Shown: positions 1 through 45,117 of the stretch, piece after piece | How the letters are laid out: each line of letters starts with the position of its first letter | Numbering within the stretch: the stretch's first letter is position 1 | NCBI GenBank assembly: GCA_947627315.1 | Contig: CANQVN010000003.1 | Span: forward strand, 1-45,117 | Reading direction: 5' to 3' | From: an uncultured Clostridia bacterium | Lineage (GTDB): Bacteria > Bacillota > Clostridia > Oscillospirales > QAKW01 | DNA length: 45,117 nucleotides | Position numbers and translations under genes: made by a program | Notes under the pieces: model-generated | Told to the model about the DNA's origin: nothing | What the model saw: only the letters and a program-made list of their open reading frames with translations | Database searches by the model: none

Positions 1-45
1 ACTCCACCCTCGCGTTAACATATATATTTTTATGGAGGTAACTAT

Positions 46-441
46 ATGAAAAATTCATATCCAATCATTTTAACACCAGAGGAAAAAGGCTTTACCGTAT
101 ATATACCCGATTTCGACATTAACACAGAGGGCGACGATTTGACGGAGGCTATCGAAATGGCACGGGACGCTATCGGTTTAATGGGTATTGATATGGAGGA
201 TGACGGAAAGGCTTTGCCTAATCCGCGAGCACTTAAAAGCGTATCAGCGGCAGAGGGCGCAGTTGTTTCTCTCGTAGACGTTGACTTTGCAGAATACCGC
301 CGCAAAAACGAAATGAGAGTAGTTAAGAAAAATTGCACCCTCCCGAGTTGGCTTTGCTACGAGGCGGAAAAAGCAAATATTAACTTTTCCCAGGCTTTGC
401 AAGCTGCACTAAAGCGCGAGCTCCATATTACAGACCGATAA
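46..441 (+). CDS. HicB-family antitoxin-like protein
   Basis: ORF 131 aa; N-terminal HicB-like fold (YPIILTPEEKGFTVYIPDF..TEGDDLTEAIEMARDAIGL) and C-terminal RHH-like segment (LPSWLCYEAEKANINFSQALQAALKREL); SD tatggagg upstream. Confidence 0.75.
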   Translation: MKNSYPIILTPEEKGFTVYIPDFDINTEGDDLTEAIEMARDAIGLMGIDMEDDGKALPNPRALKSVSAAEGAVVSLVDVDFAEYRRKNEMRVVKKNCTLPSWLCYEAEKANINFSQALQAALKRELHITDR

Positions 442-453
442 CAACAAACTTTT

Positions 454-480
454 GCCCGCTCCTCCACAAAGGGAGCGGGC
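454..480 (+). terminator. Hairpin GCCCGCTCC/GGAGCGGGC downstream of hicB-like gene
   Basis: 9-bp GC-rich inverted repeat followed by T-rich tract. Confidence 0.5.
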
Positions 481-507
481 TTGCTTTCTATAAAACGGAG
501 TGATTTT

Positions 508-1551
508 ATGAGAAACTATAAGCACCTAACATTTACGGACAGACTAAAAATAGAGGCGTGGGAGCGGGTAGGAACCTCGCCGCGCGTTATGGCGGACGAG
601 CTCGGCGTACGCATTAGCACGATCTACCGCGAATTAAAGCGCGGGAGATATGAGCGGCTTAATTCAGACCTCACAACGGAGGATAGGTACAGCCCCGACA
701 TTGCGGAGAAAAAGTACCAGGATAACCTACGCGCAAAGGGAGCGGAGTTAAAGCTCGGGAACGACCACGAGTACGCGGCTTATCTTGAATATAAAGTATC
801 GGTTGAAAAATACTCGCCTGGGGCTATCCTCGGAGAAATAAAGAAAAAAGGCATAGCTTTTCATACGACCATATCAAAAACGACATTTTACCGCTATATT
901 GAGGACGGGGTGTTTCTCACGATTACAAATAAAGACTTGCCCGTAAAGCGGAACAAGGATAAACAAAAATACGACCGCGTAAAACTGTCGAGAGCTCCAA
1001 AAGGAAAGAGCATAGAGAAACGCCCCGAGGAGATCGAAACGCGCGAAACTTTCGGTAATTGGGAAATGGACTCGGTAGAGGGTAAAAAAGGAACAAAGAA
1101 AACTTTGCTTGTGCTCACGGAGCGGAAAACCCGCAACGAGATAATACGGCTTATGAAAGACAAAACAGCGGCAAGCGTATTAAAAGAGCTCGACGCTATC
1201 GAGGCGGAAATGGGAGCGGAACGGTTTGCCTTGATTTTTCAATCAATCACAGTAGACAACGGCTCCGAGTTTTCCGACTATGAGAGCATAGAGCGCAGCT
1301 CTACGGTAGAGGGAAAGCGGACAACGCTCTATTTTTGTCACCCGTACAGCTCTTACAAGCGCGGTTCAAACGAAAACCAAAACAAAATGATACGCCGCCA
1401 CTACCCGAAAGGCTACGACTTTACAGCCGTAACGCCCGCCGACATACGAAAGCTCGAAAAATGGATTAACAATTATCCGAGGGGAATTTTTAACTATTAT
1501 AGCTCCTCCGAGCTCTACGAGGCTTGCTTAAATAGCCTCTTTGCCGCGTAA
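508..1551 (+). mobile_element. IS30-family transposase (DDE)
   Basis: N-terminal HTH (HLTFTDRLKIEAWERVGTSPRVMADELGVRISTIYRELKRG) and DDE core (NWEMDSVEGKKG...TVDNGSEFSDYE...HPYSSYKRGSNENQNKMIRRHYPKG); start ATG 508 preferred over TTG 481. Confidence 0.9.
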
Positions 1552-1633
1552 TTTATGAACAGCTTGTAAACTCTCGCACTTTTTCGCATTTACATCTTGA
1601 CTTTTCTCATTTGCATACATTTTTAATATATTC

Positions 1634-1662
1634 TTGAAAAAACTCAAAAAAAGAGGTATAAT
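1634..1662 (+). promoter_or_regulatory. Sigma-A-like promoter TTGAAA-N17-TATAAT
   Basis: -35 1634-1639, -10 1657-1662, 17-nt spacer. Confidence 0.55.
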
Positions 1663-1678
1663 TTTTACGGTGATTGAA

Positions 1679-2176
1679 ATGAGACGGGACAAGTTTAACT
1701 ATTATCTTGATATAGCCGAGGCGGCGACAACACGCGGCACATGCCTTCGTCGCAACTTCGGCGCGATTATCGTCAACAACGACCAGATTGTGGCGACGGG
1801 TTACACAGGCGCGCCCCGAGGCAGGAAAAACTGCTGCGACTGCGGGGTGTGCATAAGAGAAAAGCTCAATCTTCGCCGCGGCGAGCGATACGAGCTTTGC
1901 CGTTCCGTTCACGCGGAGGCAAACTGTATTATATCCGCCGCTCGCAGCGATATGTTAGGCGGCACGTTGTTTCTTGTCGGCAAGGAGATGCAGGACGGCA
2001 AGTATGTCAAAAACGCAAATTCATGCACCATGTGCCAGAAAATGATAATCAACGCAGGTATCACGCGGGTTGTTGTCAGAGATGATTACAATAATTACCG
2101 TGTTATCGACGTAAACGACTGGATAGAAAACGACGAGTCGCTCGAAGGCGTTTCTGCGTACACAAACGGAAAATAA
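1679..2176 (+). CDS. comEB: dCMP deaminase family protein (ComEB-like)
   Basis: MRRDKFNYYLDIAEAATTRGTCLRRNFGAIIVNND...HAEANCI...CTMCQKMIINAGI zinc deaminase motifs; start ATG 1679 preferred because upstream start overlaps the promoter. Confidence 0.85.
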   Translation: MRRDKFNYYLDIAEAATTRGTCLRRNFGAIIVNNDQIVATGYTGAPRGRKNCCDCGVCIREKLNLRRGERYELCRSVHAEANCIISAARSDMLGGTLFLVGKEMQDGKYVKNANSCTMCQKMIINAGITRVVVRDDYNNYRVIDVNDWIENDESLEGVSAYTNGK

Positions 2177-2204
2177 AAAACGCATCATACGATGCGTTTT
2201 TTAT
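2176..2204 (+). terminator. AAAAAACGCATCATACGATGCGTTTTTT terminator
   Basis: Perfect stem with A/T tails, probably bidirectional between convergent genes. Confidence 0.75.
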
Positions 2205-2214
2205 ACAGCCGGTG

Positions 2215-3006
2215 TTATCTTGAACAGCCGTTTCTGCCGCTTTCGGGCGGGAAAAACTCATTTGTAGGAAAGGACAGCCGTTCAAAGTAGTGACAGGGTT
2301 CCTCCTCGTTTATCGGGCTGCATTCCTTGTCAGGCAGGCAGAACTCGGCGGAAGGAATCAGCATCTGCACCTCGCGCACAATCCTCACAATGCTGAATAC
2401 GCCGATGGTGACAATGAGGTTTCTCTCACTGTTTGACGTAAGCCCTTCGTCAAAGCAGCAGAGAACGCACTCCGGTATCGACTGTAAATCCGTTTCACCG
2501 CAGCAGATTTTTCCGCCCGCCGGTACGGTCTTTGCATTGAGAACTATCGGATCGACCACGTCAACTTGGGCTATCGGCAGATTTTTTACCGAACGCGTAC
2601 CCTGCGTTCCGCCGTTTTCGCTGCTTTTAGAGGAGTAGGTCACGCTGTTGCCTTCGCTGCCGTAAAGTATCACGGTCTTATTGCATGAGGCAAGCCCTTC
2701 GACGATTATAGGTCTGCCGACGCCTGTGTAGACCTCAAACTCGAGAAGAAAGAAAAACATTATGTTTACCGAGTAAAAACCCTTGTTGAAAGGAACAGGG
2801 TCGAGGTCGACAGACGTCCATATCAGCTCCGATTTGTGAGTTCTGACGTTAATCGCGTTGTCTATCACTTTCTGATCCTGAGGATTGAGATACACTCTCA
2901 GGTCGGCAAAGCAATCCTTATCTTTGCATGTATCGTAAATCCGCTGTACGTTTATGCACACTTCATCTTTGAATTTACAGTCCGCTATGTTCGATGTGTT
3001 GTCCAT
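2215..3006 (-). CDS. Conserved clostridial hypothetical protein (possible spore-associated)
   Basis: 263 aa; pattern FKDEVCINVQRIYDTCKDKDCFADLRVYL...VPFNKGFYSVNIMFFF...VVDPIVLNAK resembles a family widespread in Clostridia; function inferred only. Confidence 0.6.
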   Translation of the reverse strand: MDNTSNIADCKFKDEVCINVQRIYDTCKDKDCFADLRVYLNPQDQKVIDNAINVRTHKSELIWTSVDLDPVPFNKGFYSVNIMFFFLLEFEVYTGVGRPIIVEGLASCNKTVILYGSEGNSVTYSSKSSENGGTQGTRSVKNLPIAQVDVVDPIVLNAKTVPAGGKICCGETDLQSIPECVLCCFDEGLTSNSERNLIVTIGVFSIVRIVREVQMLIPSAEFCLPDKECSPINEEEPCHYFERLSFPTNEFFPPESGRNGCSR

Positions 3007-3083
3007 ATATTTCCTCCCGTTAAATAAATTTTTTGGGCTTTCATAACCATATTATGTTTTTTTGTAAAAAAGGTTAAAAAAAC

Positions 3084-3112
3084 TTGAAGTTTACAAATTG
3101 ATATGATATAAT
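3084..3112 (+). promoter_or_regulatory. Sigma-A-like promoter TTGAAG-N17-TATAAT
   Basis: -35 3084-3089, -10 3107-3112. Confidence 0.5.
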
Positions 3113-3207
3113 ATATCAGAACTGTATCGAATACGATGCAGTCGCATAAGCAGCCCCGCGGACACGCGGGAGACAAATTTTTGCCGTAATCGCGGCAGAA
3201 CGGAGTT

Positions 3208-3849
3208 ATGTATATGAAATTCAAAAGAGCTATTTCATTAGTGCTTATTGTTATTCTTGCTTTTTCGCTTGTGTCTTGCAAGTCGGGTGCCGGCGCAGCC
3301 AAAAAAGTCGTTGAAAATTTTATGACCGCGCTTACTACATATGATATGGACGCTATGCGCGACTGCATAGAGGACTTTCCCGATAACAGCGGCACACCGT
3401 ATAAGCACGATATTTACACCGAGGATTATTATAAAGACCTTTATGAGGCGGCAAACTCCAAGCTTTCATACACCATCAAATCCGCAAAAGCGGGTTCTGT
3501 CACGCTGGACGTCATCATGCCCGATGTTTACGGTCTGTATCAAAAGACGTTTATGTCGGTTCTTTCTCAGACGTTTTCAAGCGATGAGGCAATGAAATGG
3601 GTTGAAGATCCCGAAAACGACCCTCAGCTTCTCGTTATCGCTCTTATGATAGACGAAATAGAGAAAAACGGGATTGACACGGTTGACGAGGAGATAACCC
3701 TTACAGTCGGCAAGATAAACGGCGAGTACAGGATTATGTCAAACGATCAGTTAAAGCTTCTTATGACAAGCAAGCTTTCGCAGTCGCAGTCAACAGACTC
3801 TCCGCTGGTTACCGAAAACGGCGACGGCGGTGACGTTGTTGATGAATAA
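3208..3849 (+). CDS. Putative lipoprotein
   Basis: Signal peptide with lipobox LVSC; NTF2-like/DUF4878-type start (AKKVVENFMTALTTYDMDAMRDCI). Confidence 0.7.
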   Translation: MYMKFKRAISLVLIVILAFSLVSCKSGAGAAKKVVENFMTALTTYDMDAMRDCIEDFPDNSGTPYKHDIYTEDYYKDLYEAANSKLSYTIKSAKAGSVTLDVIMPDVYGLYQKTFMSVLSQTFSSDEAMKWVEDPENDPQLLVIALMIDEIEKNGIDTVDEEITLTVGKINGEYRIMSNDQLKLLMTSKLSQSQSTDSPLVTENGDGGDVVDE

Positions 3850-3858
3850 GTGATTTAT

Positions 3859-3896
3859 AAAACAGAACCGAGGGATTTCCTTCGGTTCTGTTTTTA
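3859..3896 (+). terminator. AACAGAACCGAGGGATTTCCTTCGGTTCTGTTTTTATTTTT
   Basis: Inverted repeat plus poly-T. Confidence 0.8.
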
Positions 3897-3961
3897 TTTT
3901 TGCTGTTGTCATATTATATTAAATCATCCGTTTTTGTCAATAATACAAACGGGTGATTTTT

Positions 3962-5566
3962 ATGTGGATAAAAAGAAGCGGCGTTGTTTATATATTGTTT
4001 CTCGCGCTGTTTTTAACGGTCCTTTTTCGTGTTTATTACGTCTCGTTCGGGCAAATAAGCGACACGACGCGCGCCGTTGCGGGCAGCAGAAGTGTAAAGC
4101 TCGAGCTTTACGGCTCAAAAGGCATTATATACGACAGAAATCTCTGCGCACTTGCGGGAAACCAATTTGCTTACTATCTTGTAATAAATCCGCGCGGCTT
4201 TGACAGACAGAATATAGAATACGTTTCCTCTCTTACGGATACAGACAAGGATTTAATTGTTTCAAAACTCGAAAAAGAGGGGGTATTTGTACTTAAAAGC
4301 TACTATGAGCCAAAGGAAATGCCAGGCGTTTATGTGTACGAGGGGACAACGCGTTATTCAAATGAGCCTACGGCGGTTCACACAATAGGATATCTTGATA
4401 ATGAGCAGAAAAAGGGCATATCGGGTGTTGAAAAGGCGTTTGACAGCGAGCTTTCCAAGTTCTGCTCATCGACCTATATACGCTACTCCGCAAACGCTGT
4501 TCAGGGTGTTATCGCAGGGCTTGGAATAGAGGCGAGCCGCGACAGGGAAGACTCAACCGACGGAATTGTGCTGACCCTTGACAGGAGATTGTCAGCCGCT
4601 GTCGAGCAGAGCATGAAAGAACATATGGAACGCGGAGCCGCCGTTGTTTTAGACTGCGACAGCGGCGAAATTCTCTCTATGTCGTCCATGCCCGATTTTG
4701 ATGCGGAAAACATATCTGAATATATAAATTCGGACGGCGGGGAGCTTATAAACAGAGCGATGTCAAACGGTACTGTCGGCTCTGTTTTCAAGATGGTAAT
4801 CGCCGCCTGCGCGCTTGAAAACGGGATTGACGGCTTTGAGTATGACTGTACGGGCGGCATAGCCGTGGGTGACAGGGTTTTCACTTGCCAAAACAGACAA
4901 AAGCATGGGCATATGACGCTTGACAGCGCGTTTGCGATGTCCTGCAATTCCTATTATATCGCGCTCGGTCAGCTGCTCGGCTATGAAAAAATACTGCAGA
5001 CAGCGCAGCTTTTCGGCGTTGACAGCAGCATAGAGATACTGCGGGGAATGGCGTCGTCGTCGGGAAACATACCCGAAAACAGCGGCGCGCTCGCGCTTGC
5101 CAATCTCAGCATAGGGCAGGGCAGTCTTATGATATCCCCGCTTGAAATAGCTCGTATTACCGGCGTTATGTGTAACGGCGGGTATTTGCTAAGTCCAAGA
5201 CTTTACGGCGGAACGTATATCGGAGGGAGATTTTCAAATGAGAGCGAGTATAGCTACAAAACAAAAATAATAAGCGACGATACCGCCGCGCGTCTGAAGC
5301 AAATGTGCATAGGCTGTGTGCAAAGCGGAACGGGCGCCTCGGCAAATCCCGACACAGGCGGCGCGGGCGGTAAAACGGCAAGCGCTCAGACAGGCAGATT
5401 GGACGAGAACGGGAAAGAAATTCTGAACACCTATTTTACCGGCTTTTTTCCTGCCGAAAATCCAAAATATGTGATAACGGTATATGCGGAAAACGGTCAG
5501 TCAGGCTCTAAAACGTGCGCGCCGGTGTTCAAAGAAATATGTGATTTTATTGCCGCAAATTATTGA
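3962..5566 (+). CDS. Penicillin-binding protein 2-like transpeptidase (FtsI/SpoVD class)
   Basis: SxxK motif (GSVFKMV), SxN (SCNS), KT(A)S motif; N-terminal TM; GVEKAFD. Confidence 0.85.
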   Translation: MWIKRSGVVYILFLALFLTVLFRVYYVSFGQISDTTRAVAGSRSVKLELYGSKGIIYDRNLCALAGNQFAYYLVINPRGFDRQNIEYVSSLTDTDKDLIVSKLEKEGVFVLKSYYEPKEMPGVYVYEGTTRYSNEPTAVHTIGYLDNEQKKGISGVEKAFDSELSKFCSSTYIRYSANAVQGVIAGLGIEASRDREDSTDGIVLTLDRRLSAAVEQSMKEHMERGAAVVLDCDSGEILSMSSMPDFDAENISEYINSDGGELINRAMSNGTVGSVFKMVIAACALENGIDGFEYDCTGGIAVGDRVFTCQNRQKHGHMTLDSAFAMSCNSYYIALGQLLGYEKILQTAQLFGVDSSIEILRGMASSSGNIPENSGALALANLSIGQGSLMISPLEIARITGVMCNGGYLLSPRLYGGTYIGGRFSNESEYSYKTKIISDDTAARLKQMCIGCVQSGTGASANPDTGGAGGKTASAQTGRLDENGKEILNTYFTGFFPAENPKYVITVYAENGQSGSKTCAPVFKEICDFIAANY

Positions 5567-5590
5567 CATAAATTTTTTATGTGTTATAAT
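5563..5590 (+). promoter_or_regulatory. Promoter TTGACA-N16-TATAAT for alaS T-box leader
   Basis: -35 overlaps the PBP stop codon; -10 5585-5590. Confidence 0.6.
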
Positions 5591-5596
5591 TTTTAC

Positions 5597-5812
5597 AATA
5601 TCTTTTGCAAGGCAATGACGAAAAAAACCGCGTGAAATCGGTTGAAAGCGAGAGAGGGACGGTGAGAGCCTCTCGGGTCGAACACGCGGGTCGCCGTTTT
5701 CCGAGCCGAGCCGCATAGGCTGCGTTACAGCCAAAAGAGCAGGCACATTGTGCAATCGGGGTGGTACCGCGGAATTTGTTCCGTCCCCGTTGTTTCAATG
5801 TGCTTTTTTAGG
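5597..5812 (+). ncRNA. T-box leader (tRNA-Ala presumed) upstream of alaS
   Basis: Conserved T-box GGGGTGGTACCGCGG (UGGU at 5762-5765, matching an ACCA tRNA 3' end), followed by a terminator-like CACATTG...CAATGTGCTTTTTT. Confidence 0.9.
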
Positions 5813-5819
5813 AGGAAGT

Positions 5820-8444
5820 ATGAAATACATAGGTCTTAACGAGCTCAGAGAGATGTTTCTGTCGTTTTTTGAAAGCAAGTCGCACTATCGTCTTGACAGC
5901 TTTCCGCTGCTGCCGATAAACGACGACAGCCTGCTTTTGATAAATTCCGGAATGGCGCCGATGAAAAAATATTTTCTCGGCAAGGAAACGCCGCCGTCGA
6001 AGCGGGTCACGACATGCCAGAAGTGTATACGCACGCCCGATATTGAAAACGTCGGTAAAACCTCCCGCCACGGCACCTTTTTTGAAATGCTCGGCAACTT
6101 TTCGTTTGGCGATTATTTCAAGCACGAGGCGACTGCATGGGCGTGGGAGTTTATAACAAAAGTCCTTGAAATTCCTGTTGATAAGCTTTACGTATCGGTG
6201 TTTGAGGACGACGACGAAGCGGTTGAAATTTGGACAAAAGAGGTGGGAGTTCCCGCCGACAGGATAGTAAGACTCGGCAGAGAGGATAATTTCTGGGAAA
6301 TCGGCAGCGGTCCGTGCGGACCATGCAGCGAGATTTATTTTGACCGCGGCGAGAAATACGGCTGCGGCAAACCTGATTGCGCTCCCGGCTGCGACTGTGA
6401 CAGATACGTCGAGTTCTGGAACCTTGTTTTTTCACAGTACGACAGCGACGGCGAGGGTCATTACACCCCGATGGAGCACCCCAACATCGACACCGGAATG
6501 GGTCTTGAACGGCTCGCCTGCATCATGCAGGGCGTTGACAATCTGTTTGAAGTCGACACTGTGCGCAACATTCTCGAACACGCATCGAAAATAGCGGGCG
6601 TGACATACAAACAGGACGAAAAAACAGACGTGTCCATCCGCGTTATAACCGACCATATCAGGAGCGTCACATTTATGCTGTGCGACGGCATCAAGCCGTC
6701 AAACGAGGGTCGCGGCTATGTTCTCAAGCGTCTGCTTCGCCGCGCCGCCCGTCACGGCAGACTGCTCGGCATAAACAGCCCGTTTCTCTATGAGCTGTGT
6801 AAGACTGTCATAAACGAAAACAAAACGGCATACCCCGAGCTTGTAGGCAAAAAAGACTACATTACAAAAAGCATCAAAAACGAGGAGGAAGTATTCCTCA
6901 AAACGATTGATAAAGGCATGGAGATGCTCTCGTCCTTTATGGACAAGGCGGAAAAACCCGTCGTTCCCGGGGACGTTGCGTTTAAGCTTTACGACACCTA
7001 CGGCTTTCCTGTCGACCTTACCGCCGACATCGCCGCCGAGCGCGGTATGACGGTTGACGAGGACGGATTTAACGAGCTTATGACAAAGCAGAAAGAGCGC
7101 GCAAGACTCGCCCGTCAGAGCAGCGACATAATCGGCTGGAAAGACGAGGTATTGGACTATCTTAAAACCAAAAACTCCGAGTTTGTGGGCTATACCGAGA
7201 CAAGCTGCGACTCCAAGGTTGTCGCGCTTGTCGTAAACGGTGAGATTGTTGACAGTGCCAAAGGCGGAGACGAGGTCATAATCGTGCTTGACAAAACTCC
7301 GTTTTATGCCGAAAGCGGCGGGCAGGTCGCCGACAGAGGCAGGCTTGTCTTTGATACGGCGCAGGTATCGGTAAACGACTGTAAAAAAGACTCGCTTGCG
7401 CATTTCCTGCACAGCTGCGTCGTGGAATCGGGCAGTATAAAAACAGGCGATTGCTGCCGCGCCGAGATAGACGTTGAAAGACGCACCGCCATCAAGCGCA
7501 ACCACACAAGCGCACACCTGCTTCAGGCGGCGCTCCGACAGGTCTTGGGCGAGCATGTCCATCAGGCGGGGTCGTATGTTGACGACAGGAGAATGAGATT
7601 TGACTTCACTCATTTTTCAGCCGTCACACCGGTAGAGCTTGAAAAAGTAGAAAAAATAGTAAACGAACAGATTCTTGCCGATATCAAGGTCGAAAATTAC
7701 GAGACGGACTTTGACAAGGCAAAAGGTGCTATGGCGCTGTTCGGTGAAAAATACGGCAAAAGAGTTCGCGTTTGCAGGGTAGGGGACTTCTCTTTCGAGC
7801 TATGCGGCGGCACGCACATAGAAAACACCGGGAAAATCGCATTGTTTAAGATAATTTCCGAAGGCTCGGTGTCGTCCGGCGTGCGCAGAATTGAAGCGGT
7901 GACCGGAAGCGGCGTTTTAGAGCTTATAAACGATAACGACAGGCTTTTAAAACAGTCCGCCGAGGCGTTAAAGCTCAACAGCGTTTCGGATTTGCCGGCA
8001 AAATGCCGTGCGATTACAGCCGAGCTTAAAAAGCTTCGCGCCGAGCTTGCCGCGGCAAATGAAAAAGCCGCGTTTTCAAAGTGCGCATCGCTTTTTGAAA
8101 ATGCAGTTGAAACAAAAGGCATCAAGATTGCCGTCGGCATTCTTAAAGATACCGACGCCAAAACAGCGCGTGCTTTATGCGACGATATGCGCGCAAAGCA
8201 AAGCGACTTTGTCGCGGCTGTCGCCGCTCTGGACGGCGATAAAGCCACGCTCCACGTCGTATGCTCGGACAGCGCCGTCAAAAGGGGCGCGCACGCGGGG
8301 AAAATCGTCGGTGAAATTGCGGCGCTTACCGGCGGCAAAGGCGGCGGCAGACCCGAAAACGCAACGGCAGGCGTAGGCAATCTTGCCGATATTGAAAAAG
8401 CTATGTCTGCGGCGGCGGAAATTATCGCAAGATATATAGATTAG
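5820..8444 (+). CDS. alaS: Alanine--tRNA ligase
   Basis: MKYIGLNELREMFLSFFESKSH...; HxxxH and GGTH motifs; T-box; start ATG 5820 after ggagg SD. Confidence 0.97.
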   Translation: MKYIGLNELREMFLSFFESKSHYRLDSFPLLPINDDSLLLINSGMAPMKKYFLGKETPPSKRVTTCQKCIRTPDIENVGKTSRHGTFFEMLGNFSFGDYFKHEATAWAWEFITKVLEIPVDKLYVSVFEDDDEAVEIWTKEVGVPADRIVRLGREDNFWEIGSGPCGPCSEIYFDRGEKYGCGKPDCAPGCDCDRYVEFWNLVFSQYDSDGEGHYTPMEHPNIDTGMGLERLACIMQGVDNLFEVDTVRNILEHASKIAGVTYKQDEKTDVSIRVITDHIRSVTFMLCDGIKPSNEGRGYVLKRLLRRAARHGRLLGINSPFLYELCKTVINENKTAYPELVGKKDYITKSIKNEEEVFLKTIDKGMEMLSSFMDKAEKPVVPGDVAFKLYDTYGFPVDLTADIAAERGMTVDEDGFNELMTKQKERARLARQSSDIIGWKDEVLDYLKTKNSEFVGYTETSCDSKVVALVVNGEIVDSAKGGDEVIIVLDKTPFYAESGGQVADRGRLVFDTAQVSVNDCKKDSLAHFLHSCVVESGSIKTGDCCRAEIDVERRTAIKRNHTSAHLLQAALRQVLGEHVHQAGSYVDDRRMRFDFTHFSAVTPVELEKVEKIVNEQILADIKVENYETDFDKAKGAMALFGEKYGKRVRVCRVGDFSFELCGGTHIENTGKIALFKIISEGSVSSGVRRIEAVTGSGVLELINDNDRLLKQSAEALKLNSVSDLPAKCRAITAELKKLRAELAAANEKAAFSKCASLFENAVETKGIKIAVGILKDTDAKTARALCDDMRAKQSDFVAAVAALDGDKATLHVVCSDSAVKRGAHAGKIVGEIAALTGGKGGGRPENATAGVGNLADIEKAMSAAAEIIARYID

Positions 8445-8455
8445 GAGGTTTTTAT

Positions 8456-8797
8456 ATGAACGACTGTATTTTCTGTAAAATCGCGGCGGGGGAGATACCC
8501 TCGCAAAAGGTGTACGAAGATGAAACGGTATTCGCATTCAGAGATATCAACCCGATGGCTGCCGTTCACATTCTCGTAATTCCAAAAGAGCATATCGCAA
8601 ATGTTCTTGATATAAACGAAAGCAACAGCGCTGTTATCTCGCATATATTCGAGGTGATATCAAAGATTGCGAAGGACGAAAAGCTCGAAAAGGGCTTCAG
8701 AGTTGTTTCAAACTGCAACGAGTACGCGGGGCAGAGCGTTTTTCACCTGCATTTTCACATCCTCGGCGGCGAGCAGCTGTCATTAAAAATGTGCTGA
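8456..8797 (+). CDS. HIT (histidine triad) family protein
   Basis: DCIFCKIAAGEIPSQKVYEDE...HLHFHILGG. Confidence 0.95.
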   Translation: MNDCIFCKIAAGEIPSQKVYEDETVFAFRDINPMAAVHILVIPKEHIANVLDINESNSAVISHIFEVISKIAKDEKLEKGFRVVSNCNEYAGQSVFHLHFHILGGEQLSLKMC

Positions 8798-8803
8798 GCA
8801 TAT

Positions 8804-8831
8804 AAAAAGCGGCGGTCATTCCTGATCGCCG
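8804..8831 (-). terminator. GCGGCGATCA/TGACCGCCGC hairpin plus TTTTTAT on minus strand
   Basis: Inverted repeat overlapping the 3' end of the PHP gene. Confidence 0.65.
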
Positions 8832-9697
8832 CAAACATATTTTTCAGCCCATTCATATATTAAATCATGGTGGACATTCAGATTTCCGCTGCCGGTACCG
8901 ATTATAACGCCGCTGCGGTTTCCGCCATGGTAGTCGCTCCCGCCGCACATGTAAAGCCCCCGGTCTTTGCATAGCGAGACAATGTCCTTTGTCTGCTGCT
9001 CGGTATATCTTGTATAAAAGCATTCAAATCCGTCCGGCTTGCATTGCTCGATAAGCTTATCAACGTTTTGGTAGACGTTTTCGTGATAGACAAAAATATG
9101 CGCGACAAACGCAAGCCCGCCGCAGTCGTGAACGGCTTTGACAAGCGTCTCGGGCGCCGGCATCGTCTTTGATATTTCAACGTGCAGCGGGCTGTCAATG
9201 TTGTTTATTTCCCGCCTGAAAAATTTTTCGAGACTTTCAACGCTTTCCCGGCTGTATAAAAATTTTCTGTTATATTCGCTTCCGGCTACGTCTTCTAATA
9301 AATTTTTAAGATGATACCATTTCTTTTTGGGATACTGCTCGATATCTCTCATATGCAGCCCCATCGAGCGATATTTTTCGTGTATCATCATAAACCGCTG
9401 CTCGAGCGTTATTCTTTTGGAATAAAGCTCTTTGATATACCGGCGCATTTTGTCTGTATCAAAGCCGTATCCGAGTATTTCAAACGTGCCTTTAAGAAAA
9501 TGCGAGGTAAGCTCGACGCCGGTAATGATTTTGCCCGAAAAAAGGTCTCTGTTTTGCATAATTTCGCCGTATGCTTCAACAGAATTGTGGTCGCTTACGG
9601 ATATAAGCTCCGCGCCAAGCTCCTCCGCCTTTTTCAAAATCGCGGCAGGGGAGTCGGTTCCGTCGCTGCAGGTCGTATGAATATGTAAATCAATCAT
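8816..9697 (-). CDS. PHP-domain metal-dependent phosphoesterase
   Basis: MIDLHIHTTCSDGTDSPAAILKKAEELGAELISVSDHNSVEAY; GSDYHGG; start at MIDLHIH. Confidence 0.88.
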   Translation of the reverse strand: MIDLHIHTTCSDGTDSPAAILKKAEELGAELISVSDHNSVEAYGEIMQNRDLFSGKIITGVELTSHFLKGTFEILGYGFDTDKMRRYIKELYSKRITLEQRFMMIHEKYRSMGLHMRDIEQYPKKKWYHLKNLLEDVAGSEYNRKFLYSRESVESLEKFFRREINNIDSPLHVEISKTMPAPETLVKAVHDCGGLAFVAHIFVYHENVYQNVDKLIEQCKPDGFECFYTRYTEQQTKDIVSLCKDRGLYMCGGSDYHGGNRSGVIIGTGSGNLNVHHDLIYEWAEKYVCGDQE

Positions 9698-9790
9698 TTT
9701 ATTTCTGCTTTCAAGTCTGATTTTCTTACTCCATATCTTACAACATTTTTCATTCAATTTCAACATTGGCAAAGAAATTTTTTAAAAGTA

Positions 9791-9819
9791 TTGACATACA
9801 ATATCAACTGTGATATCAT
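9791..9819 (+). promoter_or_regulatory. Promoter TTGACA-N17-TATCAT
   Basis: -35 9791-9796, -10 9814-9819. Confidence 0.6.
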
Positions 9820-9825
9820 TTTTCT

Positions 9826-10097
9826 ATCAAAAAAGAATAAACCGATGATTAAGAGTAGTAGCTGTTGCAAAGCTTACAGAGAGCCGTCGACGGTGGAAGC
9901 ATGGCAGTTTGAACAGCAGCGAATGGACTTATGAGGGCGACCGAAAGCTTATGCAAGTAGCAGTCGACGGCGGCGCACCCGTTACAGTGCGGCTCATATA
10001 AAAGTATGAGGCAGAGTGGGTGATTTTTCATCAATTTGGGTGGCACCGCAGGACTTTACAGTCTTGTCCCTATGTAAAGGGACAAGACTGTTTTTTG
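9826..10097 (+). ncRNA. T-box riboswitch, tryptophan specifier (UGG)
   Basis: AGAGAGC motif, specifier context GAA-TGG-ACTTATGAG (TGG 9924-9926), T-box GGGTGGCACCGC (UGGC pairs GCCA), terminator CAGTCTTGTCCCT...AGGGACAAGACTGTTTTTT. Confidence 0.93.
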
Positions 10098-10152
10098 TTT
10101 TTCCGCGCCGAAAACGGCGCTGAAATAATTTTATCAAAAGGAGATTACAACA

Positions 10153-11115
10153 GTGAAAAGGTTAGTTTCGGTATTACTTGCGATTGTTATGGTATTCGCG
10201 TTGTTTGGCTGCGCCGAAAGCGGCGGGCAGGGCGACAAAAAGACAATCGGAATCATTCAGTTCGGCTCTCACGCCTCGCTTAACAACTGCCACGACGGCA
10301 TTGTCGCCGGTCTTGAAGAAAACGGCATAAACCTTGACGATTATACCGTTGAGTATGTCAACAGCAACTTCGACCCGAACGTGTCGCAAACGCAGGCTAA
10401 CAACCTTGTCAATAAAAACGCCTCGATAATCATCGCGATAGCGACGCCCTCCGCCATTGCCGCGGCAAACGCCGCCGCGGACAGCGACATTCCGGTCGTA
10501 TACTGCGCTGTGACCGATCCTGCGACGATGGAAAATTATTCAAACGTCACAGGCTCGTCCGATATACCGGATTTTTCAAAACAGCTTGAGGTCGTGACGG
10601 GGCTTATGGGTAAAAATGACGTCAAAATCGGCGTTATGTACTCGACAGAGGAGTCCAGCTCGCCCTTTATGCTCGAAAGCCTGAAGGAAGCCGCAAAGGC
10701 TTATGACGGCATGGAGATACTTGACAGCGCGGTTGCCGATATATCGACAATTGACGCCAAGACAAACGAGCTTATCGACCGCGGCGCGGAGTGCTTTGTA
10801 AATCTGCTTGACAATACAATTGTCGGCAAGCTTGAAACAAACATTCTGCCCATAACAAACGAAAAGAAAATACCTGTTTTCGGCTCTGAAATCGAGCAGG
10901 TCAAGCTGGGCTGCGTCGCAAGCGCATCTATTGAATATATCGACGTTGGCAAGGCGGCGGGCAAAGCTGCCGCTGAAATCCTCGGCGGAAAATCCGCGGC
11001 GGACATTCCGGCGGCGCGGATAACCGAGCCTAAATACTACTACAACAGCAAAGCGTGTGAGACGCTCGGGCTTACCGTTCCGACCGACCTGCCGCTTACC
11101 GACACCGCTGAGTAA
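10153..11115 (+). CDS. ABC transporter substrate-binding lipoprotein (TrpX-like)
   Basis: Lipobox LFGC; TIGIIQFGSHASLNNCHDGIVAGLEENG; PF04392-type; GTG start. Confidence 0.88.
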   Translation: MKRLVSVLLAIVMVFALFGCAESGGQGDKKTIGIIQFGSHASLNNCHDGIVAGLEENGINLDDYTVEYVNSNFDPNVSQTQANNLVNKNASIIIAIATPSAIAAANAAADSDIPVVYCAVTDPATMENYSNVTGSSDIPDFSKQLEVVTGLMGKNDVKIGVMYSTEESSSPFMLESLKEAAKAYDGMEILDSAVADISTIDAKTNELIDRGAECFVNLLDNTIVGKLETNILPITNEKKIPVFGSEIEQVKLGCVASASIEYIDVGKAAGKAAAEILGGKSAADIPAARITEPKYYYNSKACETLGLTVPTDLPLTDTAE

Positions 11116-11123
11116 TTAAGCAT

Positions 11124-12071
11124 ATGCTGTTTTACGCAACAACACTTGACGGGCTGCAAATGGGGCTGTGCTTTGCTGTCCTTGCGCTCGGGGTTTATAT
11201 TTCATATTCGATTCTTGACTTTCCCGACCTGTCTGTCGACGGTACATTTCCGCTTGGCGGCGTGGTATGCACAATACTTATGCTGAAAGCGGGAGTGCCC
11301 GCGATACTCGCAACGGCGCTCAGCTTTTTCGCCGGGTTTATGGCGGGCGTTGTCACAGGCGTTTTGCACGTGAAGCTAAAGGTGTCCAACCTGCTATCCG
11401 GGATAATCGTTATGACGGCGCTTTTGTCCGTCACGCTTGCTCTTACAAAGCTGCTCACCCGCAACGGACAGACGACGTCGATTTTTTCCTATCGAAGCGA
11501 GTCGCTTGACGGGCTGTTCGGAGGAAAGCTTTTCTCATCGCACGGCAGCGGAGTTAAAGACTATATCGTGCTGGGCGTTTTACTCGTCATAGTGATAGCC
11601 ATAAAGCTGCTTATAGATCTGTTTTTGAAAACAAAGCTCGGCTATATGCTCAAAGCGACAGGCGATAACGAAAGGCTTGTCGTGTCTCTCGGTAAAGACC
11701 CCGGTATGTATAAAATACTCGGTCTTGCCGTGGCAAACGGCTTTTCGGCGGTTTCCGGCGCGCTGTATTCGCACCTTTTCATGCAGTACGACAACACCAG
11801 CGGCAGCGGAAAGGTTGTTTTGGCTCTCGCGTCGGTTATTATCGGCATAACCGTATTTTCACGCATTCGCTTCATCAAGGACACAACGGCTGTCATATTC
11901 GGCGCGGCGGTATATTCGCTTTGCCTTAACTATCTTGTTCTTGTCGACACAAACGGCATATATCTCAAGCTTCTCAACGCCGTGCTGTTCACGCTCATTC
12001 TTGTTTTCAACGACAGAATGAACGCCGTCATTTCTGGCAAAACCAAAATGAAAAGGAGAGTGCGGCGATGA
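11124..12071 (+). CDS. ABC transporter permease (TrpY-like)
   Basis: Multi-TM; AVLALGVYISYSILDFPDLSVDGTFPLGG typical of this permease family. Confidence 0.9.
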   Translation: MLFYATTLDGLQMGLCFAVLALGVYISYSILDFPDLSVDGTFPLGGVVCTILMLKAGVPAILATALSFFAGFMAGVVTGVLHVKLKVSNLLSGIIVMTALLSVTLALTKLLTRNGQTTSIFSYRSESLDGLFGGKLFSSHGSGVKDYIVLGVLLVIVIAIKLLIDLFLKTKLGYMLKATGDNERLVVSLGKDPGMYKILGLAVANGFSAVSGALYSHLFMQYDNTSGSGKVVLALASVIIGITVFSRIRFIKDTTAVIFGAAVYSLCLNYLVLVDTNGIYLKLLNAVLFTLILVFNDRMNAVISGKTKMKRRVRR

Positions 12072-12841
12072 TTGAGCTTAAAAACATCTATAAAGTTTTC
12101 AACGCCGGCACGGTCAACGAAATGCGGCTTTTTAACGGATTTTCATTTGACGTTAAGGCGGGCGAGTTTGTGTCTATTGTCGGCTCAAACGGATCGGGGA
12201 AAACGACGCTGCTTAACATAATAAGCGGCAGTATACCGATAAACGGAGGCTCGGTTTATCTTAATGGAATGGATATCACGGAAATGTCAGAGCATATCCG
12301 TGCAAGAAAAATCGGCAGGGTGTTTCAGGACCCGTCTGTCGGCACAGTGCCGAGCATGACAATACTTGAGAACCTGTCGCTTGCGGAAAACAAAGGAAAG
12401 CCGTACTCGTTAGGGCTTGCCGTCAATCGCCGCAAATGCGAGATGTTCCGCGAAACGGTGTTAAAGCTCGGTCTCGGGCTTGAAGATAAAATGGATATAC
12501 CCGTCGGTCTTCTTTCCGGCGGACAGCGGCAGGCGCTTTCGATGATAATGAGTACTATGACGCCGATTGACGTTTTGCTGCTTGACGAGCACACCGCGGC
12601 TCTTGACCCGCGCACGGCGGAAACGATAATGCAGCTTACAGACGAGATAGTAAAGAAAAACAGGCTGACGGTCGTAATGGTAACGCACAACCTGCGCTAC
12701 GCCGTGGAATATGGCAACAGGCTTATAATGATGGATAAAGGTCAAATCGTACTCCATAAAAACGCCGAAGAAAAAAAGGAAACGTCAGTCGACGATATCC
12801 TGCATATCTTTAACGACATAAGTATCGAATGCGGAAATTAA
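12068..12841 (+). CDS. ABC transporter ATP-binding protein (TrpZ-like)
   Basis: Walker A GSNGSGKTT, signature LLSGGQRQALS, Walker B DVLLLDEH; 4-bp overlap with permease. Confidence 0.95.
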   Translation: MIELKNIYKVFNAGTVNEMRLFNGFSFDVKAGEFVSIVGSNGSGKTTLLNIISGSIPINGGSVYLNGMDITEMSEHIRARKIGRVFQDPSVGTVPSMTILENLSLAENKGKPYSLGLAVNRRKCEMFRETVLKLGLGLEDKMDIPVGLLSGGQRQALSMIMSTMTPIDVLLLDEHTAALDPRTAETIMQLTDEIVKKNRLTVVMVTHNLRYAVEYGNRLIMMDKGQIVLHKNAEEKKETSVDDILHIFNDISIECGN

Positions 12842-12859
12842 ATAATAAAACAGCAGACA

Positions 12860-12896
12860 GCTCGAAAGACGATATCGTCTTTCGAGCTGTCTTTTT
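12860..12896 (+). terminator. CAGCTCGAAAGACGATATCGTCTTTCGAGCTG hairpin plus T-run
   Basis: Long perfect palindrome followed by TCTTTTT. Confidence 0.85.
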
Positions 12897-12924
12897 GCCG
12901 TGCAGTACTTAAAACCTTGCAGCG

Positions 12925-13239
12925 TTAGTTGTTGTAATCGCTGTCTTTCTTGTCGCAGCTCTGATTGTTCTTCTGGTTGCTGCTCTGGTTATTTTTCTGG
13001 TTGCTGCTCTGATTGTTCTTCTGATTGCTGTTCTGGTTGTTCTGGTTGTTCATTTTGTCTCTCCGGTTACTGAAATTCGGCAGCGGTATGTCGTAAATGT
13101 CGCTGTAGGAATGAACCTCGCTCTGGTCATCGGGAGCGGTGGGTATAAGTCCGGTACATTCAGACATCGACGCTGCATGAAAGCTGTTGTCATACAGCTT
13201 CCTGTTGTTGTTGCGGTCGTAAGGCAAATTTGTTTTCAT
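12925..13239 (-). CDS. Small Asn/Gln-rich repeat protein, function unknown
   Basis: 104 aa; SD aagggag upstream of ATG; C-terminal NQKNNQSS repeats. Confidence 0.65.
   Translation of the reverse strand: MKTNLPYDRNNNRKLYDNSFHAASMSECTGLIPTAPDDQSEVHSYSDIYDIPLPNFSNRRDKMNNQNNQNSNQKNNQSSNQKNNQSSNQKNNQSCDKKDSDYNN
12961..13032. repeat. 24-bp tandem repeat (3 units) encoding NQKNNQSS
   Basis: ctgattgttcttctggttgctgct / ctggttatttttctggttgctgct / ctgattgttcttctgattgctgtt. Confidence 0.85.
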
Positions 13240-13351
13240 AACAATCTCCCTTTCATGAAGAACTGCGTGTCCTTCACGATATTAGAATTTCCTGAAAAAA
13301 GAGCTGTATGCCATGTAATTTTTAACAGTAAAACGAAATTCCAAAACAAAT

Positions 13352-13380
13352 TTGACATAATAATTTTTATTTACTAAAAT
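13352..13380 (+). promoter_or_regulatory. Promoter TTGACA-N17-TAAAAT for mgtE
   Basis: -35 13352-13357, -10 13375-13380. Confidence 0.55.
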
Positions 13381-13387
13381 AATAGTA

Positions 13388-13518
13388 CAGACTATTACAA
13401 GGCAGGTGAAAGCAGTGGACGCTGCAGGCGACACGGTACCCGAACATCGTTGCAAAAACGGCAGCTTTGCTGTTTTTGCCGTTTAACTGCGGGTACCTCT
13501 TAAAAATTTAAGAGGAGG
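13388..13518 (+). ncRNA. Structured mgtE 5' leader, candidate metal-responsive cis-regulatory RNA
   Basis: GGTACCCG(13435)/CGGGTACC(13497) long-range stem; CCTCTTAAA/TTTAAGAGG hairpin overlapping the SD. Confidence 0.5.
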
Positions 13519-13526
13519 CACACAGT

Positions 13527-14897
13527 ATGGAATACATTACGCTTGAAAAGACTGTTACACAGCTCGCGCAAGAGAAAAAATACAAAATTCTGCGCGATAT
13601 CATGAACGCCGCAAGCGCATTTGATTTGGCGGACGTGTTTGACACGCTGCCCGCCGACAAGCGCCCTGTGTTGTTCAGGCTTATGAAAAAGGAGCTTGCG
13701 GCACAGGTATTTGTTGAGCTTCAGGACGATATCAAGGAACAGCTTATCCGAAGTTTCTCGGACAAAGAGCTTGCCGACGTATTAAATGAGCTTTACGTCG
13801 ACGATGCGGCGGACCTTGTGGAAGAAATGCCGGCTAACGTCGTCAAACGTATTTTGCTGCACGCATCGCCCGATATGCGCAAAATGATAAATGAGATTTT
13901 GCGGTATCCCGAGGACAGCGCGGGCAGAATAATGAATACCGAGTACATCTCACTTCGCGCCACAATGACTGCGGAACACGCAGTGACATATATACGGCAA
14001 ACCGGCTTTGACAAAGAGACCGTAAATACCCTCTACGTCATTGATAAAAGCCGGAAGCTTATCGGCGTTGTCTCCATCCGCGCGCTGCTTTTTTCTGACG
14101 GCGGCGAGCTTATCGAAAACATAATGGATACCAACGCCATACAGTCTGTAACTACCGTAGACGACAGAGAAGTCGCCGCGCTGCTGTTTGAGCGTTACGA
14201 TTTAACAGAGCTTGCTGTCACCGACACCGAAGGAAGGCTTGTCGGTATTGTAACCGTTGACGACGCAATTGACGTAATGCAGAGCGAGGCAACGGAGGAC
14301 ATCGAAAAAATGGCGGCGATAACGCCCTCCGACAAACCATACCTTAAAACCTCGGTTTTTGAGACTTTTTCAAAGCGGATACCGTGGCTTCTGCTTCTTA
14401 TGGTGTCCGCAACATTTACGGGTATGATTATTTCGTCGTTTGAAGGCGCCCTGGCAGCCCTGCCGGCGCTTACAGCGTTTATTCCAATGCTTATGGACAC
14501 CGGAGGAAATTCAGGCAGTCAGGCGTCTGTCACGGTCATCCGCGGCATTTCGCTGAATGAAATAGCTTTCAGCGACACATTTAAGGTGATTTTTAAAGAA
14601 TTTCGTGTGTCGCTGCTCTGCGGTCTGCTGCTTTCCGCCGCGTCGTTTGCAAAAATATGTCTTGTCGACAGGCTTATAATGGGAAACAACGTGAGCATTT
14701 CGGTGGCGTTTGTCGTCAGTCTCACTCTGCTTACAACCGTTGTTGCGGCAAAGCTTGTAGGCAGCTTTCTGCCGCTTGCCGCAAAGAAGGTAGGGTTTGA
14801 CCCCGCGGTTATGGCAAGCCCGTTTATAACGACTATTGTCGATGCGGTTTCACTGCTGAATTATTTCTTTTTTGCTTCAATACTGTTAAGCATATAA
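13527..14897 (+). CDS. mgtE: Magnesium transporter MgtE
   Basis: MgtE N domain, CBS pair, C-terminal TM (MDTGGNSGSQASVTVIRGISLNE). Confidence 0.95.
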   Translation: MEYITLEKTVTQLAQEKKYKILRDIMNAASAFDLADVFDTLPADKRPVLFRLMKKELAAQVFVELQDDIKEQLIRSFSDKELADVLNELYVDDAADLVEEMPANVVKRILLHASPDMRKMINEILRYPEDSAGRIMNTEYISLRATMTAEHAVTYIRQTGFDKETVNTLYVIDKSRKLIGVVSIRALLFSDGGELIENIMDTNAIQSVTTVDDREVAALLFERYDLTELAVTDTEGRLVGIVTVDDAIDVMQSEATEDIEKMAAITPSDKPYLKTSVFETFSKRIPWLLLLMVSATFTGMIISSFEGALAALPALTAFIPMLMDTGGNSGSQASVTVIRGISLNEIAFSDTFKVIFKEFRVSLLCGLLLSAASFAKICLVDRLIMGNNVSISVAFVVSLTLLTTVVAAKLVGSFLPLAAKKVGFDPAVMASPFITTIVDAVSLLNYFFFASILLSI

Positions 14898-14910
14898 CAG
14901 CCTTACCTCA

Positions 14911-14950
14911 AAAGGCTCTGCCGGTATTATTCCGACAGAGCCTTTTATAT
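14911..14950 (+). terminator. AAAAGGCTCTGCCGG...CAGAGCCTTTTAT
   Basis: Inverted repeat plus T tail. Confidence 0.8.
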
Positions 14951-15026
14951 GTTTTATAAATTTATATATTGATATATTAAAGTATAAATGGTATAATATT
15001 TAATTATATGTTAACGTGGAGTTTTT

Positions 15027-17084
15027 ATGTCATATACCGAATGGAATATAAAAAAACAGAGCGAGAGCAGCATAAGGGCGCTGTCTTCCGCTGTCGGCTG
15101 CGGGCAAACCGCCGCATATCTTTTACTTAACAGAAAAATTTCCGACCCTGACGCGGCGCGCCGCTTTTTAAATCCCGACAGCGAGCGCCTGCACGCCCCG
15201 TTTTTGATGCCGGATATGAAAGCCGCGGCAAATAGAATTATTAAAGCCGTGAATGACGGTGAGAAAATATGTATTTACGGCGATTATGACGTTGACGGCA
15301 TCACCTCTGTAAGCGTATTATATCTATACCTGAAGCATTTCACGGACAATGTGACCTATTTTATACCCGACAGGTTTTCGCACGGCTACGGCGTAAACGA
15401 GGACGCTGTAAACGAAATTGCGAAAGATGGATGCAAGCTTATCGTCACGGTTGACACGGGCATAACGGCGTTAGGCGAGGTCAAGGCGGCGGTAAGGCTT
15501 GGAATAGACTTTGTTGTGACAGACCATCACGAGTGTCAAAATGAGCTTCCGCCCGCCACCGCTGTAGTTAACCCGAAACGTACCGACAGCACATATCCTT
15601 TCAAGTCGCTTGCGGGCGTAGGCGTGGTATACAAGCTCATAACGGCGCTTGACAGTCTGCTCGGCGTCGATTTAAAAGATGAAAATATCGACCTTGTCGC
15701 GATAGGCACCATCGCAGATATTATGTCGCTTACGGACGAGAACAGAAAAATTGTCTTTACAGGGCTTGAAAAAATGGCAAAGAGTCCTAATATGGGTCTT
15801 AAAAAGCTTATTGATTTATGTTCAAACGGACAGATAAACTCAGCGTCGGTAGGCTTTACGATAGCTCCGCGAATAAATGCCGCGGGACGGATGGCAAGCG
15901 CGCATTCGGCTGTTATGCTGTTTATCTCAAGTTCGGAAAGCGAGGCTGAGGAAATAGCCAAATATCTCTGTGATCTCAACAGTGAGCGGCAAAGGATAGA
16001 GGCAAGCATATATGAGCAGGCAATAGACATAATTGAAACGCACGACCTTGACAGGCGGTGCAGCGTACTTGTACTGTGGAAAGAGGGCTGGCACAACGGA
16101 GTTATCGGCATCGTAGCGTCTAAGCTTAAAGAAAAATACCATAAGCCCGTGGTTCTGTTTTCGGTCGAAGAGCGCGCGAAAGGCTCGGCGCGCAGCCTTG
16201 AGTCGTTCAATATTTTCGATGCGTTTGACAGTATGAAGGACACCTTAATCCGATACGGCGGGCATAAATATGCCGCGGGCGTGCTTGTCGAAAATTACAG
16301 GCTTTACGAGCTGCGTGACAGACTCTGCGCCAGATTTGACGGCATGGCGGATAAGATGCACGCGCCCTATATCGACGTTGAATGCGTTATAACCGAAAAA
16401 CAGCTTAATATCAAAACCGTGTCGGAAATATCAAGACTCCAGCCGTTTGGCAAGGATAACGACGTGCCTCTTTTCTGCATTCGCGGCGCAAAGATAGCCT
16501 TTGCCGCGCCGACTGTCAACAACAGGCATTTAAGGCTGAAGCTTGACATAAACGGTAAAAGCGTGACCTGCTTTTATTTCGGGGTCAGCGAAAACGAGTT
16601 TGATTACCGTGAGGGTGATATTGTCGATATAGTCTGCGAGATGTGCGAAAACGAGTATAAAAACACCAAAAGCGTCCAGCTCATCGTCCGCGATATGCGT
16701 CTTCCGCGGCGGCAGCTTGAAGCAAACAAAAACAGGCGGATTTTCTGCGACAGGTCAAACGACATTATACCGTCGATGCTCCCGTCGCGCGACGATATCG
16801 GCAAGGTGTATAAATACATATCACACAGCGTCTCCTTAGGCAAAACAAACTTTAACCTTGATAATATAAAGAGTATAATTTGCAAAAAAAACGCCGTGAA
16901 TATGAACTACGAGCAAATTTATTTTTCTGTAAAAATTCTTCTTGAGCTTGAAATAGTTTCGGGTTTTATAGACGATGAGACACTCATAGTGACAGACGTG
17001 CCTTGCGGCTTAAAAGTGTCTCTTTACGACTCAAAACTGCTTATGAGCGCATATGAAAAGGCCGGTGTAGAATTTGGAAATTGA
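15027..17084 (+). CDS. recJ: Single-stranded-DNA-specific exonuclease RecJ
   Basis: DHH family: ICIYGDYDVDGITS, VTDHHECQ, GRMASA, GGHKYAAG. Confidence 0.95.
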   Translation: MSYTEWNIKKQSESSIRALSSAVGCGQTAAYLLLNRKISDPDAARRFLNPDSERLHAPFLMPDMKAAANRIIKAVNDGEKICIYGDYDVDGITSVSVLYLYLKHFTDNVTYFIPDRFSHGYGVNEDAVNEIAKDGCKLIVTVDTGITALGEVKAAVRLGIDFVVTDHHECQNELPPATAVVNPKRTDSTYPFKSLAGVGVVYKLITALDSLLGVDLKDENIDLVAIGTIADIMSLTDENRKIVFTGLEKMAKSPNMGLKKLIDLCSNGQINSASVGFTIAPRINAAGRMASAHSAVMLFISSSESEAEEIAKYLCDLNSERQRIEASIYEQAIDIIETHDLDRRCSVLVLWKEGWHNGVIGIVASKLKEKYHKPVVLFSVEERAKGSARSLESFNIFDAFDSMKDTLIRYGGHKYAAGVLVENYRLYELRDRLCARFDGMADKMHAPYIDVECVITEKQLNIKTVSEISRLQPFGKDNDVPLFCIRGAKIAFAAPTVNNRHLRLKLDINGKSVTCFYFGVSENEFDYREGDIVDIVCEMCENEYKNTKSVQLIVRDMRLPRRQLEANKNRRIFCDRSNDIIPSMLPSRDDIGKVYKYISHSVSLGKTNFNLDNIKSIICKKNAVNMNYEQIYFSVKILLELEIVSGFIDDETLIVTDVPCGLKVSLYDSKLLMSAYEKAGVEFGN

Positions 17085-19245
17085 AGAAAAAGCATTTGCA
17101 GAGCTTACAAAGCTGCTTGATACTTCCGATAAATTTTATAACAGAGAACTGATTACAAAAGCGTATGAGTTTGCCCGCAGCCAGCACGCGGGTCAATTCA
17201 GGCAGTCGGGCGAACCGTATGTCTGTCATCCGATAGAGGTCGCCAAAATCATAGCATCCCTCGGCTTTGACAGCGACAGCATCGTAGCCTCTCTTTTACA
17301 CGACGTTGTAGAGGATACCGACGTCACGCTTTCAAGCCTTAAAGCAAGCTTTGGCGATGAGGTCGCGTCTCTTGTCGACGGGGTTACAAAGCTTGGCAAA
17401 ATCGCCTACTCCTCGAAAGAGGAGCAACAGATGGAATATATGCGGAAAATGTTCTTTGCCATGGCAAACGACATTCGTGTTATTGTCATAAAGCTTGCCG
17501 ACAGGCTTCATAATATGCGCACGCTGGACGCCTGCGACAAGGACAAACAGCTGCGTATATCGCTTGAAACGCTTGAAATTTTCGCACCGCTCTCTCACCG
17601 TCTCGGTATGCGTCAGATGAAGGTCGAGCTTGAGGATACGTCTCTCAAATATCTTGACCCTGTCGGCTACGATATGATAAAAACATATCTTGAAAACACT
17701 ACCGACGACAAAAACAGATTTATAAACAGCATATGCGAGCAGATTAAAAAAAGGCTCGATGAATATTCGCTTAATTTCAAGCTCGAACACAGAATAAAGC
17801 ATATTTTCAGTATATATAAAAAGGTTTTCACACAAAACAAGTCGTTTGAGGAGCTTTACGATATCTATGCCTTTAGAATAATATGTGACAGCGTCAACGA
17901 CTGCTATTATATCTTAGGGCTTGTCCACGACCTGTTTAACCCCATCCCGGGCAGGTTCAAGGACTATATTTCAACGCCAAAGCCCAATATGTATCAGTCT
18001 CTCCACACGACTGTTATCGGTAAGGACGGTATTCCGTTTGAGATACAGATACGGACGTGGGATATGCACCGGACAGCGGAATTTGGCATAGCGGCGCACT
18101 GGAAATATAAAGACAACGTATCAAAGAGCAACGTCGAGTTTGACTCAAAGCTCACCTGGGTCAGAAATATTCTCGAAACACAGGAGGATATATCGGGTAC
18201 AGAGGATTTACTAAAGTCGCTTAAAGTCGATTTGTTCAGCGACGAGGTGTTTGTTTTCACGCCGAAGGGCGACGTTATAAATCTGCCTGCCGACTCTATT
18301 GTCATAGATTTTGCATATGCAATTCACAGCGCCGTCGGAAACAGAATGATAGGCGCCAAGGTAAACGGAAAAATCGTCAACCTTGACTATACGTTGTCAA
18401 ACGGCGACATTGTGGAGATAATAACAACCTCTTCTCCCAATCACGGACCGTCCCGCAACTGGCTCAAAATGGTGCATACAAACGAGGCGCGAAGTAAAAT
18501 ACGCCAGTGGTTTAAAAAGGAACGCCGCGACGAAAACATCAGCGAGGGCGTGTCGGCGATTGAGTATGAGCTAAAAAGCCTCGGCGTGTCGCTGAGCGAC
18601 CCTGTAACGGACGAGCAGCTTTTAAACATCAGCGAGAGCATGCATTTTTCCGATATCGACGATATGTACGCCGCTGTGGGTTACGGCGGTGCGTCGGCGC
18701 AGAAAATAGCTGTGAAAGTGCGCGATATGCTCGCCCGAATCAGGACGGCGGACGAGCCGAAAATCACGCCGCTTCGCAAAAAACGTATGAGTACCGGCGG
18801 CGTTTCGGTTGAAGGAATTGACAATTGCCTTATCAAATTTGCAAAGTGCTGCAATCCGCTGCCGGGGGATTTCATTGTCGGATTTATAACAAAGGGCTAC
18901 GGCGTGTCGATACACAATATCAACTGTCCGAACGCCCGCCGAGGGCTTGAAACGGAGCCTGACAGATGGCTCAAAGCAAGCTGGGACTCCGGCAGTGAAA
19001 AGAAATATTTTACCGCCACTATTCTCGTCGAGGCGCGCAAGGCGGTGGGGCTTATGGCAAAAATCACGTCGGCTCTTGCAGATATGAAGGTGAGCGTAAC
19101 CAACTTCAACGCGCACGATAACGGCGACGACACCGTCAGCGCAAGCATCACGATGGACGTTAAAAACGTCGATCATCTCAACTTTATCATAGCAAAGCTC
19201 AAAAAGAACAAGCTTGTAAACAACATCGAGCGTACAAGCACATAG
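17074..19245 (+). CDS. rel: Bifunctional (p)ppGpp synthetase/hydrolase (Rel/SpoT family)
   Basis: HD domain (HDVVEDTDVT), RelA_SpoT domain (YQSLHTTVIG), TGS and ACT domains; TTG start overlapping recJ. Confidence 0.95.
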   Translation: MEIEEKAFAELTKLLDTSDKFYNRELITKAYEFARSQHAGQFRQSGEPYVCHPIEVAKIIASLGFDSDSIVASLLHDVVEDTDVTLSSLKASFGDEVASLVDGVTKLGKIAYSSKEEQQMEYMRKMFFAMANDIRVIVIKLADRLHNMRTLDACDKDKQLRISLETLEIFAPLSHRLGMRQMKVELEDTSLKYLDPVGYDMIKTYLENTTDDKNRFINSICEQIKKRLDEYSLNFKLEHRIKHIFSIYKKVFTQNKSFEELYDIYAFRIICDSVNDCYYILGLVHDLFNPIPGRFKDYISTPKPNMYQSLHTTVIGKDGIPFEIQIRTWDMHRTAEFGIAAHWKYKDNVSKSNVEFDSKLTWVRNILETQEDISGTEDLLKSLKVDLFSDEVFVFTPKGDVINLPADSIVIDFAYAIHSAVGNRMIGAKVNGKIVNLDYTLSNGDIVEIITTSSPNHGPSRNWLKMVHTNEARSKIRQWFKKERRDENISEGVSAIEYELKSLGVSLSDPVTDEQLLNISESMHFSDIDDMYAAVGYGGASAQKIAVKVRDMLARIRTADEPKITPLRKKRMSTGGVSVEGIDNCLIKFAKCCNPLPGDFIVGFITKGYGVSIHNINCPNARRGLETEPDRWLKASWDSGSEKKYFTATILVEARKAVGLMAKITSALADMKVSVTNFNAHDNGDDTVSASITMDVKNVDHLNFIIAKLKKNKLVNNIERTST

Positions 19246-19255
19246 AGGAGATTAA

Positions 19256-19702
19256 ATGAGAGCTGTATGTCAGCGCGTCAATGACGCTGTTTTATACGAA
19301 AGCGGAAATGAAATTTCCGGAATAGGGCAGGGGCTTTTGGTCTACGTCGGATTCAGCGATTGCGATAACGAACAGACTGTCGAAAAGGCGCTTAAAAAGC
19401 TGTGTGGACTGCGTGTTTTTTCAGACGGGGAGGGGAAGCTCAATCTTTCTCTTGGCGATATCGGCGGTCAGATGCTTTTTGTCTCAAATTTCACACTGTA
19501 TGGCGAATGTTCACGCGGCTATCGTCCCTCTTTCATCAAAAGCGCGAAATTTGAGCCTGCCAAAAGACTGTATGATTTCAGCCTCGATTATATCAGACGA
19601 CGCGGGGTAGAGGTAAAGCCGTGCGTTTTCGGCGGAGATATGGAAATCAAATCGACCGCAAGCGGACCGGTAAACATAATTATTGACAGCGAGGAACTGT
19701 GA
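19256..19702 (+). CDS. dtd: D-aminoacyl-tRNA deacylase
   Basis: MRAVCQRVNDAVL...GQMLFVSNFTLYG..RGYRPSF...SGPVNIIIDS. Confidence 0.93.
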   Translation: MRAVCQRVNDAVLYESGNEISGIGQGLLVYVGFSDCDNEQTVEKALKKLCGLRVFSDGEGKLNLSLGDIGGQMLFVSNFTLYGECSRGYRPSFIKSAKFEPAKRLYDFSLDYIRRRGVEVKPCVFGGDMEIKSTASGPVNIIIDSEEL

Positions 19703-20331
19703 TGTTAAAGATATATTCCCTTGTTTTTGGCGGCGCATACTGCAACTGCTATATTGTCTGCGACAGTGAAAGAAACGACGCGATTGTGATTGACCCCGGC
19801 GCAAATTTTCAAAAAATAGACGCAAAGCTTTGCGAGCACAGCTTAACGCCGAAGCATATTTTTCTCACACACGCGCATTATGACCATATCGGCGCGGTTG
19901 ACGCGCTTTGTGACAAATACGGGTGCGATATTTTTGTTGGCAAGAACGATTTGCCGTTGCTTTCCAGCCCCGAGCTTAATTTTTCGGCGCACCACGACAG
20001 ACAAATCACCGTAAAAAACGATAATATAACCGCCGTTTGCGACGAAAAAAAGACGCTGTGCGGGATTGATTTTTTATTTATCACAACTCCCGGGCATACA
20101 AACGGCTCTGTTTGTATAAAAGCGGAAAATACGCTTTTTACAGGCGACACTCTGTTTTACCGTTCTGTCGGAAACGATTTTCCGCCCTACGGCGACTTTG
20201 AAAAAGAGCTGAGCTCGATAAAAAACAAGCTGTATACGATAGAAAGCGACTGCGTCTGTCTGCCGGGTCACGGCATGAGTACGACGCTTGATGCCGAGCG
20301 CCGTGAAAACCCCTATGTCAGAATGAGCTGA
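19702..20331 (+). CDS. MBL-fold metallo-hydrolase (glyoxalase II-like)
   Basis: THAHYDHIGAVD, TPGHTNGSVC, LPGHGMSTT. Confidence 0.92.
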   Translation: MLKIYSLVFGGAYCNCYIVCDSERNDAIVIDPGANFQKIDAKLCEHSLTPKHIFLTHAHYDHIGAVDALCDKYGCDIFVGKNDLPLLSSPELNFSAHHDRQITVKNDNITAVCDEKKTLCGIDFLFITTPGHTNGSVCIKAENTLFTGDTLFYRSVGNDFPPYGDFEKELSSIKNKLYTIESDCVCLPGHGMSTTLDAERRENPYVRMS

Positions 20332-20332
20332 T

Positions 20333-24265
<3,933 letters not shown>

Positions 24266-24390
24266 AAAAGCGACCTTTCCGCCACCGTTTGCTTTTATCC
24301 ATTATAGAAAAAACATAATTCAAAATCAATGAAATTTCAAAAAAGACTTGATATTTTTTACAGTATCGGATAAACTTATAGAGTAGATAT

Positions 24391-24466
24391 TCCTCCTTAG
24401 CTCAGTTGGTAGAGCATGCGGCTGTTAACCGCAGGGTCGTTGGTTCGAGTCCAACAGGGGGAGCCA
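24391..24466 (+). tRNA. tRNA-Asn (GTT), CCA encoded
   Basis: Cloverleaf: TCCTCCT/AGGGGGA acceptor, anticodon GTT 24424-24426, GTTGG TTCGAGT CCAAC T-arm. Confidence 0.97.
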
Positions 24467-24501
24467 AAATCGGCAAGACTTTTGTCTTGCCGATTTTACT
24501 T
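24467..24501 (+). terminator. AAAATCGGCAAGACTTTTGTCTTGCCGATTTT
   Basis: Perfect inverted repeat. Confidence 0.8.
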
Positions 24502-24512
24502 TTTAAAAAATC

Positions 24513-24564
24513 TTGACATTATAACTCTAATGTGTTAGACTGTGTGTACTCTACAACATTAGAG
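24513..24564 (+). promoter_or_regulatory. Promoter (TTGACA-N17-TAGACT) with two BlaI-type operators
   Basis: Operators CTCTAATGTGTTAGAC (24525-24540) and CTCTACAACATTAGAG (24549-24564), both CTCTA-N6-TAGA[G/C]. Confidence 0.75.
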
Positions 24565-24573
24565 GAGGATTTT

Positions 24574-24945
24574 ATGGACACGCCGAAGATATTTGAAAGC
24601 GAATACCGTTTTTGCCTTATATTGTGGGAAAATGAGCCTGTAAAAAGCAGCAGGCTTGTGGAGCTTTGCAGCAAAAAGCTTGGCTGGAAGCCGACAACCA
24701 CATATACGGTTATCAAGCGCCTGTCACAGCGGGGAGTGCTGAAAAACGAAAACACTGTCGTCACTTCTCTTGTGAGCAAAGAACAGGTTCAAACTGCCGA
24801 GCTTGATAATATGCTTGAAAAAACATTTGAAGGCTCTCTGCCTGCGTTTATAGCCGCTTTTGCAAAGCGGCGCGGACTTTCTGCCGACGAGATTGACGCG
24901 GTGCAGAAAATGATTGACCGACACAGAGAAGGGGAGTCAAAATGA
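24574..24945 (+). CDS. BlaI/MecI/CopY-family transcriptional repressor
   Basis: WENEPVKSSRLVELCSKKLGWKPTTTYTVIKRLSQRGVLKNE winged helix; ATG after agagg SD. Confidence 0.9.
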   Translation: MDTPKIFESEYRFCLILWENEPVKSSRLVELCSKKLGWKPTTTYTVIKRLSQRGVLKNENTVVTSLVSKEQVQTAELDNMLEKTFEGSLPAFIAAFAKRRGLSADEIDAVQKMIDRHREGESK

Positions 24946-26378
24946 GCGGATTATTTCTTAAAGCCGTTAATATTAGCATTTCAGCCGGATGGATTGTTGC
25001 CGCCGTATCGGTACTGAGGCTGCTGATGAAAAAAGCTCCGAAATGGACGATTGTTTTGCTGTGGGGCATTGTTGCAGTGCGTCTTATATGTCCGTTTAAC
25101 ATCGAAAGCAAAATCAGCCTTATACCGAGCGCGGAGACGATAAGCCCTGAAATTATGACGGATAAAACGCCGGAGATAAACACAGGGATATCGTTTTTAA
25201 ACGACGCGGTAAATCCGTTTATAAGCGGCTCACTTTCTCCAGACCCGTCGGACAGTGCGAGTCCGCTGCAAATATGGATACCTGTTTTTTCCGTCGTATG
25301 GGCGGCGGGCATTGCCGCGATGCTGATATACGCAGCTGTAAGCTTTCTGCGAATAAAGCGAAAAGTTGCAACTGCGGTTTTACTTTGCGATAATATCTTT
25401 CAAAGCGAGAGCGTCGTATCGCCGTTTGTAATGGGGCTTATAAATCCAAAGATATTTTTACCGTTTGATATAAACGAGCAGAATATGGAATATGTCATCG
25501 CTCACGAAAGGGCGCACATCAGCCGTAAAGATTATTTGCTGAAGCCGCTCGGATTTTTGCTCCTTGCATATTATTGGTTCAACCCGCTCATCTGGCTCGG
25601 CTATGCGCTGTTTTGCCGCGACATTGAGCTTGCCTGTGATGAAAAGGTGATTAAGGAACTGGATAAAGCTCATCGAGCCGATTACTCTCAGGCGCTGCTG
25701 ACCCTCAGCATAAATCACCGAGTGATAACGGCTTGTCCGCTTGCTTTCGGAGAAGTGGGAATAAAAAGCAGAGTGAAATCTGTGCTGAGCTATAAAAAGC
25801 CCGCATTTTGGGTTATCACTACTGCCGTTATCGCGGGCGCTGCCGCGGCAGTTTGCTTGCTGACAAGCCCTATCACGCGGCATACAAAAATCAGCAGTGA
25901 ACTCAGCGTTTTTCTTGACGGACAGATTGCGGAACATCATCGCTCGTCTCAGACCGGCGATAACTTTATTGCCATTGATTACGAAATTTTAGATGTTAAC
26001 AACTCATCTGATGAAACGACGGTATATATGTGGGTTCTATATAGTGAATACAGCCTTAAAAACGGCGATATATGCTTTGAGGAAGGCGCACATACGCCCA
26101 CCGTTGTCACGGTAAAGCGCAGCGATACCATCGGTCATGCCGAAAAGCATTATGAGCTTGTCGAGTATTGGACGCCAAGAGACGGCACTTACTATGAGGG
26201 TGATATTAAAGCAAAATTCCCTTCACATTTGCGAAGCGATGCTTTTGACTCGCAAAAATATATTGATAAGCAGCAAGCATTTTGTGAACGCAGCGCGCGG
26301 GAATATTACGGTATTGCCGTATCGGACATAGGCGGCGCAGACAAACCGGGCTATCAAAAAACACAGCTTGTAAAATAA
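24942..26378 (+). CDS. M56-family (BlaR1-like) membrane metallopeptidase
   Basis: VIAHERAHISRKDYL zinc motif; multiple TMs; ELACDEKVI; 4-bp overlap with blaI-like gene. Confidence 0.9.
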   Translation: MSGLFLKAVNISISAGWIVAAVSVLRLLMKKAPKWTIVLLWGIVAVRLICPFNIESKISLIPSAETISPEIMTDKTPEINTGISFLNDAVNPFISGSLSPDPSDSASPLQIWIPVFSVVWAAGIAAMLIYAAVSFLRIKRKVATAVLLCDNIFQSESVVSPFVMGLINPKIFLPFDINEQNMEYVIAHERAHISRKDYLLKPLGFLLLAYYWFNPLIWLGYALFCRDIELACDEKVIKELDKAHRADYSQALLTLSINHRVITACPLAFGEVGIKSRVKSVLSYKKPAFWVITTAVIAGAAAAVCLLTSPITRHTKISSELSVFLDGQIAEHHRSSQTGDNFIAIDYEILDVNNSSDETTVYMWVLYSEYSLKNGDICFEEGAHTPTVVTVKRSDTIGHAEKHYELVEYWTPRDGTYYEGDIKAKFPSHLRSDAFDSQKYIDKQQAFCERSAREYYGIAVSDIGGADKPGYQKTQLVK

Positions 26379-26380
26379 CA

Positions 26381-26412
26381 GCAAACCCGCCTTTGTCAGG
26401 CGGGTTTGCTAT
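26381..26412. terminator. AGCAAACCCGCC...GGCGGGTTTGCT bidirectional terminator
   Basis: 12-bp perfect stem between convergent genes. Confidence 0.8.
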
Positions 26413-26418
26413 ATAAAT

Positions 26419-27435
26419 TCACTCGTTTTTTTCCTTATGCTTTATTTTTGAGACGGGATTGGCATTTACCGCGATTTTAACCTGTTCGCTGTCAACGTGG
26501 GTATATATCTGGGTTGTTCCGAGATTTTCATGCCCTAGTATTTGCTGCAAAACCCTTATATCAACGTTACCGTATTTGTGCATAAGCGTCGCCGCGGTGT
26601 GACGCAGCTTATGCGTCGAGTAGTTTTTATCGCCAAGCCCCGCTTTTTTCAGACAATTTTCAACGACATTCTGCACAGCTCTGCGGGAAATTCTGTTGCC
26701 GTTGCGGCTGATAAACAGCGCGTTTCGCGCGTCGGAATGAAGTCCGTCTCTCGGGCGCTCTTTTTTTATGTAATCGTCCAGTGCGTCAAGACAGCTCCGG
26801 TTGAGGTAGAGACTGCGCTGCTTGTTTCCTTTACCGGTAATTGTCAGATATTCATTACCAAGATCCGACAGATTTATTGACACAAGCTCCGATAATCGCA
26901 AGCCGCAGTTAAGAAACAACACAAGCATAGCGTAATCTCTTTTACTGTTTTTTCCATCTGTGGCATTCAGCAGCTGTTCGCATTCCTCAAGCGAAAGATG
27001 CTTTGGCAGCGTGTAGGGGAGGGAATTGTTCTCCAGATTTTCAACCGGATTTTGCACGTCAAAGCTTGATTTGTTGCTGAGAAACTTAAAAAAGACGTGT
27101 ATGCTGCAAATTTTACGATTGAGCGTTCGGTTATTGCAATTTTTAACCGATTTTAAGTAATACAGATACTCATATGTATCCTCAAGGGTAATTTGCTTTA
27201 TAAAATCAATATCAGCCTTGGCGGCGTCGACCTCCGATATCTCGCAGGAGAGCTTGTTTTTCATTTTATAAAGAAATTTAAGATACCCGCGGATATCAAG
27301 ATAGTATTCGTAAATGGTGTTTTTTGACTTTCCGTTAACAACGTCAAGGTAAAACAAAAAGTCTTTCACGGGTTTTGAAACGTCGTCGTAAGCCACAAAA
27401 TTCACCGCCTTAATTTTATAATTATATTTTAACAC
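26419..27435 (-). CDS. Tyrosine recombinase (XerC/XerD-like)
   Basis: N-terminal SAM-like core-binding domain; NCGLRLSELVSINLSD, STHKLRHTAATLMHKYG, LGHENLGTTQIYTHV. Confidence 0.92.
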   Translation of the reverse strand: MLKYNYKIKAVNFVAYDDVSKPVKDFLFYLDVVNGKSKNTIYEYYLDIRGYLKFLYKMKNKLSCEISEVDAAKADIDFIKQITLEDTYEYLYYLKSVKNCNNRTLNRKICSIHVFFKFLSNKSSFDVQNPVENLENNSLPYTLPKHLSLEECEQLLNATDGKNSKRDYAMLVLFLNCGLRLSELVSINLSDLGNEYLTITGKGNKQRSLYLNRSCLDALDDYIKKERPRDGLHSDARNALFISRNGNRISRRAVQNVVENCLKKAGLGDKNYSTHKLRHTAATLMHKYGNVDIRVLQQILGHENLGTTQIYTHVDSEQVKIAVNANPVSKIKHKEKNE

Positions 27436-27524
27436 CGTTTTATGAATTTTTCAATATTTCGTTGGCGGGGGAATTAAGACGTAAATATTTTTTATAAATT
27501 GCTTTCACCGATTTTGCAATATAT

Positions 27525-27558
27525 CCAACTGCACAAAATGAATATTTTGTGCAGTTGG
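27525..27558. repeat. 15-bp perfect inverted repeat, 4-nt loop
   Basis: CCAACTGCACAAAAT-GAAT-ATTTTGTGCAGTTGG. Confidence 0.9.
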
Positions 27559-27617
27559 GGGGAGGAGGAACGATTGTGGTTTAAGGGTGTTTATATAGTT
27601 AAGTGGTATTTTGATAA

Positions 27618-27652
27618 AATAAAAGGACTGTTGTTACAGTCCTTTTATTTCT
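27618..27652 (-). terminator. AATAAAAGGACTG...CAGTCCTTTTATT hairpin
   Basis: 13-bp stem at the 3' end of the HAD gene. Confidence 0.75.
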
Positions 27653-28442
27653 GTGACAGATAATTATATAGTTCTCTTACATTTTTATATATATATGTAG
27701 GATCGAAATCAAACTCCTTAACATCGTCCAATGTCGACTCTCCGCTAAGCATAAGCATCGTATCAATTCCCGCATTGTATCCGCTGCGTATATCGGTATA
27801 CATTCTGTCTCCGAGAAGAATTGATTGGTCTTTTGTAAACTCGGTCTTTTCCACAGCAAGGTCTATCATTGTAGCTTCCGGTTTGCCGATAAACTTTGGG
27901 CGGCGCTTTGTGGCGTTATAAAGCATTTCGGACACCGAGCCGCAGTCAGGAACATAACCGTATTCCGTCGGACATACCCAGTCGGGATTAGTCGCTATAT
28001 AGTCAACGTCTCTGCCAAGCAAAATGCATGCGTCTTCCAGCTTTTGGAATGTAAGCTCGGTATCAAATCCCATAACAAGACATGTTATGTCATCTTCAAG
28101 CTTATCCGTAATATTCAGTCCATACAAAGCAAGCTCTTCTTTGAGAGAGTTTGTACCGAACACATATATTTTATCGTCGGCATTATGCTTTTGAAGGTAC
28201 AGACCCGTCGCCTGAGCAGACGTTGTAAAATCCGCCTTTGTCGCCTTTATGCCCATTTTGGTAAGCTTGTTTATGTACTTATCGACGCTTTTGGAGGAGT
28301 TGTTTGTCAAAAACATATATCTTCCGCCATTATCAACAACCCAGTTCAGAAAATCAAGTGTTCCGTCAAATATGCTGTCGCCGAGATAGATGGTGCCGTC
28401 CATATCCAACAAAAACAGTTTTTTATCGCGAAGTTCTACCAT
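27645..28442 (-). CDS. HAD-IIA family hydrolase (NagD/AraL-like)
   Basis: KLFLLDMDGTIYLGD; FLTNNSSKS; GDRMYTDIRSGYNAGIDTMLMLSG. Confidence 0.92.
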   Translation of the reverse strand: MVELRDKKLFLLDMDGTIYLGDSIFDGTLDFLNWVVDNGGRYMFLTNNSSKSVDKYINKLTKMGIKATKADFTTSAQATGLYLQKHNADDKIYVFGTNSLKEELALYGLNITDKLEDDITCLVMGFDTELTFQKLEDACILLGRDVDYIATNPDWVCPTEYGYVPDCGSVSEMLYNATKRRPKFIGKPEATMIDLAVEKTEFTKDQSILLGDRMYTDIRSGYNAGIDTMLMLSGESTLDDVKEFDFDPTYIYKNVRELYNYLSQK

Positions 28443-28446
28443 TTTG

Positions 28447-28812
28447 TCAATCCTTTTCACAATTATTTCCGTAATTTTCAAGCTGCAAGACATAGCCGCC
28501 CTGCTGTCTTTCAAATCTTAATGCCTTTGCCGCGCGTTCATATTTTTCATTAAGAAAAACCTTCTTTACAGTTTTTACGTCGCAGGCGAACAGCAGCGTT
28601 TTCAGCAGACCGTCTACAAGCGAAAAATCATGTGTGATGTCCGAGATGAAATCTATACAGAGTGTGTCGCCGCTTATGTGATAGCGGACAAATTCCAGTA
28701 TATCATCGCCGTCAAAAACGGCGTAAAACATACCGTTTTTCTCTTGCAGACCAAAGTCGGCACAGATTTTTTCAATAACATTTGAGTCGGTTAGCTTAAG
28801 TATTTTTATCAT
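28447..28812 (-). CDS. Hypothetical protein (possible GNAT-like fold)
   Basis: 121-aa ORF in operon-like order between HAD and sigK; weak similarity only. Confidence 0.5.
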   Translation of the reverse strand: MIKILKLTDSNVIEKICADFGLQEKNGMFYAVFDGDDILEFVRYHISGDTLCIDFISDITHDFSLVDGLLKTLLFACDVKTVKKVFLNEKYERAAKALRFERQQGGYVLQLENYGNNCEKD

Positions 28813-29496
28813 TTAATTTCTTTCAAATTTCTCTTTCAGCCTGTCGATGGCTTTTTTCTCTATTCTTGAAACGTAGCTGCGGGAGATGCTCATCTTTTTG
28901 GCAACTTCCTTTTGCGTTATGCTCCTTGTGTTGAACAAGCCGTAACGCATCGTAATAATCATCTTTTCCCGCTCGGGCAGCTCGTTTATATATGAATACA
29001 GCTTTGCGGTGTTCATTTTAAGGTCGATACTGTCGGCAATATCGTCGTCCTGGCTTACAATATCCATAAAAGTCAGCGAGTTGCCGTCGTCATCGACGTC
29101 AATGGGGTCGTTAATGAAGGTCTCATTCTGCGTTTTGCGCTGGGAACGAAAATACATTAGTATCTCGTTTTCTATACAGCGCGCAGCATAAGTGGCAAGC
29201 TTGGTGCCTTTGGCAGACTTAAATGAAGTTACGCCCTTAATAAGCCCGATAGTGCCGATTGATATCAAATCGTCCTGCTCGGAGCTTGCGGCGTAGTATT
29301 TTTTAATAACATGCGCCACAAGTCTCAAATTGCGTTCTATAAGGATGTTTCTTGCCTGCTCGTCCCCGTTTTGCAGACGTTCAAGATAATACTGCTCCTC
29401 GCCGGGCGTCAGCGGCTTGGGAAAGGACGCGCCGTTTGAGATATACAGTATTAAAAACATAAAGTTATCAAACAAATTGCTCAGAATTTCAAACAT
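28813..29496 (-). CDS. sigK: RNA polymerase sporulation sigma factor SigK, uninterrupted
   Basis: PLTPGEEQYYLERLQNGDEQARNILIERNLRLVAHVIKKYY..DLISIGTIGLIKG..GTKLATYAARCIENEILMYFRS; continuous ORF. Confidence 0.92.
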   Translation of the reverse strand: MFEILSNLFDNFMFLILYISNGASFPKPLTPGEEQYYLERLQNGDEQARNILIERNLRLVAHVIKKYYAASSEQDDLISIGTIGLIKGVTSFKSAKGTKLATYAARCIENEILMYFRSQRKTQNETFINDPIDVDDDGNSLTFMDIVSQDDDIADSIDLKMNTAKLYSYINELPEREKMIITMRYGLFNTRSITQKEVAKKMSISRSYVSRIEKKAIDRLKEKFERN

Positions 29497-29551
29497 ATAA
29501 TCACCGCTACAATTATATGCTTTGCCCTCTTTGCTGATAACCGATATTAAA

Positions 29552-30760
29552 TCAGTCTTGTATGAACTTGGAATGAATTGTGGACACCGCAAGGTCTGCC
29601 ATATTCTTGTCAATGAGAACTGAAATTTTTATTTCGCTTGTGGATATCATCTGGATGTTTATGTTAGCGTCATACAGAGCCTCAAACATCTTCGCGGCAA
29701 CGCCGGTGTTGTTTATCATGCCGGCGCCGACGATAGATACCTTGGCAACAGACGTGTCCGAAATGACCTCCGCCGCGCCAAACAAGCTCATATGGGCGTT
29801 TATCACCTCAAGCGCGGTATCAAGCGACGACAGAGTCGTTGTAAAGGAGATGTCTTTTTTAGAGCCGCGACCTACCGACTGTAGAATAATATCGACGTTT
29901 ACGCCTTTCTGCGCCAGCAGTGAAAACAGCTTAAAGGCAACACCGGGCTCGTTATCAACGCCTACTATGGATATCCTCGCCACATCGTTATCTTTTGTGA
30001 CGCCGCTTATTAACATTTTTTCCACCGAAATTCCTCCCCTGACTTCCGTTCCCTCAGCCCTTGTCAAGCTGGAAAGAACTTGTAATTTAACATTGTATTT
30101 TTTTGCCATTTCAACGCTTCTGTTATGAAGCACCTGAGCGCCGCAGGTTGCAAGCTCAAGCATCTCGTCATACGATATAACGGACAGCTTGCGCGCGTTT
30201 TTCACCTTGCGCGGGTCTGCCGAGTATACTCCGTCGACGTCTGTGTATATCTGGCATACGTCCGCCTTCAGCGCGGCGGCAAGAGCGACGGCGCTCGTAT
30301 CCGAGCCTCCCCTGCCCAGCGTCGTGATATCGTCGTACTTGTTTATCCCCTGGAAGCCCGCGACAATCACAATGTTATGCCTGTCAAGCTCACGCATAAG
30401 CCGCTCCGACTCAATGCGCTTTATCCGCGCCTCGCCGTAGGAGCTGTTTGTTATAATTCCGGCCTGCCAGCCGGTAAGAGATATTACGGGATATCCCCTG
30501 CCCTGAATTTCCATTGCAAGCAGCGACATTGAAATTTGCTCGCCTGTAGAAAGCAGCACGTCCATCTCGCGTTTGGAGGTTTTCGCGCCTATTTCCTTTG
30601 CCTTTTCGATAAGGTCGTCTGTCGTGTCGCCCTGAGCGGAAACAACGACTACGACATCATTTCCGGCTTTATAAGCATCGGTAACAATGTTTGCGACATT
30701 CCTGATACGCTCCGTATTGGCAACGGACGTTCCTCCGAATTTCTGAACTACAATTCCCAT
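29552..30760 (-). CDS. lysC: Aspartate kinase
   Basis: VQKFGGTSVANTERIRNVA; GRGGSDTSAVALAAAL; tandem ACT domains. Confidence 0.95.
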   Translation of the reverse strand: MGIVVQKFGGTSVANTERIRNVANIVTDAYKAGNDVVVVVSAQGDTTDDLIEKAKEIGAKTSKREMDVLLSTGEQISMSLLAMEIQGRGYPVISLTGWQAGIITNSSYGEARIKRIESERLMRELDRHNIVIVAGFQGINKYDDITTLGRGGSDTSAVALAAALKADVCQIYTDVDGVYSADPRKVKNARKLSVISYDEMLELATCGAQVLHNRSVEMAKKYNVKLQVLSSLTRAEGTEVRGGISVEKMLISGVTKDNDVARISIVGVDNEPGVAFKLFSLLAQKGVNVDIILQSVGRGSKKDISFTTTLSSLDTALEVINAHMSLFGAAEVISDTSVAKVSIVGAGMINNTGVAAKMFEALYDANINIQMISTSEIKISVLIDKNMADLAVSTIHSKFIQD

Positions 30761-32002
30761 CTACTTTTCACCATTTTCTATATTGTATACACGCAGCACC
30801 GAGGTTATCTTTAAGTGTGTTTTGCTTTCAAACTCAGCACGGCGGTTTGTAAACCCATACTCGTCCTGTACAGATGTTATAAACGCGGTCTTGCCGTCAT
30901 TTACAATATATTGCTTCATATCGGAAAGCGCTGATATATCGCTTTCGTTCACTGCGCCGCCCTCTACCGTGACAAAGCGGCGGCAGGGCATCTTTTTATA
31001 GTCAGCTACAAGGTCTTCACTTGAAACGTCCCAGAAAAAGTCGCCGTGATTTGTAAAGCGAGCCGCGCAGTCGATAACGTCGGCGACAACCGCGGAGGCG
31101 GTTGGCAGCTTGCCCGCGCCCCTGCCGTAGAAAAGAGAGGTTCCGACAGCATCACCTTCGACAAGAATGCCGTTGTAAACGTCTTCAATACCGGCAAGCG
31201 GCAGCGATTTTTCAACAAGAAAGGGAGCGACCATTATAAAAATCGTACCGTCTGAGTTTTTCTTGGCTGTCCCGAGCAGCTTTACGGCGTAGCCCAAAGC
31301 GTCCGCAAAACGGATATCCTCCAGCTTTATCCCGGTAATTCCCTCGGTATGAATCTTGTCCGGCGCGACGTGGGAGCCGTATGAAAGAGACGCCAAAATG
31401 GCGATTTTACGGCAGGAATCAATCCCCTCGATATCCGCCGCGGGGTTTGCCTCGGCATAGCCAAGCTGCTGTGCCGTTTTAAGAGCCTGCTCAAAGGAAT
31501 AGCCTTCCTTCACCATTTTTGTAAGTATGAAATTCGTCGTACCATTGAGAATACCGGTGATAGACTCTATCCTGTTTGCCGCAAGGCACCGATTAAGCGG
31601 ACGGATTACGGGTATCCCTCCGCCGACAGACGCCTCGAATAAAAAGAATTTGTTCTTTTCTTTGGCTATTTTCAAAAGCTCGTCGCCCTTTACCGAGACA
31701 AGCTCCTTATTTGACGTAACGACGTTTTTACCTGCAAGAAGCGAGCTTTTCACAAAACTGTATGAGGGTTCAAGCCCGCCTATAACCTCAACGGCCACCT
31801 CAATCTCGGGATCGTTTAATATTACGTTAAAGTCTTTGGTAAAAAGCTTCGCGTACGGCAAATCATCAAAGTCCCTGATATCCAGTATATACTTAATCTC
31901 AACTTTTGTTCCCGCTTTTTTGCTTATAATATCGGAGTTTTTGTTGATAAGCTCAACAACGCCGCTGCCGACGACACCATGCCCCAATACTGCAATTTTC
32001 AT
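30761..32002 (-). CDS. hom: Homoserine dehydrogenase
   Basis: MKIAVLGHGVVGSGVVELI; LNGTTNFILTKM; GYAEANPAADIEGID; C-terminal ACT; internal start chosen. Confidence 0.95.
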   Translation of the reverse strand: MKIAVLGHGVVGSGVVELINKNSDIISKKAGTKVEIKYILDIRDFDDLPYAKLFTKDFNVILNDPEIEVAVEVIGGLEPSYSFVKSSLLAGKNVVTSNKELVSVKGDELLKIAKEKNKFFLFEASVGGGIPVIRPLNRCLAANRIESITGILNGTTNFILTKMVKEGYSFEQALKTAQQLGYAEANPAADIEGIDSCRKIAILASLSYGSHVAPDKIHTEGITGIKLEDIRFADALGYAVKLLGTAKKNSDGTIFIMVAPFLVEKSLPLAGIEDVYNGILVEGDAVGTSLFYGRGAGKLPTASAVVADVIDCAARFTNHGDFFWDVSSEDLVADYKKMPCRRFVTVEGGAVNESDISALSDMKQYIVNDGKTAFITSVQDEYGFTNRRAEFESKTHLKITSVLRVYNIENGEK

Positions 32003-32015
32003 TATTAAATTCCTT

Positions 32016-32453
32016 TCAGTTTTTTGATATAACGTCCGCTTTAAGCACACCGTCCATTTCAGATACCGCCGCCACAAGCTCGTCTGTACTGCATGTAAGC
32101 TCTTTTGTAGACAGAGAAACCGTCGCCGGAGCAATATCGTCAAACGGTATATTTTGATTTATGGTGAGAATACTCGCGCCGAAATTTGATAATAATGTTA
32201 ATAGGTTGGAAAGTACGCCCTTTCTGTCACTCAGTATGAAATTCATCGTCAGGATGGTTTCCTCTCCCTTTTCGACATAAACGGAAACACAATCCTTGTA
32301 CTTATAAAACGCACTTCGCGAAATTCCCGCTCGTCGCGTTGCTTCATTTACTGTTTTACACTCTCCGGTATACAGCAAACGCTTGACGTATACCACTTTT
32401 TCAAACACAGACGGAAGCACGTTTTTGTTTATTATATAGTATTTTTCATCCAT
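32016..32453 (-). CDS. ACT domain-containing protein (UPF0735/PheB-like)
   Basis: MDEKYYIINKNVLPSVFEKVVYVKRLLYTGECKTVNEATRRAGISRSAFYKYKD + ACT. Confidence 0.9.
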   Translation of the reverse strand: MDEKYYIINKNVLPSVFEKVVYVKRLLYTGECKTVNEATRRAGISRSAFYKYKDCVSVYVEKGEETILTMNFILSDRKGVLSNLLTLLSNFGASILTINQNIPFDDIAPATVSLSTKELTCSTDELVAAVSEMDGVLKADVISKN

Positions 32454-32579
32454 ACCTACACCTGCTAAGCTGTATTTAAGCAACAGACAAATGTATTCAC
32501 ACGATGAACATAATACCATAAGCAAATAGATTTATCAAGTATTTTTTCAATTTTAATCATATTTCGGTAAACTTTATAT

Positions 32580-33662
32580 ATGAACTATAATTCTGACAAC
32601 AAAAAGATAAATTTTATCATCAATATTGTATATATACTGCTGGTGATTTTTTTGGCATACGGGGCGGCAAGGTATGCGCTGCCGCTGTTTTTACCGTTTG
32701 TCGCCGCTTTTTTATTAAGTCTTGCGGCAGAGCCGTTCATTCTTTTTTTGACAAAAAAGCTAAAGGTAAAGCGCGCCGCCGCGGCGGGAATTTCAATCAC
32801 TCTGCTGATAATACTTCTCGTCTGCCTCGTTGTATTGCTCTCAATGACAGTTATGTCGGGAGCAAAGCAGCTTTACAACAGTATCCCACGCTTTATCGAA
32901 CAAATTCGCGGATATTTTGACAGCCTTGAAGCAAAAAGCGACAATGCAATAATCACGCCGTTTGAAAAGCTGACGCTGCGGGCTTTTGACTATATACGAA
33001 GCATCGACGTAATTATGCTTTTAAGCGGTAAATTCGGCTCGGCGGCGCTTAATTCCTTTTCGGGAATAATGATGTCAATACCATACATGCTGATGTCGCT
33101 TTTGGTGACGCTCGTATCCTCTGTTTTTATATCCGCGTCCTTTCCTGAAATAAAGGAGTTTATCCTGCTCCAGTTCAGCGACAAAAACAGGAGCTTTATT
33201 ATAGCGGCAAAACAGAGCGCGGCATGTGTTTTCAAAAAATACGTCAAGTCCTACGCCGTGCTGATGCTTATTACCTTCTCGGAGCTTACGCTGTTTTTTG
33301 TAATATTTGACATAAAGCCCGCCGCGGCAATTGCTCTTGCGATATCCGCAGTGGACATATTGCCTGTTTTGGGCGTCGGCACGGTCATGCTGCCCTGGGC
33401 GCTCATAAGCTTTCTTGCAGGGAAAACGACATTCGGGCTGATACTGCTGTCGATTTACGCGGTAATTACGGTCGTGCGGCAGATAATAGAACCGAAAATT
33501 GTCGGCGAAAACATCGGTCTGCACCCGATAGTCACTCTAATTTCGATTTATATCGGTCTGAAGCTGCTCGGCATACTCGGAATATTTATACTGCCGATAA
33601 CGATTATCATACTGAGGGATTTACAGAAAAAAGGATTTGTCAGCATCTGGCGTGAAAAATAG
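32580..33662 (+). CDS. AI-2E family transporter / sporulation integral membrane protein YtvI-like
   Basis: Multi-TM, PxLGVGTVMLPWALI, QIIEPKIVGENIGLHPIVTLISIYIGLKLLGILGIF. Confidence 0.85.
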   Translation: MNYNSDNKKINFIINIVYILLVIFLAYGAARYALPLFLPFVAAFLLSLAAEPFILFLTKKLKVKRAAAAGISITLLIILLVCLVVLLSMTVMSGAKQLYNSIPRFIEQIRGYFDSLEAKSDNAIITPFEKLTLRAFDYIRSIDVIMLLSGKFGSAALNSFSGIMMSIPYMLMSLLVTLVSSVFISASFPEIKEFILLQFSDKNRSFIIAAKQSAACVFKKYVKSYAVLMLITFSELTLFFVIFDIKPAAAIALAISAVDILPVLGVGTVMLPWALISFLAGKTTFGLILLSIYAVITVVRQIIEPKIVGENIGLHPIVTLISIYIGLKLLGILGIFILPITIIILRDLQKKGFVSIWREK

Positions 33663-33665
33663 CTG

Positions 33666-33694
33666 TTGACAAGCACGCTGATATCGCTTATAAT
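33666..33694 (+). promoter_or_regulatory. Promoter TTGACA-N17-TATAAT
   Basis: -35 33666-33671, -10 33689-33694. Confidence 0.65.
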
Positions 33695-33700
33695 CTTATT

Positions 33701-33806
33701 CACAGAGTAGAAATGCACGCGTTAAGTGTTTGGCGGACGGGGAGTTGCCGCCGAAACGAAAAGACAGGTCTTGCGATGTGCATTTCGCATCCCGCTGTTG
33801 AATTTA
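33701..33806 (+). ncRNA. THF (tetrahydrofolate) riboswitch
   Basis: AGAGTAGA..GCGTTAAGTG...ggcggacgGGGaGTTGCCGCCGAAACG...GCG..TTCGCATCCCGCTG matches the THF motif; directly upstream of folT. Confidence 0.88.
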
Positions 33807-33860
33807 TATCGAATTTAACCTCCTTATAAATTTCAGCAGTAAATTTAAGGAGGTTTTATT

Positions 33861-34415
33861 ATGCCCAAAAAAAATCCCGTACTCAGCTACATTACAGCCC
33901 CGTTTGTCGCCTTGAAAGACACCTACAACTTAGTATTATGCGCGCTGCTGATGGCAATTTCCATTGCGATTTCATCCGTGTCGTTTTACATAATGCCGGA
34001 GCTTAAAATAAGCTTTACCTTCCTTGCTATCGCGATAATAGGGATGAGATACGGTCCGCTTATCGCGGGCGTTGTTTCCGCAATGACGGATGTCTTCCAG
34101 TTTCTTTTACACCCTGTAGGTCCGTTTCAGCCGCTTTTAACGCTTACGGCGCTGCTGACGGGAATTGTTTACGGAATTTTTCTGTACAAAGATAAAAGAT
34201 CGCTGTGGAGAATTATTGTCTCGCGAGTTATAATTTACGCTTTTATAAGCTCGCTTCTCAACAGCTATTTTGTATCTAAACTTTACGGCAAGGTCTTTTT
34301 AGAGTTTTTTGTGACAAGGCTTATAAAAAACACGATTTTACTGCCCTTTGAGATAGCCCTTACCATTTTGGTTCTCGAGGCGTTTTGCACCGTTGAGAAA
34401 AAAATCAGGCGTTAA
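33861..34415 (+). CDS. folT: ECF transporter S component, folate (FolT)
   Basis: ALLMAISIAISSVSFYIMPELKISFTFLAIAIIGMRYGPLIAGVVSAMTDVFQFLLHPVGPF; THF riboswitch. Confidence 0.92.
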   Translation: MPKKNPVLSYITAPFVALKDTYNLVLCALLMAISIAISSVSFYIMPELKISFTFLAIAIIGMRYGPLIAGVVSAMTDVFQFLLHPVGPFQPLLTLTALLTGIVYGIFLYKDKRSLWRIIVSRVIIYAFISSLLNSYFVSKLYGKVFLEFFVTRLIKNTILLPFEIALTILVLEAFCTVEKKIRR

Positions 34416-35095
34416 GCAGGCAGTATCGAGCCGTTGTCGCATAGTGCTCTGTCTGTGTAGTATACAGGCTCGATTTTTTCACATTCAAGGATTTTCAAAA
34501 GCTCGTCTATACAGGCGAGCTTTTCTATATTTCCGTTGAAAAAAAGCAGATTGTTGTCTATAAGCCCCGTACAGCCGCCCCAAAAGCCGTTTTTATACCC
34601 GGGCAAGGCTATTTCATCGGCGGGCATATAATAAGCACGAAGCCCGTTTTTACGCGCCGCAGTGAGAATAGAGCTGTCGGAGCTTATAAGAGCTAAGTCG
34701 TTTAACACGCAAATGTTACATTTTGTATAACCCTGTTTTACCGGTACGGCAACAATGTTTTCGGGCAGAGTCACATTCGTTTTTGGCGGGACAAAGCAGA
34801 ACCTTCCGATAAAGGTTAAATTCAGTATACAATCGTTCGGATAGGGCGGCGTCGGCTCGCCGGCGGGTATCAGCTCATAATCGGGAAGTGCGGCGTTGTA
34901 ATACTCAAGCGCGCTGCTGCATACATACGCCTTTTTCCGCCCGCAAATACAAATCTGCATATCGGGGTGGGTCGCGGTGCAGTCGGAAATATTCGGCAAA
35001 ACCGTGCTGAAAATAGTCTGAAAACCAAGCTCATTTAAAAGCTCTAATGCAGGCTTGTCTATACGCCTGTCAACAATGACGCGTTTATTTTTCAT
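34412..35095 (-). CDS. GME-fold protein (DUF6873-like)
   Basis: KRVIVDRRIDKPALELLNELGF; QGYTKCNICVLNDLALISSDSSI; GFWGGCTGLIDNNLLFFNG. Confidence 0.75.
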   Translation of the reverse strand: MKNKRVIVDRRIDKPALELLNELGFQTIFSTVLPNISDCTATHPDMQICICGRKKAYVCSSALEYYNAALPDYELIPAGEPTPPYPNDCILNLTFIGRFCFVPPKTNVTLPENIVAVPVKQGYTKCNICVLNDLALISSDSSILTAARKNGLRAYYMPADEIALPGYKNGFWGGCTGLIDNNLLFFNGNIEKLACIDELLKILECEKIEPVYYTDRALCDNGSILPA

Positions 35096-36464
35096 TTTCC
35101 AGACCGTTTTTCACCTTGTAGATAGCCTGACTTACCGATGCGACCTTTATTACCTTGATACCGTCAAAGCTGCGCGTCAGCTTGTTTCGCGACGGTATCA
35201 TAATATATCTGAATCCAAGCCGCTGTGCTTCCGAAATGCGCTGCTCGACATAGGAGACAGCCCGCACCTCGCCGGAAAGCCCCACCTCACCTACCGCGAT
35301 AAGCTCGGAGGGCATCTCAAAATCAGCCATAGCCGAGGCGACCGCCAGCGTTATCGACAAATCGACGCTGTTGTCCGTAAGCCTGAAGCCGCCCACAACA
35401 TTAATATAAGCGTCCATCGAAAAAAGAGAGTAATTCGCCCGCTGCTCCAAAACCGCCAAAAGCAGCACGACTCTGTTGTAATCCACGCCGGACGCCATAC
35501 GGCGCGGAGCGGGATAGCTTGTTTTGGTGACAAGCGCCTGAACCTCGGCAAGCAGTGGACGCGTACCCTCCATAACGCAGGTGACGCAGGTGCCGGGAAC
35601 GTCCTTCGGTCTCCCGTCCAAAAACATTTTTGAAGGATTGTCAATCTCGACAAGCCCCTTTGAACTCATATCAAACACCGCGATTTCATTTGTCGAACCA
35701 AAGCGGTTTTTAATACTGCGAAGTATGCGAAAGCTGAGGTTTTTATCACCCTCAAAATACAAAACGGTATCCACCATATGCTCTAAAATCTTAGGTCCCG
35801 CAAGAGAGCCCTCTTTTGTTACATGACCTATTATAAAAACCGTTATACCGTTTTCCTTTGCAAGGCGCATGAGCATCCCCGTCGCCTCTTTTATCTGCGA
35901 CAGACTGCCGGCTCCCGAGCCTACGCTGCCGCAGGTCATAGTCTGAATGGAATCGACGATAAGCACGTCGGGCGGGTTTGAGGTACACAGCGCCACAATG
36001 CTTTCCATATTTGTTTCGGATATAAGCATCAGCCTGTCGCTGCTCACGCCCAGCCTGTCGGCGCGAAGCTTTATCTGACTTTTCGACTCCTCGCCCGAGA
36101 CATAATAGCATGTCCGCTCCCTGCAAAAGCTGTCGCAAATCTGCAAAAGAAGAGTGGACTTGCCTATGCCCGGGTCGCCGCCGACAAGAGTGAGAGAGCC
36201 TAACACCGCGCCGCCGCCGAGGACTCTGTCAAGCTCCGCCATACCTGTTGAAAAGCGGATTTCGGTGGAAATATCGACGGAATTTATGGGAACGGGCTTT
36301 ATCGAATTTATAGGGGTTGTCGGCGTCTTGCCAAAGCTCGGCAAAGCTACCGTCTGCTCGACCAAAGTGTTCCACTCGCCGCAGGCATAGCATTTTCCGA
36401 CCCACTTTGCAGTTTCGTTTCCGCAGTTTGAGCAGACAAAAACGGTTTTTGATTTAGTTGCCAT
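35085..36464 (-). CDS. radA: DNA repair protein RadA
   Basis: Zn finger CSNCGNETAKWVGKCYACGEWNT; GDPGIGKSTLLLQ; KNRFGSTNEIAVFDM; Lon-like C-terminus. Confidence 0.96.
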   Translation of the reverse strand: MATKSKTVFVCSNCGNETAKWVGKCYACGEWNTLVEQTVALPSFGKTPTTPINSIKPVPINSVDISTEIRFSTGMAELDRVLGGGAVLGSLTLVGGDPGIGKSTLLLQICDSFCRERTCYYVSGEESKSQIKLRADRLGVSSDRLMLISETNMESIVALCTSNPPDVLIVDSIQTMTCGSVGSGAGSLSQIKEATGMLMRLAKENGITVFIIGHVTKEGSLAGPKILEHMVDTVLYFEGDKNLSFRILRSIKNRFGSTNEIAVFDMSSKGLVEIDNPSKMFLDGRPKDVPGTCVTCVMEGTRPLLAEVQALVTKTSYPAPRRMASGVDYNRVVLLLAVLEQRANYSLFSMDAYINVVGGFRLTDNSVDLSITLAVASAMADFEMPSELIAVGEVGLSGEVRAVSYVEQRISEAQRLGFRYIMIPSRNKLTRSFDGIKVIKVASVSQAIYKVKNGLENEK

Positions 36465-37167
36465 TTATATCACTCCCGATTAGCTTAAATGTTACGACCT
36501 CCGCTATTGATTTTGCTATGTCCTGCTGAAATTCAGCGCTTTTAAGCTTTTTAAGGTCGTCCTCGTTTGTCAAAAACCCGCACTCGGCGAGTATGCTGTT
36601 GTTGCTGATATTTTTAAAAAGATACACATTTGACGGAATAGGCTTTACCGTCTTTTTGTTGTCGGGCTGGTATTTCAAGTTGATAATTCTCTGTACTTCC
36701 TCTGCTATTTCCTTTGAAATATCGCTGCCCGATTTATAAAATACCTGCGAGCCGTGAACGTCGGGCGTCGTGTATGTGTTCATATGTATGCTGACAACAA
36801 ACGCATCGCTGTTTTTCCGCGCGATAGCAACCCTGTTTTTGGTGTCGGACACCTTTTTGGCATGAATTGTGCCGCCGTCGGTGCAGATGCTGTTTTCATC
36901 GGTTCTTGTCATTATGCACTCAAAGCCGGCAGCGGTCAGCATATCGTTTAAAAGCCTTGCGATTGCAAGGTTAATATCCGACTCGATAGTGCCGTCCGCG
37001 GCTACAGCGCCACCGTCCGGCAGTCCGTGTCCCGCGTCGATAATTATTTTATGCGTGGATGCGTTAAATGCAGGTCGATATATATTTTTCAATCCGAAAA
37101 AAACGGTGAAAATAACAACTGCGGCGGAAAGTATTGACGCTGTAAAAAGCGCGGCGTGTGTTTTCAT
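36454..37167 (-). CDS. cwlD: N-acetylmuramoyl-L-alanine amidase (CwlD-like)
   Basis: IIIDAGHGLPDGGAVAADGTIESDINLAIA; VSIHMNTY; ECGFLTNEDDLKKL. Confidence 0.88.
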   Translation of the reverse strand: MKTHAALFTASILSAAVVIFTVFFGLKNIYRPAFNASTHKIIIDAGHGLPDGGAVAADGTIESDINLAIARLLNDMLTAAGFECIMTRTDENSICTDGGTIHAKKVSDTKNRVAIARKNSDAFVVSIHMNTYTTPDVHGSQVFYKSGSDISKEIAEEVQRIINLKYQPDNKKTVKPIPSNVYLFKNISNNSILAECGFLTNEDDLKKLKSAEFQQDIAKSIAEVVTFKLIGSDINGN

Positions 37168-37209
37168 TAAGCTATCACCCAATAAAACAATATTCGCCTT
37201 GCTTTACAA

Positions 37210-37755
37210 TTATTTCGATCTTGGTCTTATTTTGAGTAAGCAGTAAAGCTTTTCGCTCATCATAAAGTTTTTATATCCCGCAATATACCCCAGCATCGGC
37301 ACGATAACGACCCACACCATAGAAGTTAAAAATACCTCCGGCGTGTGATTGGGGAAAATGTTGCAGAGCGGCCAGTTGTAATACATTGAAATCATACGGG
37401 TAAAAAGCTTAATAAGGTTCGCGCTCGCCACAGCGCCGGACGAATAGAAAACAAGATATAATATTATAAGAACGTACAGCGGAACGGCCGATATAATTCC
37501 CGCAAGCGCGCCGCGCCAAACAAAAGCGCGGCTTTTCGGCGCGTTTCTCCTGTCAGGGTCGTGAAAGCCTCTTGTAAACGCCGCCCTGTACTCGATATAC
37601 AGAAAAAAAGGAAACGTTATCGCAAGGAAAATAATCTGTGAGGCAATTGAATCTCCCGCGACCATATAAACAAAAATAATACACATAAACCCGCCTATCG
37701 ACGCCAAAAACTGGTTTCCGAGCAGTGATAAACTCAGCTTAAAAACATTTTTCAT
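37210..37755 (-). CDS. Putative integral membrane protein
   Basis: Hydrophobic 181-aa ORF; start MKNVFKLS after Hsp33 stop. Confidence 0.65.
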   Translation of the reverse strand: MKNVFKLSLSLLGNQFLASIGGFMCIIFVYMVAGDSIASQIIFLAITFPFFLYIEYRAAFTRGFHDPDRRNAPKSRAFVWRGALAGIISAVPLYVLIILYLVFYSSGAVASANLIKLFTRMISMYYNWPLCNIFPNHTPEVFLTSMVWVVIVPMLGYIAGYKNFMMSEKLYCLLKIRPRSK

Positions 37756-37756
37756 A

Positions 37757-38635
37757 TCAATCTGTTGCCTCCTTGAGCAGCTTTTCAAGCTCATCCTTAT
37801 CAAATAGATAGCTTTTTTTGCAAAACTGGCAATTAAGCTCAGCCTTCCCGTCCTCAACGATGATCGCTTCAAGCTCCTTTTTCCCGAGCGAAATCAGCGC
37901 GCGTTCCATGCGTGTCTTACTGCAATTACAACAATACTGAGGTATATGCTCCATAAGCACCGTATAGTCAAAGCCGAGCAAAAGCTCGCGCGCCATCTGC
38001 TCCGCGCTGAGTCCGCGCGACAGCATATCTGTCACGCTTTCAAGGGTGTATACATTTGCTTCAAGCTTTGATATTACCTGCTCGTCCGCATTCGGCAAAA
38101 GCTGAATGAAATATCCGCCGGCATTTTTAACGGTGTAGTCAACATCGACCAGAACGCCGAGCGCGACGACAGACGGCGTTTGCTGTGATACGCTGAAATA
38201 ATATGCTATATCCTCCGCAATCTCGCCTGTTTGAAGCTCTATCCGACTGACGTACGGCTTGTTATGTCCCAGACTTCGCACCACCGTCAAGTGACCGTTT
38301 CCGACAGCGCCGCCTACGTCTAACTTATTGTCGGCTCTGAGCGGCAGGTCGGCATGCGGATTTTCAATATATCCTCTCACCCTGCCCTGCATATCCGCCA
38401 CAGCGACAATGCCGCCGACGGCGCCGTCCCCGTTTATCTGCAAGGAAAGCGACTCGTCCTTCGTTTTAAGATCAAGTCCCATTATTGCCGCGGCGGTAAT
38501 CGTGCGTCCGAATGCGGCGGCAGCCGTCGGCGCGGCGCCGTGAATTTTCACCGCATATCTTACAAGAGAGCCGGTATCCGCGACAAAGGCGCGAAACGCC
38601 CCGCTTTTTTCCGTTATCCGTAAAATTTTATCCAT
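37757..38635 (-). CDS. hslO: Hsp33-family redox chaperone
   Basis: GDGAVGGIVAVADMQGRVRGYIENP; C-terminal CxC..CxxC (YCCNCS...NCQFCKK); internal start MDKILRI. Confidence 0.94.
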   Translation of the reverse strand: MDKILRITEKSGAFRAFVADTGSLVRYAVKIHGAAPTAAAAFGRTITAAAIMGLDLKTKDESLSLQINGDGAVGGIVAVADMQGRVRGYIENPHADLPLRADNKLDVGGAVGNGHLTVVRSLGHNKPYVSRIELQTGEIAEDIAYYFSVSQQTPSVVALGVLVDVDYTVKNAGGYFIQLLPNADEQVISKLEANVYTLESVTDMLSRGLSAEQMARELLLGFDYTVLMEHIPQYCCNCSKTRMERALISLGKKELEAIIVEDGKAELNCQFCKKSYLFDKDELEKLLKEATD

Positions 38636-38721
38636 TATTTTCTCCTTTGTATCTATTATACCTTTTTTCGCCTGTAAAAGCAATAGAAAATAAGACGCAT
38701 AACGGACGCGGTTTTGCCGTA

Positions 38722-38761
38722 AAAAAACAAAAGTCCCGCGGCATATACAGCCCGAGACTTT
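38722..38761 (-). terminator. AAAGTCTCG...CGGGACTTT hairpin then TTGTTTTTTT (minus strand)
   Basis: Downstream of spoVAE on the minus strand. Confidence 0.75.
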
Positions 38762-38771
38762 GAACGTCATT

Positions 38772-39125
38772 TTACTTCATTTTTGGATTTGAAATAAGCG
38801 AGAATATATATCCGAAAAAAACAGCCGCGGCAACTCCGCCCGCCGTGGCGCGAAGCCCGCCTGTGAAAATGCCAATCCAGCCGTATTCGTTTATCGCCTG
38901 CTCAACGCCCTTTGCAAGCGAATAACCAAACCCGGTTATCGGCACGGTAGCTCCCGCCTCGGCAAATTTAACAAGCGGCTCGTACACTCCGACCGCTGTC
39001 AGCACGACGCCCATTGTCACAAACAAAACGACAATTTTGGCGGGCGTCAGCTTTGTTTTGTCAATCAGTATCTGTGCTATAACGCAAATGGCGCCGCCTA
39101 TAAGAAAAGCATAAATATATTCCAT
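38772..39125 (-). CDS. spoVAE: Stage V sporulation protein AE (SpoVAE/SpoVAEB)
   Basis: MEYIYAFLIGGAICVIAQILIDKTKLTPAKIVVLFVTMGVVLTAVGVYEPLVKFAEAGATVPITGFGYSLAKG. Confidence 0.95.
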   Translation of the reverse strand: MEYIYAFLIGGAICVIAQILIDKTKLTPAKIVVLFVTMGVVLTAVGVYEPLVKFAEAGATVPITGFGYSLAKGVEQAINEYGWIGIFTGGLRATAGGVAAAVFFGYIFSLISNPKMK

Positions 39126-39127
39126 TG

Positions 39128-40138
39128 TTATTCCCCCGTGAAGTTAATCAAATGTGCTATTGAAGGTATGCTCTCACCCTGAAACGATGCCGTCGGACTC
39201 ATCAGCGCGCCCGTTGCCATAAAGAGAACGTTTTTAAGCTCACCTGACACTATTTTCGGAAGGATATGCCCTGTCAGCACCGCTCCGCCGCAGCCGCAGC
39301 CGGAGCCGCCCGCGTGAACGTCCTGCTTTTCAATATCAAATAACATAAGCCCGCAGTCGTTATAGTTATTACCGAGGACTACTCCCCTCTCCGCCGCCAT
39401 ATCTACAAGTATCGACGAGCCGACAGAGCCGAGATCCCCTGATAAAATCAGGTCAAAATCGTTCGGGCTGCTGCCCGTATCCTCAAAGAAACGACAAAGT
39501 GTGTCGGCGGCGGCAGGAGCCATTGCCGCGCCCATATTGTTCGGGTCATAAACCTGATAGTCGATAACGCTTCCGAGCGTAAATCTGTTCAGTCGAACGC
39601 CGCTGCCGCCAAGTCTGTATACGATTGCCGCCCCTGCGGTCGCCGTGCGCTGCGCGCCGGGAGTGCGCTGACCACCGTATTCAAGCGGCTGGCGAAACTG
39701 ACGCTCCGCCGTGCAAAAATGAGACGAAGTAACGCCTGCGGCGTAATTTGCAAATCCGCACTCAATCGCCATACCTGAGATTATTGACGACAGCGCCATT
39801 GTCGAACACGCACCGAAAAGTCCGATATAAGGCACGCCGCTGTCTCTGACGCTGTAGCTTGAGCTGAGGCACTGGTTCAAAAGGTCGCCCGACGATATAA
39901 CGTCAAGCGCCGACATCTCAAGTCCGCCTTTGTCAAGCGCACTCTTAAGAGCTGTTTTCTGGAGCTTAACCTCGGCTTTTTCATACGTTTTTTCGCCGAA
40001 ATACTCGTCGTTTACCACCATATCAAAGCAGTCGCCGAGCGGTCCTTCGCCCTCAAATTTCCCCACGATATTGCCAAAGCTCGCAACACGGATGTCCTTT
40101 TCAAAGGTCAATGTCTGTTTTGCCTTTTTTTCTGCCAT
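39128..40138 (-). CDS. spoVAD: Stage V sporulation protein AD (thiolase-fold)
   Basis: DKGGLEMSALDVISSGDLLNQCLSSSYSVRDSGVPYIGLFGACSTMALS; 336 aa, apparently intact. Confidence 0.96.
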   Translation of the reverse strand: MAEKKAKQTLTFEKDIRVASFGNIVGKFEGEGPLGDCFDMVVNDEYFGEKTYEKAEVKLQKTALKSALDKGGLEMSALDVISSGDLLNQCLSSSYSVRDSGVPYIGLFGACSTMALSSIISGMAIECGFANYAAGVTSSHFCTAERQFRQPLEYGGQRTPGAQRTATAGAAIVYRLGGSGVRLNRFTLGSVIDYQVYDPNNMGAAMAPAAADTLCRFFEDTGSSPNDFDLILSGDLGSVGSSILVDMAAERGVVLGNNYNDCGLMLFDIEKQDVHAGGSGCGCGGAVLTGHILPKIVSGELKNVLFMATGALMSPTASFQGESIPSIAHLINFTGE

Positions 40139-40147
40139 ATTTTCACC

Positions 40148-40270
40148 TCAAAATACCATATTGCAAACCCAGTAAATCAAGCCGTAAATCATCGAGGCGA
40201 CAACGCCGTAAACGATAACAGGTCCCGCCACCGTAAACATTTTTGCGCCGACGCCCATGACATAGCCTTC
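40148..40270 (-). pseudogene. spoVAC: 3' fragment of spoVAC (C-terminal ~40 codons), interrupted by a serine-recombinase element
   Basis: Minus-strand translation EGYVMGVGAKMFTVAGPVIVYGVVASMIYGLIYWVCNMVF-stop ends 10 nt before the spoVAD ATG; matches the SpoVAC C-terminal pattern (EGxVLGVxxxMFxxAGxVIVFGVVxxxxxGxI). Frame runs into a stop at 40334-40336 with no SpoVAC N-terminus. Confidence 0.85.
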
Positions 40271-40389
40271 TGCTTGTGTCAAGTAGTGACCAATAAAAAT
40301 TTTTTCTTTATTTTCTGCGGAGTCGCAAATCGTCTATTGGTCTTTCCAAAACACACGCACAATATACCCGTGTGATATAATAAAACCAA

Positions 40390-42006
40390 CTATGATACGT
40401 TCGATGTCGGTTGTGCCGGAATGGTAACTTCGGAGAGTACATCTTTGCACTTCCATTCAATCTCTATTCGGTCACCCGGATATACGCGAATGCTTTCTAC
40501 CAGTTTTCCGATGACGGCCGGATCATAGCTTGTCAGCTGCTCTATTTGGGAGTGACTTTCCTGAATCGGATGCAGCTGATTTTTTTGTGTCTGAAGTTGC
40601 GTTAGAGCATCCTCACACTGAAGCAGCTGATCGGAAAGAAGGTTGACCTTAGCCTCGTTATCCTTCTGCGCCTTGAGAAACTGCTCCTTTGTGAGCTTCT
40701 CTGTGCGATACTCCTCGTACAGTTCATATTTACGGTTTTTCAACTGTGCGATTTGGCTGCGCAATTTTTTTATTTGTCGTTCGGTGGCCGGAGCTTCTTC
40801 CTGCCGCTTTGCAAGCGCAACCGTTTGCCGCTCCAAAAGCAGCGCCGAATAGTGCTGCACCGCACACAGAACATTTTCTTTCAACTTCTCCATATCTTCG
40901 TGAATGCCGGCACAATCGGAATGTGGGTCGCTGCGTGCTTTCATGCAAAACAAATGCGTAATATTGCCCTGTGACTTTTGCAGCTTCCGACCGCAAAATC
41001 CGCAGATAAACAGATTGTTTTTCCGGTCTCCCGATGTGTTTTTGTTGATTGTCTTGATGCGGCTTTGCATGGAGAGGTGCGCCGCCTCGAATGTTTCATC
41101 CGAGACGATTGCCTCGTGCGTCCCCGGAACGACAATCCATTCTTCTTTGGGGATCGGCTTCATTTTATTTGTACGAATTCCGGCAGACTCGACTTTACCG
41201 GATATCATTTTCCCCGTATACCGTTCGTCATTGAGGATTCTTCTAACGGTTGCCGGGATCCAAAGAGGTTCGTCGTTCATTCGCCGTCCGTTATATGTGT
41301 TGCCCAGTTGCTTCTTTCTTACGACCGGCGGAGGGATTCTTTCTTCATTTAGTCGCACTGCGATTTGTGCCGTTGTCAATCCGTTAATACACAGGGCGAA
41401 GATCTCCTCAACGACCGGACGTACTTCTTCATCAACAATCAAATGCCGTTTGTTTTCGGGATCGACCAGATATCCGTAAAACCCGCCGGAGCCACAGTAA
41501 TCGCCACGTCGATTTCTTGTTTTGATTGCGCTTCGCACCTTAATCGACAGGTCTTTGCTGTATAAGCCGTTGATTAGATTTCGGAGAGCAAGTTCCAGTC
41601 CTCCGGTCGTACCGATATAATTGCTGCTGTCGAAGCCCTCGTTGACGGATATGAACCTTGTGCCGAACAACGGCAATATCAGCTCCAGGTAAGCGCCTAC
41701 TTCCAAGTATTCGCGCCCGAATCGGGAAAGATCCTTGACCATAATGCAGTCGATTTGTCTTTCCTTCACCAGGACCATCATGTCTTGAAAACGCGGCCGA
41801 TTGAAATTGGTTCCGCTGTATCCGTCATCGCAGAATTCAACGGTATCATACGCTTTCAAAAGATCCTCGTGAGACTGATAATAATCTATAAGAAGCTTCC
41901 GTTGATTGCCGACGCTGTTGCTTTCCGTTTTTGAATCCGAGGTCTTTAGGTCTCCATCCTCCACGGAGAGTCGAATATAGAAAGCGAGTCTTTTCTTAGA
42001 CGGCAT
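40390..42006 (-). CDS. Large serine recombinase 1 (element-end proximal)
   Basis: Resolvase domain FYIRLSVEDGD...VKDLSRFGREYLEVG; recombinase domain; zinc ribbon CGFCGRKL; coiled coil. Confidence 0.95.
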   Translation of the reverse strand: MPSKKRLAFYIRLSVEDGDLKTSDSKTESNSVGNQRKLLIDYYQSHEDLLKAYDTVEFCDDGYSGTNFNRPRFQDMMVLVKERQIDCIMVKDLSRFGREYLEVGAYLELILPLFGTRFISVNEGFDSSNYIGTTGGLELALRNLINGLYSKDLSIKVRSAIKTRNRRGDYCGSGGFYGYLVDPENKRHLIVDEEVRPVVEEIFALCINGLTTAQIAVRLNEERIPPPVVRKKQLGNTYNGRRMNDEPLWIPATVRRILNDERYTGKMISGKVESAGIRTNKMKPIPKEEWIVVPGTHEAIVSDETFEAAHLSMQSRIKTINKNTSGDRKNNLFICGFCGRKLQKSQGNITHLFCMKARSDPHSDCAGIHEDMEKLKENVLCAVQHYSALLLERQTVALAKRQEEAPATERQIKKLRSQIAQLKNRKYELYEEYRTEKLTKEQFLKAQKDNEAKVNLLSDQLLQCEDALTQLQTQKNQLHPIQESHSQIEQLTSYDPAVIGKLVESIRVYPGDRIEIEWKCKDVLSEVTIPAQPTSNVS

Positions 42007-43699
42007 ATTTCTGTACCTCCTTTTGGCGGAGGGCTGCCAAATGGATCACCTCATCAATTTCATCTTTGAAGTTGAAATCCACTTCCACATGACCGTCATT
42101 GTAAAGTGTCAGCTTGTCAATGAAGGCTGCGACCATCTCTTCATCGAGCATTTCCGCATCCTTGTACCGCTCAATCAAGGATGCCCAGTGACTTTTTTTA
42201 GCGTATTCGGGACTATACTGCTCGGCCTTGTCTTCAAGCTCTTTCAAAAAGATTTTCAGCTCGTCCGCCTTGCTTGCCTGCACCTGACTCATCTCAAAAT
42301 AATCCGTTCGACTGATTACTCCGTTTGTCATGTCTTCGTACAGGTTGGATTTACGCTCCACACAATACGCAATGTCACGCTTCACAGAGCGAATCTGATC
42401 GCAGAGAATCCGATACTTGGTTTTGCTGGATTCTCTTTTATTCAGCTCTGTAATCACAGCTTGAGAATCGGCAAACAATTTCATCTGTGTTTTTATCAAC
42501 CGCAATGCAACGCTTTCTACATCCGCCTGTTTCACAGCTTTTTTGGAGCAGTAAGAGGAATTATAATTTTCGTGCAAAGCGCAGTAGTACCACCAGTTTT
42601 TCTCTCCATGATGACCGTTTTTATGGCGGAGAAACATTGCCTGTCCGCATTCGCCGCAGCGCAAATGGCCTTTGAATATACTTGCCTTTTTGCTTTTGCA
42701 ATTCGGCTTAGAAACCATGCCGTGTTCCTGCTTCGTCTGTTCAAAATAGGCCTGCGCTTTTTCAAATAGATCTTCCGTCACAATCGGTTCATGCGTCCCC
42801 TTTGTAACCGTCCATTCTTCTTTCGGTAGAGGAGAACATCCTTTTTTACCGGTTGCAAAGTAATCGGAACGGAATTTTCCGCTCACCATCCATCCGAGAT
42901 AGATCTGATTATCCAAAATCCGGCGAACGGTTTGCATATACCATTTGGAATTCTTAAAATGGTCGGTAGTCGCCACGCCTCGGTCATATAGGATTCGCCC
43001 GGGAGATGGCACGCCCCTCGCATTCAGCGTTGTTGCGATGGAATGCAATGTGCAGCCATCGGCCAGCATTTCAAACATTTCTTTTACGATTGGCGCCGTC
43101 TCTTCATCAACAATGAGATGGTGTTTGTCAAGAGGGTCCAGAAGGTATCCGTAAGGTGCGCGGCTTCCGGAAAATTTACCCTGCTGCTGGATAGAACGCA
43201 TCGTAGAGCATATTTTTCGGGAAATATCCTTGGCATACATCTCGTTCGCCATATTTTGAAGCTGAACTGCGATATCCGCCTGCTGATATTTAGAATCAAA
43301 CTGATTTGTAACAGCAATAAAGCGCACACCGAAGAATGGGAACACCATCTCGATGTATTCGCCCGATTCAATGAAGTTTCGCCCCAATCTTGAGAGGTCT
43401 TTTACGATTACGCAGTTGACCTTTTTATCCCGTATATCATTCATCATCCGGGCAAAATCCGGGCGATCAAAATCAGTTCCGGTCATATCGTCATCGCAAT
43501 AGATATCGAATACTTCCATATCTGCTTGTTCCGAAGCAAAATCTTTCAAGAGCTGTATCTGCGTTCCAATAGAATCGGATGCGATCTTCTGTTCGTTTTC
43601 AACAGAGAGTCTGGCATACAAGGCGGCTGAATAAACGATTTGCTTCTCGGTGGAGGCAGAGTTCGCTATTGCGCCATTTTTTCGGCTCTTTCGGGCCAT
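41996..43699 (-). CDS. Large serine recombinase 2
   Basis: YARLSVENEQ...VKDLSRLGRNFIESGEYIEMVFPFFGVRFIAV; zinc ribbon CGECGQAMF; 11-bp overlap with recombinase 1. Confidence 0.95.
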   Translation of the reverse strand: MARKSRKNGAIANSASTEKQIVYSAALYARLSVENEQKIASDSIGTQIQLLKDFASEQADMEVFDIYCDDDMTGTDFDRPDFARMMNDIRDKKVNCVIVKDLSRLGRNFIESGEYIEMVFPFFGVRFIAVTNQFDSKYQQADIAVQLQNMANEMYAKDISRKICSTMRSIQQQGKFSGSRAPYGYLLDPLDKHHLIVDEETAPIVKEMFEMLADGCTLHSIATTLNARGVPSPGRILYDRGVATTDHFKNSKWYMQTVRRILDNQIYLGWMVSGKFRSDYFATGKKGCSPLPKEEWTVTKGTHEPIVTEDLFEKAQAYFEQTKQEHGMVSKPNCKSKKASIFKGHLRCGECGQAMFLRHKNGHHGEKNWWYYCALHENYNSSYCSKKAVKQADVESVALRLIKTQMKLFADSQAVITELNKRESSKTKYRILCDQIRSVKRDIAYCVERKSNLYEDMTNGVISRTDYFEMSQVQASKADELKIFLKELEDKAEQYSPEYAKKSHWASLIERYKDAEMLDEEMVAAFIDKLTLYNDGHVEVDFNFKDEIDEVIHLAALRQKEVQKYAV

Positions 43700-45117
43700 G
43701 ATGCCACCTCCTCTGTCTGCATATAATATTCCTTTACCACATCAACCAACCGTTTATAATCCTGTTCGTTAGAGAAGTCAACGCTGATCCGTTTTCCCTC
43801 ATATACGGAGATTTTGTCAATCAGTCGGACTGCGGCTACTCGTTCAAGACTTTGCAAATTTCGATATTCCATATAGGCACGGATCCATTCCTTTTCCTCG
43901 CTGTCTCCGCTCAGAAACATGGATAGCTCTTTTTGGAGCTGCTCTTTGGAGATTAGAGCTTGTTTTATTTTGGAATCATACCTTCCGGTAATATCGAGAT
44001 AATCGTCCTTGCTTAGGACACCTTCCTTCATATCTTCATAGGCAGATACCTTCAACCTACGGTATCGTTCTGTTTCAGCATCGACCGCAACGAGACGATC
44101 TCTAATTTTTGCGCTGTTCATTTTTAAGGTCGGCCTGTCTTTAATCGCTTGCAGACAATCGAGCAATTCGGTAATCATACGGATATGCTCCTGCATAACT
44201 GCTAAAACATCCGCTTCCAGTATCTTTTCGGATATCTGATGGTTACTGCATGCGCCCGTCTTTTTGTGATTACCGCATACATAATAGGCAAACTTTTTCC
44301 CGCCGGATGTTGTGGTCTTTCGCACCATAGCCCCATGACAGTCGCCACATTCCAAAAGCCCGGATAATGGCAGAACCTTGTCAAGCTTCTGGGATGTTCT
44401 TGTATCCAGTTCGAGCAAACGCTGCACAACTGCAAATTGACTCGGTGCGATAATCGGCTCGTGTGCATTCTCAACCACCGCCCACTTATCACGGTCGTTA
44501 ACGACTACGGTTTTGATTTTGTAATTTGGCCGTGTACGCACGCCCTGCACCAATGTTCCGGTATATACGGGGTTTGTGAGGATGCGCCGAACGGCTACCG
44601 GCGTCCATTGTGCCTGTTCGCTTGTCTTAAAGGCGGTTTTGAACGGTTGTCCCGTGCTCCGCTTGTACTCCATAGGCGACAGAACACCTTGTTCAATCAG
44701 TTTTTTACAGATAGCATCAGGATTATAACCTTCCAACTTCCATGCAAAAATATCTCTTACGACCTCTGCAGCATACGGGTCAATCACCAATTGATTTTTG
44801 TTCTCCTCGGATTTAACATATCCATAAGGAGCAAAAGCGCCGATAAATTCGCCGTTTTTTCGCTTGACCTGAAGCTGACTGCGTATCTTGATGGAAATAT
44901 CTCTGCAATAGTTGTCATTCATCAGGTTCTTGAGCGTAATATTGAAATCGGAATCTCCTGTGCCTGTAACGGTATCGATATTATCATTGATAGCGATCAA
45001 ACGCACTCCATAATACGGAAAAAGACGACCGATATACTTTCCGGCATTGATGTACTCTCTGCCGAAACGGGACAGATCTTTTACAATGACACAGTTCACC
45101 GCTCCGGCACGGATGTC
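43666..45117 (-). CDS. Large serine recombinase 3 (5' end off window)
   Basis: DIRAGAVNCVIVKDLSRFGREYINAGKYIGRLFPYYGVRLIAINDN; zinc ribbon CGDCHGAMV; frame open to 45117; catalytic-serine region not visible; 34-bp overlap with recombinase 2. Confidence 0.93.
   Translation of the reverse strand, partial: DIRAGAVNCVIVKDLSRFGREYINAGKYIGRLFPYYGVRLIAINDNIDTVTGTGDSDFNITLKNLMNDNYCRDISIKIRSQLQVKRKNGEFIGAFAPYGYVKSEENKNQLVIDPYAAEVVRDIFAWKLEGYNPDAICKKLIEQGVLSPMEYKRSTGQPFKTAFKTSEQAQWTPVAVRRILTNPVYTGTLVQGVRTRPNYKIKTVVVNDRDKWAVVENAHEPIIAPSQFAVVQRLLELDTRTSQKLDKVLPLSGLLECGDCHGAMVRKTTTSGGKKFAYYVCGNHKKTGACSNHQISEKILEADVLAVMQEHIRMITELLDCLQAIKDRPTLKMNSAKIRDRLVAVDAETERYRRLKVSAYEDMKEGVLSKDDYLDITGRYDSKIKQALISKEQLQKELSMFLSGDSEEKEWIRAYMEYRNLQSLERVAAVRLIDKISVYEGKRISVDFSNEQDYKRLVDVVKEYYMQTEEVASWPERAEKMAQ

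Follow-up and report, generated by a model that had tools for sequence, protein, structure and literature searches.

Tn4451 and Tn4453, which are among the described elements closest to the locus analysed here, have a GA core. In these elements (recombinase TnpX) a promoter arises where the ends are joined in the circular form (Lyras and Rood 2000, cited in PMC13023037). In streptococci, integrative and conjugative elements (ICEs) with triplets of adjacent serine integrases have been described, and these integrases cluster by external, middle or internal position (Ambroset 2016, PMC4701971). Rearrangements of sporulation genes form a third point of reference: sigK is rebuilt in a programmed way in C. 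difficile (PMC5025042), and gin of B. cereus has three serine recombinases, yet GirC with the directionality factor GirX is enough for the gerE rearrangement (PMC5595907).

The window, that is, the whole stretch of DNA analysed, is the complete contig C3 (CANQVN010000003.1, 45117 bp) of genome G000, from an uncultured Clostridia bacterium. We consider it likely that an integrative and probably conjugative element, which splits the sporulation gene spoVAC, has its right end in the window, and that a promoter, as predicted below, is divided by its attachment site.

The recombinase trio and its positional clades

Three paralogous large serine recombinase genes lie on the minus strand at the end of the window: R3, in internal (I) position, at 43666..45117 (483 aa, 5' open at the contig end); R2, in middle (M) position, at 41996..43699 (567 aa, complete); and R1, in external (E) position, at 40390..42006 (538 aa, complete), which adjoins the junction. 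The overlaps of 11 bp and 34 bp given in the initial annotation were reproduced, and its proposal of a same-strand recombinase operon at an element end agrees with the position of the junction, 120 bp past the stop of R1, the last gene. Resolvase (PF00239) and Recombinase (PF07508) domains were found with Pfam in all three proteins, which account for all PF00239 matches in the 86.5%-complete genome G000. The motifs YIRLS and KDLSRFGR are present in R1, and YARLS and KDLSRLGR in R2. The zinc ribbon that had been ascribed to all three gives a Pfam match in R2 and R3; R1 has no such match, but its four zinc-ribbon cysteines (C335, C338, C354 and C365) are invariant across seven orthologues. The third ORF does run off the window, as had been noted, and it is cut by the end of contig C3 itself, so by the assembly. 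Its catalytic serine, which the annotation had proposed to check, was assessed through the orthologues at loci L012 and L013 (with an R2 identity of 80% and 68%, respectively); these are complete, with YVRLS and KDLSRFGR, so that an intact catalytic serine is expected in R3. Near the opposite contig end, at 481-1551, an ORF resembles an IS30-family transposase by eye.

The earlier statement that one integrase normally suffices overlooks the serine-integrase triplets, which are an established module (PMC4701971), and the recombinase trio as such is already known. The search for the same trio in other genomes, also suggested in the initial annotation, gave nine loci including that of the window (one of the nine incomplete) from genome, plasmid and phage records, all with the gene order I-M-E; this recurrence in other records indicates that the arrangement is not due to chance. 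A maximum-likelihood tree separates the trio members by position (support 100/99 for I and 98/95 for E, but only 78/79 for M), in groups that span Clostridia and one Streptococcus record, and seven single recombinases (TndX and related types) fall outside the trio clades (100/98). The trios share a common ancestry, and the separate positional groups identify the trio as an old, co-inherited unit and not as a local duplication. Catalytic motifs are kept in nearly all complete trio copies; since, in addition, the three clades stand apart from the single recombinases, the members of the trio seem to be maintained together and active. A functional trio is supported but unproven by these sequence comparisons, and all three recombinases are probably active; they may recombine as heteromers or divide integration and excision among them, as the initial annotation suggested. 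Adjacent same-strand genes, the expected domains, positional clustering and a short repeat with target disruption, which together mark the triplet module, are all found here, the N-terminus of R3 being read through its orthologues. The ccr genes of SCCmec were considered as kin and set aside, having a different target and a different gene set.

Insertion in spoVAC and targets of related elements

Comparison of the window with contig C102 of the same genome and with two congeners (G002 and G003) places the GA crossover core of the right junction (attR) at 40269..40270 on the minus strand. This junction reads TTGACACAAGCA-GA-AGGCTATG, and the left junction, on C102, reads GAGTTTAAAAAA-GA-TGAGAGTGATATAAT. 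On the host side of the core the window contains, all on the minus strand, the 3' fragment of spoVAC (40148..40270; the last 40 codons and the stop, PF03862 positions 83-117), spoVAD (39128..40138; an ORF identified by eye from its sequence and the gene order) downstream of the split gene, and spoVAE, or spoVAEB (38772..39125; PF03862 match at 38793-39122). The 5' part of spoVAC (PF03862 positions 1-87) is on C102, with attL at about 722-744. The insertion point is a 2-bp GA core within a conserved part of spoVAC (codons EFKK|EG), and at the same place spoVAC is uninterrupted in both congeners, which thus carry the empty site. Rejoined, the spoVAC frame is intact and encodes a 148-aa SpoVAC; the two halves are open and in frame, with a dN/dS of about 0.07-0.08 against the congeners. 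No second spoVAC was found in G000 in the PF03862 search, the other match being spoVAEB only.

Insertions at the same codon of spoVAC are present in genomes G004 (L012) and G005 (L013), and in the latter both junctions are on one contig, 80.9 kb apart. In G165 the same junction pair was found in spoVAC, on a contig that ends before any recombinase. That the contig breaks near the junctions might reflect a mixture of excised and integrated populations was considered and rejected, since the breaks lie within the element, away from the fork.

Other observations concern spoVAC in further genomes. G001, of the same genus and 99% complete, gave zero PF03862 matches and seems to be without spoVAC and spoVAEB. 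In G180 (C2:15772-24359, L146) and G196 (C59:4609-6322, L147) spoVAC is intact, and behind it the 3' end of the gene is repeated one to three times, with TTGACA, 6 bp and GA in front of every repeat. The cargo between the repeats (in G196, a NERD-like protein) includes no recombinase, and the whole resembles an array of SCC-type cassettes by which the target gene is restored.

With a profile of the E protein, strong matches were obtained in 56 of 384 genomes of the order. Besides the window, 29 loci were examined, and at the 27 with a readable junction the targets are tyrosine recombinases (12), other serine recombinases (8), spoVT (5), spoIVA (1) and spoIVB (1), counts that are not independent, because there are near copies among the loci, and that rest for the most part on target names assigned by eye from translated fragments. 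The targets are recurrent: all 12 elements in tyrosine recombinase genes are inserted exactly in the HxxR active-site codons, on the reverse strand (L295, L297-L303, L305-L308). Through the insertions in tyrosine and serine recombinase genes, integrases of other elements are disabled. The spoIVB insertion adjoins the SGSP motif, with both halves confirmed at the same profile position on two contigs, and the spoIVA insertion adjoins the Walker A motif, the part found being that downstream of the cut. On the E tree the target labels change five times, which is the minimum for six labels; this suggests that the outer recombinase (E) probably carries, or at least tracks, target specificity.

The left ends of the elements in G372 and G040 were looked for and not found, and the trio on S. 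agalactiae plasmid CP138365, in an SNF2-type gene whose 5' half is missing, gave no left end. Trios are also carried by several short human-faecal records named "Bacteriophage sp." (MT83xxxx), which are probably pieces of ICEs, not phages; the contig L154 (MT836038.1, 5700-5860), submitted as a phage, is a trio element in spoIVB. A search of viral contigs with R2, attP and leader patterns gave nothing relevant.

A predicted promoter divided by the attachment site

Inside the right end of the window element, at 40277..40282 on the minus strand, the hexamer TTGACA is the predicted -35 box of a circularisation promoter. The same hexamer, 6-7 bp from the core, is present at 24 of the 27 readable junctions of the relatives. 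For nine elements, eight of them distinct, both ends are known, on one contig or record in G005, G344 and Vescimonas and paired by the target-gene halves in the other six, and these ends were rejoined across the core. An exact TTGACA-17/18-TATAAT was obtained in six of them, with a 17-bp spacer in the window element, G004, G165, G081 and G301 and an 18-bp spacer in G275; with a 17-bp spacer, 11 of 12 consensus bases are matched in Vescimonas and its near copy G344, and 10 of 12 in G005. In all nine, the crossover falls inside the spacer of the predicted sigma-A-type promoter. A perfect promoter score was obtained at most once in 20000 shuffles, and in five elements 0-2 of the 6 bases agree with the -35 box at the integrated left junction. 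Since the left ends of G081, G301 and G275 were located by the target gene alone, these three were not selected by their promoter.

In G005, G081, G275, Vescimonas and G344, the genes for conjugation begin at the left junction and are directed inward. Inward from the junction, G005 has DUF5348, orf96, orf95, a small membrane protein, a VirB6-like protein, an NlpC/P60 protein, a VirB4-like ATPase and a coupling protein, the last three being found between its two junctions; nearly the same series is present in G081, and most of it in G275. An unrelated conjugation operon (DUF6050, KilAC, DUF6017, PcfB, VirD4, Maff2, VirB6, VirB4) starts at the left junction in Vescimonas and G344, in the same direction as in G005. 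Wherever it can be read, the predicted promoter faces the conjugation operon, and the attachment module seems to supply the promoter irrespective of which conjugation operon it is joined to. The left part of the window element itself consists of about 730 bp of C102 with only the start of an orf96 homologue; since this part is so short, the conjugative nature of the element is borrowed from its relatives.

The explanation that we favour, and which the sequences make likely, is that an I-M-E triplet element was inserted at the GA core of spoVAC and that its circle-junction promoter acts as a switch. The trio would insert the element at a conserved coding motif, and integration would part the -35 from the -10 box, leaving the transfer genes without the rejoined-site promoter. 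In the excised circle, TTGACA from the recombinase end and TATAAT from the other end would be brought together by a crossover in the 17-bp spacer, and the predicted promoter would read into the conjugation operon that begins at the left end; the same excision would rebuild the host spore gene. Promoter activity, excision and the roles of the I, M and E proteins are what we infer here. If true, one crossover couples release of the element, powering of the transfer genes and restoration of the host gene, and there is a simple explanation of how such elements keep their transfer genes quiet while integrated.

The two hexamers could also have been kept only as recombinase-bound half-sites of an ordinary triplet-integrase ICE, with no promoter function. 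Both are within an attachment site of roughly 50 bp, attP has a partial dyad symmetry (TTGGTC/GACCAA in G005), and, the elements being related, the likeness of the hexamers may be inherited; however, unlike the outer arms, the hexamers do not mirror each other at an equal spacing from the core, and they stay constant, together with the 17-bp spacing, while the spacer letters vary among elements. Moreover, they correspond letter by letter to the sigma-A consensus and are directed towards the transfer operon in two conjugation modules that are unrelated to each other, and we consider this reading unlikely. It is doubtful, too, that a single recombinase works and the other two are passengers. This is the case suggested by gin, where girAB were unexpressed under the conditions tested and dispensable, and GirC with GirX sufficed (PMC5595907); gin, however, appears to be a composite element, with its third gene at a distance, whereas here the three genes overlap, and the trio keeps its order, distinct clades and catalytic motifs across large distances.

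As in skin-like elements, a sporulation gene is split here and its halves rejoin in frame, and the trio might excise the element during sporulation in a developmentally programmed way to rebuild spoVAC. The low dN/dS of the in-frame halves, the single spoVAC in the PF03862 search and the relatives in the order that strike spoVT, spoIVA and spoIVB are in line with such a role, but the intact halves are equally explained by a recent insertion, and 20 of the 27 junctions of the relatives are in recombinase genes without a sporulation role. Both spoVAC and spoVT act in the forespore. Excision in that compartment would be inherited as a loss, whereas skin is excised in the terminal mother cell (PMC5025042), and we regard a programmed excision as quite improbable. 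The reading of a triplet element with a circle-junction promoter as its switch has its own difficulties. Agreement with the consensus does not prove that a promoter exists, and an excised circle was not seen. In all eight distinct leaders, each folded singly, roughly the first 50 nt downstream of the -10 box form a hairpin (z-scores -1.6 to -6.6), and a hairpin just past the start site might halt transcription from the predicted promoter, which counts against this explanation.

The leader letters AAGTCAG...TGATTTAGTCC are kept in the spoVAC elements, and the hairpin leader of Vescimonas has a T-run. An Rfam search of the leaders returned no family matches, RNAalifold predicted no pairs on the leader alignment, and in 388 genomes of the order the leader pattern was found in the already known G000 and G165 only. 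A shared RNA structure is a lead and no more; the leader may act as an attenuator or block read-through. Separately, the leader was seen directly after the predicted start site at L006 (1-733), L034, L139, L162, L319, L320 and L323.

A wider proposal, which we put forward tentatively, is that a conjugative family widespread in Clostridia silences its transfer operon by splitting the promoter, with recombination as the on-switch and the hairpin leader as a second gate, and that the trio has been retargeted, by change of E, onto conserved motifs of spore genes and of the recombinases of rival elements. The favoured explanation, if right, also links conjugative elements with the loss and recovery of sporulation genes in Clostridia. 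Exact attachment sites are supplied for trio recombinases. The open-access literature searched contained neither the spoVAC, spoVT, spoIVA and spoIVB targets nor the split promoter; the spoVAC junction, the recurrent targets in these spore genes and in recombinase motifs, following the E phylogeny, and the split promoter are apparently new.

Comparison with described elements

With the streptococcal triplet ICEs (PMC4701971), the present elements have in common a same-orientation trio at one extremity, the E, M and I clades, short (2-8 bp) direct repeats, gene disruption and conjugation modules of several kinds. The targets differ, being mutT, traG and hsdM in the streptococcal elements and spoVAC, or, in the relatives, spoVT, spoIVA, spoIVB and recombinase genes, in those studied here; no split promoter is described in the passages of that paper considered.

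A rejoinable sporulation gene is also split by a large serine recombinase element in the case of skin in sigK, SP-beta in spsM and gin in gerE (PMC5025042, PMC4191935, PMC5595907). Like the window element, gin has three serine recombinases, but its genes are not in tandem (PMC5595907). These known spore-gene elements depend on one active recombinase together with a directionality factor, and their excision takes place in the mother cell (PMC5025042, PMC4191935, PMC5595907), whereas the window element has a tandem trio.

The likeness to Tn4451/Tn4453 consists of a large serine recombinase, a circle-junction promoter (predicted here) and a GA core. In Tn4451/Tn4453, however, there is one recombinase and the promoter serves tnpX (PMC13023037), while the promoter predicted here points away from the trio, reading into the left end and its conjugation operon and not into a recombinase gene. 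In ICEKp1 and ICEclc, as proposed here, a promoter reaches a new gene only after circularisation (PMC13023037). There, the promoter is at one end and drives the integrase gene (PMC13023037), whereas in the present elements the crossover would take place within the spacer of the predicted promoter itself.
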